Program-made: the position numbers and the translations under genes
NCBI RefSeq assembly: GCF_021729085.1
Contig: NZ_JAJSAR010000001.1
Location: 682,001-746,000, forward strand
Length of the DNA stretch: 64,000 nt
Direction of reading: 5' to 3'
Source: Pseudohongiella sp. O18
GTDB lineage: Bacteria > Pseudomonadota > Gammaproteobacteria > Pseudomonadales > Pseudohongiellaceae
Part shown: positions 1-64,000 of the stretch, piece by piece
Numbering within the stretch: position 1 is the first letter of the stretch
Layout: each line of letters begins with the position of its first letter
The notes under the pieces: model-generated
What the model saw: only the letters and a program-made list of their open reading frames with translations
Database searches by the model: none
What the model was told of the DNA's origin: nothing

Positions 1-1
1 C

Positions 2-265
2 GGTGGTTTGATTTCTTTGATACCGGGCACGCTGTTTGCGAGTCGGGTTTTCAAGTACCGGGGCGCGAGAGCGGCCCAAATGATCGCGCGAGAGGTTTAC
101 CGCGGTGAGGCCATAAAACTGGTACTTTCTGCGGCGGGTTTTGCACTTAGCTTTATATACGTAGAACCCTTGAATGTAGTGGCTTTATTTTCAGGATTTG
201 TTCTGGTTTATCTGGCCGGCGTCGTATTGTTTGCACGCCTGATCAGGTCGCCGGACAACTCGTAA
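2..265 (+). CDS. atpI: ATP synthase subunit I (AtpI), 5'-truncated by window edge
   Basis: Small membrane protein encoded first in many atp operons; the family is thought to assist assembly of the Fo c-ring and is not essential for catalysis. The open frame runs from the first bases of the window, so the real start lies upstream; the TTG at position 8 is only the first start-like codon. The visible part has the family signature of an F-x-YRGARAA segment followed by two hydrophobic segments. It ends 32 bases before atpB, consistent with one transcript for the whole operon. Confidence 0.85.
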   Translation, partial: GGLISLIPGTLFASRVFKYRGARAAQMIAREVYRGEAIKLVLSAAGFALSFIYVEPLNVVALFSGFVLVYLAGVVLFARLIRSPDNS

Positions 266-290
266 AATCGGCGAACTGACAAGTACATAA

Positions 291-1160
<870 letters not shown>

Positions 1161-1174
1161 ACGCTTTTAGTTAG

Positions 1175-1230
1175 ACCTTTAAGATCAGCAATACCTTTAG
1201 ATAAACCTTTAGTGAAACTTGGAGAAAAAA
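1175..1230 (+). promoter_or_regulatory. A/T-rich atpE leader with three ACCTTTA repeats
   Basis: The spacer between atpB and atpE contains ACCTTTA at 1175-1181, 1193-1199 and 1205-1211, then GGAG at 1221 ten bases before the atpE ATG. Subunit c is needed in about ten copies per complex, and E. coli atpE is known to have an A/U-rich translational enhancer in the same place. An enhancer role here is inferred by analogy only. Confidence 0.35.
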
Positions 1231-1476
1231 ATGGAAACTATTCAGGCATTTTCAGTAATCGCAATTGCCCTCATCTTCGGTCTGTGTGGTGCTGGCACCG
1301 CGGTTGCTTTCGGTAACCTGGGTGGCAAGTTGATTGAGAGCTCAGCACGTCAGCCAGAACTGGCGCCAAAACTGCAGGTTCAGTTCTTCCTGGTTGCTGG
1401 TTTCGTCGACGTAATCTCCATCATCGGTGTCGGTATCTCCTTCGTGTTCCTGTTCGCCAACCCGTTCCTGGGTTAA
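1231..1476 (+). CDS. atpE: F1Fo ATP synthase subunit c (proton type)
   Basis: The 81-residue c-ring subunit is a two-helix hairpin with a polar ARQPEL loop at residues 39-44 and the ion-carrying Asp60 in FVDVIS. The sodium-binding Gln/Glu-Ser-Thr pattern of Na+-type rings is absent, so proton coupling is expected. The ATG at 1231 is preferred over the upstream in-frame TTG at 1219 because GGAG at 1221 lies correctly in front of it and the protein then begins METIQAF, as in the family. Confidence 0.96.
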   Translation: METIQAFSVIAIALIFGLCGAGTAVAFGNLGGKLIESSARQPELAPKLQVQFFLVAGFVDVISIIGVGISFVFLFANPFLG

Positions 1477-1531
1477 TCGAACGCTTGAAAAGAGTTTCAA
1501 GCCACGCGACTACTGACGCAGAGGTAAAAAC

Positions 1532-2002
1532 ATGAATCTTAACGCAACCATAATCGGCCAAACGATTGCCTTTGCCGTGTTCGTATGGTTCTGCCTGAAG
1601 TATGTGTGGCCTCCGATCACACAGGCTCTGGCAGAGCGGCAGAAGAAAATCGCCGAGGGTCTGGAAGCGGCGGATCGTGCCCAGCGTGATCTGAGCCTGG
1701 CTCAGAACAAGGCGGCCGATGATCTGCGCGAAGCCAAGATCAAAAGCGCCGAAATCATCGATATGGCCAACAAGCGCGCCAACCAGATCGTTGATGAAGC
1801 CAAAGAAAAAGCACGTGACGAAGGGCAGCGCCTGATAGCTGGCGCCAAAGCTGAAATCGAAATGGAAGTTCAGCGCGCCAAAGAAGAATTGCGTGCACAA
1901 GTCGCAGCCATTGCCATTGCGGGTGCCGAGAAGATTCTCGAAAGCTCAGTGGACAAGGCTGCCAACGAAGAGCTGGTTAAGAAACTCGCTTCTGAGTTAT
2001 AG
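1532..2002 (+). CDS. atpF: F1Fo ATP synthase subunit b
   Basis: Peripheral-stalk subunit of 156 residues, which is the E. coli length. A single N-terminal membrane helix (about residues 5-27) is followed by a long charged Ala/Glu/Lys-rich helix that would form the coiled-coil stator reaching subunit delta. AGAGG precedes the ATG. It is followed after 11 bases by atpH, so the two are co-transcribed. Confidence 0.96.
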
Positions 2003-2013
2003 GCGAATAAACG

Positions 2014-2550
2014 ATGGCAGAGTCAATTACATTAGCCCGGCCCTATGCCAAAGCAGCATTTGAAGTTGCCTTGGCAGACAAGGCACTGGCGCAGTGGTCA
2101 GAAATGTTGACCACATTGGCCGCAGTCAGCGCCGACGCCAAAGTCAGCAGCCTGTTGAAAAACCCGGCACTGACTGCAAAGCAGCAATCCGATGCCCTGC
2201 TGGAGATCTGCGGTGACGCAATCTCTGACAAAGGTCAGAACATGATCAAACTGCTGGCTGAAAACCGCCGGTTGGGCCTGGTGGTCCAGATCAGACAGAT
2301 CTTTGAGGTATTCAAAGCGGCCCAGGAAAAGAGCATCGATGTAGATGTTGCCACTGCGTTCGAGCTGAGTGACGCGCTGGTGGAGCAATTGACACAGGCA
2401 TTGCAGAAACGCCTGGATCGTCAGGTCAAATTGCACGCCCATGTCGATCAGCGACTGATCGGAGGCGCCGTTATTCGAGCAGGTGATACTGTCATCGACA
2501 ATTCTGTTCGAGGAAAACTGAACAAATTAGCCGAATCATTGAGTTCCTAG
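2014..2550 (+). CDS. atpH: F1Fo ATP synthase subunit delta
   Basis: Soluble stator subunit (178 residues) that joins the top of F1 to the b-dimer. The N-terminal helical bundle starts with the typical [13 protein letters not shown] segment. The C-terminal part carries the conserved stretch around [20 protein letters not shown]. It lies between atpF and atpA with short spacers, in the standard operon order. Confidence 0.96.
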
Positions 2551-2575
2551 ACCACCTGGGAATGAGGGAAAAAGC

Positions 2576-4120
<1,545 letters not shown>

Positions 4121-4156
4121 GACCAGGACCTGGATAGATAAGGTAGGCGGTGAATT

Positions 4157-5017
4157 ATGGCTGGTGGTAAAGAGATTCGAGGCAAGATCTCCAGCATTAA
4201 CAATACGCAAAAGATTACCAGCGCCATGGAAATGGTGGCTGCATCCAAAATGCGTAAGGCGCAGGACCGTATGGCCGTAGGTAAACCTTACGCCACACAT
4301 ATCCGGAATGTAATCGGACATGTTGCCAACGCGAATCCGGAGTATCGTCACGTCTATTTCACCAACCGTGAAGTAAAGCGTGTTGCCTACATCGTTGTGT
4401 CCACAGACCGCGGCTTGTGCGGCGGTCTGAACATCAACGCATTCAAGGCAACCGTCAAGGATGTGGCTGAATGGCGTAAACAGAATGTCGAAGTGGAGTT
4501 CTGTGCAGTTGGCGCCAAGGCAGCGGCCTTCTTCAACAGCTACGGTGGCAAGGTGGTTGCTTCGGTTCGTGGCCTGGGTGATGCACCCGAGCTCAACCAG
4601 GTAATCGGTGCCGTTAAGGTGATGCTGGACAAGTTTGAAAATGGTGAAATTGACCGGCTTTACCTGGTCAGCAACCAGTTCGTCAATACAATGACTCAGA
4701 AACCTGTTGTTGCTCAGCTGCTTCCGCTGGAAGCATCCGACGACTCTGAACTGAAGCATCATTGGGACTACATCTACGAACCTCAGGCCGAAGCGCTGCT
4801 GAATGGCCTGTTGACGCGCTACCTGGAAACTCAGGTGTATCAGGCAGTCGTGGAAAATATTGCCAGTGAACAGGCAGCGCGAATGATCGCGATGAAGAAC
4901 GCAACTGAAAATGCCGGTGAGCTGATCGAGAAACTGGGCCTGATCTACAACAAGGCACGTCAGGCATCGATCACGCAGGAGCTGTCGGAAATCGTCGGTG
5001 GCGCAGCAGCGGTTTAA
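4157..5017 (+). CDS. atpG: F1Fo ATP synthase subunit gamma
   Basis: Central rotor shaft of 286 residues. The N-terminal helix reads [27 protein letters not shown], the Rossmann-like part contains [11 protein letters not shown], and the C-terminal helix contains [12 protein letters not shown], all diagnostic of the family. It is encoded between alpha and beta, as in all gammaproteobacterial atp operons. Confidence 0.97.
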
Positions 5018-5068
5018 GGCTCACAGCATAATCAGTCATTAACAGAATTGAAGATCAGGAAAATTTAA

Positions 5069-6484
<1,416 letters not shown>

Positions 6485-6497
6485 TGCCAAACCGGGC

Positions 6498-6523
6498 CCA
6501 GGCAGCAGGAAACCGCTGCCTGG
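6498..6523 (+). promoter_or_regulatory. Hairpin in the atpD-atpC spacer
   Basis: A perfect 9-bp stem (CCAGGCAGC at 6498-6506 and GCTGCCTGG at 6515-6523) encloses an 8-base loop. No T-run follows, so it is unlikely to be a full terminator. It could lower atpC yield relative to atpD or protect the upstream message; subunit epsilon is needed at one copy per three beta. That role is inference. Confidence 0.5.
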
Positions 6524-6560
6524 CGGTAAGCCCTGACAGCGTTGCAAAGAGATAAAGATT

Positions 6561-6974
6561 ATGGCGATGACTATGCATTGTGACATCGTAAGTGCAGAAA
6601 AACAGATTTTCTCCGGCCTGGTAGAAATGGTAGTAGCTACCGGTACCCTGGGTGATCTGGGTGTGGCCCCAGGCCATGCGCCACTGCTGACCGAACTGAT
6701 TCCTGGCCCGGTGCGTTGTGTACTGCGCGATGGCGGCGAGGAAATCTATTACGTGTCCGGAGGCTATCTGGAAGTTCAGGCTGGCACTGTAACAGTTCTG
6801 GCCGATACCGCAATTCGCGCCGGAGACGTTGACGAAGCTGCGGCTCAGCAGGCAATCGAAGACGTACAGAAAGCCATTGCAAACAAGGACTCAGAGTTCG
6901 AGTACTCACGCGCTGCAACACAACTGGCAGAAGCAGTTGCTCAATTGCGTGCCTTGAAGCAGCTGAAGAAGTAA
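6561..6974 (+). CDS. atpC: F1Fo ATP synthase subunit epsilon
   Basis: Rotor and regulatory subunit of 137 residues. The N-terminal beta-sandwich starts [19 protein letters not shown], nearly the E. coli sequence, and contains PGHAPLLT. The C-terminal helical hairpin is the part that can extend and inhibit ATP hydrolysis. It is the last gene of the operon and is followed by a Rho-independent terminator. Confidence 0.97.
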
Positions 6975-7019
6975 TAGATATCACCTGGACGACCTTGTCT
7001 AACGGGGTCGAATCACGGT

Positions 7020-7052
7020 AAAAAGGGTAGCCACAGTGCTACCCTTTTTTTT
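7020..7052 (+). terminator. Rho-independent terminator of the atp operon
   Basis: The GC-rich stem GGGTAGC (7025-7031) / GCTACCC (7038-7044) has a 6-base loop, is extended by A5/T5 pairing (7020-7024 with 7045-7049), and is followed by T residues to 7052. It ends only 10 bases before the glmU ATG, so any message reaching glmU from upstream must pass through it. Confidence 0.9.
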
Positions 7053-7062
7053 GGATCGAAAA

Positions 7063-8439
7063 ATGACTACAGATGTGATTGTGCTGGCGGCGGGTAAGGG
7101 TACCCGCATGTACTCCGACAAACCAAAAGTATTACACGAGCTTGCCGGGCGACCCATGCTGACACATGTACTGCATGCCGCCAAACAACTTCAGGCACGC
7201 AAAACCTGTGTCGTCACAGGCTTTCAATCAGACCTGATCAGAAACCACTATGCCTCAGCCAATGATGTTGGCAATCTCGTCTGGGTCACTCAATCAGAAC
7301 AGTTGGGTACAGGACACGCCGTCATGCAGGCAATTCCGGAACTGGATGATGATGACTCTATAGTGCTGGTTTTGTATGGTGATGTCCCTCTGGTAAAACC
7401 TGAGAGCTTACAGGGATTAACCGAGCTGGCGATCGAGCACGGCATTGCAGTACTTACACTGCAAACTGATGATCCCTTCGGACTGGGACGAATCCTCCGT
7501 GATGACAACGGCCATGTCATTGGTATCGTCGAAGAAAAAGACGCTAGCCCGCAGCAGCGTCAAATCAAGGAAATCAATACCGGTATCATGGCATTTCGCG
7601 CCGCTCTCTTAAAATCAGGTCTGCAACAGTTGACGACTGATAACGCTCAGGGTGAATACTATCTTACTGACACAGTCGCCATTGCCAATTCCGCTGGCGT
7701 TACTATCGCCGCCCTGCAAACCAACGACGCACCGCAGGTACAGGGAGTCAACAACCGACTGCAACTGGCCGAACTAGAACGAACCTATCAGATTCGCAAG
7801 GCGCGTGAACTTGCGTTGTCTGGCGTTACCATCATGGACCTGAACCGTCTGGATATTCGTGGCGACGTCAGCATAGGCCGCGACTCATCAATCGATATCA
7901 ATGTCATTCTGCAGGGCAAGGTGCGTATCGGTGATAATGTTGTTATAGGTCCCAATGTAACAATCATTGATAGCGACATCGGCGACAATGTGCATATTCT
8001 GGCTAACAGCCATATCGAATCAGCAAGAATACAGGACGATTGCCACGTCGGACCCTTCGCACGGCTTCGCCCTGGAACAGAACTTGGAGTAAGCAGCAAA
8101 ATAGGTAACTTTGTTGAGACCAAAAAAGCGATACTTGGCACTGGTAGCAAAGTAAACCACCTCAGTTATATTGGTGACTCAGAAATTGGTGACCAGGTAA
8201 ACGTTGGCGCCGGTACCATCACCTGCAACTATGATGGTGTAAACAAGGCTAAAACCGTTATAAAAGACGGTGCATTCATTGGTTCGAATACGGCATTGGT
8301 TGCGCCTGTTGCCGTCGGCAGACAGGCAACTGTCGCCGCAGGATCCGTCATAACCTCTGACGTACCGGATAACGATCTGGCTGTTGCCAGAGGCCGACAG
8401 AAGAATATCAGCGGCTGGAAGCGGCCAGTTAAAAAATAA
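7063..8439 (+). CDS. glmU: Bifunctional GlmU: GlcN-1-P acetyltransferase / GlcNAc-1-P uridylyltransferase
   Basis: Makes UDP-GlcNAc for peptidoglycan and LPS in two cytoplasmic steps. The N-terminal nucleotidyltransferase has LAAGKGTRM at residues 8-16. The C-terminal half is a left-handed beta-helix of hexapeptide repeats ending with the acetyl-CoA-binding part (NYDGVNKAKTVI, then PVAVGRQATVAAGSVI). The ATG at 7063 gives 458 residues, the normal length; an in-frame GTG at 7036 lies inside the terminator stem and is rejected. GGA at 7053-7055 is a weak ribosome site. glmS follows 21 bases downstream. Confidence 0.96.
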   Translation: MTTDVIVLAAGKGTRMYSDKPKVLHELAGRPMLTHVLHAAKQLQARKTCVVTGFQSDLIRNHYASANDVGNLVWVTQSEQLGTGHAVMQAIPELDDDDSIVLVLYGDVPLVKPESLQGLTELAIEHGIAVLTLQTDDPFGLGRILRDDNGHVIGIVEEKDASPQQRQIKEINTGIMAFRAALLKSGLQQLTTDNAQGEYYLTDTVAIANSAGVTIAALQTNDAPQVQGVNNRLQLAELERTYQIRKARELALSGVTIMDLNRLDIRGDVSIGRDSSIDINVILQGKVRIGDNVVIGPNVTIIDSDIGDNVHILANSHIESARIQDDCHVGPFARLRPGTELGVSSKIGNFVETKKAILGTGSKVNHLSYIGDSEIGDQVNVGAGTITCNYDGVNKAKTVIKDGAFIGSNTALVAPVAVGRQATVAAGSVITSDVPDNDLAVARGRQKNISGWKRPVKK

Positions 8440-8460
8440 ATCGGAAATCAGGAGTTAATT

Positions 8461-10296
8461 ATGTGCGGTATTGTTGGTGCTGTGGCTCAGCGTGATGTTA
8501 TCGGCATTCTACTGGAGGGCCTGAAACGCCTTGAATACCGTGGATATGATTCCGCAGGTGTCGCTATTATTGAAAAAGGCGCATCTGACATTACTACTAT
8601 CAAAGCGGTCGGCAAGGTAAAAGAGCTGGTCGACAAAGTCGGGAACAGTGGGGTAAAAGGCCGAACCGGAATCGCGCACACACGTTGGGCCACTCATGGC
8701 GTACCGAGTGAAAAGAATGCACACCCGCACATTTCAGGTAGTGGTCTGGCGCTGGTTCACAACGGAATTATCGAGAACCACAACGAACTTCGTAACGAAC
8801 TGAAAGAGGCAGGTTACAACTTTGCCTCCGACACAGATACAGAAGTCGTCGTGCATCTGTTACATCAGCTTATGTCCGAGTCCGAAATGGATCTTCTGAC
8901 TGCCGTGCAAAAAATTGTTCCCCGCCTGCACGGTGCGTACGGTCTGTGCGTGGTGAGTGCCAATGAGCCAGAGACCCTGATAGTCGCTCGTAGCGGTAGT
9001 CCCCTGGTAATCGGTTGCGGTATTGGCGAGAATTTCGTGGCATCGGATCCACTGGCTCTAGGCCAGGTGACTGACAGATTCATCTATCTGGAAGAACACG
9101 ATGTCGCTGAAATCAAACGCGACAGCATTAGAATATTCAGTGGAGACAAACCGATTGATCGAAAGGTCACCCGTATCAGAAGTGAAATCGATGAAATAGA
9201 AAAAGGTGAGTTCGGACATTTCATGCTCAAAGAAATTTACGAGCAACCGGCAGTCATCAAAAATACGCTGAGTGGCCGTATCAGTGACCGGCATGTGCTG
9301 GAGGAAGCCTTCGGCGTCAAGGCGCGGGAAATATTCGACCAGGTAGATAACGTTCAGATAGTTGCCTGTGGTACCAGCTCTCATGCCGGTCTAATTACAA
9401 AGTACTGGCTGGAAGAGATTGCCAAACTGCCCTGTCAGGTGGATATCGCCAGTGATTATCGCTATCGGCCTATAGTGGTTCGACCAGGAACGCTGTTTGT
9501 TACCATTTCGCAGTCAGGTGAAACAGCGGACACATTGGCCGCGCTGCGTTATGCCAAAGAGCTTCCTTACGTCGCCAGACTGGCCATTTGCAACGTTGCG
9601 ACCAGTTCGCTGGTGCGCGAGTCCGATTTCTCATTGCTGACCATGGCTGGTCGAGAGATTGGGGTGGCATCAACAAAAGCCTTTACGACGCAGCTTGTGG
9701 CATTGTTCCTGCTTTCATTGGTGCTGGGTCGTCGTAATGGCCTAAGTGAGGCTGAAGAAGCCGACTATGTCAAAGATCTGAAAGAGCTGCCAGAGCTCAT
9801 TAAAAATGTGTTGAAACAAGATAAAGCCATTCAGCAGCTTTCCATCAATTTTGCAGACAAACATCATGCTCTGTTCCTAGGACGCGGCGCGCAATACCCG
9901 GTTGCGAAAGAAGGGGCACTTAAACTGAAAGAAATCTCCTACATTCACGCCGAAGCCTACCCGGCAGGTGAGCTAAAACATGGACCACTGGCGTTGGTTG
10001 ACGACAAGATGCCAGTGGTTGCCGTCGCCCCGAATGACGAGTTGCTCGGCAAACTTAAAGGCAACCTGGCAGAGGTCAGCGCGCGCGGCGGCAAGCTGTT
10101 TGTAATTGCGGATGAGTCCGCTGGCTTTGACGATGAACGCGAGTACAAGTTGATCAGATTGCCGGCCGTGCCTGATGCACTTGCTCCCATCGTATACACC
10201 GTCCCGCTGCAGCTGTTGTCCTATCATGTGGCCATCCTTAAAGGCACAGATGTGGATCACCCCCGAAATCTCGCCAAATCGGTGACAGTTGAATAA
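8461..10296 (+). CDS. glmS: Glutamine-fructose-6-phosphate aminotransferase (GlcN-6-P synthase)
   Basis: First committed step of amino-sugar synthesis. The 611-residue protein begins MCGIVGA, so the catalytic N-terminal Cys is present after Met removal. The glutaminase domain (about 1-240) is followed by two SIS sugar-isomerase domains, with SQSGETADT in the first and the family C terminus NLAKSVTVE. AGGAG precedes the ATG, and glmU-glmS form an operon. Its 3' end doubles as a Tn7-type target. Confidence 0.97.
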   Translation: MCGIVGAVAQRDVIGILLEGLKRLEYRGYDSAGVAIIEKGASDITTIKAVGKVKELVDKVGNSGVKGRTGIAHTRWATHGVPSEKNAHPHISGSGLALVHNGIIENHNELRNELKEAGYNFASDTDTEVVVHLLHQLMSESEMDLLTAVQKIVPRLHGAYGLCVVSANEPETLIVARSGSPLVIGCGIGENFVASDPLALGQVTDRFIYLEEHDVAEIKRDSIRIFSGDKPIDRKVTRIRSEIDEIEKGEFGHFMLKEIYEQPAVIKNTLSGRISDRHVLEEAFGVKAREIFDQVDNVQIVACGTSSHAGLITKYWLEEIAKLPCQVDIASDYRYRPIVVRPGTLFVTISQSGETADTLAALRYAKELPYVARLAICNVATSSLVRESDFSLLTMAGREIGVASTKAFTTQLVALFLLSLVLGRRNGLSEAEEADYVKDLKELPELIKNVLKQDKAIQQLSINFADKHHALFLGRGAQYPVAKEGALKLKEISYIHAEAYPAGELKHGPLALVDDKMPVVAVAPNDELLGKLKGNLAEVSARGGKLFVIADESAGFDDEREYKLIRLPAVPDALAPIVYTVPLQLLSYHVAILKGTDVDHPRNLAKSVTVE

Positions 10297-10320
10297 TACA
10301 TCTTTGCCTTCCTAGCCATT
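10247..10320 (+). other. attTn7-like site at the glmS 3' end
   Basis: The last codons of glmS (DVDHPRNLAKSVTVE) are the region bound by TnsD in Tn7, and Tn7 inserts about 25 bp past the stop, here near 10320. I see no Tn7 tns genes or canonical Tn7 ends. The accessory block nevertheless begins immediately downstream. The site is known biology for glmS; use of it in this genome is not shown. Confidence 0.5.
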
Positions 10321-10336
10321 TGGCTAATTGTTTTTG
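10313..10336 (+). terminator. Possible weak terminator after glmS
   Basis: TAGCC-ATTT-GGCTA (10313-10326) forms a 5-bp stem with a tetraloop and is followed by ATTGTTTTT. The stem is short and the T-run is interrupted, so termination would be modest. The T-run is also the left arm of the larger inverted repeat that starts at 10329. Confidence 0.35.
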
Positions 10337-10394
10337 TTTCGCTCTGAGACATCTCGGTATCTGGTGACAGTACTGGTAGAGCGAAACAAAAACA
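10329..10394. repeat. Perfect 17-bp inverted repeat with a 32-base centre
   Basis: TGTTTTTGTTTCGCTCT (10329-10345) is exactly complementary to AGAGCGAAACAAAAACA (10378-10394). The 66-base unit begins TGT and ends ACA. No target duplication is seen in the flanking five bases (CTAAT / TACCT). The centre holds the promoter-like motif shared with the giant gene, so the arms may be an operator or an RNA hairpin in the sigma gene leader. Confidence 0.75.
10344..10370 (+). promoter_or_regulatory. Candidate ECF promoter motif upstream of the sigma gene
   Basis: CTGAGACAT at 10344-10352 is followed after 13 bases by GACAG at 10366-10370. The same two blocks with the same spacing occur at 17270-17296 in front of the 3772-aa protein gene. 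Spacing is broadly like the -35/-10 of an ECF promoter. The start codon lies about 130 bases downstream. Assignment to the local sigma factor is inferred from the shared motif and the location. Confidence 0.4.
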
Positions 10395-10503
10395 TACCTT
10401 CCGAGGCATGGCTTTTGTGACGATCGTATCGTAACATCGGGAGTTCCTACCTGCTTTAACCAATTGTTATTGTTTGGATAAAGTAGGCTGATGGCCATAG
10501 CCA

Positions 10504-11103
10504 TTGTACAACCACCTGGTGGACCGATACGTGCAATCTAACCGAGATAGCGCTGAAGAAATAGCCACGGCCATTAGCCGAGGAGACAGCCAGGCAGAAG
10601 CTCTGCTGGTTGAGCGGTATTATCGGATAGTGTTGTATATACTGAAAAAACGGGTTCAGGATGAAAACCAGGCGCGCGACCTTTGTCAGGAGACGTTTCG
10701 CATTACGCTTGAACGCTTGCGGGCAGAACCACTAGCGGAGCCTGATAAATTACCCGCATTTCTGCACAGTGTAGCTATAAAGCTATGCATCGCCGACGGA
10801 CGAAAGGCGGCCAGAAGACAGACTTATGCGGACAGCGACTTTATTGACCAGTTTGCTGACCAGAATTCGGACCAGTTTGCACAGCTAGACCGTGAGAGAG
10901 CAGCGGCTGCCGTCAGGGCACTTCTCGACGAACTGGAAAACGAGCGCGATCAGAGGATACTGAAGCGCTATTACATAGATGAACTGGACAAACAGATTAT
11001 CTGCGACGAACTGTCGTTGAGTCACCGTCACTTCGACAAGGTGATATCAAGGGCAAGAACTCGTTTCAAAGAGCTGATTGAGACCAGAGGCCAGATTAGT
11101 TAG
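10504..11103 (+). CDS. ECF-type RNA polymerase sigma factor
   Basis: A 199-residue sigma-70-family protein. Region 2 lies around residues 30-85 (EALLVERYYRIVLYILKKRV, then ARDLCQETF). Region 4 helix-turn-helix is at about 145-195 (RILKRYYIDELDKQIICDEL, then RTRFKELIE). There is no region 3, as expected for ECF sigmas. The start is uncertain: TTG at 10504 gives the longest frame, while GTG at 10531 has GGTGGA in front of it and loses only nine residues. A 32-base spacer leads to a putative anti-sigma gene. It probably drives its own operon and the giant secreted protein gene. Confidence 0.88.
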   Translation: MYNHLVDRYVQSNRDSAEEIATAISRGDSQAEALLVERYYRIVLYILKKRVQDENQARDLCQETFRITLERLRAEPLAEPDKLPAFLHSVAIKLCIADGRKAARRQTYADSDFIDQFADQNSDQFAQLDRERAAAAVRALLDELENERDQRILKRYYIDELDKQIICDELSLSHRHFDKVISRARTRFKELIETRGQIS

Positions 11104-11135
11104 CCGGCGTCAGTCAGTCCAGGAGGGTAGCGAGC

Positions 11136-11795
11136 ATGCTTGATGAAAAAAGCAATGTTCGAGATGAGATGATTGACTCGTACCTGCGTGACACACTGCC
11201 CGATGAGGAGCGTGCAAAGGTAGAACTGTGGATGCTGGAAGATCCGCAGTTCCACGAGCAGGTCCGTCAGGCAGAGCTCATGCTGACCTCATTCAGTCAG
11301 CTGGAAAATTCCGCATCAGCATCAATTCACCCGATAAAATCCGAAACTCCGCATGAAACACGCACATCTTTTAAACAATGGATAGCGCAACCAATGTCGA
11401 TGGCGGCAACGGTGCTACTCGCTGTAGCAACTACCCTGCTGATCCGCGGAGAGAGTCAGCTAACCGACGGCGTATCGCTATCCAATGGGCTCGCCTTGAA
11501 CGCAGTAACCACACTGCAGTCAACCCGCAGCGCGGGTACTGAAATTCAACTAAGTGGCGACACGCAATTACTTCAGATTGATGTTGGCATTAGCCTTGAC
11601 GATGCGCCGTACCAGGTAGTGCTTACTCATGAAGACGGAAATCCACGCTTTGAGTTTCAGCTGCATGCAGATGCCAACGGAATGGTCCGGCTCCTGACGC
11701 CCGCAGAGCTTGAAGGTCGTTATCTGCTGAGCGTGCAGCAATCAGGCAGTAGTGGCCAATCGGAACAAGCTTACCTGCTCGAATTCAACGGATAG
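11136..11795 (+). CDS. Putative membrane anti-sigma factor
   Basis: This 219-residue protein has an N-terminal cytoplasmic helical part (residues 1-75) with DSYLRDTLPDEERAKVELWML, resembling the sigma-binding start of anti-sigma proteins. One membrane helix lies around residues 87-105 (MSMAATVLLAVATTLLIRG). The C-terminal part (about 110-219) is predicted periplasmic and beta-rich. It has no Cys/His zinc motif, so it is not a classical ZAS anti-sigma. AGGAGGG precedes the ATG. Placement directly after the sigma gene supports the role, but sigma binding is inferred. Confidence 0.7.
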   Translation: MLDEKSNVRDEMIDSYLRDTLPDEERAKVELWMLEDPQFHEQVRQAELMLTSFSQLENSASASIHPIKSETPHETRTSFKQWIAQPMSMAATVLLAVATTLLIRGESQLTDGVSLSNGLALNAVTTLQSTRSAGTEIQLSGDTQLLQIDVGISLDDAPYQVVLTHEDGNPRFEFQLHADANGMVRLLTPAELEGRYLLSVQQSGSSGQSEQAYLLEFNG

Positions 11796-11832
11796 TCCTA
11801 ACTAACTCTCCCTATGGGCCAGGAGTGCTGCC

Positions 11833-13350
11833 ATGGAACTAGTGCGAGGTCTTAATGAAAAAGGGCAATTCAAGACCTTACCTGATGGCGTAAAACTCTA
11901 CACGCTGTTTAACAACAAAGTTCCGCAGGCAGACTTTGACGTCACTGATTTGCGCAAACTGGGTGCCGCGATGCGGGACCTGCAGGCCTCCAATGTGTCA
12001 GCAATGGCTGGCTATACCTATCTTGGACAGTTTCTGGCTCATGACCTGAGTCGACTGCGAATTGAGGGCCACAATAAGACGGTCAAATCGTTCACCACCG
12101 ACATCCTGCGCAGCGATGTCAGTTCCGTACTGGATCTCAGCAGTGTTTACGATGGTGCTATAGCTGGCAGTTTGATGAGGAAAACCGGCAGCGCCTTTAT
12201 GGCCCTTGGCGATGCGCAGGTTTCTGATGGGCCCGACATTGTAGGTTACGACCTGCCTCGCAACGGCTTGCGTGCCTGTATCGGCGATGACCGTAATGAC
12301 GAAAATCTAATCGTTTCCCAGCTGCACGTTCAGTTCCTGAAACTTCATAATTTCTTTGTCAGGGAAATCAGCCACGATAGCCCGGAGCTTGGTACTGAAT
12401 TGCTTTTCGAGGCAGCCAGAGAACAGGTCATACTCCACTATCAAGAGGTTATTCTTCATGATTTCCTGTATGAAATTCTCCACCCGGCAGTTTGGAAAGC
12501 CATAATCCTTGAGAACAAACATATACTGTGGGACCCGGACCCTTCAGAGCCAGCAGTATTGCCGGTTGAATACAGCGCCGCTGCCGGCAGGTTTGGGCAC
12601 GCCATGGTACAGAACAACTATAACCTTAATGCAGTGACCAGTGTCAGTGTGTCAGAACTTTTTGAGATGACCGGTGAGGGCCGCTTTGGTGGCAAGTACC
12701 AGCGGATGCCGGCAACCCACTTAGTAGACTGGCGGCTGTTCTTTGACTTTCCAAAACACAATACGCGGGGCTTGCCAACGCGAAACAAGGCATTACGAAT
12801 CTCGCCACGAGTTCGCGTCGATCTGATCAATACACAGTCGTTGCCTGTACCAGAGGAGAGCAACCTGGCTACCCGAAATCTGCTCCGGGGATTGCAGATG
12901 CGACTCAGCTCTGGCCAGGCGACAGTTAATCACCTACTCAATAACTATCAAGCCCGGTTACTTGAGCTGGAAATTCCGATCTGTTTGCTTAATAGAGATC
13001 AACTTAACCTTAATAAGCCAGGTTTTTCGCAACATGTTCTGGATAGCTGCAGTCCGGCACTGAGTACTCATACACCACTTTGGTACTACGTGTTGGCCGA
13101 AGCGTGTGTGGAAACATTTGAAGGGATCGGCAAGCTGGGGCCGCTAGGAAGTCTGATTGTAGCAGAATCTATCCGTGGGCTACTGCAGCTGGACCGAGAT
13201 TCAATAATGTATAAAACGCGCCGACAAGACATCGCCCCCAGCAAGAATATTGCAAATCTCCCAGGGAGAAAGTTTTTGCAAATGAGTGATCTGTTACTTG
13301 CAGCCAACAACAGTATCTCAGATCCGACTAGTTTCATAATAAGGCAGTAG
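11833..13350 (+). CDS. Animal-type haem peroxidase family protein, no signal peptide
   Basis: This 505-residue protein belongs to the animal haem peroxidase/cyclooxygenase superfamily. LGQFLAHDLS supplies the distal His70. RNDEN (Arg154, Glu157) is followed by the LHxxFLxLHNFF helix. AGRFGHAMVQ supplies the proximal His256, and a C-terminal helix contains IGKLGPLGSLIVAESIRGLL. By alignment with myeloperoxidase, the Asp that esterifies haem next to the distal His is Ala69 here, while the Glu is kept. No signal peptide is present, so the protein is predicted cytoplasmic. The reaction (peroxidase, halide oxidation or fatty-acid oxygenation) cannot be read from sequence. It is the third gene of the sigma operon. 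Confidence 0.85.
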   Translation: MELVRGLNEKGQFKTLPDGVKLYTLFNNKVPQADFDVTDLRKLGAAMRDLQASNVSAMAGYTYLGQFLAHDLSRLRIEGHNKTVKSFTTDILRSDVSSVLDLSSVYDGAIAGSLMRKTGSAFMALGDAQVSDGPDIVGYDLPRNGLRACIGDDRNDENLIVSQLHVQFLKLHNFFVREISHDSPELGTELLFEAAREQVILHYQEVILHDFLYEILHPAVWKAIILENKHILWDPDPSEPAVLPVEYSAAAGRFGHAMVQNNYNLNAVTSVSVSELFEMTGEGRFGGKYQRMPATHLVDWRLFFDFPKHNTRGLPTRNKALRISPRVRVDLINTQSLPVPEESNLATRNLLRGLQMRLSSGQATVNHLLNNYQARLLELEIPICLLNRDQLNLNKPGFSQHVLDSCSPALSTHTPLWYYVLAEACVETFEGIGKLGPLGSLIVAESIRGLLQLDRDSIMYKTRRQDIAPSKNIANLPGRKFLQMSDLLLAANNSISDPTSFIIRQ

Positions 13351-13379
13351 CTCCGTTTCAACGTAAAGAGGAATAAAAA

Positions 13380-13904
13380 ATGTCAGTTAATGATTTCTGG
13401 ATGGACATTCAAAATAGTGAGTGGCACTCGGTTGGAGGAAGCACTGTAAGAAACAAACAGTTCAACCCTTTTTCTGATGATGATTGGCGCGCGGGTCTGG
13501 TACGAGACAACGAACCTTATTACCCACCGAGTGGGGTACACATAAAAATAAAAAGCCAGGAAGAGACTCGCGGCGAATACTCCGTCGACCACCACGGTAA
13601 ACCGGAGCAGGTACCGGCAACAAAGCTTAGAACCTTTACGCTGGAAATTTCCGGGGACGACTTTCTGGGGAAAGAAGCACTGAGTGCTGCGAGGTTTCTG
13701 GTTGTTGGTGATCATGCCATCTCCTCGCCGCTGACACTTAGCAGCACCAAGTCAGTTGTGGTGCTTGTGCGTTTGTATACTGCTTCAGACGGAAAGCAGG
13801 TCATGGTCAATGAGCTGATCTGGTCGGTGCAATACGATAAGACACCCGGAAGCACCAAGACTTTCTACGACATCCAGAAGTGGTTTTGCTGCAGGTATCC
13901 ATGA
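13380..13904 (+). CDS. Conserved-looking protein of unknown function
   Basis: I do not recognise this 174-residue protein. It has no signal peptide or membrane segment. It is rich in Asp, Ser and Tyr, with a YYPPSGVHIKIKSQEE segment, a central beta-like part (KLRTFTLEISGDDFLG) and a Cys-Cys near the C terminus. AGAGG precedes the ATG. Its TGA overlaps the ATG of the next gene (ATGA at 13901-13904), so its translation is probably coupled to the secreted CHAT protein. A partner, substrate or inhibitor role is possible but unsupported. Confidence 0.75.
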   Translation: MSVNDFWMDIQNSEWHSVGGSTVRNKQFNPFSDDDWRAGLVRDNEPYYPPSGVHIKIKSQEETRGEYSVDHHGKPEQVPATKLRTFTLEISGDDFLGKEALSAARFLVVGDHAISSPLTLSSTKSVVVLVRLYTASDGKQVMVNELIWSVQYDKTPGSTKTFYDIQKWFCCRYP

Positions 13905-16900
13905 AATCTGGTGCAATAAAATGCGCAGTTTGCGCACTGCTGTTCTTCAGTAGTCAGGCACAAGCACAGTGCCGATCTGAAGATGACAGATTTCGCGCGG
14001 AGCATCTGGTCGAGGTACCTGCAGGTGGATTGCTGCTCGGCATTGAGCCCGGCGCTGAATCACTATTGATAGAGCTGCAGGGGCCACAGCAGTCACTCAA
14101 TTATGCAAGCCCTGCGGGACCTGCGTTAGAGCACTTTATTGTCCTGGGCAGTGAACTTCAAAACGAGTCTTATACGGTTTGTGTGTATGCGCGTTATCCT
14201 CACTCCAGCCCGAGTACACTGCACCTGTATGACATGCCCCTGCGCAGCATCCCTGCCAGTGAAATTGAGTTGCGCACAAGTATGTCCGAGGCCTATGGTT
14301 TTTGGGCAGATGATACCTTCCAGTCACGGGACGAAGCCGTGCAGATATTTGCCAATGTTGCAGCGGCAGCCAGGTCAGTCTCTGAAGATCTGATGAGAGA
14401 TGCTTTGTTGATGATGGCAAAAGCGCAACTACGTCAGGCAGACTTTATAAATGCACTGGACACGCTGTCGGAAATCATCGCCGTACCTGGTGACCCAATA
14501 GAAGACTATAAAACCACGTGGGCAACGGGTGAGGCCAGGCTGCGCCTGAATGATCTGGCTGGCGCCATTGAATCGCTGCAAAGTGCTGCGAACAGTATCG
14601 TAAAGATCCCCGCAGAATTCTCAGACAGGTCGTCGCGCGATCTGGTTGATATTCGCATACTGCTTGCGGAGGCTCTGTTGGCAGCCAGACAAATCGAACA
14701 GGCGGAAGAGCAGATTAGCCTGGCGGCAGAGATGGCCGGCGAGGAGTCGCGCCTGATCGGACGCCTGCATGACGTTATGGGCTTCCTGGCAATCCGACGG
14801 AGTGAACAGCCCGGGTTGGCATTGGCTGAGCAGCGCCAACATCTGTCGGAGGCAATCGACATTATGCTGGCCGGTAGAATCTATTCTGGAGAAGCTGCTG
14901 ATCCTGTGCCGATGGCAGCATTCGAAAACAATCTGGGATTCGTCTACGACCGGTTGGGGGAGTATCGCCGCGCGCTTATACACTATCGCAATATACTGGA
15001 TACGGTTGATCCCGCCGAACATCCTCTCGTGTATCGTTTCGCGTATTCAAACCTGGGTCGGCTGTACCAGGTCACAGCCGACTACGATCGATCTGAAAGT
15101 TACTATCGTCAATCGATCGCTTTCTCCGAGAGCTCCAGCGGAGCTATTTCCACCACACGTTGTGCACTTGGTGCAACACTTCGATTGAGCGGCGATATAG
15201 ATAGCGCATTGATCGAGCAGACTATGTGTCAGCGTCAGGCGGAGGCAACGGGAAATCAGAGAGCCATGATTCTCGCGCGGTATGAGCTCGCTGAAAGTTA
15301 CCTGGCCCAGGGCGATCATGAGCGGGCCTGGCAAAACGTAGAATGGGCCTGGCAGCAACGGCAGACTGACATCAGCCCGGCTCTGCGCGCCCGCATAATG
15401 AGACTCTACGCCTGGTTATTACAGCGCAGAGGTAGTGGCGCTCAGGCATGGGCTACGATTAACGAGTTACTTGTCGAACAGGATGATGATCAGACACGTC
15501 TCGATAAGGCTGACAGAATCGAAAACCTGGCCATGGCCATGAACCTCAGCCTGGAACAGGGAGACATGGCACGGGCTGAACCTTATGGATTAATGGCAAT
15601 TGATCTGATCGAATCCCAATATGAGCAATTTGAGTCCGAACGACTCGGTCCTGCCTGGGGAGCGCGGACGCACAGGATATTTGTTCAGTTGGCAGAAGCG
15701 TATTTAAAGCAGTACCTTGAAAACGGTGAAGCGCAACTGCTGGAGAAAGCGTTCGCAATCACAGAGCGCTCACGGGCCGCGACCCTGCGTCAGCAGTTTG
15801 CAGGACATCAGCTACAGGGCAACAAGACTGGATCTGGCAGCAGCCAGGGGGATGATCCAATCAGTCGATCCGCAGAGAAAGCACAGATAAATGCCATTAG
15901 CCGAATTGCCAATGAGATTGCCAATACAAATGCGGCAGCCAGGATCGATAGCTCAAACATAAGTCTACCCGCCAACTACTATCATCATCAGGACGTGCTG
16001 AGTTTGCATCGATTGCAGGGAGTAATGGGCATGCCCCTGCCTCCTGCAATGACGCTTGCGGAGATACAGTCCAGAATCGAACCCAATCAGGCAGCTCTGT
16101 ACTACCTGATAACCGACTCAGACAACTACGTATTCACGCTGACTGATGAAACACTGACAGTCACTCAATTGGAAAATCTTGAGTCGATCGGGCTGCTGGA
16201 TACTGTGCGGGAACAACTGGCACATCCTGACGCGTCGCCCTACATGGCGCTGGCAGACCTCTCCGGGCATTTGCTTGGAGGTATCTCACAACTGCAAGAT
16301 AAAACAGAGCTGTTGATAGTGCCGCACGGTGCTTTACACCGAATGCCATTTGCTGCACTGCCGATACCAGGCAAGCCAGGGTACACGCCATTGATTTCCC
16401 AATACACGGTTCAAATTCTGCCATCATTAACCGCCTTCCTGATGGACAAGCCGCTTAACGCCAGCAACACGCAGCTTGATGTTGCTGTGTTTGCCGATCC
16501 GGTATTCGACAGGGATCAATTGACACAACTTGTCGCGACGCTCGATACCGCAGAGCCATCCGAACTGAGGGGTTGGTCTGACAGTCTGCAGAGGCTTCCG
16601 AACACGGCAACTGAGGCAAATAATCTCACAGCGCTTTTTGGCGATGACAGGACACAGCTTTTTACTGGTCAACGTGCCTCGCGAGGCAACCTGGCACGTG
16701 ATGATGTCCGGAATGCCAAAGTCCTGCACATAGCGACACATGGCTACTTTAATGCTGACAATGAGGACAATGTCGGTCTGGGGCTGTCAGTCATCGATGA
16801 GAACGGCAACCCGGACACTGGCTTTGTTACATTACCAGAACTGTTTTCATACAGGTTCAACAACGAACTTATTGTTGTCAGCGGTTGTGATACGGCCATG

Positions 16901-17194
16901 GGCCGGGAGCTGGCAGGCGAAGGCATGATGGGTCTGACACGTGGTTTTATCGCGCAGGGCGCCAGACACGTGATTTCGACCTTATGGCCAGTGTCAGACC
17001 GGGCGTCGGCGGAATTCATGGCCATTTTTTACCGCCATCTTCACCAGACTGGACATGTGGCCGATGCGCTAAAATCGGCACAATTGGAGCTTCAGCAGAA
17101 TCCGAATTACCGCGCTCCATTCTACTGGGCTGCCTATGTTCTTACGTCAACACATCAAGACCCGCAGCTTCGATTTACGCCCACCACGCAATAA
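13901..17194 (+). CDS. Secreted TPR-CHAT family cysteine protease
   Basis: This 1097-residue protein begins with a Sec signal peptide (MKSGAIKCAVCALLFFSSQAQA, cleavage near residue 22). The residue before the following Cys is Gln, so it is not a lipobox. Residues about 130-640 are helical TPR-type repeats, for example FENNLGFVYDRLGEYRRALI. The C-terminal CHAT domain (about 760-1090) has the caspase-like dyad His947 in HIATHGYF and Cys996 in SGCDTAMG, plus GARHVISTLWPVSD. The ATG at 13901 is chosen for the ATGA overlap and because it starts the signal peptide. The active site is intact. Its neighbour, a giant exported protein, is an attractive but unproven substrate. Confidence 0.92.
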   Translation: MKSGAIKCAVCALLFFSSQAQAQCRSEDDRFRAEHLVEVPAGGLLLGIEPGAESLLIELQGPQQSLNYASPAGPALEHFIVLGSELQNESYTVCVYARYPHSSPSTLHLYDMPLRSIPASEIELRTSMSEAYGFWADDTFQSRDEAVQIFANVAAAARSVSEDLMRDALLMMAKAQLRQADFINALDTLSEIIAVPGDPIEDYKTTWATGEARLRLNDLAGAIESLQSAANSIVKIPAEFSDRSSRDLVDIRILLAEALLAARQIEQAEEQISLAAEMAGEESRLIGRLHDVMGFLAIRRSEQPGLALAEQRQHLSEAIDIMLAGRIYSGEAADPVPMAAFENNLGFVYDRLGEYRRALIHYRNILDTVDPAEHPLVYRFAYSNLGRLYQVTADYDRSESYYRQSIAFSESSSGAISTTRCALGATLRLSGDIDSALIEQTMCQRQAEATGNQRAMILARYELAESYLAQGDHERAWQNVEWAWQQRQTDISPALRARIMRLYAWLLQRRGSGAQAWATINELLVEQDDDQTRLDKADRIENLAMAMNLSLEQGDMARAEPYGLMAIDLIESQYEQFESERLGPAWGARTHRIFVQLAEAYLKQYLENGEAQLLEKAFAITERSRAATLRQQFAGHQLQGNKTGSGSSQGDDPISRSAEKAQINAISRIANEIANTNAAARIDSSNISLPANYYHHQDVLSLHRLQGVMGMPLPPAMTLAEIQSRIEPNQAALYYLITDSDNYVFTLTDETLTVTQLENLESIGLLDTVREQLAHPDASPYMALADLSGHLLGGISQLQDKTELLIVPHGALHRMPFAALPIPGKPGYTPLISQYTVQILPSLTAFLMDKPLNASNTQLDVAVFADPVFDRDQLTQLVATLDTAEPSELRGWSDSLQRLPNTATEANNLTALFGDDRTQLFTGQRASRGNLARDDVRNAKVLHIATHGYFNADNEDNVGLGLSVIDENGNPDTGFVTLPELFSYRFNNELIVVSGCDTAMGRELAGEGMMGLTRGFIAQGARHVISTLWPVSDRASAEFMAIFYRHLHQTGHVADALKSAQLELQQNPNYRAPFYWAAYVLTSTHQDPQLRFTPTTQ

Positions 17195-17413
17195 GTGCCA
17201 AGCCCCTCCTTTGGGTACCAGTGACACCCCAGAAATATCACGCAAAAAAGCAATTTCTTTTCGTTTTGACTGAGACATTGACTGCTGTCACGACAGAGAC
17301 CTCCTGAGCAGACCCACAAAGTCTGCACGCAGCTTTTTGGACCCATCCACCGGGTCAATCCAAACACTGGATCGAATCAGATAAGTCGCCATTCAGAATC
17401 AGGAATCTGTGTC
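17195..17413 (+). promoter_or_regulatory. Leader of the giant gene with shared promoter-like motif
   Basis: The spacer carries CTGAGACAT at 17270-17278 and GACAG at 17292-17296, 13 bases apart, exactly as at 10344-10370. GACAG is also half of the small dyad CTGTC-AC-GACAG (17285-17296). About 118 bases separate the motif from the giant gene start. No clear terminator for the upstream CHAT gene is seen, so the giant gene may be read both from here and by read-through. Confidence 0.4.
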
Positions 17414-20400
17414 ATGACAATAACAGCAGCCCTTCAATCAGCACAATTGCAGTCAGTTTCTGGTGAGGCCACGAACGACCGGCGCCGAAGTGATGACAAA
17501 CGCATCTCTGCAATGGCGGTCCTGGCAATCAGCCTTTTTCTGGGCTTGGGCCAAATTGGTAACGCGGCTGCACAGTCTGACACACGGGCCGTCCTTGAGG
17601 CACTGTACAACGCCACCGGCGGCGCCAACTGGTCCAACAACACCGGCTGGCTGGGTGAAGCGGGCACCGAGTGTGACTGGTTTGGTGTGCAGTGTGACCA
17701 GCAAGGTGCTCTGACAGGCCTGAATCTGGCCAACAACAGCCTGACCGGTGAGTTGCCGGCAGCGCTGTGGAGCGCCTCAACGCTGCAGTTCCTGAGCCTG
17801 CACAGCAACAATCTCTCCGGCGCACTGCCCGATGCGCAAACCTTTGCAGCCCTGACCCAACTGGGCAGCCTGGATCTGGGGGGCAATGATTACACTGGTT
17901 CTCTGCCGGCCGGTGTCGGCAGTGCCAGCAACCTGCGTAATCTGTTCCTGTGGGGTAACCAGTTCAGCGGATCGATTCCGGCAGAGTGGGCCAACCTGAC
18001 ATTGTTGGAGAACCTGTCGGTGGGTGGCAACAACACCCTCAGTGGGTCAATCCCGACCTTCCTGGGCAGCCTGAGCAATCTGGTACAACTGGACCTGGCC
18101 TACAACGCCTTCACTGGCGCGGTCCCGGCCGAGCTGGCAAATCTGGGCAATGCGACCTCGATCAACCTTCGCAGTAACCAGCTCAGCGGCGCGGTGCCCC
18201 AGGCCATCCTGGATAAACTGGATGTGATCAATCTGTGGGCCAACCCTCAGCTGACCGGCCTGACGCTGGGCAGTGAGGCCGCCTGTGATAACCAGACGGC
18301 TCTGACAGTAGGCGTGCGAGCAAATGGTGAGCTGACCCCATTTACTGACTGCTACTTCGAAGAAGACAACATCGTGGCGGACTTCTTCAGTCTGGATCTG
18401 AGTGGCGAATCAGGCACGACCTTGCTCAACGTACAGGCCTATTCCGATCACTACTACCCACACGTAGGTGTGCTGGACAGCAACAGTTACGAAGGTCTGG
18501 ATATCGTGGATACCCAGGTCCAGCAAAATGGCCTGTCATTTGAGGTAGCGCTGCCACCGGGGCAGTATGTGCTGTACATCCATGGTGGCACTTACCAGCC
18601 ACAGAATGTAGCGGCAACTGGCACCTACTGGCTGGAGGCAACACTGACTAACGAGCTTCAGTCAGGATGTCTTGATTTCAACAACACCTGGGTGACCAAG
18701 GGTGTTGAGCTTGGTGGTTCAATCAGCAGCGACGACTGCCTGGATGAATTCGGTGATCCGGATCGTCTGTTCGACTCCTACGCCATCTGGCTGGAGCAAG
18801 GCGACTCAGTAACCGTGACGCTGGAGGCTGAGATTGCCACCCAGCTCCTCAGCTTCAGTGATTCTGCGTTTATTGCGGGAACACCAAACACCGCCGCTGG
18901 CGTAAAACACGGGCTGACGGTCACCGCGACCGATCGCGGCTGGCACCGCTTTGCGCCATACACTACCAACAACAACCCGACCGAGACCGGCGCCTACACC
19001 ATTCGTTTCATTGAAACGCCAGTCTTTGGCGACACGCAGGCCTGTACGCAGAACCTGCCGGGCATTGCACTGGGTGGTTCGGCCAACGGCTCACTGAACA
19101 GTGAGACCGACTGTTTGCACTTCAATCGGCTGAGTGACAGATATGTTCTGACGCTGAGTGAGTCGACACTGTTTCGGATGGATGTGACAACGGATGGTTT
19201 TAACCCGCTCATCGGGCTGTTTAGAGCGGGCAACGCTGATCTCCTGCTGGGCAATCGCTCCAGCGCGAGCACCAGTGTCAGTCTCGAACTCTTCCTTGCG
19301 CCGGGTCAGTACTGGCTGTTCGTCAGCAGTGCACAGCAGGTGCTGGACACCGCACCACAAGGCACCTATTCACTGAATGTCGGCGCTGCTCTGCCGTTGT
19401 CCCAGATGCAGACCACCGGCTGTGCGGGTGGCAATACCCGTCTCGTGATTGATGGTACCACTGCGCTGACCGGCGAGGTTGCAGCAGGCGACTGCCAGGA
19501 CAGTAACTCTACTGTCGGTATTGAAGCTGGCAGTCCAGAATACGATGGTTACCAGCTGGTATTACCAGAAGGCGCACCCGAGATTCAAATGAATCTTGAA
19601 GCTGCTTTCCCCGCGCGCTTGAGTGTCTGGCGCGCTGGCCAGTTTGTTCAGTTCTGGGACGTCGCAGCCGGACAGAGCACTCAGCAATCGTTGACTACCG
19701 CTGGCTCGTATCAGATCTACGTGCTTGGCCAGCAGGGGCCGAACTCTCAAAGTGGCGCTGACCGCGGCACATATTCACTGACGCTGACACCACAGGTGGG
19801 AGATGCGCAGGCATGCAGCACACTGTCCAGTATATCCCTGGACAGCAGCACGGATGGCTTGCTGGACCGAAACGACGATTGTTTCCAGAATGGTCGACTG
19901 ATTGACCGCTATTCACTGACCTTGACTGAAACCACATTGTTCCGGGTCTCACAGATCAACAATCAGTTTGCACCGTTTACCGGTATTTACAATGCAGACG
20001 GCAGCCGTCTGTTGGGAAGTCGTTTGGCGCAGACCAATGTCTACACTGAATACCTGCTGCCGGCGGGCCAGTATCAGGTTTTTGCCAGCAGTCGATTTAC
20101 CGATGCACTGATACCTCCGGCTGGCAGCTATACGTTGCAGATCAGTGCCGCATTGCCAATGAGCGACCTGCAGACTAACTCATTGTACGGACCAACCAGG
20201 TTGATTCCTGAAGGGAGTGTCGAAGCGGCGCTTACTAACACAGACTCTGTCGACCCTGTTATTCAGGATGGTGTGACGCGCTACATTGATGGTTACAGTT
20301 TTGCAGTACCGGCGGGAGAAACCATTACGGCGACGCTTGACGCCAGCTTCCTTTACCGATTTGTAAAGTGGGCCGGTACGTCTTTCTCTGAATTGACACT

Positions 20401-23400
20401 GGACGAAACCGATATTCAGATAGATGCCGCGAATGTCTCTGCCAGCAAAGTGCTTACGGGCCCTGCCAACTATCTACTGTACATATTGGGTAATGCGGAG
20501 GCAGTGACAGGCTCATACACGCTGAGTTTTGCTTCAGGTGTAGGTACTACTGCGCAGTACGACGCTCTGCTTGCCCTGTACAATGCAACCGGTGGCGCCA
20601 ACTGGACCAACAATGCTGGATGGCTCGGAGCTGCGGGTACCGAGTGTAGCTGGCACGGTATCAGTTGTCAGAACGGAGTCGTGACCCAGATTGATCTGGG
20701 CGGCAACAACCTGGTGGGAACACTGCCATCAGAGCTGGGCTCGTTAACCAGCCTGACAGGCCTTTGGTTATGGGATAACCGCCTTGAAGGAGCTGTTCCG
20801 GCTTCGCTGGGCAATCTGGTCAACCTGACCCACCTGGATCTGTCTTATAACCTGCTGACAGGACAGGTGCCGGCTTCGCTTGCCAATCTGACCAACGCGC
20901 AAAGCATCAATTTGCGTAATAACCTGCTCAGTGGCGATGTCCCTCAGGCGGTGCTGGATACAGGCATCGTCAATCTGTGGGGCAATATTGCGCTGAACCT
21001 GGCTAAAGGTGATCCGGCTGCCTGTGCGGTGGACGATCAGTTAGTGGTGGGCGGTTCGGTCGCTGGTGAGCTGTCTCCGTTCACTGACTGCTATGTGGAA
21101 AGCGAGAATGTGATGGCTGATTTCTATCAGCTTGACCTCAGTGCCGCGCAAGGCACCACGCTGGTTCGCATCGAAGGTGACTCGCAGTTCTTCTGGCCAC
21201 ACATGGGCATCATCGGGGCAGAAGGTCTGGGCGATCGTGATATTGTGGAACGTCAGGTCGGTGAGCCACCTTTTGCCTTCGAGGCTGCGCTGGCCCCGGG
21301 TGAGTACACTATCTACTTCCACGGTGGAGAGTATACCGGCGACAAGAATGCCAATGTTCCTGCAACCGGTTCGTACTCCTTAAGTGTCACGGCCATCAAT
21401 GAGCTGCAGGTCGGCTGTCGTGAGTTCAACAACACCTGGGTGACCAAGGGTGTTGAGCTTGGTGGTTCAATCAGCAGCGACGACTGCCTGGATGACTTTA
21501 ATGAGCCACACCGCCTGTTTGACTCCTATGCCATTTGGCTGGAGCAGGGCGAGTCAGTGACCGTAGCGCTGGAAGCCGACATCGATACCCAGATCCTCAG
21601 CTTCAATGAAGCTGGGTTTATCACGGCGTCCTTCGGCCCGGCTAACATCAAACACGGTGTGACGGTTACAGCGACCAGCAGTGGCTGGCACCGCTTCGCC
21701 CCGTACACCACCAACAACAACCCGACCGAGACCGGTGCCTACACCATCCGCTTTATTGAGCCACCGGTGTTTGGGAATGCTCAGGCCTGTTCGACAAACA
21801 TTCCTGACCTGGCGCTGGGAGGTAATGTCAGTGGAGCTCTGAACAACGATACGGACTGTTTCGAGTTTGGTCGCCTGCGTGATTACTACCGCCTGAACAT
21901 CAGTGAGCCGACGCTTTTGAGAGCGGAAGTGCAAACAGATGAAACTACCGGCTACATGCCGATGCTTGGCATCACTCGCGCATGGGACTCATCCATGCTG
22001 CTTGGCAGTCGAGTTGCTGTAAACAACACTGTAACTCTTGAGATGTTCCTGGCCCCTGGCCAGTACTGGCTGTTTGCCTCCAGTCGCTTCACGGCACTGG
22101 ACACAGCAATCGAGGGTAACTACACCCTGAACCTCAGTCAGGCCTTGCCCATCGATCAGATGCAGACCGGCGGCTGTACGGCCGGTGATACCCGTCTGGT
22201 GCTTGGCGGCCCGCTGGTGATAGACGGCCAGGTGGGTGAGGGTGACTGTATCGACAGCAGCCAGTTCGGTGAACAGGCCGGCTTCCCCGAGAGAGACTCG
22301 TATCAACTGGTTGTGCCCGAAGGCGCTCTGCCGGTGCAGGTCGATCTGCAGGCGAGCTTCAATGCCCGTCTGGCGGTCTGGCGTAACGGTCAGCCTCTGG
22401 CTACCCCGACCGTCGATGAGCAGGGTCAGGCCAGCTATACGATTAACGGAGCGGGCTCCTACCAGATCAACGTGCTGGGCCAGCTTGGACCAGATTCACA
22501 AAGCGGGGCGGATAGGGGCAGCTACCAGCTGGCCATCACACCGCTGATAGGTAATGAGGCAGCGTGTAGCAACGTCCCGACTATCAACCTGAGTGACAGC
22601 ATTAACAGCACCCTGGATCGACTGACGGATTGCTACCGCAACGGTCGGATGGTTGACCGTTATCTGCTGGAACTGGAAGAGACCACACTGTTCCGTGTGC
22701 AGCAGAGCAGTCAGGGCTTTGCGCCGCTGACAGGTGTCATGGCGGCAGAGGATCAGTCGCGCATATTCGGCACGCGGCTAAACACCGCACCAGTGAATGG
22801 CGTATTCAATGTCTACACCGAGTACCTGTTGCCGGCCGGCCAGTACTGGGTATTCGCCAGCAGCGTCCAGACCGATGGCCTGATGCCCCCGGTGGGCAGC
22901 TACACGCTGAACCTCAGCCTGGCGCTGCCGATCAGTGACATCCAGAGCAATCCGCAGTTCGGTCCGACCCGACTGGTGCCGCAGGGCACCATCGAGGGTA
23001 CGCTGAGCAACACCGATGCGATGGATCTGTTTGCCGCCACAGCAGAGCAGCAACGCTACCTGGATGCCTACAGCTTTGCGGTAGCAGAGAACGAGCGCAT
23101 CACGGTGACACTGCAGGCGGGTTATCCGATCCTGCTGTCGAAGTGGCAGGGTACCAACTTCTCCAACCTGCAGTATGTGGAGGCTCAGCCTGCGGCGGCC
23201 AACACAGCGGTCAGCTATGAGCTTGAAGGTCCCGCCAACTACATCATGTATGTGATCGGCAATGCCGATGGGGTGACCGGACCTTACACCATAAGCTTTG
23301 ATGATGGCAGCACAACTGCGGCCGCGACTCGCGCGGTACTGCAGGCTGTTTATGACGCAACTAATGGCGCCACTTGGACCAACAATACCAACTGGCTGAG

Positions 23401-26400
23401 CACGGAGGTTGCCCCCTGCGACTGGTTCGGTGTGCACTGTAATCAGCAGGGTGTGCTGATCGGTCTGGAACTGCCCAACAACAATCTGACCGGTGAATTG
23501 CCCGGTGCGTTGTGGAATACGACATCACTACAGTTCCTCACACTGAGGGAAAATAACCTCAGCGGCTCCTTCCCTGATGCTGAGACTTTCGCGGCCCTGA
23601 CTCAGCTGAGCGGGCTGGACCTGGGAGGTAACGACTACAGTGGTGGATTGCCCACCAGCCTTGGCAGTGCAGGCAATCTGACCAACCTGTTTCTGTGGGG
23701 TAACCAGTTCAGCGGTTCGATCCCGACCGAGTGGGCAAATCTGATTGAGCTGCGGTACCTGAATCTGGGTAGCAACGGCTCGCTTAGTGGATCACTACCG
23801 GCCTTCCTCGGTGATTTGGTGAATCTGCAGGATCTGGATCTGTCCTATAACGCCTTCACTGGAGAGATTCCGGCGCAACTGGCTAATCTCAGTAATGCGA
23901 CGTCGATTAACCTACGCAGCAACCAGCTCAGCGGCGCAGTACCGCCAGCTGTACTGGATCTGGGCGTCGTGAACCTGTGGGCGAATCCTGGGCTGACTGG
24001 TCTGGCGCTGGGCAGTCCTGCAGCCTGCGACAACCAGGCTGCGCTGACCGTAGGCCAGCGCGTCACGGGCGAACTGACCCCGTTCACCGACTGCTACTTT
24101 GAAGAAGACAACATCATGGCTGACTTCTTCAGTCTGGATCTGAGTGGGGAAACCGGCACCACGTTGCTGCGTGTTGATGCCTACTCTGATTACTTCTACC
24201 CGCACGTCGGTGTTCTGGACAGCGACAGCTATGAAGGGCTGGATATTGTTGATACCCAGATCCAGCAGAATGGACTGACGTTTGAAGTGGCCCTGCCACC
24301 GGGTGAGTATGTGCTGTACATGCACGGTGGTACCTACCAGCCACAGAACGTGCCGGCTACTGGGGCCTACTGGCTGCAGACCACACGGGTCAACGAGCTG
24401 CAGAGTGACTGCCGTGACTTCAACAACACCTGGGTGAGCAAGGGCGTTGAGCTCAGCGGTGCGATCGGCAGCGACGACTGCCTGGACGAGTTTGGAGATC
24501 CGGATCGTCTGTTTGACTCCTATGCATTGTGGCTGGAAGAAGGTGAATCGGTCACGGTTACCATGGAAGCGGAGATTGCCTCACAGATCCTCAGCTTCAA
24601 CCAGTCTGGCTTTATTGCGAGCTCGCCGTTTACGCCGGCCAACACCAAACACGGTGTGACGGTTACAGCGACCAGCAGTGGCTGGCACCGCTTTGCCCCG
24701 TATACCACCAACAACAACCCGACCGAGACCGGCGCCTACACCATCCGCTTTGTTGAGACGCCAGTCTTTGGCGACGGGCAGGCCTGTACACAGAACCTGC
24801 CAGGTATCGCACTGGGTGGCTCGGCCAATGGCTCACTGAACAGCGACACCGACTGCTTCAACCTGAGTCGCCTCTCCGATCGTTATGTGTTGAACATAAG
24901 CGAGCCGACACTGTTGCGCGCTCAGATGCAGACCGATGGCTTTATGCCAATGATTGGTCTGTACCGCGCCTTTAATACAGACGTGATGCTCGGCAATCGC
25001 GTTGGTATCACCGATACAACCACCCTTGAGATGTACCTGGCCCCTGGCCAGTACTGGCTGTTTGCCTCCAGTCGCTTCACTGCGCTGGATGAGGCCATCG
25101 AGGGTAACTACACCCTTAACCTGAGTCAGGCCTTGCCGATCGATCAGATGCAGACCGGCGGATGTACGGCAGGCGACACCCGTCTGGTGCTCGGCGGCCC
25201 GCTGATGATTGAAGGTGAGGTGGGTGAGGGCGACTGTATCGACGGCAGCCAGTTTGGCGAGGCGAACGGCTTCCCCGAGCGAGACTCGTATCAACTGGTT
25301 GTGCCCGAAGGCGCTCTGCCGGTGCAGGTCGATCTGCAGGCGAGCTTCAATGCCCGTCTGGCAGTCTGGCGTAACGGTCAGATCCTGCAGGCCAATGAGG
25401 TCAGTGCCGGTGGCAATACCAGCTACACGATCAACGGAGCAGGCTCCTACCAGATCAACGTGCTGGGTCAGCTTGGACCAGATTCACAAAGCGGGGCGGA
25501 TAGGGGCAGCTACCAGCTGGCCATCACACCGCTGGTCGGCAATGAAACCGCGTGCGGCAATGTGCCGACCATCTACCTCGGTGACAGCGTCAACGGCACC
25601 CTGGACCGATTGACGGACTGCTACCGCAACGGCCGGATGACCGATCGGTACCTGCTGGAACTGGAAGAGACCACACTGTTCCGTGTGCAGCAGAGCAGTC
25701 AGGGCTTCGCACCACTGACTGGTGTCATGGCGGCGGAGGATCAATCCCGGATATTCGGCACGCGGCTAAACACCGCACCAGTGAATGGCGTATTCAATGT
25801 CTACACCGAGTATCTGTTGCCAGCGGGCCAGTACTGGGTATTCGCCAGCAGCGTGCAGGCTGATGGTCTGCTGCCACCGGTGGGCAGCTACACGCTGACT
25901 CTCAGCGCCGCGCTGCCGATCAGTGATATCCAGAGCAATCCGCAGTTCGGTCCGACCCGCCTGGTGCCGCAGGGCACCATCAATGGCGAGCTGAGCAACA
26001 CCGATGCGATGGATCTGTTTGCCGCCACTGCAGAGCAGCAGCGCTATCTTGATGCTTACAGCTTTGCGGTAGCAGAGAACGAGCAAATCACGGTGACCCT
26101 GCAGGCGGGTTATCCGATCCTGTTGTCGAAGTGGCAGGGTACCAACTTCTCGAATCTGCAGAATGTGGAGGCACGGCCTGCGGCGGCCAACACAGCGGCC
26201 AGCTATGAGCTGGAAGGTCCCGCCAACTACATCATGTATGTGATCGGCAATGCCGATGGGGTGACCGGACCTTACACCATAAGCTTTGATACAGAGCTGA
26301 TACTTCCCTACGTGGCGCCAGCTGGAACAGACGCAACGATCACCTTGAATGAGGATCAGGTGTATGCCTTCAGTTCGAATGACTTTGGATTCTCTGACGA

Positions 26401-28732
26401 GGATGAGAATGCCTTCATCTCTGTGCGGATCAGCAGTTTGCCCACCGCCGGCAATCTGACGCTGAACGGCACCGCCATCACAGAAGGCCAGGAAATTGAT
26501 GTGACGAACTTGTCTCAACTGGCCTTCAGACCTGCGCCCAATGCGTCAGGTGATAGCTACGCGACGTTCACATTCCAGGTACGTGATAACGGACTGGATT
26601 TGATCACTGGCCGCGATGGCAGCATCGATCTTGATCCAAACCCCAACACGATTCAAGTGAACGTAACCCCGGTTAACGATGCGCCGCTTGGTTCAGGAAA
26701 CAATGTCACACTCAACGCAATCAGCGCAGTTACTTTCTCGGAGGCTGATTTCGGTTTCAGCGATCCTGATGACAGTCCTGCGAATACTCTGCTGGCAGTG
26801 AGAATTGTTGGGCTGCCAAACGCGGGATCACTGTTGCTGGCAGGCAATCCTGTCACGTCCGGGCAAGTCATCCCCGCGACCGAGTTAACGGATTTGAGCT
26901 ACGAACCGCCAGCCGAACTTGTCAGCCCATTCCTGGTCGCCTTCACTTACCAGGTGCAGGACAACGGAGGGACTGCCAATGGTGGCGTTGATACTGATGC
27001 GACTGCGCGAAGCTTTAGTATCGCTGTAGTAATCGAGCCACCAGTTACGCCCCCGCCAACAACGGGTGGTGGCGGTACGCCTGCACCGACCCCTACGCCT
27101 GAGCAGGTTGCTGATGAGATCAATAATCTGGATAACGATCTGCAGGTTATCGAGTCTGTTGTCGTCCAGCCAGGCCAGCCGGTGAGCCAGGAAGTGGTCA
27201 GTCAGGTGGGTAGTGCACTTGAGCGTACTAACACGCTGGCACAGCAAGTAACAACGGCCCTGCCAGCTGGCACAGAAGGTGTAAATCTGGCGCTCAATGC
27301 CCTGAACACCATGTCTCGTACGTTGACTGCCTCTGCGGCGGTGTCAGCGGGTGGTGGCACTGTATCCAACACGGCGGCAACCAGCTCGATCAATAGTGTT
27401 GCGACGGTACTTAATGCTCTTAGTACACGTACTCAGAGCATCACTGCTGAGCAGCGCGCAACAGTTCAGTCACTGGCTTCATCAACGGTAAGCAACTCCA
27501 GTAACCTGATTCGTGCTGGCAGCACCAACGACGAGCTGGTGTCGATGGTTGCAGCGACCAGTGCGGTCATCAATGCGGCATCGGCTGCTGGTGGTACCTT
27601 GACGACAGAATTGGTCGCTCAGGCGGAAGCTCTTGTCACCAAGGCTGTCAAAACAGGTATTTCGTCGATTGCTCCTGGAATCAACGTTGAAGATCCGGTG
27701 CAGGTTGGAAATCTCTTGCGCACCAATCCACAGGCCCTCGAATTCGCCATCGACGCGTCTGTGGCGGTCAAGTCGCGAATCCAGACAGACAACACTGCTG
27801 TTCAACAAGAGCTGGCAAGCAGGGGGCTGGATACAGCTGCCAGTGAGCGCCTGACCAATGTGCTGACGGCGGTATCCAACCCTGATGGGGTCACTGTAGC
27901 CGGCTCTACGGCCAGCGAAGTTCTGTTGTCGGCCCTCGTGCAGTTCCTGACGGGTGGTTCACAGGCACTGGTTACTGAGGATGGACGGATCGTCATGGCA
28001 TTGAACACCGGTGGTATCGAGCTAACGGTTGATGCACTGACGGGTACTCTAATGATCAAGGCGCCTGGAGAAACTTACTCTGCAGCTGTGGTCAATACCC
28101 GCATCGTCTCATCCAGCGTGCCAGAGGGTCTGTCTTTCATGCGCGATGGTCGGGCATTGATCGTGGCCAATGGTGTCGCCATGGAGCTGGCGCCGATTGC
28201 GGTCGATCTGGTCGGGTTTACAAGCCTTGTCGAAGGCGCTGGCTATGAGATGAATCTGCGCGAACGAGGAGCCGTTCATGTCACGCTGGGTGCAAACGAT
28301 ACCTTCGTTGGCGTGTTTGCGTACGACAATCTGGCCAATACTTCTGGAAGCTGTGGCGCCAGTACGCTGACAGATCCGGCCGGGGAACCCAACTCAGCCG
28401 GATACGCCTTCGGTGTGAAGTGCAGCAATGGCGTCACACAGAAAATTGTACCGTTTGTCCATGATCCTGTGTTCTATCGCTCTGTCACAGATTACGGATT
28501 GACGCTGACGACAGACCGTAACACCGGCATCATTACTATCCCGAATGTTGGGGTATACAAACCTGGTTACTTTGTCAGCAAGCTGAGCAGTGCGCAGCAG
28601 CAGTTCCTGGCAACGAACAAGGATGCACGCGGTGTTGCTTTCGAGTTCAGGGACTTGAACGGAGATGGACGTGGTGACGTCGTGTTCTACACGGCAGCCG
28701 GGGCTCAGCACCTCTACCATGTGGCGCCTTGA
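17414..28732 (+). CDS. Giant secreted LRR / beta-sandwich repeat protein (3772 aa)
   Basis: A signal sequence with a long charged N-region has its hydrophobic core at residues 34-53, with AAAQ as the likely cleavage site. Three large modules follow. Each starts with a plant-type LRR cap (ALYNATGGANWxNN, then CDWFGVxC) and LxxLxLxxNxLSGxxP repeats: about eight in modules 1 and 3, about five in module 2. Each then has several Cys-bearing beta domains resembling PPC (pre-peptidase C-terminal) domains. Next come two cadherin-like domains (about residues 2965-3205), a Pro/Thr/Gly linker, an Ala/Ser/Thr-rich helical region and a beta C-terminal domain with DLNGDGRGD, a calcium-site-like motif. No membrane anchor, LPxTG, PEP-CTERM or autotransporter barrel is visible. 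A surface adhesin or recognition role is inferred. Confidence 0.9.
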   Translation: MTITAALQSAQLQSVSGEATNDRRRSDDKRISAMAVLAISLFLGLGQIGNAAAQSDTRAVLEALYNATGGANWSNNTGWLGEAGTECDWFGVQCDQQGALTGLNLANNSLTGELPAALWSASTLQFLSLHSNNLSGALPDAQTFAALTQLGSLDLGGNDYTGSLPAGVGSASNLRNLFLWGNQFSGSIPAEWANLTLLENLSVGGNNTLSGSIPTFLGSLSNLVQLDLAYNAFTGAVPAELANLGNATSINLRSNQLSGAVPQAILDKLDVINLWANPQLTGLTLGSEAACDNQTALTVGVRANGELTPFTDCYFEEDNIVADFFSLDLSGESGTTLLNVQAYSDHYYPHVGVLDSNSYEGLDIVDTQVQQNGLSFEVALPPGQYVLYIHGGTYQPQNVAATGTYWLEATLTNELQSGCLDFNNTWVTKGVELGGSISSDDCLDEFGDPDRLFDSYAIWLEQGDSVTVTLEAEIATQLLSFSDSAFIAGTPNTAAGVKHGLTVTATDRGWHRFAPYTTNNNPTETGAYTIRFIETPVFGDTQACTQNLPGIALGGSANGSLNSETDCLHFNRLSDRYVLTLSESTLFRMDVTTDGFNPLIGLFRAGNADLLLGNRSSASTSVSLELFLAPGQYWLFVSSAQQVLDTAPQGTYSLNVGAALPLSQMQTTGCAGGNTRLVIDGTTALTGEVAAGDCQDSNSTVGIEAGSPEYDGYQLVLPEGAPEIQMNLEAAFPARLSVWRAGQFVQFWDVAAGQSTQQSLTTAGSYQIYVLGQQGPNSQSGADRGTYSLTLTPQVGDAQACSTLSSISLDSSTDGLLDRNDDCFQNGRLIDRYSLTLTETTLFRVSQINNQFAPFTGIYNADGSRLLGSRLAQTNVYTEYLLPAGQYQVFASSRFTDALIPPAGSYTLQISAALPMSDLQTNSLYGPTRLIPEGSVEAALTNTDSVDPVIQDGVTRYIDGYSFAVPAGETITATLDASFLYRFVKWAGTSFSELTLDETDIQIDAANVSASKVLTGPANYLLYILGNAEAVTGSYTLSFASGVGTTAQYDALLALYNATGGANWTNNAGWLGAAGTECSWHGISCQNGVVTQIDLGGNNLVGTLPSELGSLTSLTGLWLWDNRLEGAVPASLGNLVNLTHLDLSYNLLTGQVPASLANLTNAQSINLRNNLLSGDVPQAVLDTGIVNLWGNIALNLAKGDPAACAVDDQLVVGGSVAGELSPFTDCYVESENVMADFYQLDLSAAQGTTLVRIEGDSQFFWPHMGIIGAEGLGDRDIVERQVGEPPFAFEAALAPGEYTIYFHGGEYTGDKNANVPATGSYSLSVTAINELQVGCREFNNTWVTKGVELGGSISSDDCLDDFNEPHRLFDSYAIWLEQGESVTVALEADIDTQILSFNEAGFITASFGPANIKHGVTVTATSSGWHRFAPYTTNNNPTETGAYTIRFIEPPVFGNAQACSTNIPDLALGGNVSGALNNDTDCFEFGRLRDYYRLNISEPTLLRAEVQTDETTGYMPMLGITRAWDSSMLLGSRVAVNNTVTLEMFLAPGQYWLFASSRFTALDTAIEGNYTLNLSQALPIDQMQTGGCTAGDTRLVLGGPLVIDGQVGEGDCIDSSQFGEQAGFPERDSYQLVVPEGALPVQVDLQASFNARLAVWRNGQPLATPTVDEQGQASYTINGAGSYQINVLGQLGPDSQSGADRGSYQLAITPLIGNEAACSNVPTINLSDSINSTLDRLTDCYRNGRMVDRYLLELEETTLFRVQQSSQGFAPLTGVMAAEDQSRIFGTRLNTAPVNGVFNVYTEYLLPAGQYWVFASSVQTDGLMPPVGSYTLNLSLALPISDIQSNPQFGPTRLVPQGTIEGTLSNTDAMDLFAATAEQQRYLDAYSFAVAENERITVTLQAGYPILLSKWQGTNFSNLQYVEAQPAAANTAVSYELEGPANYIMYVIGNADGVTGPYTISFDDGSTTAAATRAVLQAVYDATNGATWTNNTNWLSTEVAPCDWFGVHCNQQGVLIGLELPNNNLTGELPGALWNTTSLQFLTLRENNLSGSFPDAETFAALTQLSGLDLGGNDYSGGLPTSLGSAGNLTNLFLWGNQFSGSIPTEWANLIELRYLNLGSNGSLSGSLPAFLGDLVNLQDLDLSYNAFTGEIPAQLANLSNATSINLRSNQLSGAVPPAVLDLGVVNLWANPGLTGLALGSPAACDNQAALTVGQRVTGELTPFTDCYFEEDNIMADFFSLDLSGETGTTLLRVDAYSDYFYPHVGVLDSDSYEGLDIVDTQIQQNGLTFEVALPPGEYVLYMHGGTYQPQNVPATGAYWLQTTRVNELQSDCRDFNNTWVSKGVELSGAIGSDDCLDEFGDPDRLFDSYALWLEEGESVTVTMEAEIASQILSFNQSGFIASSPFTPANTKHGVTVTATSSGWHRFAPYTTNNNPTETGAYTIRFVETPVFGDGQACTQNLPGIALGGSANGSLNSDTDCFNLSRLSDRYVLNISEPTLLRAQMQTDGFMPMIGLYRAFNTDVMLGNRVGITDTTTLEMYLAPGQYWLFASSRFTALDEAIEGNYTLNLSQALPIDQMQTGGCTAGDTRLVLGGPLMIEGEVGEGDCIDGSQFGEANGFPERDSYQLVVPEGALPVQVDLQASFNARLAVWRNGQILQANEVSAGGNTSYTINGAGSYQINVLGQLGPDSQSGADRGSYQLAITPLVGNETACGNVPTIYLGDSVNGTLDRLTDCYRNGRMTDRYLLELEETTLFRVQQSSQGFAPLTGVMAAEDQSRIFGTRLNTAPVNGVFNVYTEYLLPAGQYWVFASSVQADGLLPPVGSYTLTLSAALPISDIQSNPQFGPTRLVPQGTINGELSNTDAMDLFAATAEQQRYLDAYSFAVAENEQITVTLQAGYPILLSKWQGTNFSNLQNVEARPAAANTAASYELEGPANYIMYVIGNADGVTGPYTISFDTELILPYVAPAGTDATITLNEDQVYAFSSNDFGFSDEDENAFISVRISSLPTAGNLTLNGTAITEGQEIDVTNLSQLAFRPAPNASGDSYATFTFQVRDNGLDLITGRDGSIDLDPNPNTIQVNVTPVNDAPLGSGNNVTLNAISAVTFSEADFGFSDPDDSPANTLLAVRIVGLPNAGSLLLAGNPVTSGQVIPATELTDLSYEPPAELVSPFLVAFTYQVQDNGGTANGGVDTDATARSFSIAVVIEPPVTPPPTTGGGGTPAPTPTPEQVADEINNLDNDLQVIESVVVQPGQPVSQEVVSQVGSALERTNTLAQQVTTALPAGTEGVNLALNALNTMSRTLTASAAVSAGGGTVSNTAATSSINSVATVLNALSTRTQSITAEQRATVQSLASSTVSNSSNLIRAGSTNDELVSMVAATSAVINAASAAGGTLTTELVAQAEALVTKAVKTGISSIAPGINVEDPVQVGNLLRTNPQALEFAIDASVAVKSRIQTDNTAVQQELASRGLDTAASERLTNVLTAVSNPDGVTVAGSTASEVLLSALVQFLTGGSQALVTEDGRIVMALNTGGIELTVDALTGTLMIKAPGETYSAAVVNTRIVSSSVPEGLSFMRDGRALIVANGVAMELAPIAVDLVGFTSLVEGAGYEMNLRERGAVHVTLGANDTFVGVFAYDNLANTSGSCGASTLTDPAGEPNSAGYAFGVKCSNGVTQKIVPFVHDPVFYRSVTDYGLTLTTDRNTGIITIPNVGVYKPGYFVSKLSSAQQQFLATNKDARGVAFEFRDLNGDGRGDVVFYTAAGAQHLYHVAP
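17576..20540 (+). repeat. Module 1 of the giant protein (LRR plus beta domains)
   Basis: First in-frame unit, with eight LRRs followed by beta domains that repeat motifs such as L(L/A)PGQYWLFxSS and TNNNPTETGAYTIRF. The stretch 18677-18747 is identical over 71 bases to 21425-21495 in module 2, whereas the same place in module 3 differs at many third positions. Confidence 0.85.
20541..23313 (+). repeat. Module 2 of the giant protein
   Basis: Second unit, with a shorter LRR block (about five repeats). Its later beta domains are nearly identical to module 3 at an offset of 2988 bases; for example, the region after 22313 matches that after 25301, with mostly silent changes. Its earlier part instead matches module 1, so it is a mosaic of the two. 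Confidence 0.85.
23314..26290 (+). repeat. Module 3 of the giant protein
   Basis: Third unit. Its LRR block resembles module 1 (for example LWGNQFSGSIPxEWANL), while its second half matches module 2. It ends where the cadherin-like domains start. The near-identity suggests recent duplication or gene conversion and makes copy-number change likely. Confidence 0.85.
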
Positions 28733-28830
28733 GTACCTTGAAATGAGTCTTGGCATGGATGCCAGATAGCAGGGAAATGCGGCAGGGACGAATAATGGGC
28801 CAGGGATGGCCCGCCTCCTGACTGTGTGGT
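28733..28830. other. Convergent spacer between the giant gene and hexR
   Basis: Two small hairpins, GGCAT-GG-ATGCC (28752-28763) and GGGCCA-GGGA-TGGCCC (28797-28812), lie between the convergent genes. Neither is followed by a T-run on either strand, so they are only possible transcription end points. No recombinase remnant or direct repeat marking an island boundary is seen. Confidence 0.35.
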
Positions 28831-29712
28831 CTACAGCAGATCTGGCCCGCCACCAACGCCGGGCTTCTGTGTTCGCAGCGCCTTCAGGCTCTTGTTGATG
28901 CGTTTCAGATAATCCTTCAACAGGTCTTTTCGCAGACGGGCCACACCCATCGCCAACACATCAATCACCAGCAGGTGGGCTATCCGGGATGATACCGGCG
29001 TAAACACCTGCAGGTCCTCTTCCATATTCACAAAAATCGGTATGGTGCACAGCTTGATCAATGGTGTGTCCTGGGGTGCCAGGCCGATGACCGTGGCCCC
29101 GGCTTCCAGGGCCAGCTCCACACTCTGAATCAGGGCTTTGGTTCGGCCAGACTGAGATATCGCGACAATCACATCGCTTTCGCTTAATGACAGAGCGGAC
29201 ATATGCTGAATATGTGGGTCTGTGTACGCCGCACTGGACAGTTGCAGCCTGAAGAACTTGTGCTGCGCATCTGATGCCACTGAGCCGGAGGCGCCAAAGC
29301 CGTAGAATTCGACACGCTTGGCCTGATTGATGGCAATGATGGCCGCTTCCAGCGCGGCTGGGTCCAGCTCGTCGCGGACTGCGATCAGGGAGCCAATCGT
29401 GGAGTCAAACACCTTATGGCTCAGGTCAGCAACGGTATCCGAATCATCAACCGAGAACTGCGAATAGCTGCTGTTCGCACCAAGATGCTGGGCCAGTTGT
29501 AACTTGAAGGACTGGAACCCATCAAAGTCCAGCGCCCGACAAAAGCGGACCACCGTCGGCTCGCTGACATCTGCGTGCGCGGCAACATCCATGATACGCA
29601 TGGTCAGCACCGCGGCCGCATTATCCACGACAAAATCCGCCACCTTGCGTTCTGACTTGCGCAGAGATTCGCGTCTATCCTTGATTTTTGTGATCAGATT
29701 CTGGGCGTCCAC
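28831..29712 (-). CDS. hexR: HexR-type RpiR-family transcriptional regulator
   Basis: HexR regulates central carbon metabolism (Entner-Doudoroff and pentose phosphate genes) in gammaproteobacteria and is released by KDPG. The 293-residue protein has an N-terminal HTH_6 domain (SKSERKVADF-like start; SEPTVVRFCRALDFDGFQSFK at about 50-70) and a SIS domain (ISQSGRTKALI). The C-terminal segment LVIDVLAMGVARLRKDLLKDYLKRINKSL matches HexR. It uses a GTG start. The usual neighbours zwf, pgl and edd are not in the window, so the regulon cannot be inferred here. Confidence 0.85.
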   Translation of the reverse strand: MDAQNLITKIKDRRESLRKSERKVADFVVDNAAAVLTMRIMDVAAHADVSEPTVVRFCRALDFDGFQSFKLQLAQHLGANSSYSQFSVDDSDTVADLSHKVFDSTIGSLIAVRDELDPAALEAAIIAINQAKRVEFYGFGASGSVASDAQHKFFRLQLSSAAYTDPHIQHMSALSLSESDVIVAISQSGRTKALIQSVELALEAGATVIGLAPQDTPLIKLCTIPIFVNMEEDLQVFTPVSSRIAHLLVIDVLAMGVARLRKDLLKDYLKRINKSLKALRTQKPGVGGGPDLL

Positions 29713-29771
29713 CGCTGCCTTCCTGTTACACTGCAGTGAGAAACTATAGCAGGAAGGGGGTTGCCAAGACA

Positions 29772-30932
29772 GTGCGAGTTCGTCTGGGACAGCGCATGCA
29801 GGACATCAGCGCTACATCATGGAATGCATTGGCTGGGGGTGCTGGTCCATTCCTGAGGCATGAATTTCTGGCGGCGCTGGAGGCCAGTGACTCAGTGGCA
29901 CGCTCTACCGGCTGGCAACCTTATCATGTCACGGTGCACGACCATGATGAATTGATTGCAGCGATGCCCCTGTACGTCAAGCACCACTCTTACGGCGAAT
30001 ATGTATTCGACTGGTCCTGGGCCGATGCCTATCGTCGTTACGGCAAGCCATACTACCCGAAACTGTTGACGGCAATCCCGTTCACACCCAGCCAGGGCTC
30101 TCGCCTGCTGGTGAAGGATGCACAAGTACAAAGCAAAGTATTGCCGTTGCTTGTGGATACGATAAGAGGGTATACACAGCAAGGCGAGTTCAGTTCCTGG
30201 CATCTGCTGTTTCCACACCCTGATGATGCAGATGGGCTTGATCAGACTGGCCTCATCCGGCGTGAGGGTTGTCAGTACCATTGGCATAATCGAGGTTATG
30301 ATTCATTTGACGATTTTCTCGCCCAGTTCAGTTCGCGCAAACGAAAGAATCTGCGCAAAGAGCGTCTGTCCATCAATGATCAGGGATTGAGTTTTCACCG
30401 AATTCACGGCACCGATATTGATCAGCACACCTGGGATATTTTTTATCGCTTTTATCAGAATACCTACCAGATTCGGGGTCAGCACGGTTATCTGACGCGC
30501 GACTTCTTCTCTCGTCTTGCCAGTCAGATGCCCGAGAATGTCCTGCTCATCATGGTGAAACACCGTGATCGATACGTCGCTGGCGCGCTATTCCTTTACG
30601 ATGAGCACTCACTGTTTGGACGCTATTGGGGTTGTGAGGCAGATTTTCACAATCTGCATTTCGAAACATGTTACTACCAGGGCATTGAGTTCTGTATTGA
30701 AAAGGGGCTGACACTTTTCGACGCGGGAGCCCAGGGTGAACACAAACTACGCCGTGGGTTTGAACCGGTGCGCACGCTGTCATATCACTGGATAGAAGAT
30801 CCGGCATTCAGACACGCAATCGCCGACTATTGTCAGCAAGAGTCGCTCCACGTCACGGAGTTTATCGACTCTGCTGAAACGTATCTTCCGTTCAAAAAAT
30901 CACTGACCGTCGACGATCAGTTCACCAAGTAA
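29772..30932 (+). CDS. FemAB-like / DUF482 acyltransferase-fold protein
   Basis: A protein of about 386 residues of the COG3146 (peptidogalycan synthesis/recognition-like) family, a double GNAT fold related to FemAB aminoacyl transferases. Visible signatures are FLRHEFLAALE, YGEYVFDWSWADAYRRYGKPYYPKLLTAIPFTP (residues about 70-105), SSRKRKNLRKER and DAGAQGEHKLRRGF. The GTG at 29772 is preferred because AGGAAGGGGG lies upstream; an in-frame GTG at 29736 lies before that site. The true substrate is unknown. Its 3' end overlaps the convergent receiver gene by 33 bases. Confidence 0.85.
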   Translation: MRVRLGQRMQDISATSWNALAGGAGPFLRHEFLAALEASDSVARSTGWQPYHVTVHDHDELIAAMPLYVKHHSYGEYVFDWSWADAYRRYGKPYYPKLLTAIPFTPSQGSRLLVKDAQVQSKVLPLLVDTIRGYTQQGEFSSWHLLFPHPDDADGLDQTGLIRREGCQYHWHNRGYDSFDDFLAQFSSRKRKNLRKERLSINDQGLSFHRIHGTDIDQHTWDIFYRFYQNTYQIRGQHGYLTRDFFSRLASQMPENVLLIMVKHRDRYVAGALFLYDEHSLFGRYWGCEADFHNLHFETCYYQGIEFCIEKGLTLFDAGAQGEHKLRRGFEPVRTLSYHWIEDPAFRHAIADYCQQESLHVTEFIDSAETYLPFKKSLTVDDQFTK

Positions 30933-31733
30933 TTTACGCTGCTCATTGTCCGGGTCAACAAAGCGCACCAGAAGATTGACGAACTCCGAGTCGGGCCTTT
31001 TTTCAACCGCTGCGCAACTGTGTACGTAGGCTTTTAGTCCGGTGATGCTGCCTGCTGCCTGATTGCCAGGAGACAGTGTCAGCGTCAGTGACTCAAACAC
31101 ACCTGGATGTACATCGGCTCGTTTGGTTACCATCAATGCTTCGTCGATACTGATAGCTTTTATCATGCATCGAAGCTCCTGGTCACGCCAGTGAATTATA
31201 CCGGTACCCTTGATGCGAGGCTTCTCTGGTTTGCCACTGGTCAGCGCCGCCGCCGAGCCTCCGGCCAGCGGGTCTTTGCCGCTGAGAATCTCAACAGAAC
31301 TGAAGGGGCCAGATTTACCACTTTGGCTGGGTTCGGCGTTTGGTTTTGGCAGCTTGCCTGAGCGAACCAGAGACTTGCGGACTTTCTGTAACAGCTCTTC
31401 GGGTGTGAAAGGCTTGCCAAGATAGTCAGAGACACCAGCCTGTACCGCGCGCATGATATTGTCTTTGCCGCCCAGGCTGGTGATCATTATGAAAGGAATA
31501 GATGCCAGCTTCTCCTCTGCACGTACCCATTGCAACAGCTCCTCACCACTCATGCCCGGCATTTCCCAGTCGCTGAGAATCAGGTCGACGGGTTGCCTGG
31601 CCAGAATGGATTGTGCTTTTCGCCCATCCGACGCTTCCATGATTTCGCATTGTGGAAGATATTTGCGAATGGTCCGCTTTATCAGGTCCCGGATGAAACT
31701 GGCGTCGTCGCAAAGCAGAATGCGGATCTTCAT
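30900..31733 (-). CDS. Response-regulator receiver protein with C-terminal PilZ-like domain
   Basis: This 277-residue protein has a CheY-type receiver (residues 1-125) with acidic pocket Asp9/Asp10, phosphoacceptor Asp55 in LSDWEMPG, Thr85 and Lys107. A Ser/Gly/Pro-rich linker (130-175) leads to a C-terminal domain of about 100 residues. That domain starts with basic residues (GKPEKPRIKG) and reads like a beta-barrel, but it lacks a clear RxxxR...DxSxxG PilZ signature, so PilZ is tentative. Its ATG lies one base after the yaaA stop, so the two are probably co-transcribed. No cognate histidine kinase is nearby. Confidence 0.8.
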   Translation of the reverse strand: MKIRILLCDDASFIRDLIKRTIRKYLPQCEIMEASDGRKAQSILARQPVDLILSDWEMPGMSGEELLQWVRAEEKLASIPFIMITSLGGKDNIMRAVQAGVSDYLGKPFTPEELLQKVRKSLVRSGKLPKPNAEPSQSGKSGPFSSVEILSGKDPLAGGSAAALTSGKPEKPRIKGTGIIHWRDQELRCMIKAISIDEALMVTKRADVHPGVFESLTLTLSPGNQAAGSITGLKAYVHSCAAVEKRPDSEFVNLLVRFVDPDNEQRKLLGELIVDGQ

Positions 31734-31734
31734 A

Positions 31735-32508
31735 TCAGGCCTGCTTTCTCAAAAAGACGGGTGACTTTTCACTGGAGTCCTTTTCACTGTATCGGTAACC
31801 TGCCACATCAAAGTCCAGTAGAGCTGACCTGCTCCGTACCCGATTTTTTATTACCCATGAAGCCATCATGCCGCGAGCCTTCTTGGCGTAGAAGCTGATT
31901 ATTTTGTACTGACCATTTTTGTAATCTTTAAAAACCGGGCTGACAACAGGAGCGCACAGCTTTTTGGGGCTGACCGACTTAAAGTATTCATTCGAGGCCA
32001 GATTGAGCAGGAACGGGTTTTTCTGTTCGGCCAAAAGAGAGTTCAGGTGCTCTGTCAGTGTGTCACCCCAGAATTGATACAAAGACTCGAATTTTCCATG
32101 CTTGAGCGCGGTACCCATTTCCAGACGATAAGGCTGCATCAGATCAAGCGGCCGGAGCAGGCCGTAAAGACCTGACAGGATACGGACATGATTCTGCGCG
32201 AATGTCAGATCGCGTTTGTTGAGTGACTGTACGTCCAGCCCAATGTACACATCACCCGTGAAGGCGAAAATGGCCGGTCGTGCGTTGTCTTCGTTAAACG
32301 GAAGTTGCCAGTTAAGATTGCGCTGAAAATTCAGTTCGCCCAGCTTTGGGCTGATGTGCATCAATTTTGACAGATCATCAGGTGAATACTTGCGCAGCGT
32401 TTTCACCAGTTTGGCCGACGCATCCAGAAACTCGGGTTGAGTCACCGTCAGTTTAGGTGTGGTTGACTCAAAATCGAGAGATTTTGCTGGTGATAAAACC
32501 AATAACAT
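31735..32508 (-). CDS. yaaA: Peroxide stress protein YaaA (DUF328/UPF0246)
   Basis: YaaA limits free iron and DNA damage during peroxide stress in E. coli and belongs to a DNA-binding-fold family. The 257-residue protein matches E. coli YaaA end to end: LLVLSPAKSLDFES at the N terminus, FTGDVYIGL, LSGLYGLLRPLDLMQPYRLEMG, YQFWGDTLT, NLASNEYFKSV and KIISFYAKKARG. It stands in a minus-strand pair with the receiver protein. Confidence 0.95.
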   Translation of the reverse strand: MLLVLSPAKSLDFESTTPKLTVTQPEFLDASAKLVKTLRKYSPDDLSKLMHISPKLGELNFQRNLNWQLPFNEDNARPAIFAFTGDVYIGLDVQSLNKRDLTFAQNHVRILSGLYGLLRPLDLMQPYRLEMGTALKHGKFESLYQFWGDTLTEHLNSLLAEQKNPFLLNLASNEYFKSVSPKKLCAPVVSPVFKDYKNGQYKIISFYAKKARGMMASWVIKNRVRSRSALLDFDVAGYRYSEKDSSEKSPVFLRKQA

Positions 32509-32529
32509 ATAAAGCCTCTATTGCGACCA

Positions 32530-33021
32530 CTACACTGAGCTGGCGAGATCCTGCCACCAGTTCAGTGGCGTCTGGCCATCCTCAGGGTCGTAAACATTGC
32601 CATAGTACCAGACACTTTCCGGAAAGCGCTTCAGCACGGCTGTAATGACTTCTTCAATCTTCTTGAAGCCAATCGACACATGCACACTGTAAATCAGCAC
32701 GCCCGGACTGCAGACGTCGCGGGTACCATCAATGAGCTCAATCTCAGGTGTCAGGGCCTGATCCAGCTCCGCTATGTTATGCTTACTGAAAACACGGATA
32801 CTCAGATTACCGCTGTGTTCAAGTAATTCGTATCCACCTGTGTTATCGGCCGGATAACGGATTAGATCACCGGAAGCGAGTCCGCGAACGAAAACAGGCG
32901 ACTTCTCCAGCCGGAACTGATCGGGGTGTCCCTCGACAGCAATAGCTGAGACCTGTTCCACCACAGGGTCATTATTATCGTTATAGCCTGCGATTACCGG
33001 GAGCTGTTGCGTCTGGCTCAT
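32530..33021 (-). CDS. DUF4265-like protein
   Basis: A small soluble protein of 163 residues. The pattern PVFVRGLASGDLIRYP (about 50-65), a middle beta part GNLSIRVFSK and the C-terminal WYYGNVYDPEDG fit the DUF4265 family, whose function is unknown. The ATG at 33021 is chosen over the upstream frame start at 33084, because the latter overlaps the divergent gene's start. It is divergent from the small membrane protein with 61 bases between. Confidence 0.65.
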   Translation of the reverse strand: MSQTQQLPVIAGYNDNNDPVVEQVSAIAVEGHPDQFRLEKSPVFVRGLASGDLIRYPADNTGGYELLEHSGNLSIRVFSKHNIAELDQALTPEIELIDGTRDVCSPGVLIYSVHVSIGFKKIEEVITAVLKRFPESVWYYGNVYDPEDGQTPLNWWQDLASSV

Positions 33022-33082
33022 GTTATGCCCTGGTGCCTGAAATATGTCTGAACAAAAACGCCATTGTAACGCGTGAGCTACC

Positions 33083-33448
33083 ATGCTGGTACTGTTTGAA
33101 AGGATCGTACAGCGCAGTCGCTGGTTTAAAGGCCCCGCCTTTGTGGCGCTGGCCGCGATGTTGGCAGTATGCGCCTGGGTGCTGGTATGGGCTCCGATGC
33201 CGGTGCAGGATCAGTGGCTGATACCGATAATTGTCCTGACACTCTGGCTGCTGCTCTGTGCCTCGACGATAACTGTATTTACCAATGTTCCCCTGAATGA
33301 CTATCAAAATCTGGGCTGGACAGGCAAAATACGCCGCAAACTGGCCAGGTTCCTTTTTCATTTGCTTGCCTGGTTCATGCTAATAATCAGTCTGGCCTTG
33401 CTGGTAGTCAGTTTTCAGCTGCTGATGGCCTGGTTTAGAGGGCCCTGA
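33083..33448 (+). CDS. Small inner-membrane protein of unknown function
   Basis: This 121-residue protein has three hydrophobic segments at about residues 18-38, 46-66 and 92-116, with the basic loop GKIRRKLAR between the second and third. I do not recognise a family. It is followed after 25 bases by the thioesterase gene on the same strand, so they may share a transcript. Confidence 0.7.
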   Translation: MLVLFERIVQRSRWFKGPAFVALAAMLAVCAWVLVWAPMPVQDQWLIPIIVLTLWLLLCASTITVFTNVPLNDYQNLGWTGKIRRKLARFLFHLLAWFMLIISLALLVVSFQLLMAWFRGP

Positions 33449-33473
33449 ACAAAACCAATAACAGGAGTACAAC

Positions 33474-33890
33474 GTGGGCCTGATCGACGACGATATGGAT
33501 AAAGATCCCGTTCCGGCAGGGGAACTTGCCCTGCAGACCCTGGCCATGCCGAGGGATACCAACGCCAATGGCGACATATTCGGTGGCTGGCTGGTCTCGC
33601 AGATGGACCTTGCCGCGGGGATTGCCACCAAACAGGTGACCCGTGGCCGATCTGCTACGGTTGCGATCAAAAATGTGGAGTTTCTGGCGCCTGTCAGCGT
33701 CGGTTCGGTGGTCAGCTGTTATGCCGAGGTGCTGGAGATTGGCCGTAGCTCGATGCACATCAACATTGAAGTGTGGATATCGAACTCGCTGACTCAGGAA
33801 GCACAGCGCAAGGTGGCAGAGGGATTGTTCATTTTTGTGGCCATCGATGACAATGGCCGCACACGCCGCATTACGCCGCCCAACCAGTAG
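33474..33890 (+). CDS. yciA: Acyl-CoA thioesterase, YciA type
   Basis: This 138-residue single hotdog-fold protein hydrolyses acyl-CoA esters in the cytoplasm. The signature MPRDTNANGDIFGGWLVSQMD contains the catalytic Asp of the family, followed by VEFLAPVSVGSVV. The GTG start at 33474 is preceded by AGGAG at 33462-33466. It is followed by a strong palindromic terminator. Confidence 0.9.
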   Translation: MGLIDDDMDKDPVPAGELALQTLAMPRDTNANGDIFGGWLVSQMDLAAGIATKQVTRGRSATVAIKNVEFLAPVSVGSVVSCYAEVLEIGRSSMHINIEVWISNSLTQEAQRKVAEGLFIFVAIDDNGRTRRITPPNQ

Positions 33891-33895
33891 TTGGT

Positions 33896-33940
33896 AAAGG
33901 GCCCAGAGGTATTTACCTTCGTAAATCCTTCAGGCCCTTT
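33896..33940. terminator. Convergent terminator between yciA and tcyP
   Basis: AAAGGGCC (33896-33903) pairs with GGCCCTTT (33933-33940), enclosing an inner stem ATTTAC-CTTC-GTAAAT (33911-33926). GTAAAGG (33894-33900) could alternatively pair with CCTTTAC (33954-33960). The symmetric A/T ends suit termination from both directions. Confidence 0.7.
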
Positions 33941-33967
33941 GGGTCCTCCGTCGCCTTTACCGTAGGC

Positions 33968-35311
33968 TTAAACGCCTTCCTTGATAAATGTGCTGGTGAT
34001 TTTACCGCTGGTCATGGCGCCACTGACATTCAGTGCAGTGCGGCCCATATCTATCAGCGGTTCAATTGAAATCAGCAGTGCGGCCAGCTCAACCGGCAGA
34101 CCCATGGCTGGCAACACGATCAGTGCGGCAAATGTTGCACCGCCACCAACACCGGCGACACCAAACGAACTGATAGTGATAATGCCGATCAGTGACAGAA
34201 TAAAGCCAATGTCCATCGGGTTGATGCCGACCGTCGGAGCGGCCATCACAGCAAGCATGGCCGGGTAGATGCCGGCACAGCCATTCTGGCCAATGGTGGC
34301 GCCAAACGATGCGGACAGACTGGCAATCGACGGTGGTACCTTCAGCTCATCTACCTGCGTGCGGATATTCAACGGAATGGTAGCTGCGGAACTGCGCGTG
34401 GCGAATGCAAAGGTCAGCACCGGCCAGATCTTGCGGTAGAACTCGGCCGGATTATTACCCGTCAGGCTGAGCAGCAATCCATGCACGCCGAACATGATGC
34501 CCAGTGCAATGTAAGACGCCACAACAAAACCAATCAGATTCAGGATGTCGCTGCCATTGGAGCCCGCTACCACATAGGTCACCAGCGACAGGATGCCATA
34601 AGGTGTCAGACCCATGATCATCTTCACCAGACGCATCACAATGGCCTGAATGGTTTCCGTACCACCCTTGATGCGATCGCTGTATTCGGGCTTCTCGCGG
34701 CTGACCAGCAGTGCCGCCAGACCAAACAGCATGCCGAAGATAACTACGGCAATAATGGATGTACTGCGTGCTTCGGTCAGGTCACGGAAGATGTTGGTAG
34801 GGATGAAATTGACGATGACCTGGGCGAAAGTCAGGCCTTCCACCATGGGGGCCCGTGACTCCAGGAATTCCACCCGCGCCGCCTCGCGCGCACCACCGAC
34901 CATGCCCTCAGCGGTCAGTCCGAACAGGTTGGTGACCACGATACCGACAATCGCGGCAATCATCGTGGTGAAGACCAGAATACCAATGACTGAACCGCCA
35001 ATTTTACCCAGTGCGGCTACCTCATGCAGACGCACCACTGCCGCAATCATGGTGACAAGCACCAGCGGGATGATAATCATGCGCAGCAATGCGACATATA
35101 TATCGCCAGGCAGATCCGTCCAGGTGAGTGTGGGACGGATTTCATCGATATTGCCGCCATGAATGATCTGCAGGAACAGACCAAACACCACACCCATGGC
35201 AAGCGCTATGAAGACCTGTTTGGCAAGACTGGTATCGGGTCGGCGCAGTTTGTACAGGGCGTACAGCAGGGCCACGAAGATGATGATACCGAGCACGTTT
35301 AACATGGACAT
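33968..35311 (-). CDS. tcyP: L-cystine / dicarboxylate-type symporter (TcyP family)
   Basis: This 447-residue inner-membrane transporter of the DAACS family has eight or more hydrophobic segments. The re-entrant hairpin motif FATRSSAATIPLNI and the GCAGIYPAMLAVM and GVAGVGGGATFAA segments match TcyP/YdjN cystine importers better than GltP. Cystine specificity is inferred from this similarity. It is encoded alone, with a 116-base upstream spacer shared with the end of uvrD. Confidence 0.85.
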   Translation of the reverse strand: MSMLNVLGIIIFVALLYALYKLRRPDTSLAKQVFIALAMGVVFGLFLQIIHGGNIDEIRPTLTWTDLPGDIYVALLRMIIIPLVLVTMIAAVVRLHEVAALGKIGGSVIGILVFTTMIAAIVGIVVTNLFGLTAEGMVGGAREAARVEFLESRAPMVEGLTFAQVIVNFIPTNIFRDLTEARSTSIIAVVIFGMLFGLAALLVSREKPEYSDRIKGGTETIQAIVMRLVKMIMGLTPYGILSLVTYVVAGSNGSDILNLIGFVVASYIALGIMFGVHGLLLSLTGNNPAEFYRKIWPVLTFAFATRSSAATIPLNIRTQVDELKVPPSIASLSASFGATIGQNGCAGIYPAMLAVMAAPTVGINPMDIGFILSLIGIITISSFGVAGVGGGATFAALIVLPAMGLPVELAALLISIEPLIDMGRTALNVSGAMTSGKITSTFIKEGV

Positions 35312-35427
35312 GGAGGATCTCCCGTTATTATTGTCCCACTTGTTTTTGTTCCACTCTTATAGCGCGTAAGCTACTGCCCTAGCAAACATTTTGCCAGAGA
35401 CGAAGGCAACTGAGTGCGTTGCCATCA

Positions 35428-37644
35428 TCAAATAGGTTCAAGACGCGCGTAGGCAAGTACCAGCCACTTGCTGCCTACTTCGGTGAAATTCACCTGGACG
35501 CGTGCATTATTGCCACTGCCCTCGTAATTCAGGACCACGCCTTCGCCAAACTTGCCGTGACGCACACGCTGGCCCAGGGTGATGTTGGTCTGAGGCACCG
35601 CGGCACCGCCGTAAAGACTGCTCGATGAGGCCCGTGGCGCGACTGCCGGGCGCTGGATGGTGGTTTTCATCCGTACCGGCTCAATCAATTCCTGCGGCAA
35701 TTCGCGGATAAACCGGGATGGCCGGCAGATGTTGACATCCCCGTGCATTCGCCGCGATTCAGCGCAGGTCAGATACAGCTTTTCCATGGCGCGGGTGATG
35801 CCGACGTAGCAGAGCCGGCGTTCTTCCTCCACGCCGGTCAGGTTTTCCATCGACATTTTGTGCGGGAACAGGCCTTCTTCCATACCGGCGAGAAACACCA
35901 GCGGGAACTCCAGGCCTTTGGCGCTGTGCAGAGTCATCATCTGCACGGCATCGTCTGATTCTGAAGCCTGCGCCTCGCCAGCGTCCAGCGCCGCCTGATC
36001 CAGGAACGAGGCAAGTACGTCGCTGGTCAGCGCCAGTGGGTCATCACTCTCGTCGAGCCCGGAACTTTGCGCCTGCCAGTCTTCGGCAAAGCTGCGTGTG
36101 GCACTGATCAGTTCGTCCAGGTTTTCCAGTCGACCCTGGGCTTTATCACCGCCTTCTTTCTGGTGATGTTCAATCAGGCCGCTCTGCTTGATGACATGAG
36201 CGACTTTTTCGCCCAGTTCCAGCGGATGACAGTTTTCATCCATGTCATCAATCAAACGCATGAATGCCTGCACGGCTGCCGCCGCACGAGCAGGCAACAG
36301 TTTATGGTCGAGACTGCGCTGACAGGCCTGCCATAGGGACGACCCGTCATTGCGCGCCAGTTCCCGCAGGCTGTCCAGCGTACGCGCACCAATGCCGCGC
36401 GTCGGTACATTGATGACACGCTCCATGGCAGTATCGTCATGACGATTAACCGTCAGGCGCAGATAGGCCAGCGCGTTGCGGATTTCCAGCCGGTCGTAAA
36501 AGCGCTGGCCGCCATAGATGCGATAGGGCATGGATACCCGCAGCAGGGCTTCTTCCAGCTCGCGGGACTGGGCGTTGGAGCGGTACAGGACTGCTGCATC
36601 ACTGAGGCGATGTCCGGTGTTCAGCCAGTCCTGCAGCCGATCCACAATGAATCTGGCTTCGTCTTGCTCGTTGAACGCCTCGTAAAGCGAAATGGCTTCG
36701 CCTTCGCGGTCCTCCGTCCACAGCTCTTTGCCCAGCCGGCCCTGGTTGTTGGCAATCAGGTGGTTGGCTGCCTTGAGGATGGTGGAAGTCGAGCGGTAGT
36801 TGCGCTCCAGCCGGATGATGTCAGCGCCGGTAAAATCCTTGTTGAACTGCTGGATGTTTTCGATGCGGGCACCGCGCCAGCCGTAAATCGACTGATCATC
36901 GTCGCCAACCACCATCAGGTGATTATTGCCGCCGGCCAGCACTCGCAGCCAGGCGTACTGCACGGCGTTAGTGTCCTGGAACTCATCGACCAGAATATGG
37001 CTGAAGCGGCGCTGATAGTGGTCCAGCAGGCCGGGATTGTTCAGCCACAGCTCGTGGGCGCGAAGCAGGATTTCAGCAAAGTCCACCATGCCTCCGCGCT
37101 GACAGGCCTCTTCATAGGCGGTATAAACCGTGAGCATGGTGCGGGTGAACTCGTCACCATAGTGTTCTATGTTGGCGGCGCGCAGACCTTCGTCTTTCTG
37201 TGCGTTGATGTACCACTGCACCTGGCGCGGGGGCCATTTGTCCTCGTTAATGCCCAGCGCCTTGCTCAGACGCTTTATCAGCCGAAGCTGGTCATCACTG
37301 TCCAGGATCTGGAAGTTCTCAGGCAGATTGGCTTCACGCCAGTGTTGGCGCAGCAGCCGGTGCGCCAGGCCATGAAAAGTGCCGACCCACATGCCGCCGA
37401 TCGGGCGCTCCAACAGCTCTTCGATACGGCTGCGCATTTCGCGGGCGGCCTTGTTGGTAAATGTAACGGCGAGAATGCCAAAAGGCGATACGCCCTCCAC
37501 CTGCATCAGCCAGGCGATGCGATGGACCAGCACGCGGGTCTTGCCGCTGCCGGCGCCAGCCAGTACCAGCATACTGCCAGGGGGAGCGGAGACAGCCCGG
37601 CGTTGCTCGTCGTTCAAGGAATCTAGTAAGTGGGATACGTCCAT
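35428..37644 (-). CDS. uvrD: DNA helicase II UvrD
   Basis: SF1A 3'-5' helicase of nucleotide excision and mismatch repair, 738 residues. It starts MDVSHLLDSLNDEQRRAV, with Walker A AGAGSGKT at residues 29-36, motif II VDEFQDTN, the GDDDQSIYGWRGA motif III region, and VQMMTLHSAKGLEFPLVF near the C-terminal core. The C-terminal Tudor-like tail ends VNFTEVGSKWLVLAYARLEPI, typical of UvrD rather than Rep. It is divergent from gcdH. Confidence 0.97.
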   Translation of the reverse strand: MDVSHLLDSLNDEQRRAVSAPPGSMLVLAGAGSGKTRVLVHRIAWLMQVEGVSPFGILAVTFTNKAAREMRSRIEELLERPIGGMWVGTFHGLAHRLLRQHWREANLPENFQILDSDDQLRLIKRLSKALGINEDKWPPRQVQWYINAQKDEGLRAANIEHYGDEFTRTMLTVYTAYEEACQRGGMVDFAEILLRAHELWLNNPGLLDHYQRRFSHILVDEFQDTNAVQYAWLRVLAGGNNHLMVVGDDDQSIYGWRGARIENIQQFNKDFTGADIIRLERNYRSTSTILKAANHLIANNQGRLGKELWTEDREGEAISLYEAFNEQDEARFIVDRLQDWLNTGHRLSDAAVLYRSNAQSRELEEALLRVSMPYRIYGGQRFYDRLEIRNALAYLRLTVNRHDDTAMERVINVPTRGIGARTLDSLRELARNDGSSLWQACQRSLDHKLLPARAAAAVQAFMRLIDDMDENCHPLELGEKVAHVIKQSGLIEHHQKEGGDKAQGRLENLDELISATRSFAEDWQAQSSGLDESDDPLALTSDVLASFLDQAALDAGEAQASESDDAVQMMTLHSAKGLEFPLVFLAGMEEGLFPHKMSMENLTGVEEERRLCYVGITRAMEKLYLTCAESRRMHGDVNICRPSRFIRELPQELIEPVRMKTTIQRPAVAPRASSSSLYGGAAVPQTNITLGQRVRHGKFGEGVVLNYEGSGNNARVQVNFTEVGSKWLVLAYARLEPI

Positions 37645-37779
37645 AACCGCTTATTGTAGCAGCCTGATTAAAGCATGGCTGTGATATTTATCCTTTTGCC
37701 CACTACGCCTTGCTGATAAAATACCGATCCTTTGCTCGATAAAAGACACCCATTTAGCTAGCTGAATCAGGAGTAGATT

Positions 37780-38967
37780 ATGTCTGCAAAATCAGACAAC
37801 GCACCGTTTGACTGGAAAGATCCGTTTTTGCTGGAACAGATGCTGACCGAAGAAGAGCGCATGATTCGTGATACCGCGCGTCAGTACTGTCAGGAAAAAC
37901 TGCTGCCGAGGGTGCGTGACGCGTATCGCAATGAGCAGACTGATCCTGAAATTTTCCGCGAGATGGGCGCACTGGGCCTGCTGGGCCCAGCACTGGACGG
38001 CTACGGTTGCACCGGCACCAACTATGTGAGCTATGGTCTGGTGGCTCGTGAAGTGGAGCGCGTCGACTCAGGCTACCGCTCAATGTTCAGCGTACAGTCC
38101 TCGCTGGTCATGCACCCGATCCACGCTTTCGGCAGCGAAGAGCAGAAGCAGAAGTATCTGCCCAAACTGGCAAGCGGCGAGTTCATCGGCTGTTTTGGTC
38201 TGACCGAGCCGGACCACGGATCCGATCCGGGTGGCATGGTGACTCGCGCCCGCACAGTCGAGGGTGGCTACAAACTCAGTGGCGCCAAAAACTGGATTTC
38301 CAACTCACCCATCGCCGATGTGTTCATCGTCTGGGCCAAGAATGATGATGGCGTGATCAAGGGTTTCATCCTGGACAAGGGCATGGCCGGCCTGTCAGCA
38401 CCCAAGATTGAAGGCAAGCTGGCGCTGCGTGCGTCCATCACCGGTGAAATCGTCATGGACGAAGTGTTTGTGCCGGAAGAGAACATGCTGCCTCACGTTG
38501 AAGGCCTGAAAGGTCCGTTCAGCTGTCTGAACTCTGCGCGTCTGGGTATCGCCTGGGGTGCCCTGGGTGCTGCAGAGACCTGCTGGCACGCGGCTCATGA
38601 CTACGTCATGGATCGCAAGCAGTTCGGTCGACCATTGGCTGCCAATCAGCTGATCCAGAAAAAGCTGGCTGTAATGCAGACGGAGATTTCGCTGGCACTG
38701 CTGGGCTGCCTGCAGGCCACTCGTCTGAAGGACGAAGGCAAACTGGGTATTCCGCTGATTTCTCTGCTTAAGCGCAATTCATGTCTGAAGGCGCTGGACG
38801 TGGCACGAGAAGCGCGCGACATGCTGGGCGGCAATGGTATCTCTGATGAATATCCGGTCATGCGCCACATGCAGAACCTGGAAGTGGTCAATACCTACGA
38901 AGGCACTCAGGATATTCACGCTCTGATTCTGGGCCGTGCCCAGACAGGCATCCAGGCGTTCTTCTAA
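37780..38967 (+). CDS. gcdH: Glutaryl-CoA dehydrogenase
   Basis: FAD-dependent acyl-CoA dehydrogenase of lysine/tryptophan/glutarate breakdown, converting glutaryl-CoA to crotonyl-CoA and CO2. The 395-residue protein begins [22 protein letters not shown], typical of GcdH. It has [15 protein letters not shown] and the catalytic Glu374 in [25 protein letters not shown] ribosome site precedes the ATG. No other glutarate genes flank it in the window. Confidence 0.95.
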
Positions 38968-38979
38968 GCTTGAATGAGT

Positions 38980-39009
38980 CGGAGGGCTTTGGCCTGCTGA
39001 ATCCCTCCG
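38980..39009. terminator. Possible bidirectional terminator between gcdH and opgH
   Basis: CGGAGGG (38980-38986) pairs with CCCTCCG (39003-39009) around a 16-base loop, between the convergent gcdH and opgH stops. There is no T-run, so factor-independent termination is uncertain. Confidence 0.4.
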
Positions 39010-39015
39010 GGCTCA

Positions 39016-41133
39016 CTAAGCAACACCCTCATTGCTGCCTTGCTGAGCCAGCTTTGCCAGCAGACCGAATAACGCAGTGTCGTTAAGCAGCGCCATTTTT
39101 TCCCGGCGATTCATCCAAGCCAGAACCTCCGATACATCCGCAGCATCACTGAGTTTGAGCCTGGCGCCGGCGGCATCCATGTCCGGATCTCCGCGGCGTT
39201 TGACCGGACGCTCTCCGGCCAGATTGAAATGGCGGGACGCCTTTTCGCTGTCCGTTAACAGCAGCGGAACGTCCACGGCATCCACCACATTCTGGAACTC
39301 TTCCCGGTAGCGATCACGGTCGTTAATTTCCGGCGCAGAGGACACCTCTTCAGGAATCCGCAGCAGCCCCAGCCAGGCCAGCATTCGCGCAAAGCTTTTG
39401 CTGCCGCTGAGCGCTGACAGAGGGATCGACAGTACCAGGCCAGTAATAATTGGCAGCATCCAGTAAAGTAGCGGGTTTTGCAGCAACACCAGGCCTGCCA
39501 GCACGCTAATGCCGACCAGGGTGTGAAACCAGTGGTGCTTGAACAGCAGGCCCCAGTCGGTGCCATGGGTATCGCGCTGCTGAGTTGACCAGCCCGAATC
39601 CTTGCCACGAATTATTTCCCAGACCTGGCGGCTGTGAATCATCATAAATATGGGCGCAAAAAGTATCGAAAAGAACAGCTCAAGTGCCGCACTCAGTGTC
39701 AGCCGGATGGGCCCCATGGCACTGCGAACATCGCGCCGGAACAGGCCAGCCAGGTATCCCAGTAACTTGGGTAACAGCAGCACCGACATGGTGAACACAA
39801 ACAGCATGATCATGCGCTGTGAGTCAAATACTGGCCAGTGGGGGAATAGCTGAAAGTCGTCAGTGAAGTATTCAAAGCCCTGGGTTGCAATCTGTGCACT
39901 GATCAATAGGCCCACTGTCATCATGGCCAGCCATAGCGGCGATGCGATATAGCTCATCACGCCGATCAACATGTGCATGCGATTGGGCCAGCGCATGCCT
40001 CGTGTCGGAATCACGCCCAGATGCTGGATATTCCCCTGAGCCCAGCGTCTGTCCCGCACCGCAGAATCCAGCAGGGTAGGCGGGCTTTCCTCCCAGGAAC
40101 CTGTCTGTGCCGGCATCATGCGAACTGACCAGCCCGCTCGGCGAATCAGCGCTGCCTCCACGAAATCGTGTGACATGATATGACCACCAAATGGTCGTGG
40201 CCCGGACATGACGGGCAGTCCTGCCGCACTGGCGAAGGCAGAGACACGAATAATGGCATTGTGGCCCCAGTAATTACCGTCATCACCCTGCCAGGCGGTC
40301 ATACCATGCGCGACGACGGGTCCGTACAGCGTGCCAGCAAATTGCTGCAGACGGGCGAACAGCGTCTTGCCGGCGTAGAGTCGTGGCAAGGTCTGCAAAA
40401 TCCCACAGCCAGGATCCGCATCCATTTCCCTGACCATGAAAGTCAGGGTGTCGGCTGCAATCAGGCTGTCTGCGTCAAGCACGATCATATAGTCGTACCG
40501 AGCCCCCCAGCGGGTCACGAAATCCTGCACATTACCGGCCTTGCGCGCTGTGTTCATGTAGCGGCGCCGATACCAGACCGAAATGCGCCCTTGAAGGCGC
40601 TCGCGCAGCATGTCCACCGCAGCCGTTTCTTTGACCCACACATCCGGGTCGGTGGAATCAGAAATAATGAAAATCTCAAACCAGTGTTGTTGCTGTCTGG
40701 TGATCAATGCTTCAGCCATGGCCAATAATGCGGAGCAGGTGGCGGCAGGATCTTCGTTGTAGACTGGCATCAGCAAAGCGGTCTTGCCACGCGGCTGGGC
40801 GCCTGAACTGGCAGCGGCCTTGGGGTGGCCAAAAAACAGTCCGGCTATGGCGCCGGTTGCAGCCAATGCGATCCAGCCAAAGGTCAGCAGGTACAGGACC
40901 AGTAACAACCACTGCAGTCGGGTCACATCGCTGACCGAGATAATCAGATACATCTGGTAGCCGGCGTAGGCGGTTAGCGCCAACGCCCCAGGAAACGTGA
41001 TCAGTCTGGCCAGAAAGGTTGCCAGAGACTGCCAGCGAAATTGAACCTGCGGAGCAACCTTCAGATTCTGCGCTGGCATGTCCAGCGGCGCCGGCTGGGG
41101 TGTGGCGCCAACAATTTCCCTTATTGAGTCCAT
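39016..41133 (-). CDS. opgH: Osmoregulated periplasmic glucan glucosyltransferase OpgH
   Basis: This inner-membrane GT2 enzyme polymerises beta-1,2-linked glucose from UDP-glucose for osmoregulated periplasmic glucans. Visible motifs are LLMPVYNEDP, the DxD site in MIVLDADSLIAADT, and RDRRWAQGNIQHLG (the QxxRW-type motif), with hydrophobic segments on both sides. At 705 residues it is well short of E. coli OpgH (847); the missing part is mostly the cytoplasmic N-terminal region. Its ATG overlaps the opgG 3' end by 13 bases. Confidence 0.93.
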   Translation of the reverse strand: MDSIREIVGATPQPAPLDMPAQNLKVAPQVQFRWQSLATFLARLITFPGALALTAYAGYQMYLIISVSDVTRLQWLLLVLYLLTFGWIALAATGAIAGLFFGHPKAAASSGAQPRGKTALLMPVYNEDPAATCSALLAMAEALITRQQQHWFEIFIISDSTDPDVWVKETAAVDMLRERLQGRISVWYRRRYMNTARKAGNVQDFVTRWGARYDYMIVLDADSLIAADTLTFMVREMDADPGCGILQTLPRLYAGKTLFARLQQFAGTLYGPVVAHGMTAWQGDDGNYWGHNAIIRVSAFASAAGLPVMSGPRPFGGHIMSHDFVEAALIRRAGWSVRMMPAQTGSWEESPPTLLDSAVRDRRWAQGNIQHLGVIPTRGMRWPNRMHMLIGVMSYIASPLWLAMMTVGLLISAQIATQGFEYFTDDFQLFPHWPVFDSQRMIMLFVFTMSVLLLPKLLGYLAGLFRRDVRSAMGPIRLTLSAALELFFSILFAPIFMMIHSRQVWEIIRGKDSGWSTQQRDTHGTDWGLLFKHHWFHTLVGISVLAGLVLLQNPLLYWMLPIITGLVLSIPLSALSGSKSFARMLAWLGLLRIPEEVSSAPEINDRDRYREEFQNVVDAVDVPLLLTDSEKASRHFNLAGERPVKRRGDPDMDAAGARLKLSDAADVSEVLAWMNRREKMALLNDTALFGLLAKLAQQGSNEGVA

Positions 41134-42731
41134 CTATATATCCAGGTTTCGCCCCACTGTTTATCATTGACGTGCAGAGTCACGCGTAATTCCATCAGAT
41201 CGGCACGGCCCGGGTCGATCCTGATAAAGGCGCGATACTGACCCGTCGCCTGGACCAGCGTACCACTTGTGTCGATCAGGGTACCGGCGCTATTCGTGAC
41301 ACGTATCTCGACGGCGTCGGAATCCGTGATGACATTGGGAATCGTGTCACCACCTGCGTAGTCGATTACAAATACCATGTCATCGCCATTTATCGACTGA
41401 CCGCGGCTGGTGTCGGTAATCCGCCCCACCTCCAGCTCATACGGGCCAACCGGGCCCCAGTGCATGCGATACCGGTAATCATACTGGTTGCCGGGTTGCA
41501 GACTGTCTTCGGGCTGCCAGTAAGCCACGATGTTGTCGTGAACTTCCTGCGGTGTGGGAATCTCAACCAGAACCACCTCACCAACGCCCCAGTTTTCCAA
41601 TGGCTCTATCCACAGCGAGGTGCGCTTGTCATAGCGAGCTTCGCTGTCGTTAAAATCTTCGAACTGATTGTGACGCTGCATCAATCCAAAGCCTTTGAGA
41701 GAGGACGATGCGGAGGATACAAACGATGAAGACTGCAGGCGCCGCGGGTTGGCCAGCGGGCGCCATATCTGCTCGCCGTTCTGCATCATGATCTGCAGCC
41801 CGTCGGAATCATGCACCGCCCGGCGGTAATCGTCATAGCGACTGCGGTTGGTGTCGTCAAACATGAACATGGAGGTCAGCGGTGCGATGCCGTAGTGCGT
41901 CATTTCCTCACGGGGGAAGAGAGAGGCCTCTACGTCCATGACGGTCGAATCGCCCGGCCGTATATCAAATCGGAAGGCACCGGTGGTTGATGGGCTGTCG
42001 AGCAGAGCGTGGATCACAATCTTCTCAGCACCCACCTCCGGCCGCTCTATCCAGAAATCCGTGAAATAAGGGAACTCCTCACCTTCCGGGCGGGCGGTAT
42101 TGATCGCCATGCCGCGCGCTGAAAGCCCATAGAACTGGTCCTTGGCCGTGCCCCGAAAGTAGCTGGCACCCTGGAAAACCAGGAACTCCTCGAAGCGATC
42201 GGGTGTATTGATCGGGTGATATACGCGGAAACCCGAGTAACCCTGAGCGTCAAAGTTCTGTACGTCGCTGATGCCTTCCTCATACCGGAATATGTCGGTG
42301 GTGTAGAGCACCTGACGCGATACACCGCCCACTACCAGATTGATATTGACGGGGGTGGTGTACAAAAAACCCGGGTGGAAAAGATCGAGCGTAAAATTCC
42401 TATCCTGTCGTGCCCAGATAGCCGCATACGGATCGAAAGAAATGCGTCGATACTCGTCATAGTCGAGTTCGTTAAGTGGATTGTCCTCATCAAGTGCCGG
42501 CAGTTCGAAAGGCTGCTCAGCCAGTGATCGTGCGTGTTCAAGCAGCCACTGGCGACTGAATCGATGTGTAAGACGCTCTGGTTCTGCCGAGGCGGTGCTG
42601 GCGGCAGTGCCGGTCGGGCTGGTGGCTCCTGACGGCTGTGACTGCGTCAGTACCGGCGCTGCAAAAACCAGAACGACCGTACAAATGAGCGCGGTCAATA
42701 TGGCGTAAGCGGGGGACTTTCTGATAACCAT
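41121..42731 (-). CDS. opgG: Periplasmic glucan biosynthesis protein OpgG
   Basis: Periplasmic partner of OpgH in glucan branching and release. The 536-residue protein has a signal peptide (hydrophobic core about residues 10-28), the N-terminal OpgG beta-sandwich (LDLFHPGFLYTTPVNINLV) and the family block FDIRPGDSTVMDVEASLFPR. AGGAAAG precedes the ATG. First gene of the opgGH operon, with a long upstream spacer that contains an 18-bp palindrome. Confidence 0.94.
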   Translation of the reverse strand: MVIRKSPAYAILTALICTVVLVFAAPVLTQSQPSGATSPTGTAASTASAEPERLTHRFSRQWLLEHARSLAEQPFELPALDEDNPLNELDYDEYRRISFDPYAAIWARQDRNFTLDLFHPGFLYTTPVNINLVVGGVSRQVLYTTDIFRYEEGISDVQNFDAQGYSGFRVYHPINTPDRFEEFLVFQGASYFRGTAKDQFYGLSARGMAINTARPEGEEFPYFTDFWIERPEVGAEKIVIHALLDSPSTTGAFRFDIRPGDSTVMDVEASLFPREEMTHYGIAPLTSMFMFDDTNRSRYDDYRRAVHDSDGLQIMMQNGEQIWRPLANPRRLQSSSFVSSASSSLKGFGLMQRHNQFEDFNDSEARYDKRTSLWIEPLENWGVGEVVLVEIPTPQEVHDNIVAYWQPEDSLQPGNQYDYRYRMHWGPVGPYELEVGRITDTSRGQSINGDDMVFVIDYAGGDTIPNVITDSDAVEIRVTNSAGTLIDTSGTLVQATGQYRAFIRIDPGRADLMELRVTLHVNDKQWGETWIYRWTQ

Positions 42732-43180
42732 TTACTTTCCTCAAAATTTCCCTGAATCCTCAAGACAGACCAGTACTGTAGATACTGTTTAAATCGCTAT
42801 CGGGATCATTGGATGTTTGGAAGGCAGGCGTATACACTGGGGCTGGGAGCGATCGATCAGTACTGATCGACATCATCCATGCACAACTGCAGGGCACACC
42901 GCATACCTTTCGGCAACGATCCTTTGACCAATTCAGTCCCAGCCATGGTGGCTGGATCAGTCATTGTGTACCTTTTAACCCACAGTCATAGTTGCGACCA
43001 TCATACAGCCGGTAAGTTCCGCGCGTAAGTCCCGCGCAAAAATATTTTTTCTATCGATTGCTCCGAAAACCCTGCTATTGTTGAGTCTGACGTCGGCAAT
43101 CGGTCCAGGCTGGGCTACACTGCGTATACCAACACGAGCTCTTACTTCTCTTTTATCTAGCGACAGGCCCGGATTCGATC
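42732..43180. other. 449-base divergent intergenic region
   Basis: This stretch between opgG (minus) and the sulfatase-like gene (plus) has no convincing gene; the short frames in it lack ribosome sites and family likeness. It must hold promoters for both directions. The clearest element is a perfect 18-bp palindrome at 42853-42870. An A/T-rich tract (AAAAATATTTTTTCTATCGATTG, about 43038-43060) could belong to the plus-strand promoter. Confidence 0.6.
42853..42870. promoter_or_regulatory. Perfect 18-bp palindrome, likely operator
   Basis: TCGATCAGTACTGATCGA reads identically on both strands and lies 122 bases upstream of the opgG ATG. A related core, CAGTACTG, recurs at 42771-42778, 87 bases closer to opgG. 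The pair could be sites for a dimeric regulator. I do not recognise a known consensus. Confidence 0.5.
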
Positions 43181-44851
43181 TTGCGTTTTACTCTTCGCAC
43201 TTCCCCATTTGCTCATTACGCGATGACGATCTCGGCGTTCGCTGTGCTGTTCCTCGCACTGGTTCTACCCAATCGCCTGGACTGGATATCACCAGCAGCT
43301 TTCACGATGTTTCCGCTGGAGCTGATCCTCATCGGGATACTCCTGCTTGCTCCCGGGCGTAGCGGCACCGTGCTTCGAATCCTGCTGTCAGTTCTGCTGG
43401 GCCTGAGTCTGGTACTCAGAGGGGCTGACCTGGCGACTCACGAGATGTTCGCCCGGCCGTTTAATCTTATTTTTGATGGGCATCTGCTGGCCGATGGCAG
43501 TCGCTTGTTGACTGGAGTGCTGGGAAGCGTCGCTGCTGTTGCTGTCGGTATTTTGCTGGCATTGATGGTCGCCCTGCTTTGTGTGCTGGCATTTCTGGTG
43601 CTTGGTCGCATACAGCAGACCTTGCGAATAAAACCCAGGCTGTCCGGCGTGACTCTGCTAGTGCTGCTGACTGCCTGGTGCGCGCTTGACACATTCAGGT
43701 GGGTGGAGCGGCCACGAACCGACGCCTACGCCTGGCATCAGCTAAGACTGCACGCCGAAGATACCTGGCGAAGCTGGCAGGACATTCAGGAATTTGCGGC
43801 CACCGTCGGTGTCGATGAGTGGTCTGACCGTCTCGGTGATCAGCTGTTTGATCGCTTGCGTGGTAAAGATGTGCTGGTGATTTTTGCTGAGTCCTACGGG
43901 CGCATGCTGCTTGAACGAGAGCCGTTTGCCGACCAGATGCGTGATGCATTGTTGCAATCCGAAACGGTGCTGCGTGACGATGGATTTGAAATGCAGAGCG
44001 CATTTCTGACGGCACCTACCGTCGGTGGCCTTAGCTGGCTGGCGCATGCGTCCGCACTCGCAGGCACCTGGATCGACAGCGAGACTCGTTACAAAAGTCT
44101 GGTCATGAGCGAGCGAGCCACGCTAAACCGATTGTTCAGAGACGCAGGCTGGCGAACCGTCGCCGCGATGCCGGCAATCAGCATGGCCTGGCCTGAGGGT
44201 CAGTATTATGGCTACGATCACATTTATGATGCACACAATTTTGGATATCGGGGATTACCTTTCAATTGGGTGACCATGCCCGATCAATATGTCCTGTCTG
44301 CATTACATGAGCGGGAACTCAGTGAGCAGGTGCGTCCCCCAGTCATGGCCGAGGTCGCACTGATCTCCTCGCATGCACCATGGACTCCGGTGGCGCAGCT
44401 GGTGCCCTGGGCAAAGGTTGGCGATGGGCGCATTTTTGACCAGCAGGCCCAGGCCGGTCCGACACCAGAGGAAGTCTGGCAGAATGTTGAATCAATCCGC
44501 GATCACTATCGACGCTCGATTGAGTACATGCTGGAATCCGTAGTTTCTTACGTAAAACATTATGGAAACGACAATCTCGTTGTTCTGCTTTTGGGCGATC
44601 ACCCGCCTGCGCCTTTAGTATCAGGTGATCCGGAAGGACGTGATGTCCCTGTGCATCTGATCGCGCGAGATCCGGCCGTATTCGAGGCTGTATCGCAGTG
44701 GCGCTGGCAGCCAGGAATGCTGCCGGACGAGAACGCGCCGGTATGGCGTATGGATCAACTGCGAGATAGATTTGTAGACGCCTTCTCCAGCACCCGTTTG
44801 CCTCTGGAAAAAACGGGCTCTGGCGGATCAACAGCAACAGGAGCCAGGTAA
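43181..44851 (+). CDS. Sulfatase-like (alkaline phosphatase superfamily) membrane enzyme
   Basis: This 556-residue protein has an N-terminal block of about five membrane segments (residues 14-170) and a C-terminal periplasmic sulfatase-fold domain. The domain has VLVIFAESYGR (metal-binding start), a TAPTVGGLSWLAHASALAG segment likely holding the nucleophile, and LLLGDHPPAP near the end. The architecture resembles phosphoethanolamine or phosphoglycerol transferases, so it may transfer a lipid-derived phospho group to a periplasmic acceptor. TTG at 43181 is the longest start; ATG at 43223 is an alternative. Its TAA overlaps the next ATG (TAATG). Confidence 0.8.
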   Translation: MRFTLRTSPFAHYAMTISAFAVLFLALVLPNRLDWISPAAFTMFPLELILIGILLLAPGRSGTVLRILLSVLLGLSLVLRGADLATHEMFARPFNLIFDGHLLADGSRLLTGVLGSVAAVAVGILLALMVALLCVLAFLVLGRIQQTLRIKPRLSGVTLLVLLTAWCALDTFRWVERPRTDAYAWHQLRLHAEDTWRSWQDIQEFAATVGVDEWSDRLGDQLFDRLRGKDVLVIFAESYGRMLLEREPFADQMRDALLQSETVLRDDGFEMQSAFLTAPTVGGLSWLAHASALAGTWIDSETRYKSLVMSERATLNRLFRDAGWRTVAAMPAISMAWPEGQYYGYDHIYDAHNFGYRGLPFNWVTMPDQYVLSALHERELSEQVRPPVMAEVALISSHAPWTPVAQLVPWAKVGDGRIFDQQAQAGPTPEEVWQNVESIRDHYRRSIEYMLESVVSYVKHYGNDNLVVLLLGDHPPAPLVSGDPEGRDVPVHLIARDPAVFEAVSQWRWQPGMLPDENAPVWRMDQLRDRFVDAFSSTRLPLEKTGSGGSTATGAR

Positions 44852-45624
44852 TGCAGACGCAAGCTAATACGACTTCCCTGGCGACCCGGCTGCGCGAGCG
44901 ATGGGGGCTGACAAGATCTTTACTGATGTACTACGGCATTCCGGGACGTCAGGCACGGATGCGAAACTTCTACAGGCAGTTCATATCACCGGGCGATCTG
45001 TGTTTCGACATCGGGGCGCATGTTGGCAATCGGCTTAAGGCGTGGCAGGCACTGGGTGCACGCTCCGTTGCCGTGGAGCCACAGCCGTTGCTGATGCAGA
45101 CCCTACAAAGCCGCTACGCCAGCGCAGAGGACATTGATCTCGTGGCCCAGGCGATTGGTGCGCAGCCAGGTGAGGCAACGCTGCACATCAGCACTCAGAC
45201 GCCGACTGTGACAACCATGTCCCAGGAATGGATAACACAGGTAAAACAGGACGCCTCATTCGAGCGTGTTAAATGGGATCGTCAGCTTGTGGTGCCGGTA
45301 ATCACGCTGGACCAGCTGATTGCCGCAAAAGGCGAGCCGGTGTTCTGCAAAATTGACGTGGAAGGATTTGAGCTGCAGGTCCTGCAGGGATTATCGCGCC
45401 CGCTTCGCAGCCTGTCGTTTGAGTACATCCCTGCAGCAATATCGATGGCGACCGATTGCATTAATCGCCTCGAAGAGCTCGGCAACTATGAGTACAACCT
45501 GGCACCTGGTGAGTCACATCGACTACGCTATGATCAATGGCTTGCGGCTGACGATATGCGACAGCAGCTGAAGAACATTAGCCAGGGCAGTGGCGATGTC
45601 TACGCCAGGCTGCGCACTCGCTGA
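44851..45624 (+). CDS. FkbM-family methyltransferase
   Basis: SAM-dependent O-methyltransferase of 257 residues. Motif I reads CFDIGAHVGNRLKAW (about residues 52-66), followed by AVEPQPLLMQTL and the FkbM hallmark FCKIDVEGFELQVLQGL. These enzymes usually methylate sugar hydroxyls or secondary metabolites. The TAATG overlap with the sulfatase-like gene means coupled translation. It is convergent with the next methyltransferase, with only 25 bases between stops. Confidence 0.88.
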   Translation: MQTQANTTSLATRLRERWGLTRSLLMYYGIPGRQARMRNFYRQFISPGDLCFDIGAHVGNRLKAWQALGARSVAVEPQPLLMQTLQSRYASAEDIDLVAQAIGAQPGEATLHISTQTPTVTTMSQEWITQVKQDASFERVKWDRQLVVPVITLDQLIAAKGEPVFCKIDVEGFELQVLQGLSRPLRSLSFEYIPAAISMATDCINRLEELGNYEYNLAPGESHRLRYDQWLAADDMRQQLKNISQGSGDVYARLRTR

Positions 45625-45649
45625 TTGCTGACCTGTACACGGCTACCCT

Positions 45650-46495
45650 CTACCTGCTCACGTGCTGCGGAAGCGCCAACAGATCCATGTGTCCCACACT
45701 GCAGCTGCCGGTATGTACATTGGCCAGGCGAAAGTTTATCCATTCCTGCAGTTCTGCCTGCTCAATTGACGACTGCACCGCATTGGCGATGCCATGTATC
45801 AGCTCGGTCATCAGTTGAGTGTCACCAGCAGTGCCATGATTGCCGCGCAGCAGCCACGGACTGCTTGCCGATAACACAGTGTAGCCGGCAGCGGTCAACA
45901 CCTGAGTGAGGCAGGCGGAGGCATGTGGGCCGAGTGCCGGACCAAAGCCTTTATCCCGGCGCTGGTCCTGATTAAAAGCCTGTAACACTGTCATATCCAG
46001 CTTGTGAGCCGGAGTCCAGCGAGTAATGCCGTCATAGTTCAGTGCTGTATACACGGCGATCGGATGAGTCTGGCTGGCAATGGAGGCGACCAGGGATTCA
46101 ATAAACTCAGCGGACACAAGGTCAAACAGTGCTGACGCGGTTAACAGATTTATATCGCTGAGGGAGAGATGCTCTGGCTGAGCCAGATCTGCCACCCGGG
46201 TTTCCAGGCTGTGCCCGGCTCCGTAACGTTCAGACGCCACGCTCAGCAGGTCGGCATCGTGGTCAATCAGACGCCAGGCATATCGACCGGTTTCAATGCC
46301 GCCTGCGGCGAATGCGCGCAGCGTGGATCCGGTACCCGAACCGAGGTCTGCAATCATGGGCTGCTGCCTGTCGCGAGACTGCTCAGACGACGACTGATCC
46401 AGCCACTGCTGGGCACGTGCCAGCAGTGCAACATCACGCGCACGCAGGTCTGCAGCCTCACGTAAATCGAGCCAGTCGACACTGAACCCGGCCAT
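45650..46495 (-). CDS. Class I SAM-dependent methyltransferase
   Basis: This 281-residue protein has motif I IADLGSGTGSTLRAF (about residues 48-62), followed by LIDHDADLLSVA. The middle block FDLVSAEFIESLV is typical of uncharacterised small-molecule methyltransferases. Its start overlaps the end of the glycosyltransferase gene, so the two are translated from one minus-strand message. The substrate is unknown; the setting suggests the product of the neighbouring GTP-derived pathway. Confidence 0.8.
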   Translation of the reverse strand: MAGFSVDWLDLREAADLRARDVALLARAQQWLDQSSSEQSRDRQQPMIADLGSGTGSTLRAFAAGGIETGRYAWRLIDHDADLLSVASERYGAGHSLETRVADLAQPEHLSLSDINLLTASALFDLVSAEFIESLVASIASQTHPIAVYTALNYDGITRWTPAHKLDMTVLQAFNQDQRRDKGFGPALGPHASACLTQVLTAAGYTVLSASSPWLLRGNHGTAGDTQLMTELIHGIANAVQSSIEQAELQEWINFRLANVHTGSCSVGHMDLLALPQHVSR

Positions 46496-47577
46496 TAGTA
46501 ATCACTCCTGTTTGCCAACTCTTCAGTTAAGTTCAGCACCAGCATTGCGCTGTCCCTCCAGCCAGGCAGTGCCAGGGCTGCCTGCCTCGCGCCGCGCTGT
46601 AAGGCCTGTCGCCGCGAGCTGTCGGTAAGCACCTCGCGCAAGGCGGCGGCAAGCGCCTCTGCGTCATCGGCAGGTACCAGAATGCCAGCAGACGCTGGCA
46701 CAACATCGGGGACAGCTCCGGCGCGCGCTGCGATGACCGGTAAACCCGCTGCCAGCGCCTCAGCAAAGACCATTCCATAGCCCTCAAATCTTGATGGCAG
46801 CACAAACAGATCAGCCTGCTGATATTCGGGCTGCAGATTTTCCACTGATCCGACGAAATCAATACGCCGGGCCAGCTGCTCTTGGTTCACTTGTGCTTTC
46901 AATTGCTGGGCCCACTCCCGGTCGAAATGGTCGCCGCCGACGAAACGTGCCTGCCACGGCAGATCCTTCAGTGCGCCGAGTGACTCAATCAGCACATCAT
47001 GCGCTTTACGGCGAGTCAGTGAGGCAACCGTCAACAGGCGGGGAGGATTACCAGTACAGGGGGCGAATTCGCTTCGATCAGTGCCGGGGCAGGCCACCAG
47101 GATGCTGTTTGTGTCGAGATCGAACTGATTGCGCAATATTTCTGCGGTATGAGGACTGGTGACAACTGTCGCACGAGCGCAATGCAGAGAGCGCTTTTCG
47201 GAGTGATGCAGGGCGTCCTGCTGCGCAGCACTCAGACCCGCCTCAAGTGATAATGGATGATGACACAGGGCAATCAGGCTCAGCCGCCTGGCGTGGCGAC
47301 TGACAATCTGATCCATGACGCCCATTGCCAGGCCATCAATCATGACCTGGGCGCCATCGGGGATAGCTGAAAGTTTCTGCTCAGCATCAACAAGCGCGTC
47401 TTTATCTGGTGTCGGAAAGCGGTCCGACAGCGCAATCGGAATGACCTGTTTGCCAAGCGTACGCAGCTCACTGATCAATCGCCGATCATAGTGATAGCCG
47501 CCAGTGGGTGTGCCGAGATCTCCAGGGAAAACAAAGTAGAGGGGCAGGGTGCTCACAGCTGATTTGATCCGTTCCAA
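46495..47577 (-). CDS. Glycosyltransferase family 4 protein
   Basis: This 360-residue GT-B fold transferase has an N-terminal acceptor domain with FPGDLGTPTGGYHYDRRL. Its C-terminal donor domain (about 175-345) has ASLTRRKAHDVLIESL and the EX7E motif in FEGYGMVFAEALAAGLPVIA. It is encoded divergently from ribA across about 100 bases, so both promoters must lie there. It probably glycosylates the product of this locus. Confidence 0.88.
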   Translation of the reverse strand: MERIKSAVSTLPLYFVFPGDLGTPTGGYHYDRRLISELRTLGKQVIPIALSDRFPTPDKDALVDAEQKLSAIPDGAQVMIDGLAMGVMDQIVSRHARRLSLIALCHHPLSLEAGLSAAQQDALHHSEKRSLHCARATVVTSPHTAEILRNQFDLDTNSILVACPGTDRSEFAPCTGNPPRLLTVASLTRRKAHDVLIESLGALKDLPWQARFVGGDHFDREWAQQLKAQVNQEQLARRIDFVGSVENLQPEYQQADLFVLPSRFEGYGMVFAEALAAGLPVIAARAGAVPDVVPASAGILVPADDAEALAAALREVLTDSSRRQALQRGARQAALALPGWRDSAMLVLNLTEELANRSDY

Positions 47578-47678
47578 TGCAACAGTCGTAATCTAATTAA
47601 CAGTCAGACCACCTTACCACGGCGCTGACCCGGAAACTGCAAGTTTCAGTCAAAACAGTCAATCTAGAAGAGCGTGCC
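47578..47678. promoter_or_regulatory. Divergent promoter region of the glycosyltransferase and ribA-like operons
   Basis: Only about 100 bases separate the two divergent starts, so promoters for both arms of the locus are probably here and may be co-regulated. I see an A/T-rich centre (AACAGTCGTAATCTAATTAACAG) but no motif I can assign with confidence. Confidence 0.5.
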
Positions 47679-48302
47679 ATGAGCAAACAATCGCTATCCG
47701 TCACCCGCAAAGTCTGCGCCAGAATTCCTACCGACCACGGCGACTTTCAATTGTGTCACTTCGCCAACACCCTGGACGATAAAGAGCACCTTGCCCTCTA
47801 CATGGGCAATCCGGCTTCGGTCGATCCGGTGCTGGTCCGTGTCCACTCTGAGTGTTTCACCGGTGATGTGCTGGGGTCGCGGCGATGTGACTGTGGTGAA
47901 CAACTCGACCGGGCGATGGCCATGATTGCTGAGGCTGGCACCGGCGTGATTCTCTATCTGCGACAGGAAGGCCGCGGCATCGGTTTGCCAGATAAACTGC
48001 GCGCCTACAATCTGCAGGATCAGGGGTACGATACAGTTGATGCCAACCTGATGCTGGGTCATGTGGCAGATGGACGCGATTACTCACTGGCGGCCTTGAT
48101 GCTGCAGGATCTGGGAGTGCGTTCAGTGCGATTGATGACCAATAACCCCGCCAAGATCGATGCACTGACTACGGCTGGCGTTAACATAGCCGAGCGCGTG
48201 TCGCTGCAGATCCCCGCCAACAACGACAATTTCGATTACCTGTTGACCAAAGCCCAGCGAATGGCTCATCTTTTGCCACTGAGTTCCCTAAACAGTCAGT
48301 GA
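47679..48302 (+). CDS. ribA: GTP cyclohydrolase II
   Basis: Converts GTP to 2,5-diamino-6-ribosylamino-4-pyrimidinone 5'-phosphate, formate and pyrophosphate. The 207-residue protein keeps the zinc ligands Cys59, Cys70 and Cys72 with normal spacing (SECFTGDVLGSRRCDCGEQ), the YLRQEGRGIGL catalytic strand and MTNNPAKI. It is a stand-alone GCH II without the RibB domain. It heads a plus-strand operon with a RibD-type reductase, an MDR enzyme and a PTPS-like protein, so it may feed a special pathway rather than, or besides, flavin synthesis. Confidence 0.93.
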   Translation: MSKQSLSVTRKVCARIPTDHGDFQLCHFANTLDDKEHLALYMGNPASVDPVLVRVHSECFTGDVLGSRRCDCGEQLDRAMAMIAEAGTGVILYLRQEGRGIGLPDKLRAYNLQDQGYDTVDANLMLGHVADGRDYSLAALMLQDLGVRSVRLMTNNPAKIDALTTAGVNIAERVSLQIPANNDNFDYLLTKAQRMAHLLPLSSLNSQ

Positions 48303-48306
48303 CTTC

Positions 48307-49041
48307 ATGAATTTCAATCAACGCCTCGAGCAATGGTTGGTCGACGCACAGCAGGCTTTTCACCAGAGCACGGGGCGCATTGAACAGCGCCCGCATGTCA
48401 CTCTGAGCTATGCGCAGAGCTGGGATGGCAGTATTACGACCGGACCTGGCGAAACGCTCGCCTTGAGCAGCCCTGAAGGACTGCGCATGACACACCAGCT
48501 GCGCAGCCTGCACGATGGCATCCTGGTAGGCATTGGTACCGTTCTGGCTGACAACCCACGTCTAAATGTCCGCGAGTGGACCGGCAATGACCCACAGCCA
48601 ATTGTGCTCGACAGCCAGCTGAGACTGCCGCCCAGCAGCAGGCTTTGCCAGAATGGCAGTAATGGAAAACGACCTTGCTGGGTGTTGACCACACAGCAGG
48701 CGGAAGCAAAGCGAGAGGGCTGTGATCTGATTGTGACACCCGGTGACGGTGAGGGGCATGTTGATCTCACACAAGCCATGCAGGCACTCTATCAGCGCGG
48801 AATCAGAACATTGATGGTTGAAGGTGGTGCTGCTGTCATTACGGCATTTTTGCGCACACGTCTGGCAGACGCCGTGGTATTGACGGTGGCGCCTGTGCTT
48901 GTTGGCGGTTACAACGCGATTGGCAGACTGGCTGATCCTGCTAAGGTGAACTTTCCGCATATCACACCTCTGCAAAGCGAACAGCTCGGGGATGAAATGA
49001 TAGTCTGGGGCAAATTGAAGTATCGCGCGGAGGCAGCATGA
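48307..49041 (+). CDS. RibD C-terminal-type (pyrimidine) reductase, no deaminase domain
   Basis: This 244-residue NADPH-dependent reductase is of the RibD_C / dihydrofolate-reductase-like fold. It has PHVTLSYAQSWDGSITTG, DGILVGIGTVLADNPRLNVR and LMVEGGAAVITAFL, all family motifs. The N-terminal cytidine-deaminase-like domain of bifunctional RibD is absent; the first 27 residues are unrelated. It is predicted to reduce the ribosyl group of the GCH II product to ribityl, as in fungal and archaeal order. Its TGA overlaps the next ATG. Confidence 0.88.
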   Translation: MNFNQRLEQWLVDAQQAFHQSTGRIEQRPHVTLSYAQSWDGSITTGPGETLALSSPEGLRMTHQLRSLHDGILVGIGTVLADNPRLNVREWTGNDPQPIVLDSQLRLPPSSRLCQNGSNGKRPCWVLTTQQAEAKREGCDLIVTPGDGEGHVDLTQAMQALYQRGIRTLMVEGGAAVITAFLRTRLADAVVLTVAPVLVGGYNAIGRLADPAKVNFPHITPLQSEQLGDEMIVWGKLKYRAEAA

Positions 49042-50051
49042 GCGCGGGCATGGCAAGCACAACCCAGCTCTGGTTCACTGCGCCAAAACAGATAGAGCTG
49101 CGCAAGGTGAGTCTGCCAGCACCCACGGCAAATCAGGTGCTGGTCAGGACACTGTATTCCGCCATCAGCGCTGGCACCGAGCTGCTGGCCTATCGTGGAC
49201 AGCTGCCGGCAGACCTGGCGCTGGACAGCACGCTGGAATCCCTGCAGCAGCACACCAGCTATCCAATGCAGTACGGTTATGCCTGTGTTGGAGAAATTGT
49301 AAAAGTGGGTTCCGGACTAGATGCAGAGTGGGCAGGGCGCCAGGTGTTTTCATTTCAGCCTCACGCCAGTCACTTTCTGACCGACACACAAAATCTGCAG
49401 CTCGTGCCCGACGATATACCGGCCAGGGCCGCCGCTTTTCTTCCCAACACCGAAACCGCCGTCAATCTGGTTCAGGATGGTGCGCCCGTGATGGGGGAGC
49501 GCGTAGTTGTTCTTGGACAGGGTGTTGTCGGACTGTTACTGACGGCTCTGCTGGCCAAGCATCCACTGGCTGAGTTGATAGTTGTAGAGGGTCGCGCTGA
49601 GCGGCAGGCCCTTGCCAAACAGCTGGGTGCGCATCGGGTCGTGCACCCGGATGAGGCTGCTGCTCAGATCAGTGATGCAGATCTGATCTATGAAGTCAGT
49701 GGGCAGCCCGCTGCACTGGATACAGCTGTCGCTGTTAGTGGCTACAGCAGCCGCATCGTGATTGGCAGCTGGTACGGCAACAAAGAAGCGTCCATCAATC
49801 TGGGCGGCGCCGCGCACCGCAACCGGCTGCAATTGATTACCAGTCAGGTCAGCACGGTGGCGCCTGCTCTGACTGGTCGCTGGGACAAGCAGCGACGTTT
49901 CGAACTGGCCTGGCAGATGATTCGAGAGTGCGACCCGCAGCGACTGATCAGCCATGTCGAGCCGATACAGGATGCCGGGTCTGTGTATCAGCAATTGGAT
50001 GAGGAAATACTGAGTGTGGTCCAGGCACTGTTCGAGTACCCGGATTCATAA
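49038..50051 (+). CDS. MDR-superfamily dehydrogenase without obvious zinc ligands
   Basis: This 337-residue medium-chain dehydrogenase/reductase has an N-terminal GroES-like part (LYSAISAGTELLAYRG, YGYACVGEIVKVG) and a Rossmann domain with VVLGQGVVGLLLTALL (about 150-165). The Cys and GHE residues of zinc alcohol dehydrogenases are missing: the usual GHE place reads YACVGE. The SAGTE segment resembles BchC-like and other zinc-free members. The ATGA overlap couples it to the reductase gene. It is predicted to oxidise or reduce an intermediate of this pathway. Confidence 0.82.
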   Translation: MSAGMASTTQLWFTAPKQIELRKVSLPAPTANQVLVRTLYSAISAGTELLAYRGQLPADLALDSTLESLQQHTSYPMQYGYACVGEIVKVGSGLDAEWAGRQVFSFQPHASHFLTDTQNLQLVPDDIPARAAAFLPNTETAVNLVQDGAPVMGERVVVLGQGVVGLLLTALLAKHPLAELIVVEGRAERQALAKQLGAHRVVHPDEAAAQISDADLIYEVSGQPAALDTAVAVSGYSSRIVIGSWYGNKEASINLGGAAHRNRLQLITSQVSTVAPALTGRWDKQRRFELAWQMIRECDPQRLISHVEPIQDAGSVYQQLDEEILSVVQALFEYPDS

Positions 50052-50104
50052 GCAGGAATGCCCGCCAGCTAAAGGCGCGCCAACAAACAGCAACAGGAAT
50101 TACT

Positions 50105-50485
50105 ATGTATACCGTAGCCGTAACACGTGATTTTATCGCCAACCATTACTTGATCGGGGGCGACTGGGGATCCGAAAACAGTCCGCACGCACATCACTAT
50201 GTCGCCGAAGTCCGCATCGAAAGCGACACGCTGAATCAGCATGGATACCTGGTGGACATCGTCGAAATTGAAGCGGCACTCGATGATATTGTCACCTACT
50301 TTCGCGACAGCATGCTGAATGACAAACCGGAGTTCGCCGGACTGAATCCCAGTATTGAACATTTCAGCCGAATACTGGTTGAGAAGCTGATGCCGGAAAT
50401 AACGCCGCCGGGCAAAGGTGTTCTGACCGTTAAACTCTGGGAAAACGAAACCTGCTGGGCCGCGTACCGTCAGTCCTTTGCCTGA
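50105..50485 (+). CDS. 6-pyruvoyl-tetrahydropterin synthase / QueD-like protein lacking the catalytic Cys
   Basis: This 126-residue T-fold protein has zinc ligands His14 (FIANHYL), His28 and His30 (SPHAHHY). The conserved CxxxHGH motif has Glu in place of the catalytic Cys and Ala in place of Gly. VDIVEIEAALDDIV and the pterin-anchoring Glu in NPSIEHFSRIL are kept. Binding of a pterin-like or purine-derived ligand is therefore likely, while QueD or PTPS chemistry is doubtful. It ends 16 bases inside the convergent flippase-like gene. Confidence 0.82.
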   Translation: MYTVAVTRDFIANHYLIGGDWGSENSPHAHHYVAEVRIESDTLNQHGYLVDIVEIEAALDDIVTYFRDSMLNDKPEFAGLNPSIEHFSRILVEKLMPEITPPGKGVLTVKLWENETCWAAYRQSFA

Positions 50486-51525
50486 CGGCGACCACCCAGG
50501 CTGCCCAGGCACAGCAGACCGATAATCAGTACCACGGCATCGCGAAGTCGTATTAGAGCAATCAGTGTGGCTGCCGCGGCAATGGGCATCCCCAGCAGAC
50601 TGAATGACCAAAGCAGCGATGCTTCGATGGTACCAATGCCACCTGGCACTGGCAGTAGCATGGCGAGTCGCATGCCCACCATGATCATGACGAGATTTAG
50701 AAAGTCGGGTTGAACACCCAGCATTCGCAGCAGCACAAAAAGCTCCAGCAGCAGCATGGCCCAGCCGAACAGTGATAGCAGCAGTGCGACCCAGAGTTTC
50801 AGGCGTTGCTCTTTGAGAGCGCCGCGTAATAAATTCACCATCGCAGACCAGCCACCGGAGCTGGTCTGAGCCTGCGGGTCTTCGGGCCGCGCCTGAAGAT
50901 CCGCAGTCGGATGAACATCATCGCTGTTGCGAGCCTGACGCCAGCGCTGTGCCAGTGGCCTGAATCGATCCGCCAGCCATTGTGGATGTCGTATGATCAC
51001 TGCCGCGGCCAGCAACATGCCACTTAGTACAAACACCAGTACCAGAGATATCTGCAGCCATTCTCCGGCGGGCAAAAGCGTTGTACCCAGCAGCACCAAT
51101 ACACCGGCGAGCAGCACGGCAAAATTGCTACCCATCTCTACAAAGCGATCCATTCCCAGCATGGCCACTGCTTTGTGTAGCGGTAAGTCGAATCTTGTTT
51201 TGAGCCAGTAGAGCTGCAAGGGCTCGCCACCAAAGTGTGGACCGGGTGTAATAAAGCTGACTGCACTGCCGGCCTGCCGTAGACGAAACAGGTCCGGCAA
51301 CCACATGGGTGCCGAAAGCGCACGGCCCAGAATCTGCCAGCGCTTGACTGCCAGATAGAGAATGACAACATTAATGGATACCCACAGCAGCCAGTCACGC
51401 CAGCGCAGCCTGCTGATCCCGTCGCCAATGTCACGCAGTGGCAGCTGCCATAATGCATACCCGGCCAGCGTCAGCGCCAGGACCCAAAGCAGCACGGTCA
51501 GATATCGCCACTGAGCTTTTGTCAT
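50470..51525 (-). CDS. Flippase-like membrane protein (LPG synthase TM / UPF0104 family)
   Basis: This 351-residue integral membrane protein has about eight hydrophobic segments and the family motif FITPGPHFGGEPLQLYWL, then MDRFVEM and LPVPGGIGTIEASL. The family includes the membrane half of MprF and proteins proposed to move or modify lipids. Its ATG overlaps the stop of the CDP-alcohol phosphatidyltransferase by four bases, so the two are translated together. A role in exporting a lipid-linked product is inferred. Confidence 0.85.
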   Translation of the reverse strand: MTKAQWRYLTVLLWVLALTLAGYALWQLPLRDIGDGISRLRWRDWLLWVSINVVILYLAVKRWQILGRALSAPMWLPDLFRLRQAGSAVSFITPGPHFGGEPLQLYWLKTRFDLPLHKAVAMLGMDRFVEMGSNFAVLLAGVLVLLGTTLLPAGEWLQISLVLVFVLSGMLLAAAVIIRHPQWLADRFRPLAQRWRQARNSDDVHPTADLQARPEDPQAQTSSGGWSAMVNLLRGALKEQRLKLWVALLLSLFGWAMLLLELFVLLRMLGVQPDFLNLVMIMVGMRLAMLLPVPGGIGTIEASLLWSFSLLGMPIAAAATLIALIRLRDAVVLIIGLLCLGSLGGRRQAKD

Positions 51526-52337
51526 GAGGCATTCTCAACTGAGGCGCCGCGTCGCCCACTCACGGCCAGCCAGTCACGCCAGAAACCAATCAACAGTGGG
51601 ATCATGAAGAGCACACCAAGCACCTGCGTAACACCGCCAGGAATCGGCGGCCACAGCGCGGTCGCCACCAGGCCCATTTGCCAGCCTGCCAGTTGGCGGC
51701 GCAGCTGACTGGGTGGCAGCGGGTATACAGCTTTGCCGTGCTGACGACGCCAGCGCAGCCCCCAGACAAACAGATAATAGGCAATGCTGACCAGCAGATA
51801 GCTGACATGCAGCTTGCCGGTGATCACCGCCAGCACTGGCGCGACCAGCAAGCCCAGCGCATCCAGTGTGGTATCCAGCTCGGCACCCAGCCTCGACACC
51901 TGCTGCTGGCGCCGGGCCAGCACACCGTCCAGTGCATCTCCAATGGCGGCTGCGGTATAGGCGACAGCGGGAATGTACAGCAGCGCGGTCGGTAGTGACA
52001 GGAGCAGGGCGGGCATCAGAAAGCCTGCTGTCACGGCGATCAAGAGTCCGCGTATCAGGGTCACACAGCTGCCGTGTCCGAGTGACGCATAAAGTACGTC
52101 GCTGTTTGCCGGGTGATTTAAATGCAATCGCTGCTGGCCTTGTCGCCACACATAAAACCAGACTGGCAGAGCAAGCGTCAGCCACATCAGCGCGAGCTCA
52201 CTTGAAAGCGACAATGCCAGGCTGAGTGCGCATAAGGCAATCAGCACACAACCCAGGACGGCAATGTAGCGCAGCTGGCGTACCAGAGATTGCGGTAAGT
52301 CACGGGTGGTTGCAGAATTTTTCGGGTTGGCAGCCAA
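51522..52337 (-). CDS. CDP-alcohol phosphatidyltransferase
   Basis: This 271-residue membrane enzyme carries the complete catalytic signature D134-x2-D137-G138-x2-A141-R142-x8-G151-x3-D155-x3-D159 in GDALDGVLARRQQQVSRLG and the following residues. About six hydrophobic segments are present. The family joins a CDP-activated alcohol to a second alcohol, usually making a phospholipid. It differs from PgsA and PssA in its long N-terminal region. The start is a TTG with a weak ribosome site and is uncertain. It pairs with the flippase-like gene. Confidence 0.87.
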   Translation of the reverse strand: MAANPKNSATTRDLPQSLVRQLRYIAVLGCVLIALCALSLALSLSSELALMWLTLALPVWFYVWRQGQQRLHLNHPANSDVLYASLGHGSCVTLIRGLLIAVTAGFLMPALLLSLPTALLYIPAVAYTAAAIGDALDGVLARRQQQVSRLGAELDTTLDALGLLVAPVLAVITGKLHVSYLLVSIAYYLFVWGLRWRRQHGKAVYPLPPSQLRRQLAGWQMGLVATALWPPIPGGVTQVLGVLFMIPLLIGFWRDWLAVSGRRGASVENAS

Positions 52338-52597
52338 CAGAGCACGTCCAGTTTGTCAGTTTGTGTAGTCAGTATACGCTGCCGGTATTGCAAGGGACCA
52401 CCAAATGACGCAGTGGTCAGACCAACGTAAAAAACGATAGTTTCAGCCAAGTTTGGCGTCTTTCGCATACAAAGTCTGTATATTGAGGTCGTTAGCAATG
52501 CCAAAAGCCACAACCAATGGGTAATTGAAAATAAGGAACAAATCCAGAATAGTATTAAAACTCAATAAAAATGAGATCAGTATAAGGAGCGTCAATC
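52338..52597. promoter_or_regulatory. A/T-rich divergent spacer
   Basis: This 260-base region between the phosphatidyltransferase (minus) and the exported unknown (plus) is clearly richer in A/T than its surroundings. AAGGAG at 52582-52587 is the ribosome site of the plus gene. TTGGCG followed after 18 bases by TGTATA (about 52463-52492) is a possible promoter but is weak. No gene is seen. Confidence 0.4.
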
Positions 52598-53656
52598 ATG
52601 CACAGGACCGCGCGACACGCTTTACTCGCAGCCATCACCAGCCTGCTGTTCACCACGCAGGCCGCTTCCCAGGAAATAGAAGGTGACATACCCGCCGACC
52701 TCGCCAGAGCATTGCTGGGCGAGAATCAGCCGTTTGAAATTCGCTTTTTCGAAGGCCTGCCTGAGCAATTTCCGGAGATAGAATTGCCAGCGGATTCAGC
52801 GCTGCTGGGTTCAGTCGACATGGTCAATTCCCAGCGTGTGGTATTGCAGGTGACCGGGGACGGCATAGCGCAACGGACGCAGCTCACAAACGAGCTGGAA
52901 GCGCTCGGTTATCTGATGATCACGCAACCCCACCGGATGCCGCCGCAACAGCGTGGGTTTGTGGCCCAGATGCCAATACCGCCCGGTATGCCGATTCAGC
53001 TTTGCCATAACGATCTCGGCATGCTGACACTTCGCATAGGCAATATGGGCGCTGTTGTGACGGCCAGTTCGAGAGGCGACACATGGATCGCGGATGCTGG
53101 GCGCACATCCTACACGCCTTTCGTAGTCGCCGAGCGCAATCTTCATATGGCTTCGAACGCATCGCCAGCAGCTGCCATGGACAGCCTTCTATACATTACT
53201 CAAACGAATACGCCGTTTCGACCATTTGCTTCCACGCCGGGTGGTCAGAGCTGTGAGCAGTATCAGGCGCAGATGCAGGCACGCGGCGTGCCGGGCGGCT
53301 TTCCATCCATCAATATACAGGAGCATATGCCGCGCATAGAGCTGCCCGCCGAGGCCACCACGGAGGGCCCAGGTGGTCCATCAATGCAAAGCTTTGGTGG
53401 TTCTGCCTATACCACTGAATCGCGCATTCAGGTCAGCCTTGTCTGGCCATTGGACGAGCTGCTGGAACATCTTGCTGAGCAGATCGATGAACAGGGCTGG
53501 CAACGCGATCATCAAGCCACAGGCGCTGTCTCAGGATCGGTGGTGTGGACACGCGAGGTCGACGAGCTGAATCTGCTTGGCACCCTGCGAGCCCTGCGGC
53601 TGGGCGACGATGAATTTGAACTGGTGTTCAGTCTGCAGAGCATGCCGCGGGATTAA
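52598..53656 (+). CDS. Exported protein of unknown function
   Basis: This 352-residue protein has a clear signal peptide ([24 protein letters not shown], cleavage near residue 24). I do not recognise a family. The mature part is acidic and Pro/Gln-rich, with a [21 protein letters not shown] start. It contains two segments that look like paired beta domains (about 40-150 and 265-350; both contain a QxQRT/DxxA-like helix after the phrase LxELLxxL/ALGY). It is convergent with ubiA and overlaps its stop by four bases. Confidence 0.75.
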
Positions 53657-54594
53657 ACACCCAGCACCACCCCAACAAACACGGCCAGCCCGACCCAGTG
53701 ATTGTTCAGGAAGGCCTTGAAACAGGCATCGGCCTGCCGGTCGCGAATCAGCCAGTGCTGGTAGACCAGTAATGCGGCAGCGACCAGCAGGCTCAGGTAG
53801 TACCAGAAGGACAGCGCAAACTGCTGGCCGGCCAAAACCAGCGCCAGCATGAACATGCCCTGCAGCATGCCGATCATGACGCGGTCGGCGTCGCCAAACA
53901 GGATGGCAGTCGATTTGACGCCGATCTTGAGGTCGTACTCTCTGTCCACCATGGCGTACTCGGTATCGTAGGCAACCGTCCAAAGGCAGTTGGCAACGTA
54001 CAGCAGCCAGGCATTTGGTGGTGGCAGCTCACCGGTCTGGGCCGTGAATGCCATCAGAATGCCCCAGGAAAATGCCATGCCCAGTACGACCTGCGGCAGG
54101 TGGGTGTAACGCTTCATGAAGGGGTAGATGGCCGTCAGCACAACGGCGCCAATGGACATCATGATGGTGAGTGAATTGAGCGTCAGCAACAGCAGAAACG
54201 CCAGCAGGCAAAGGCCGACAAAGCAATAAAGCGCCTCTTTGCGGGTGATCTGGCCCGTTACAATCGCCCGGTTCTCGGTGCGCAATACGTCGCCGTCTAT
54301 ATTCGCATCGGCATAATCATTGATGCAGCAGCCAGCCGAACGCATGATCCAGGTGCCCAGCGTGAACACGATAATCAGTTTCCAGTCTGGCCAGCCATCG
54401 GCGGCCAGCCACAAGGCGCCAAGTGTCGGCCATAACAGCAGGTAGGTGCCAATCGGACGATTCAGGCGGGTCAGCAGAACAAAGGCCGGCCAGCGTGCGT
54501 GCAGACGTGGGGCATGGCGGCGCGCGAGCTGGTCAATAAACTGGAAAACGGACTGTCGGGCATTCTTTAGCAAAACGGAGACATCTCCTTTCAC
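53653..54594 (-). CDS. ubiA: 4-hydroxybenzoate octaprenyltransferase
   Basis: This membrane prenyltransferase of ubiquinone synthesis has 313 residues and about eight hydrophobic segments. The first Asp-rich motif reads [20 protein letters not shown] (around residues 95-115) and the second reads [27 protein letters not shown]. It is about 20 residues longer at the N terminus than E. coli UbiA, so the start could be internal. ubiC is not adjacent. Confidence 0.94.
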
Positions 54595-54616
54595 AGCGGC
54601 GGCTGTTGTTGGGTGC

Positions 54617-55918
54617 TCACAGAGTCATCTGCTCGGCAATCAGAGCAATGTCTTCTGAGGCCACCAGCTTGGCGACAAGCTCCCGACAGCGCTCGGGATT
54701 CAGTTCGCGGCGGTCGAACATCTCATCCGGAATCGGGTCAGTTGGTGCATCACCAATGCTATGTTCGCGCAACAGGCGCGTCGCGATAAACACCAGATTG
54801 GCATATTCAGCATGCTCTCCCTGATAGTCGGCATCCTGCTGATGACGAAGCGCGGTGCAGACTTCTTCCGGCATGTTCCAGGCCTGCATCAGCCAGGCAC
54901 TGATCTGCTCGCGGCAGATACCAACCAGATGCTTTTCGATAGCGACGTGACTGATGTTGGGATTGGCTTCGGTGTAGCGACAAATACGGCTGAAATGCGG
55001 TGGGAACGTATGTGCCAGTACCAGGTAACCAAAATTGTGCAACAGCCCGGCCAGGTATATCAGGCCCTGGCGTGGGCGGACTCGCGCTGGCATCAGACGT
55101 GACAGTGCCTCTACTGTGGTGGCGCAATAGGCTGCCTGCAGCCAGTAAGGTGTCAGGCCATCAGAGCCGTCCTTGGGTAGACTGACCGTTCTTCCCAGGA
55201 TCAGGCCTACCGCCAGATTACTGACCAGATCAAATCCCAGTACGCGCACGATGGCATCCTGGACGGAGCGGATCTTGCCCGGTGCGGCATAATAGGGTGA
55301 CGAGGCCCAGCTCACAACCTGCGCGGCCAGGCTGGGATCTGATTCGACAATATTGGTCAGATCGGTCACCGAGGCGTTGGGGTTGGCACGCAGCTGCATG
55401 ATGCGGTCAGCAGTAGGCGACAGCGGCGGGATTTCCAGGGTGTCATCAAGTCGCTGACGAATACGCAGTGACGTAAAATTGCGCAACGAGTCATTGATCT
55501 GCTCTGGATCCTGGTCAGCGTCTGGGAGCGAGTGGTCAAGTTCAGCGGCAGCTATGGTGATATCAACATGGCGAATGCTCATGCGTTGCTCCAGCAGACC
55601 ATCGCGAACCTGCTGCAAGGTCATGCCATCCGCGTCTACCACCAGGTCACCACATGCTGCCAGGGATTGATCGACCCAGGTGGGCAGAGCAAAGAACTGC
55701 CGTGACTTGTCCAGAGGTACCAATTGGCGCATTTTGCTGGCGCGCAGGATTTGTGCACTTGGCATAGGATTCAGATCGCGGCCGCTGTTGGTCTGCAACC
55801 TGCCCAGCTCCAGCATTGAGTCGGTGGGCACCAGGCACTGCGCAATGACACCCTGTTCGTCGTGCACAAGCACACATCGCACGGGTAGTGAGTTTTTCAT
55901 CGATCCAGATTCAGACAT
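54617..55918 (-). CDS. YbaK-like aminoacyl-tRNA deacylase domain fused to HDOD domain
   Basis: This 433-residue protein begins with about 150 residues resembling the YbaK/ProX deacylase fold ([20 protein letters not shown], then [25 protein letters not shown]). A C-terminal HDOD domain follows (about 190-400; [45 protein letters not shown]). HDOD domains act in signalling rather than nucleotide hydrolysis. The ATG at 55918 is chosen; it overlaps the recG stop by eight bases, implying coupled translation. This fusion is known in other gammaproteobacteria, but its function is not. Confidence 0.78.
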
Positions 55919-58001
55919 TACCGTACAGTTCCCTGTCCCCCAGCCAGCGATCAACCAGCGGGGCGATATGTGATGGATAGGCGACTTCAATTTGGTCAGC
56001 CGCCAATTTTACCGGATCAAGCAATTGAGCGTCACGTGACAAATCGGCAACGCGAAAGCTCATCAGGCCTGTCTGCTGCGTCCCCAGGACCTGTCCGGGG
56101 CCGCGTAATGCCAGGTCCTGCTCGGCGATGTAAAAGCCATCGTTACTGTCGCGCATAATGCCCAGACGCTGCTTGCCTTGCAAGGACAGTGGTGGCTGAT
56201 AGAGCAACAGGCAGTGGCTGGCCTTTGCACCACGCCCGACACGGCCGCGCAACTGATGCAATTGGGCCAGCCCCAGGCGCTCGGGATTTTCTATGATCAT
56301 CAGGCTGGCATTAGGCACGTCAACACCCACTTCGATAACGGTCGTCGCCACCAACAGGTGAGTGTCTCCGCGTTTGAAGGCATCCATCACCTCACTCTTT
56401 TCCGAGGGCTTCATGCGACCGTGCACCAGCCCGACTTTGAGGTCCGGCAGTTGCTCCTGCAGCGTCTGCCAGGTAGCCTCGGCTGCCTGACACTGCAGCG
56501 CCTCCGACTCTTCGATCAGCGTGCAGACCCAGTAGGCCTGGCTGCCAGCACGACAGGCATCGTGGATACGTTCGATAACGTCATCGCGACGGCTGTTGGC
56601 GATGACCACCGTATTGACGGGCGTACGACCGGGCGGTAGCTCGTCAATGATGCTGCATTCAAGGTCAGCATAGGCGCTCATGGCCAGCGTGCGAGGGATG
56701 GGCGTTGCCGTCATCACCAGTTGGTGAGGCAGCGTCTGCCCGTCATTGCCTTTTTCACGCAGTGCCAGGCGCTGGTGAACACCAAAGCGATGCTGTTCAT
56801 CTATGATAACCAACCCCAGTCGCTGGAAGCGCACTTCATCCTGAAACAGGGCGTGGGTTCCGACAATGACCCGCGCATTGCCGTCAGCAAGCTGCTGCAG
56901 TACCTGCTGGCGCTGCCTGCCTTTGACTTTGCCACTGAGCCAGCCAACCTGAATGCCCAGTGGCGCAAGCCAGGCGGAAAAGTTTGCGTAGTGCTGCTCG
57001 GCCAGAATCTCGGTAGGAGCCATGATGGCTGCCTGGTAACCACTGTCCACGGCCTGCAATGCTGCCAGCGCGGCGACAACCGTCTTGCCGGAGCCCACAT
57101 CGCCCTGCAACAGACGCAGCATTGGCTCTGTCTGACAAAGATCGGCATTGATCTCGTCACTGACGCGCTGCTGGGCATGGGTCAGTCTGAACGGCAGGCG
57201 CTTGGTGAACTGTGCTCGCAAAACCGGCTTGCCGGTCAGATCCGGTGCCAATTGATGGCTGCTTTGCTGCCGCAGTCGTCGCAGGCAAAGCCGGTGACTG
57301 AGCAGTTCTTCGAAGGCCAGTCGCTGTTGTGCCGGGTGGGTGCCCTCCAGCAGAGCAGCAACAGGGGCCGAGGTCGGAGGATGATGCAGATACTGCAGGG
57401 CTGCCGGGAGTGACGGGTACTTGAATACTGCCAGTATGTCTGCGGGAACCCAGTCGACCAGCGCGTCGGACTCATTGAGCATGGCCAGCGCCTGATCGAT
57501 CAATGCCCGCAGGCGAACCTGCTGTAAACCCTCAGTAGCTGGATAAATCGGCGTCAACCTGTCCGCGACCGGTATTGTCTCGCCAGCTTTCAGAACCTGA
57601 TATTCCGGGTGGTATAGTTCCGGGCCGCGCTTGCCGGCGCGGACTTCGCCGTAGCAGCGGATGCGATTGCCGGTGGCGAGCATGTTTTTCTGAGCGGCGC
57701 TGAAGTGGAAGAAGCGCAGACTGATCAGGCCGGTGTCGTCTTTGATGCGACACACCAGGCTTCGCCGGCGGCCGAATTCAACATCGCTGCCAACAATCTC
57801 GGCCTCCAGCATGACGTCCTGGCCCAGTCGAATCTGACCGATGGAAGCTATACGTGTCCGATCCTGATAGCGAAGCGGCAGATGGAATAACAGGTCCTGT
57901 ACACTGCTGATGTGCAGGGCTGCCAGGCGCTCCACCAGACGCGGCCCAACGCCTTTCAGGCAGTTGACCGGTCGTTCGCTGAGCGGCGTTGCTGGCGGCA
58001 T
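55911..58001 (-). CDS. recG: ATP-dependent DNA helicase RecG
   Basis: This 696-residue SF2 helicase remodels stalled forks and Holliday junctions. It has an N-terminal wedge OB domain (about 50-150), Walker A in LLQGDVGSGKTVVAALAAL, DEQHRFGVHQR, MTATPIPRTLAMSAYADL and the C-terminal QLRGRVGRG motif. It lies downstream of spoT and ridA on the same strand, as in Pseudomonas-type genomes. Confidence 0.97.
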   Translation of the reverse strand: MPPATPLSERPVNCLKGVGPRLVERLAALHISSVQDLLFHLPLRYQDRTRIASIGQIRLGQDVMLEAEIVGSDVEFGRRRSLVCRIKDDTGLISLRFFHFSAAQKNMLATGNRIRCYGEVRAGKRGPELYHPEYQVLKAGETIPVADRLTPIYPATEGLQQVRLRALIDQALAMLNESDALVDWVPADILAVFKYPSLPAALQYLHHPPTSAPVAALLEGTHPAQQRLAFEELLSHRLCLRRLRQQSSHQLAPDLTGKPVLRAQFTKRLPFRLTHAQQRVSDEINADLCQTEPMLRLLQGDVGSGKTVVAALAALQAVDSGYQAAIMAPTEILAEQHYANFSAWLAPLGIQVGWLSGKVKGRQRQQVLQQLADGNARVIVGTHALFQDEVRFQRLGLVIIDEQHRFGVHQRLALREKGNDGQTLPHQLVMTATPIPRTLAMSAYADLECSIIDELPPGRTPVNTVVIANSRRDDVIERIHDACRAGSQAYWVCTLIEESEALQCQAAEATWQTLQEQLPDLKVGLVHGRMKPSEKSEVMDAFKRGDTHLLVATTVIEVGVDVPNASLMIIENPERLGLAQLHQLRGRVGRGAKASHCLLLYQPPLSLQGKQRLGIMRDSNDGFYIAEQDLALRGPGQVLGTQQTGLMSFRVADLSRDAQLLDPVKLAADQIEVAYPSHIAPLVDRWLGDRELYGNV

Positions 58002-58019
58002 CGTCCGTGATTCCAGATG

Positions 58020-58406
58020 TCAGCCCACTTGCATGATGGCTTCGATTTCAACCAGTGCGCCGCGAGGCAGAGCGGAAACCTGTATGGTGGCGCGCGCCGG
58101 ATAGGGTTTCTGAAAATACTGCTCCATGGTGGCATTAACAACGCCAAACTCGGCCAGATCAATCATGTAGATGGTCAGCTTTACGCAGTCGTCGAGGCTG
58201 CCGCCTGCTTCCGAAGCCACGGCCGAGAGATTTTTCAGTACTTGATGGGCCTGGGCTTCAACCCCACCCTGGACGATCTCCATGGTCGCCGGATCCAGGG
58301 GTATCTGGCCAGACATGAACACCAGGTTGCCGCTACGGATGGCCTGGGAGTAGGGACCAATGGCAGCTGGCGCGCGAGGAGAGGTAATGGCTTCTTTCTG
58401 AGTCAT
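58020..58406 (-). CDS. ridA: RidA family enamine/imine deaminase
   Basis: This 128-residue trimeric RidA protein removes reactive 2-aminoacrylate formed by PLP enzymes. The GPYSQAI segment, the FMSGQIPLDP loop and the catalytic-Arg segment PARATIQVSALPRGALVEIEAI are all present. It lies between spoT and recG, a frequent arrangement in gammaproteobacteria. Confidence 0.95.
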   Translation of the reverse strand: MTQKEAITSPRAPAAIGPYSQAIRSGNLVFMSGQIPLDPATMEIVQGGVEAQAHQVLKNLSAVASEAGGSLDDCVKLTIYMIDLAEFGVVNATMEQYFQKPYPARATIQVSALPRGALVEIEAIMQVG

Positions 58407-58439
58407 GTTGGTGTCCGTTATCTAAAAAGGAGTAAGTAG

Positions 58440-60641
58440 TTACTCTCCGGCTTTCCTGAGTAAAGATTCAGGTGCGATGCTGCTCTTGATGGGCCTGACA
58501 AGTTTTTTGCTCTTGACCCTGGCGACCTTGCTGACGGGTTTTATCAGGCGAATGTGCTTCATGACGCGGGCCAGGTGGACCCGGTTTTTCACGGTCAGCA
58601 GCAGATTGACGATACTGAATCGCGCATCACGTTCGACCGTGCTGATACGTTCGATATTTGCCTCTTTACTGGTGATGGCGGTGGCAAGTTTGGCAATAAT
58701 ACCGCGCTCATTTTCCAGTTCCACGCGAATCTCGACCGAAAACTCGCCCTCAACATCGGGATCCCAGCGTACCGGTACAACTTTATCGGGCTGCTGACGG
58801 ATCTCGGCAATATTGTTGCAGCTGTCCATGTGAATCACCATGCCGCGCCCGGAGCTGATATGAGCAACGATGGGGTCGCCCGGGATCGGGTAACAGCACT
58901 TGGCGTAACTCATCACCATGCCTTCGGAGCCGCGAATGGCCAGCGAGGCCTGGCGGGCCTCCTTCTTGTTCTTGGGGCCGGGCGTCGCGACTACTGGCTG
59001 CTCTGGCAGCAGCTTCTGCGCGACGATATGGGCCATGCGGTTGCCCAGGCCTATGTCACTGAGGAGGTCATCCAGCGATTCGAGATTGAATTCCTGCATG
59101 GCAGTCTGAATACGTTCGGGTGTCAGCTTGTCCAGCTGGGCGCCATGACCAGCCAGAATCTTGTTGAGCAGCCGCCGGCCCAGCGCAATAGACTCAGACT
59201 GTCGCTGGTTTTTCAGAAAGTGGCGGATGTTGCTGCGTGCCTTGCCCGTGACAACAAAACTCAGCCAGGCCGGGTTGGGCTGGGCACCTGGTGTGGTGAT
59301 GATTTCCACGGTCTGGCCACTTTCCAGCGGCTCACTCAAGGGCGCGAGACGACGGCTGATGCGGCAGGCCACGCAGGAGTTGCCGACGTCGGTATGGACA
59401 GCATAGGCAAAGTCCACGGCGGTTGAACCGGCCGGTAACTCCATGATGCGCCCTTTGGGCGTAAATACATAAATCTCGTCCGGGAACAGGTCAATCTTGA
59501 CGTTCTCGATAAATTCCAGCGAGTTGCCCGCATTCTTCTGCATCTCAAGCAGGCCGTTGATCCACTGTCGGGCGCGGATATGCGCATTGCTGGGAGTGTC
59601 ATCGGATGACTTGTACAGCCAGTGCGCCGCGATGCCGTTGTTGGCCATCGCTTCCATCTCCTCGGTGCGGATCTGTATCTCGATCGGCACGCCATGCATT
59701 CCAAACAGTGTGGTGTGCAGGGACTGGTAGCCATTGGCTTTGGGAATGGCAATATAATCTTTGAACCGGCCTGGAACAGGTTTGAACAGGTTGTGAACAG
59801 CGCCTAAAACTCGATAACACGTGTCAACTGAGTCAACCACTATACGAAACGCGTAGACGTCCATGATTTCCGAGAAGGATTTACGCTTGGTGCGCATTTT
59901 CTCGTAGATGCTGTACAGGTGCTTCTCGCGGCCGAACACGCGGGCCGACATGCCCTCGCGCTCGAGGCAGGCCTCAACAGCACTCTGAATCTGTTTGACG
60001 ATTTCTTTACGGTTGCCGCGAATGGATTTGACGGCGGCGTCGATGCGGCGCGCGCGCATCGGGTACAGTGCCTCAAAACCCAGCTCCTCAAATTCGACGC
60101 GCACTGCGTTCATACCCAGGCGATTGGCGATCGGCGCGTAGATATCCAGCGTTTCCTTGGCGATACGGCGGCGCTTTTCAGGGCTCAGCACTTCCAGGGT
60201 ACGCATGTTGTGCAGGCGGTCTGCCAGTTTGACCAGGATGACACGCAGGTCTCGGGCCATGGCCAGCGCCATTTTCTGGAAGTTTTCGGCCTGCGCCTCG
60301 GCGTGGCTGCTGAAATGAATCTTGTTGAGCTTGGATACCCCATCCACCATGTCGGCGACAGTTTCACCGAACTGGCTCTTGATAGCCGTCTTGCTGATGC
60401 CGGTATCTTCGATCACGTCATGCAGCATGGCGGCCATCAGGCTTTGATGGTCCATATGCATGTCGCTGAGGATGCCGGCTACGGCCAGAGGATGTGTCAC
60501 GTAGGGTTCGCCGCTGCGGCGGAACTGACCATCGTGCGCCTGTTCAGCATAGAAATATGCCCGGCGCACGTGGTTGACCTGTTCGGAGGCCAGATAACCT
60601 GAGAGGTTGCTGGCCAGTGAGTCGATTGTAGTAAGGGACAC
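58440..60641 (-). CDS. spoT: Bifunctional (p)ppGpp synthetase/hydrolase SpoT
   Basis: This 733-residue stringent-response enzyme has an intact HD hydrolase domain (HDVIEDTG), so it can degrade ppGpp. The synthetase domain has FKDYIAIPKANGYQSLHTTLFG and EIQIRTEEM. TGS (AVDFAYAVHTDVGNSC), a zinc-finger-like/helical region (MSYAKCCYPIPGDPI) and a C-terminal ACT domain follow. It is encoded with rpoZ and gmk as in E. coli. Confidence 0.97.
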   Translation of the reverse strand: MSLTTIDSLASNLSGYLASEQVNHVRRAYFYAEQAHDGQFRRSGEPYVTHPLAVAGILSDMHMDHQSLMAAMLHDVIEDTGISKTAIKSQFGETVADMVDGVSKLNKIHFSSHAEAQAENFQKMALAMARDLRVILVKLADRLHNMRTLEVLSPEKRRRIAKETLDIYAPIANRLGMNAVRVEFEELGFEALYPMRARRIDAAVKSIRGNRKEIVKQIQSAVEACLEREGMSARVFGREKHLYSIYEKMRTKRKSFSEIMDVYAFRIVVDSVDTCYRVLGAVHNLFKPVPGRFKDYIAIPKANGYQSLHTTLFGMHGVPIEIQIRTEEMEAMANNGIAAHWLYKSSDDTPSNAHIRARQWINGLLEMQKNAGNSLEFIENVKIDLFPDEIYVFTPKGRIMELPAGSTAVDFAYAVHTDVGNSCVACRISRRLAPLSEPLESGQTVEIITTPGAQPNPAWLSFVVTGKARSNIRHFLKNQRQSESIALGRRLLNKILAGHGAQLDKLTPERIQTAMQEFNLESLDDLLSDIGLGNRMAHIVAQKLLPEQPVVATPGPKNKKEARQASLAIRGSEGMVMSYAKCCYPIPGDPIVAHISSGRGMVIHMDSCNNIAEIRQQPDKVVPVRWDPDVEGEFSVEIRVELENERGIIAKLATAITSKEANIERISTVERDARFSIVNLLLTVKNRVHLARVMKHIRLIKPVSKVARVKSKKLVRPIKSSIAPESLLRKAGE

Positions 60642-60660
60642 TAGCCGACTCCTTGACGCC

Positions 60661-60984
60661 TTACTCGTCGTCGTTCAGTGACTCGTCGGCAGCCTGCTCA
60701 GCTTCTGGTTCAGCCACAATCGCGCCCATCATGGCGGCAGTAGCGTCCAGTTCGGCTTCGGGGACTTCACGGGCAGGTGCGGGACGAGAGTGAAGAATGC
60801 TCGAATCAACGTGACCTTCGGCGATTTCGCGCAGTGCGATCACAGTTGGTTTGTCGTTGTCTTCCGGTACCATTGGATCTTTGCCGCCAGTTTGCAGCTG
60901 ACGAGCGCGTTTGCTGGAGATCATTACCAGCTGGAAGCGATTGTCGACTTTATCCAGACAATCTTCGACAGTAATTCGGGCCAT
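60661..60984 (-). CDS. rpoZ: RNA polymerase omega subunit
   Basis: This protein of 107 residues starts [30 protein letters not shown], the family core. The ATG at 60984 is used because an upstream in-frame start only adds MIA. The acidic Glu/Asp/Ala-rich tail is longer than in E. coli (91 residues). Omega binds ppGpp with beta-prime, which suits its place next to spoT. Confidence 0.95.
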
Positions 60985-61123
60985 AGCGATCAACCTGTTT
61001 CAAAAAATATTTGGGAAATTTGGCGGCTGTTATTCAACCAGACCAGATATGATACTGAAAACCTTCAGACAATGCATGTGTCAGCGCATAAAAAAGACGC
61101 AAACAACCCACTTCTTGTCGCTA

Positions 61124-61750
<627 letters not shown>

Positions 61751-61788
61751 TCAGAGTGAAAAGATGACTGGGATGCCGCGAACTATAG

Positions 61789-62763
61789 TCAAACCGCTGC
61801 AGGGTGTCCACTTCCTGACCTGATCAGATCTCCTTCCTGTTCGGATGCCGGACCAGCAGCGTCAGGCTCATTAAGCTTGCGTACCATGTCGCCAAAGAGT
61901 CGAAACTCCGAGGCCCGCGGCGATTTGTGTCGCCACATGAGACCTATGGAGCGATGAACATTGGTGTCATTCAGCCGGCGAACACAAATATTGGTGCCGC
62001 TCAGGATCTGTTTGTCCACCGCCATCCTGGGAATCAGCGTGATCCCGATTCGGCTGGCGACCATTTGCACAATGGTATTAAGGCTGGTGGCGTGATAGGG
62101 AACACTGACATCCTTCAGGCTGAGACGGCATGCCTCCAGCGCGTGGTCGCGTAAACAGTGACCATCCTCGAGTAGTAATAACTCACTCCCCGCCAGATCC
62201 TGCGTGCAGATACTTGGGCGTTCCGTCAGGGGGTGAGAGGGGTCACAGGCCAACAGAAATTCGTCGTAGAAAAGGTGTTCGGTTTCTACCCGCTCAGCCC
62301 GGTAGGGCAGCGCCAGCAAGAGCAGATCCAGCTCACCCGTCTCCAGGGCGCGTGTCAGGTGTTCGCTGAGATCCTCCCGGATGAACAGCTTGAAATCAGG
62401 ATACCGGTCGCGCAGCTCGCCCAGCAAATCGGGTAGTACATAAGGTGCAATGGTCGGTATGACCCCTATGCGCATCTCTCCGGAAAAGGGTGTACGGGAG
62501 GCATCGGCCGCTGCCATCAGATCCTCGACATCGCTCAGAATCCGCTCGCCGCGGGCAATGATTTCTTCGCCGATGCGGGTAATGATGATGGATTTGTGTG
62601 TACGTTCTACCAGGCTGACGCCCAGATTGGACTCCAGCTCCTGCAGCGCCGTGCTGAGAGTGGACTGCGATACATGGCAGGCCTGTGCTGCTTTGCCAAA
62701 GTGCAGGTGTTCGCCGATGGCGCATAGATAACGTAACTGTCGGAGGGTGGGCTGATGTGACAT
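61789..62763 (-). CDS. oxyR: Hydrogen peroxide-sensing regulator OxyR
   Basis: LysR-type regulator of 324 residues. The N-terminal winged helix reads TLRQLRYLCAIGEHLHFGKAA. The redox pair is Cys203 and Cys212 in LEDGHCLRDHALEACRL, nine apart as in E. coli (199/208). It lies divergent to the predicted periplasmic katG, across a 259-base spacer, which supports direct control of that gene. Confidence 0.95.
   Translation of the reverse strand: MSHQPTLRQLRYLCAIGEHLHFGKAAQACHVSQSTLSTALQELESNLGVSLVERTHKSIIITRIGEEIIARGERILSDVEDLMAAADASRTPFSGEMRIGVIPTIAPYVLPDLLGELRDRYPDFKLFIREDLSEHLTRALETGELDLLLLALPYRAERVETEHLFYDEFLLACDPSHPLTERPSICTQDLAGSELLLLEDGHCLRDHALEACRLSLKDVSVPYHATSLNTIVQMVASRIGITLIPRMAVDKQILSGTNICVRRLNDTNVHRSIGLMWRHKSPRASEFRLFGDMVRKLNEPDAAGPASEQEGDLIRSGSGHPAAV

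Positions 62764-64000
<1,237 letters not shown>

Follow-up and report, generated by a model that had tools for sequence, protein, structure and literature searches.

Pteridine glycosides have been described from cyanobacteria, Chlorobium and Sulfolobus, as reported in the accessible part of PMC5683033. In the cyanopterin and Chlorobium PGT pathways, a glycosyltransferase occurs together with a PTPS-type gene, and biopterin-type pterins are glycosylated. The accessible text of a 2026 review (PMC13259868) names GTP cyclohydrolase I (GCH I) as the source of most pterins and calls the way in which they reach the periplasm unknown. For riboflavin-type reductases, Lys at EcRibD152/BsRibG151 selects the deaminated substrate (site from the accessible part of PMC3631187); the same text reports that T35K moves the preference of ScRIB7 toward that substrate and that Thr79, Asp83, Glu180 and Gly182 are required in ScRIB7. 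The locus described here also combines a glycosyltransferase with a PTPS-type gene. It differs from the known glycoside pathways in having a GTP cyclohydrolase II (GCHII), a reductase and an MDR dehydrogenase upstream in the predicted pathway, together with lipid genes.

The locus lies at positions 43181-52337 of the window, the whole 64,000-nucleotide stretch of Pseudohongiella sp. O18 DNA that was analyzed. All ten ORFs of the original prediction were confirmed there, and Pfam backed nine of them (FkbM methyltransferase, Methyltransf_25, GT4, GTP_cyclohydro2, RibD_C, ADH_zinc_N, PTPS, LPG_synthase_TM and CDP-OH_P_transf). The ORFs form four strand blocks (43181-45624, +; 45650-47577, -; 47679-50485, +; 50470-52337, -), and adjacent ORFs either share 1, 4 or 16 bases or have 4, 25, 53 or 101 between them. 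We compared 84 loci, namely the window and relatives picked by MDR similarity (the best 80 of 564 confirmed); counts out of 84 hold for that sample and give the loci with the family around the MDR.

39016..42731, - strand: OpgH (MdoH, 39016-41133; NCBIfam) and OpgG (MdoG, 41121-42731; Pfam E 5.4e-178), neighbors, possibly linked
43181..44851, + strand: "sulfatase-like" membrane protein of 556 aa with a TTG start, more likely a phospholipid-headgroup transferase of the LtaS/EptA type; 32/84
44851..45624, + strand: FkbM-family methyltransferase, accessory; PF05050 E 1e-15; 8/84
45650..46495, - strand: class I SAM methyltransferase, partner of the GT4; Methyltransf_25 weak, below cut-off; 55/84
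46495..47577, - strand: GT4 glycosyltransferase; PF13692/PF00534; 75/84
47578..47678, no strand: 101-base divergent intergenic region between the GT4-methyltransferase and GCHII groups, from the ORF coordinates
47679..48302, + strand: GCHII paralogue; PF00925 E 7.6e-69; zinc Cys and Tyr105/Arg128 equivalents retained; 62/84
48307..49041, + strand: stand-alone RibD_C reductase, fungal Rib7-like, predicted DARPP substrate; PF01872 only, without a deaminase domain; 78/84
49038..50051, + strand: MDR dehydrogenase; PF00107; best-scoring NCBIfam model BchC, below cut-off
50105..50485, + strand: PTPS-fold protein with ExxxHxH replacing the canonical Cys or Glu motifs; PF01242 E 2.5e-26; 81/84
50470..51525, - strand: LPG_synthase_TM (LPG-TM)/flippase-like membrane protein; PF03706 E 5.9e-36; 57/84
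51522..52337, - strand: CDP-alcohol phosphatidyltransferase (CDP-OH), motif intact; PF01066 E 2.1e-14; 53/84

The OpgH and OpgG families are both present in 6 of the 84 loci, and mdoH is annotated adjoining the cluster in L128 and L141. Window positions 36000-60000 gave no Rfam match at gathering score; neither did the housekeeping rib operon, so this result is neutral.

The ten genes are a conserved set and more than a chance association, because the same families turn up again near the MDR across the 84 loci. Many of these contigs end early. Among the 41 loci with at least 7 kb on both flanks of the MDR, PTPS and GT4 are each present in 41, RibD_C in 38, LPG-TM and CDP-OH in 34 each, GCHII and the methyltransferase in 33 each, the "sulfatase" in 21 and FkbM in 6, in shuffled gene order. 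The MDR was found in 27 of 398 Pseudomonadota genomes drawn evenly, and in the genome survey PTPS adjoined it in 36 of the 37 loci retrieved from 46 MDR matches. Among 22 plasmid loci, two of them selected via PTPS, the same adjacency holds for 20; these 22 include diverged versions of the cluster in Rhizobiaceae, Streptomyces and haloarchaea. An MDR-PTPS-methyltransferase unit is common to haloarchaea and gammaproteobacteria. LPG-TM and CDP-OH are absent from part of the loci, and both GCHII and RibD_C are missing from the stretch covered in 6 of 14 Chloroflexota loci (L091, L106, L113, L115, L116 and L120, of which only L120 ends early upstream). We found no description of the gene set in the openly licensed literature. 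The original prediction of an undescribed, co-conserved set starting from GTP is thus supported for most flanking genes; FkbM, which it had included, is present at the locus but is a peripheral member, also seen at rhizobial L129, L135, L138 and L140.

We propose that the set encodes a real, undescribed pathway, which probably converts a GTP-derived early riboflavin-type intermediate into a sugar-bearing, lipid-anchored cell-surface molecule. Judged from gene content, related forms of this predicted pathway occur in distant bacteria and salt-loving archaea. GTP would be converted by the cluster GCHII to DARPP (2,5-diamino-6-ribosylamino-pyrimidinone phosphate), whose ribose would be reduced to a ribityl chain by the Rib7-type reductase without deamination; the reduced, undeaminated product should be out of reach of the bacterial RibD deaminase. 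Next, the MDR dehydrogenase would oxidize a side-chain hydroxyl. If this is at C2', the ketone could close on the 5-amino group to yield a dihydropterin, a stepwise bypass of GCH I. The PTPS-fold protein would bind and process the ring product, the GT4 and methyltransferase would decorate it, the CDP-alcohol transferase would join it to a phospholipid, and the flippase-like protein would flip it to the other side of the inner membrane. At loci that have it, the LtaS/EptA-like enzyme may pass the phospho-headgroup to an acceptor. Comparison supports the conserved set and, as predictions, that it is dedicated, that it branches at DARPP and that the reductase is of the Rib7 type; every step from the MDR on, including the order, we infer from enzyme families and neighborhood. 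Taken as a whole, we lean toward a dedicated, widespread DARPP-branch pathway with ring closure, decoration, lipid attachment and flipping, carried out by predicted enzymes throughout. GCH I already makes dihydroneopterin, and the bypass would be redundant unless its product differs.

Lipid attachment is suggested by the CDP-alcohol transferase. Each place of D-x2-DG-x2-AR-x8-G-x3-D-x3-D, which we take to be the motif of CDP-alcohol phosphatidyltransferases, is kept in 51 or 52 of 52 sequences, and the PDB match is a CDP-DAG serine transferase (E 3.5e-4). The LPG-TM profile matches 1 of 22 plasmid loci; since it overlooks proteins annotated at L129 and L140, its misses at these loci mean little. 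The annotation tables of the haloarchaeal loci nevertheless showed no LPG-TM gene, and L123 carries an annotated oligosaccharide flippase in its place. Among the 51 PDB matches of the window GT4, none is named as a pteridine glycosyltransferase. The end product could also be a soluble pterin or pyrimidine glycoside of the cyanopterin/limipterin kind, the CDP-alcohol transferase and flippase-like protein being a separate lipid function that travels along. MDR-PTPS-GT4 is indeed the tightest unit (41/41 full-flank loci), cyanobacteria and Chlorobium have pteridine glycosyltransferases (accessible part of PMC5683033), and Neorhizobium L141 shows only MDR-PTPS-GT4-methyltransferase. We nevertheless consider a soluble product unlikely, since the two lipid-related families each recur in 34 of the 41 full-flank loci and CDP-OH is found in 14 of the 22 plasmid loci, haloarchaea, Rhizobiaceae and Streptomyces among them.

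The "sulfatase-like" protein of the original prediction probably belongs elsewhere. It had no Pfam or PDB sequence match, nor a PDB match as a 29-row profile, and a sulfatase assignment by Pfam was rejected, as the window protein did not pass the Sulfatase cut-off (0 families matched); within its alignment, 22 of 29 sequences match Sulfatase with E-values no higher than 0.05. With its AlphaFold model (pLDDT 87.4), the best Foldseek matches were LtaP, EptA and LtaS (E 3.8e-9 to 1e-7, TM by query 0.37-0.44; LtaP, E 3.8e-9 and 0.38; EptA, E 1.5e-8 and 0.44), and true sulfatases ranked lower. Members of the LtaS/EptA superfamily use a Thr nucleophile with Glu/Asp/His metal ligands. Across 24 sequences including the window, E237, H398, D473, H474 and H492 are invariant and T280 nearly so. 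The protein resembles LtaS/EptA/GacH/BcsG transferases in predicted fold rank, N-terminal helices and conserved candidate nucleophile and metal residues, but differs in its missing PDB sequence match and low TM-scores. On the Foldseek ranking, at TM by query <0.5, it is more likely an LtaS/EptA-type phospholipid-headgroup transferase than a sulfatase.

The MDR matched TIGR01202 bchC at E 2.5e-26, and was rejected as BchC at 92.5 bits against a curated cut-off of 291.25; its top PDB matches are threonine, butanediol and polyol dehydrogenases. The model of the PTPS-fold protein (pLDDT 90.5) matched 3qn0, titled PTPS, at Foldseek E 2.2e-8, with TM by query of 0.75-0.83 against the best QueD chains and SCO6650. 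E113 is invariant in 45 aligned sequences and is presumably the ring-binding Glu. Within the ExxxHxH motif, E24 and the following N25 are present in 80 of 80 readable sequences; E24 takes the Cys place by spacing, and alignment with the genome's own QueD gives a gap there instead. None of three named motifs is matched: the protein lacks the Cys of PTPS-I (QueD; CxxxHGH), does not fit PTPS-II (CxxxxxHGH; both as defined in PMC5041015), and carries its Glu one place further away than PTPS-III (ExxHGH), where it has Asn in 80/80. Both the Glu and the second His are missing in Rhizobiaceae, Streptomyces, Methylosinus, Rhodobacteraceae SC52 and Thiodictyon, which makes a single PTPS chemistry for all doubtful.

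The closest PDB sequence match of the window protein (E 2.8e-7), also among its best fold matches, is Streptomyces coelicolor SCO6650 (3d7j), whose motif GPAQxxHGA likewise lacks that Glu and second His. To our knowledge, SCO6650 does not perform the PTPS reaction. SCO6655 is a GCHII with an altered product. Among the papers listed, only PMC2853524 mentions either gene, naming SCO6655 once. The absence of the PTPS-I/II Cys and of Glu at the PTPS-III position, the loss of the second His in part of the family and the invariant E113 would also suit a ring that stays open, with 2,5-diamino-6-ribitylamino-pyrimidinone (or an oxidized form) itself receiving the decoration and the lipid, and the PTPS fold serving only to bind it. 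However, general chemistry predicts that a free 5-amino group cyclizes when it lies beside a keto side chain, and PTPS-fold enzymes with known function act on pterins; we judge an open ring improbable and retain ring closure.

The early steps are indicated by the reductase, whose best PDB match is the Rib7-type 4ha7 (E 4.1e-28). At the position of ScRIB7 Thr35, the 78 cluster reductases have Ser (54, the window included), Cys (11), Ala (9), Thr (3) or a gap (1), and never Lys; the fungal Thr itself thus occurs in only 3 of 77 readable sequences. The bacterial specificity Lys, found in none of the 77, is present in the genome's own housekeeping RibD and in six RibD from other cluster-bearing genomes, setting the cluster reductase apart from the bacterial RibD type. 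Thr79, Asp83, Glu180 and Gly182 are retained in 78/78. The cluster reductase is predicted to be a DARPP-using enzyme of the fungal Rib7-like kind. It shares with fungal Rib7 and archaeal DARPP reductases its stand-alone form, the small non-Lys residue and the required residues, but unlike them it occurs in bacteria that own RibD, among ten genes without a deaminase or later riboflavin genes. All nine haloarchaeal loci gave no RibD_C match; the ordinary haloarchaeal reductase presumably already works on DARPP.

The first enzyme is conserved or replaced. The three zinc Cys, Tyr105 and Arg128 (E. coli numbering, mapped through 2bz0) have known roles in GCHII; cluster copies retain the Cys in 61/61, 61/61 and 62/62, the Tyr in 61/61 and the Arg in 60/61. 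After two short copies of 62 were dropped, 60 cluster copies and four further ones (L189, L191, L198 and L199, a set defined post hoc) form one clade with the other 10 tips outside (support 0.874), separate from housekeeping GCHII. GCH III adjoins the MDR in four of nine haloarchaeal loci (L123, L125, L132 and L133; Pfam run on L125 only). In both Streptomyces loci (L126 and L127), MDR-PTPS-GT4-methyltransferase and CDP-OH stand together with a creatininase-family neighbor and a GCHII carrying a Tyr-to-Met change, which would affect the enzyme. The window cluster, in contrast, has no creatininase-family match and a Tyr-type GCHII, and the family is absent from all 84 loci, of which 62 have GCHII (Tyr in 61/61 readable). 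A creatininase-family enzyme deformylates a formylamino intermediate to DARPP, according to the accessible part of PMC9478397. The cluster copy is the only GCHII found in Chloroflexota G790 and G794; in G793 the only one lies elsewhere, outside the cluster clade and next to a different type of reductase, whose specificity site holds Asn. Of three Cellvibrio genomes with a GCHII-free cluster, two have a cluster-clade copy elsewhere and G789 has only housekeeping-type copies.

A complete riboflavin set, for which the original prediction had called for a check, lies elsewhere in the genome (C1:1444920-1451031, L040; RibD with deaminase, riboflavin synthase, RibBA, RibH and RibA), and the cluster GCHII is one of 3 GCHII-domain genes. 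With most flanking genes co-conserved as well, the outcome that the original prediction had named as contradicting it did not occur. By Pfam, none of the ten genes belongs to a deaminase, RibB, RibE or RibH family, and the cluster-bearing Chloroflexota MAGs G790, G793 and G794 (completeness unstated) have no RibB (0/3) or RibH (0/3) match. Comparison supports a cluster that is predicted to be dedicated, apart from flavin synthesis. It also supports a predicted branch point at DARPP, because the reductase has no bacterial Lys in 77/77 and resembles fungal Rib7, because GCH III or an altered GCHII with a creatininase neighbor stands in for the usual enzyme in some lineages, and because the three MAGs lack RibB and RibH matches. 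A backup source of riboflavin, for instance to make secreted flavins, would account for riboflavin-type GCHII and RibD_C enzymes, but is very improbable given these missing families, the missing Lys and the three MAGs. Chloroflexota and Streptomyces may make F420, whose synthesis uses ribitylaminouracil, yet we give almost no credence to GCHII and the reductase feeding F420 (deazaflavin) or a different known pterin pathway, such as that of folate or queuosine, as the ten genes include no deaminase, FolE and a QueD-type PTPS are encoded elsewhere in the genome, and haloarchaea and gammaproteobacteria have the MDR-PTPS-methyltransferase unit in common.

A bolder form of the DARPP-branch pathway, which we offer only tentatively, would be a membrane-anchored "lipopterin" of bacteria and haloarchaea, a new class whose ring is made without GCH I, glycosylated, methylated, joined to phospholipid and displayed at the surface. 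GCHII (or GCH III plus formamidase), the DARPP reductase and the dehydrogenase would together amount to an Amadori shift by reduction and re-oxidation. Cytochrome b561 genes were seen nearby in 7/84 loci and 7/22 plasmid loci, and YceI genes in 12/84; the surface pterin would perhaps be a redox or signaling group.

If the proposed pathway is real, riboflavin's first intermediate would be a branch point to a new small molecule common to bacteria and archaea, with the first enzyme swapped for another family in some lineages. A PTPS subfamily that fits no named motif of the three would gain a function, and names given by automatic annotation, "6-carboxytetrahydropterin synthase," "zinc-binding alcohol dehydrogenase" and perhaps "sulfatase," would be corrected. 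The pathway could also bear on the route by which pterins reach the periplasm.

The positions that the original prediction had given for the ten genes agree exactly with the ORF coordinates. The genes form four tight groups, downstream of a gene pair for OpgH and OpgG, as follows.

39016-42731: OpgH and OpgG, directly upstream of the cluster
43181-45624, plus strand: group 1, sulfatase-like protein and FkbM methyltransferase
45650-47577, minus strand: group 2, methyltransferase and GT4 transferase
47679-50485, plus strand: group 3, GTP cyclohydrolase II (GCHII), RibD_C reductase, MDR dehydrogenase and PTPS, a protein of QueD-like fold
50470-52337, minus strand: group 4, flippase-like membrane protein and CDP-alcohol transferase

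Pfam support was obtained for nine of the ten genes; for the methyltransferase it was weak. We searched 84,980 species genomes with an alignment of four MDR sequences as the seed and confirmed 564 relatives. The best 80 of these, the window and three further loci gave 84 loci, which were scored with family profiles built in this analysis. In these 84 loci, chosen by MDR similarity so that the counts are no measure of frequency, we detected PTPS in 81, RibD_C in 78, GT4 in 75, GCHII in 62, the flippase-like protein in 57, the methyltransferase in 55, the CDP-alcohol transferase in 53, the sulfatase-like protein in 32 and FkbM in 8. A subset of 41 loci (35 from gammaproteobacteria, window included, and 6 from Chloroflexota) had flanks of at least 7 kb on both sides of MDR. 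PTPS and GT4 were present in all 41, RibD_C in 38, the flippase-like protein and the CDP-alcohol transferase in 34 each, GCHII and the methyltransferase in 33 each, and the sulfatase-like protein in 21. Most families recur together, and FkbM does so rarely (6/41). The GT4-methyltransferase pair lies either upstream, on the opposite or the same strand, or downstream. Because the genes remain clustered though their order and strand vary, the pattern is that of genes held together by function, which rules out chance neighbors and plain shared ancestry. Both are also contradicted by the span of the set, from Chloroflexota and Opitutaceae to Rhizobiaceae, Streptomyces and haloarchaea. Against the proposed pathway stand the lipid genes missing from part of the loci and the rarity of FkbM. 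Two MAG records titled Klebsiella pneumoniae (L070, L109) encode the cluster in the arrangement of L067 and L119; judged by gene arrangement only, these titles look mislabeled.

In an even sample of 398 Pseudomonadota genomes, 27 carried MDR (E <=1e-50), as did 18 of 37 close relatives. The two surveys gave 46 MDR matches, 9 of which yielded no locus; PTPS lay beside MDR in 36 of the 37 loci fetched, the single miss (L173) being a weaker second MDR copy. Relatives of the window PTPS above 40% identity occurred in 4 of 369 genomes of the class, its own included, in a search blind to the distinction of diverged forms. A tblastn search of plasmids gave 32 records for MDR and 14 for PTPS. Among the 25 MDR matches listed, 21 regions were opened (L126 through its PTPS match) and, together with L127 from S. 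fungicidicus, reached through the PTPS search, made up a plasmid set of 22 loci. Four matches stayed outside the set: H5 and H14, whose species or strain was already represented by an opened record, and H7 and H8 (both H. marismortui ATCC 43049), equal in identity and E-value to the opened H. sinaiiensis match. The MDR and PTPS matches of H. marismortui are adjacent. PTPS adjoins MDR in 20 of the 22, including L126 and L127, which were selected through PTPS; the misses are L123 and L142, both lacking PTPS. In two rhizobial loci (L129, L140), each of the ten families is present by annotation or by profile, and so is a cytochrome b561 gene. Nine haloarchaeal MDR loci showed PTPS in 8, the methyltransferase in 8, the CDP-alcohol transferase in 5 and a GT4 match in 7; three of these GT4 matches lie several kb away and score weakly (E 4e-8 to 1e-7).

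Three lines of sequence evidence support a first step that would lead to 2,5-diamino-6-ribosylamino-pyrimidinone phosphate (DARPP), the first riboflavin intermediate. In four haloarchaeal loci (L123, L125, L132 and L133), a gene overlapping the start of MDR is annotated as GTP cyclohydrolase IIa, and the L125 enzyme is GCH_III (Pfam, E 2.2e-82); the other five haloarchaeal loci gave no GTP cyclohydrolase match. A Tyr-to-Met exchange in GCHII halts the reaction at the formyl intermediate. Both Streptomyces loci (L126, L127) encode a GCHII with Met at the position of E. coli Tyr105, and a creatininase-family gene adjoins it. According to passages of PMC9478397, the product of archaeal GCH III is a formylamino pyrimidine that a second enzyme deformylates to DARPP, and the creatininase-family BrbF is a bacterial formamidase yielding DARPP. 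In the 84 other loci (best 80 of 564 MDR relatives included), a creatininase-type gene was found in none; GCHII is present in 62, and the Tyr is kept in 61 of 61 readable copies. A further creatininase-type gene lies near haloarchaeal L131. Two Cellvibrio genomes with a cluster without GCHII carry a cluster-clade GCHII elsewhere (L189, L191), and a third such genome (G789) shows only GCHII copies of the housekeeping type. This clade, whose membership was defined after tree inspection, unites 60 cluster copies with L189, L191, L198 and L199 and excludes the other 10 tips (support 0.874). From the genome-wide search, 20 of 29 loci and one own copy entered the tree; L042 and L058 were dropped as short. 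L198 and L199 are second cluster-clade copies away from the cluster in Methylomonas and group with L037, a locus in which a group II intron-type reverse transcriptase gene (L037:8259-9437) adjoins the cluster.

The reductase sequences support a second step in which reduction would precede deamination. The solved structure nearest to the RibD_C protein is the Rib7-type reductase 4ha7 (E 4.1e-28). As described in part of PMC3631187, Thr35 of the fungal reductase ScRIB7 (Lys in bacteria, Asn in archaea) has a bearing on whether DARPP or its deaminated form is accepted, and Thr79, Asp83, Glu180 and Gly182 are required. The four required residues are conserved in 78 of 78 cluster reductases, and the Thr35 site holds Ser in 54, Cys in 11, Ala in 9, Thr in 3 (ScRIB7 and a DHFR-like protein of the own genome excluded), a gap in 1 and Lys in none. 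Rhizobial reductases carry Gln there and that of Thiodictyon His. Lys occupies the site in the housekeeping RibD of the own genome and in six RibD from other cluster-bearing genomes; nine of the 24 loci in this comparison were unused, seven without a reductase-profile match and two at 14 bits. No deaminase family was found by Pfam among the ten cluster genes. The RibD_C profile matched 10 of the 13 plasmid loci from bacteria; in the gap of L127 (11606-12644, Streptomyces fungicidicus) where S. globisporus L126 has one, there was no match. None of the nine haloarchaeal loci matched the profile, which is bacterial, so that an archaeal-type reductase could escape it. If the ordinary archaeal reductase already acts on DARPP, the absence of RibD_C would be expected.

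The use of DARPP for riboflavin supply was also weighed. Three GCHII-domain genes occur in the own genome (99.99% complete, 3.47 Mb in 4 contigs), one of them in the cluster. The other two belong to a separate rib set at C1:1444920-1451031 (L040), comprising RibD with deaminase, riboflavin synthase, RibBA, RibH and RibA. The original prediction would have been refuted by a sole GCHII without co-conserved neighbors; the genome and the recurring families show otherwise. As for an RNA switch, Rfam gave no match in the window at 36000-60000 and likewise none at the housekeeping rib operon, and regulation is thus neutral, neither for nor against. In three Chloroflexota genomes (G790, G793 and G794, behind L108, L106 and L112), lumazine synthase and RibB were each found in 0 of 3 by searches positive in 14 of 14 control genomes; the three are MAGs of unstated completeness, in which gene absence is no proof. 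The cluster GCHII is the only one found in G790 and G794, as is the cluster RibD_C in G790. G793 carries GCHII and RibD_C side by side away from the cluster (L183, L224), with RibB and RibH without match; this reductase has the archaeal-type Asn at the specificity site, and this GCHII falls outside the cluster clade. We reject riboflavin supply on the missing specificity Lys and on RibB and RibH without match in three cluster-bearing Chloroflexota; judged by its genes, the cluster is not a riboflavin operon. Against GCHII and RibD_C as the pathway entry stand 6 of 14 Chloroflexota loci with no match to either within the stretch covered. Five Chloroflexota loci without the two (L091, L106, L113, L115, L116) have other genes upstream of MDR: an aldo-keto reductase gene in all but L115 and an acyltransferase gene in all but L113 (Pfam on L091).

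For the steps after reduction, we infer a route from predicted activities. The best-scoring model for MDR was BchC, below the cut-off, and the best PDB matches of MDR are threonine, butanediol and polyol dehydrogenases. By chemical reasoning, MDR would oxidize the ribityl C2' to the ketone otherwise produced by GCH I via an Amadori shift, and this ketone would close on the 5-amino group to form dihydroneopterin phosphate; the route would amount to bypassing GCH I by redox steps. FolE and a QueD-type PTPS are both encoded elsewhere in the own genome. The window PTPS has a predicted PTPS fold (model and fold search) and the motif ExxxHxH, with Glu in 80 of 80 readable sequences and H28 in 76 of 80. 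It matches none of the known motifs CxxxHGH, CxxxxxHGH and ExxHGH listed in a section of PMC5041015. By spacing, the Glu occupies the place of the Cys; the alignment with the own QueD shows a gap there. E113, presumably the ring-holding Glu, is invariant in 45 aligned sequences. A second type, GPAQxxHGA, without the Glu and the second His, occurs in Streptomyces, Rhizobiaceae, Methylosinus, Rhodobacteraceae SC52 and Thiodictyon, and one common mechanism cannot easily cover both types.

Among the PDB matches of GT4, no pteridine glycosyltransferase was named, and the cluster methyltransferase had no PDB match. The sulfatase-like sequence also had none, and we therefore turned to a fold search with its model, which ranked LtaP/LtaS, EptA, GacH and BcsG first, at TM-scores by query length of 0.35-0.44, with sulfatases also among the matches. 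The enzymes ranked first transfer phospholipid headgroups. The CDP-alcohol transferase motif is intact, and a chain from this transferase through the flippase to headgroup transfer by the LtaS/EptA-like enzyme would fit. Since OpgGH adjoins the cluster, periplasmic glucans may be one acceptor, a weak lead; both families occur in 6 of the 84 loci (best 80 of 564 MDR relatives included), and mdoH is annotated beside the cluster in the plasmid loci of Methylosinus (L128) and Neorhizobium (L141). Cytochrome b561-type genes lie nearby in 7 of 22 plasmid loci (L129, L134, L135, L136, L138, L139, L140) and, among the same 84 loci, in 7 (L043, L044, L045, L050, L079, L080, L111), with YceI genes in 12; these neighbors hint at a redox or lipid-carrier function.

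Passages of a 2026 review of bacterial pterins (PMC13259868) attribute most pterins to GCH I and state that pterin efflux systems are not known. The nearest printed traces found of the gene set are the SCO6650 structure entry 3d7j and a single mention of SCO6655 in the part of PMC2853524 concerned. No description of the set was found in the titles and abstract starts of the openly licensed PMC papers listed, a search that left subscription literature mostly uncovered. To our knowledge, no pathway joins these steps. Its individual enzymes come from known families, and the product of the proposed pathway may be a relative of known pterins after all.
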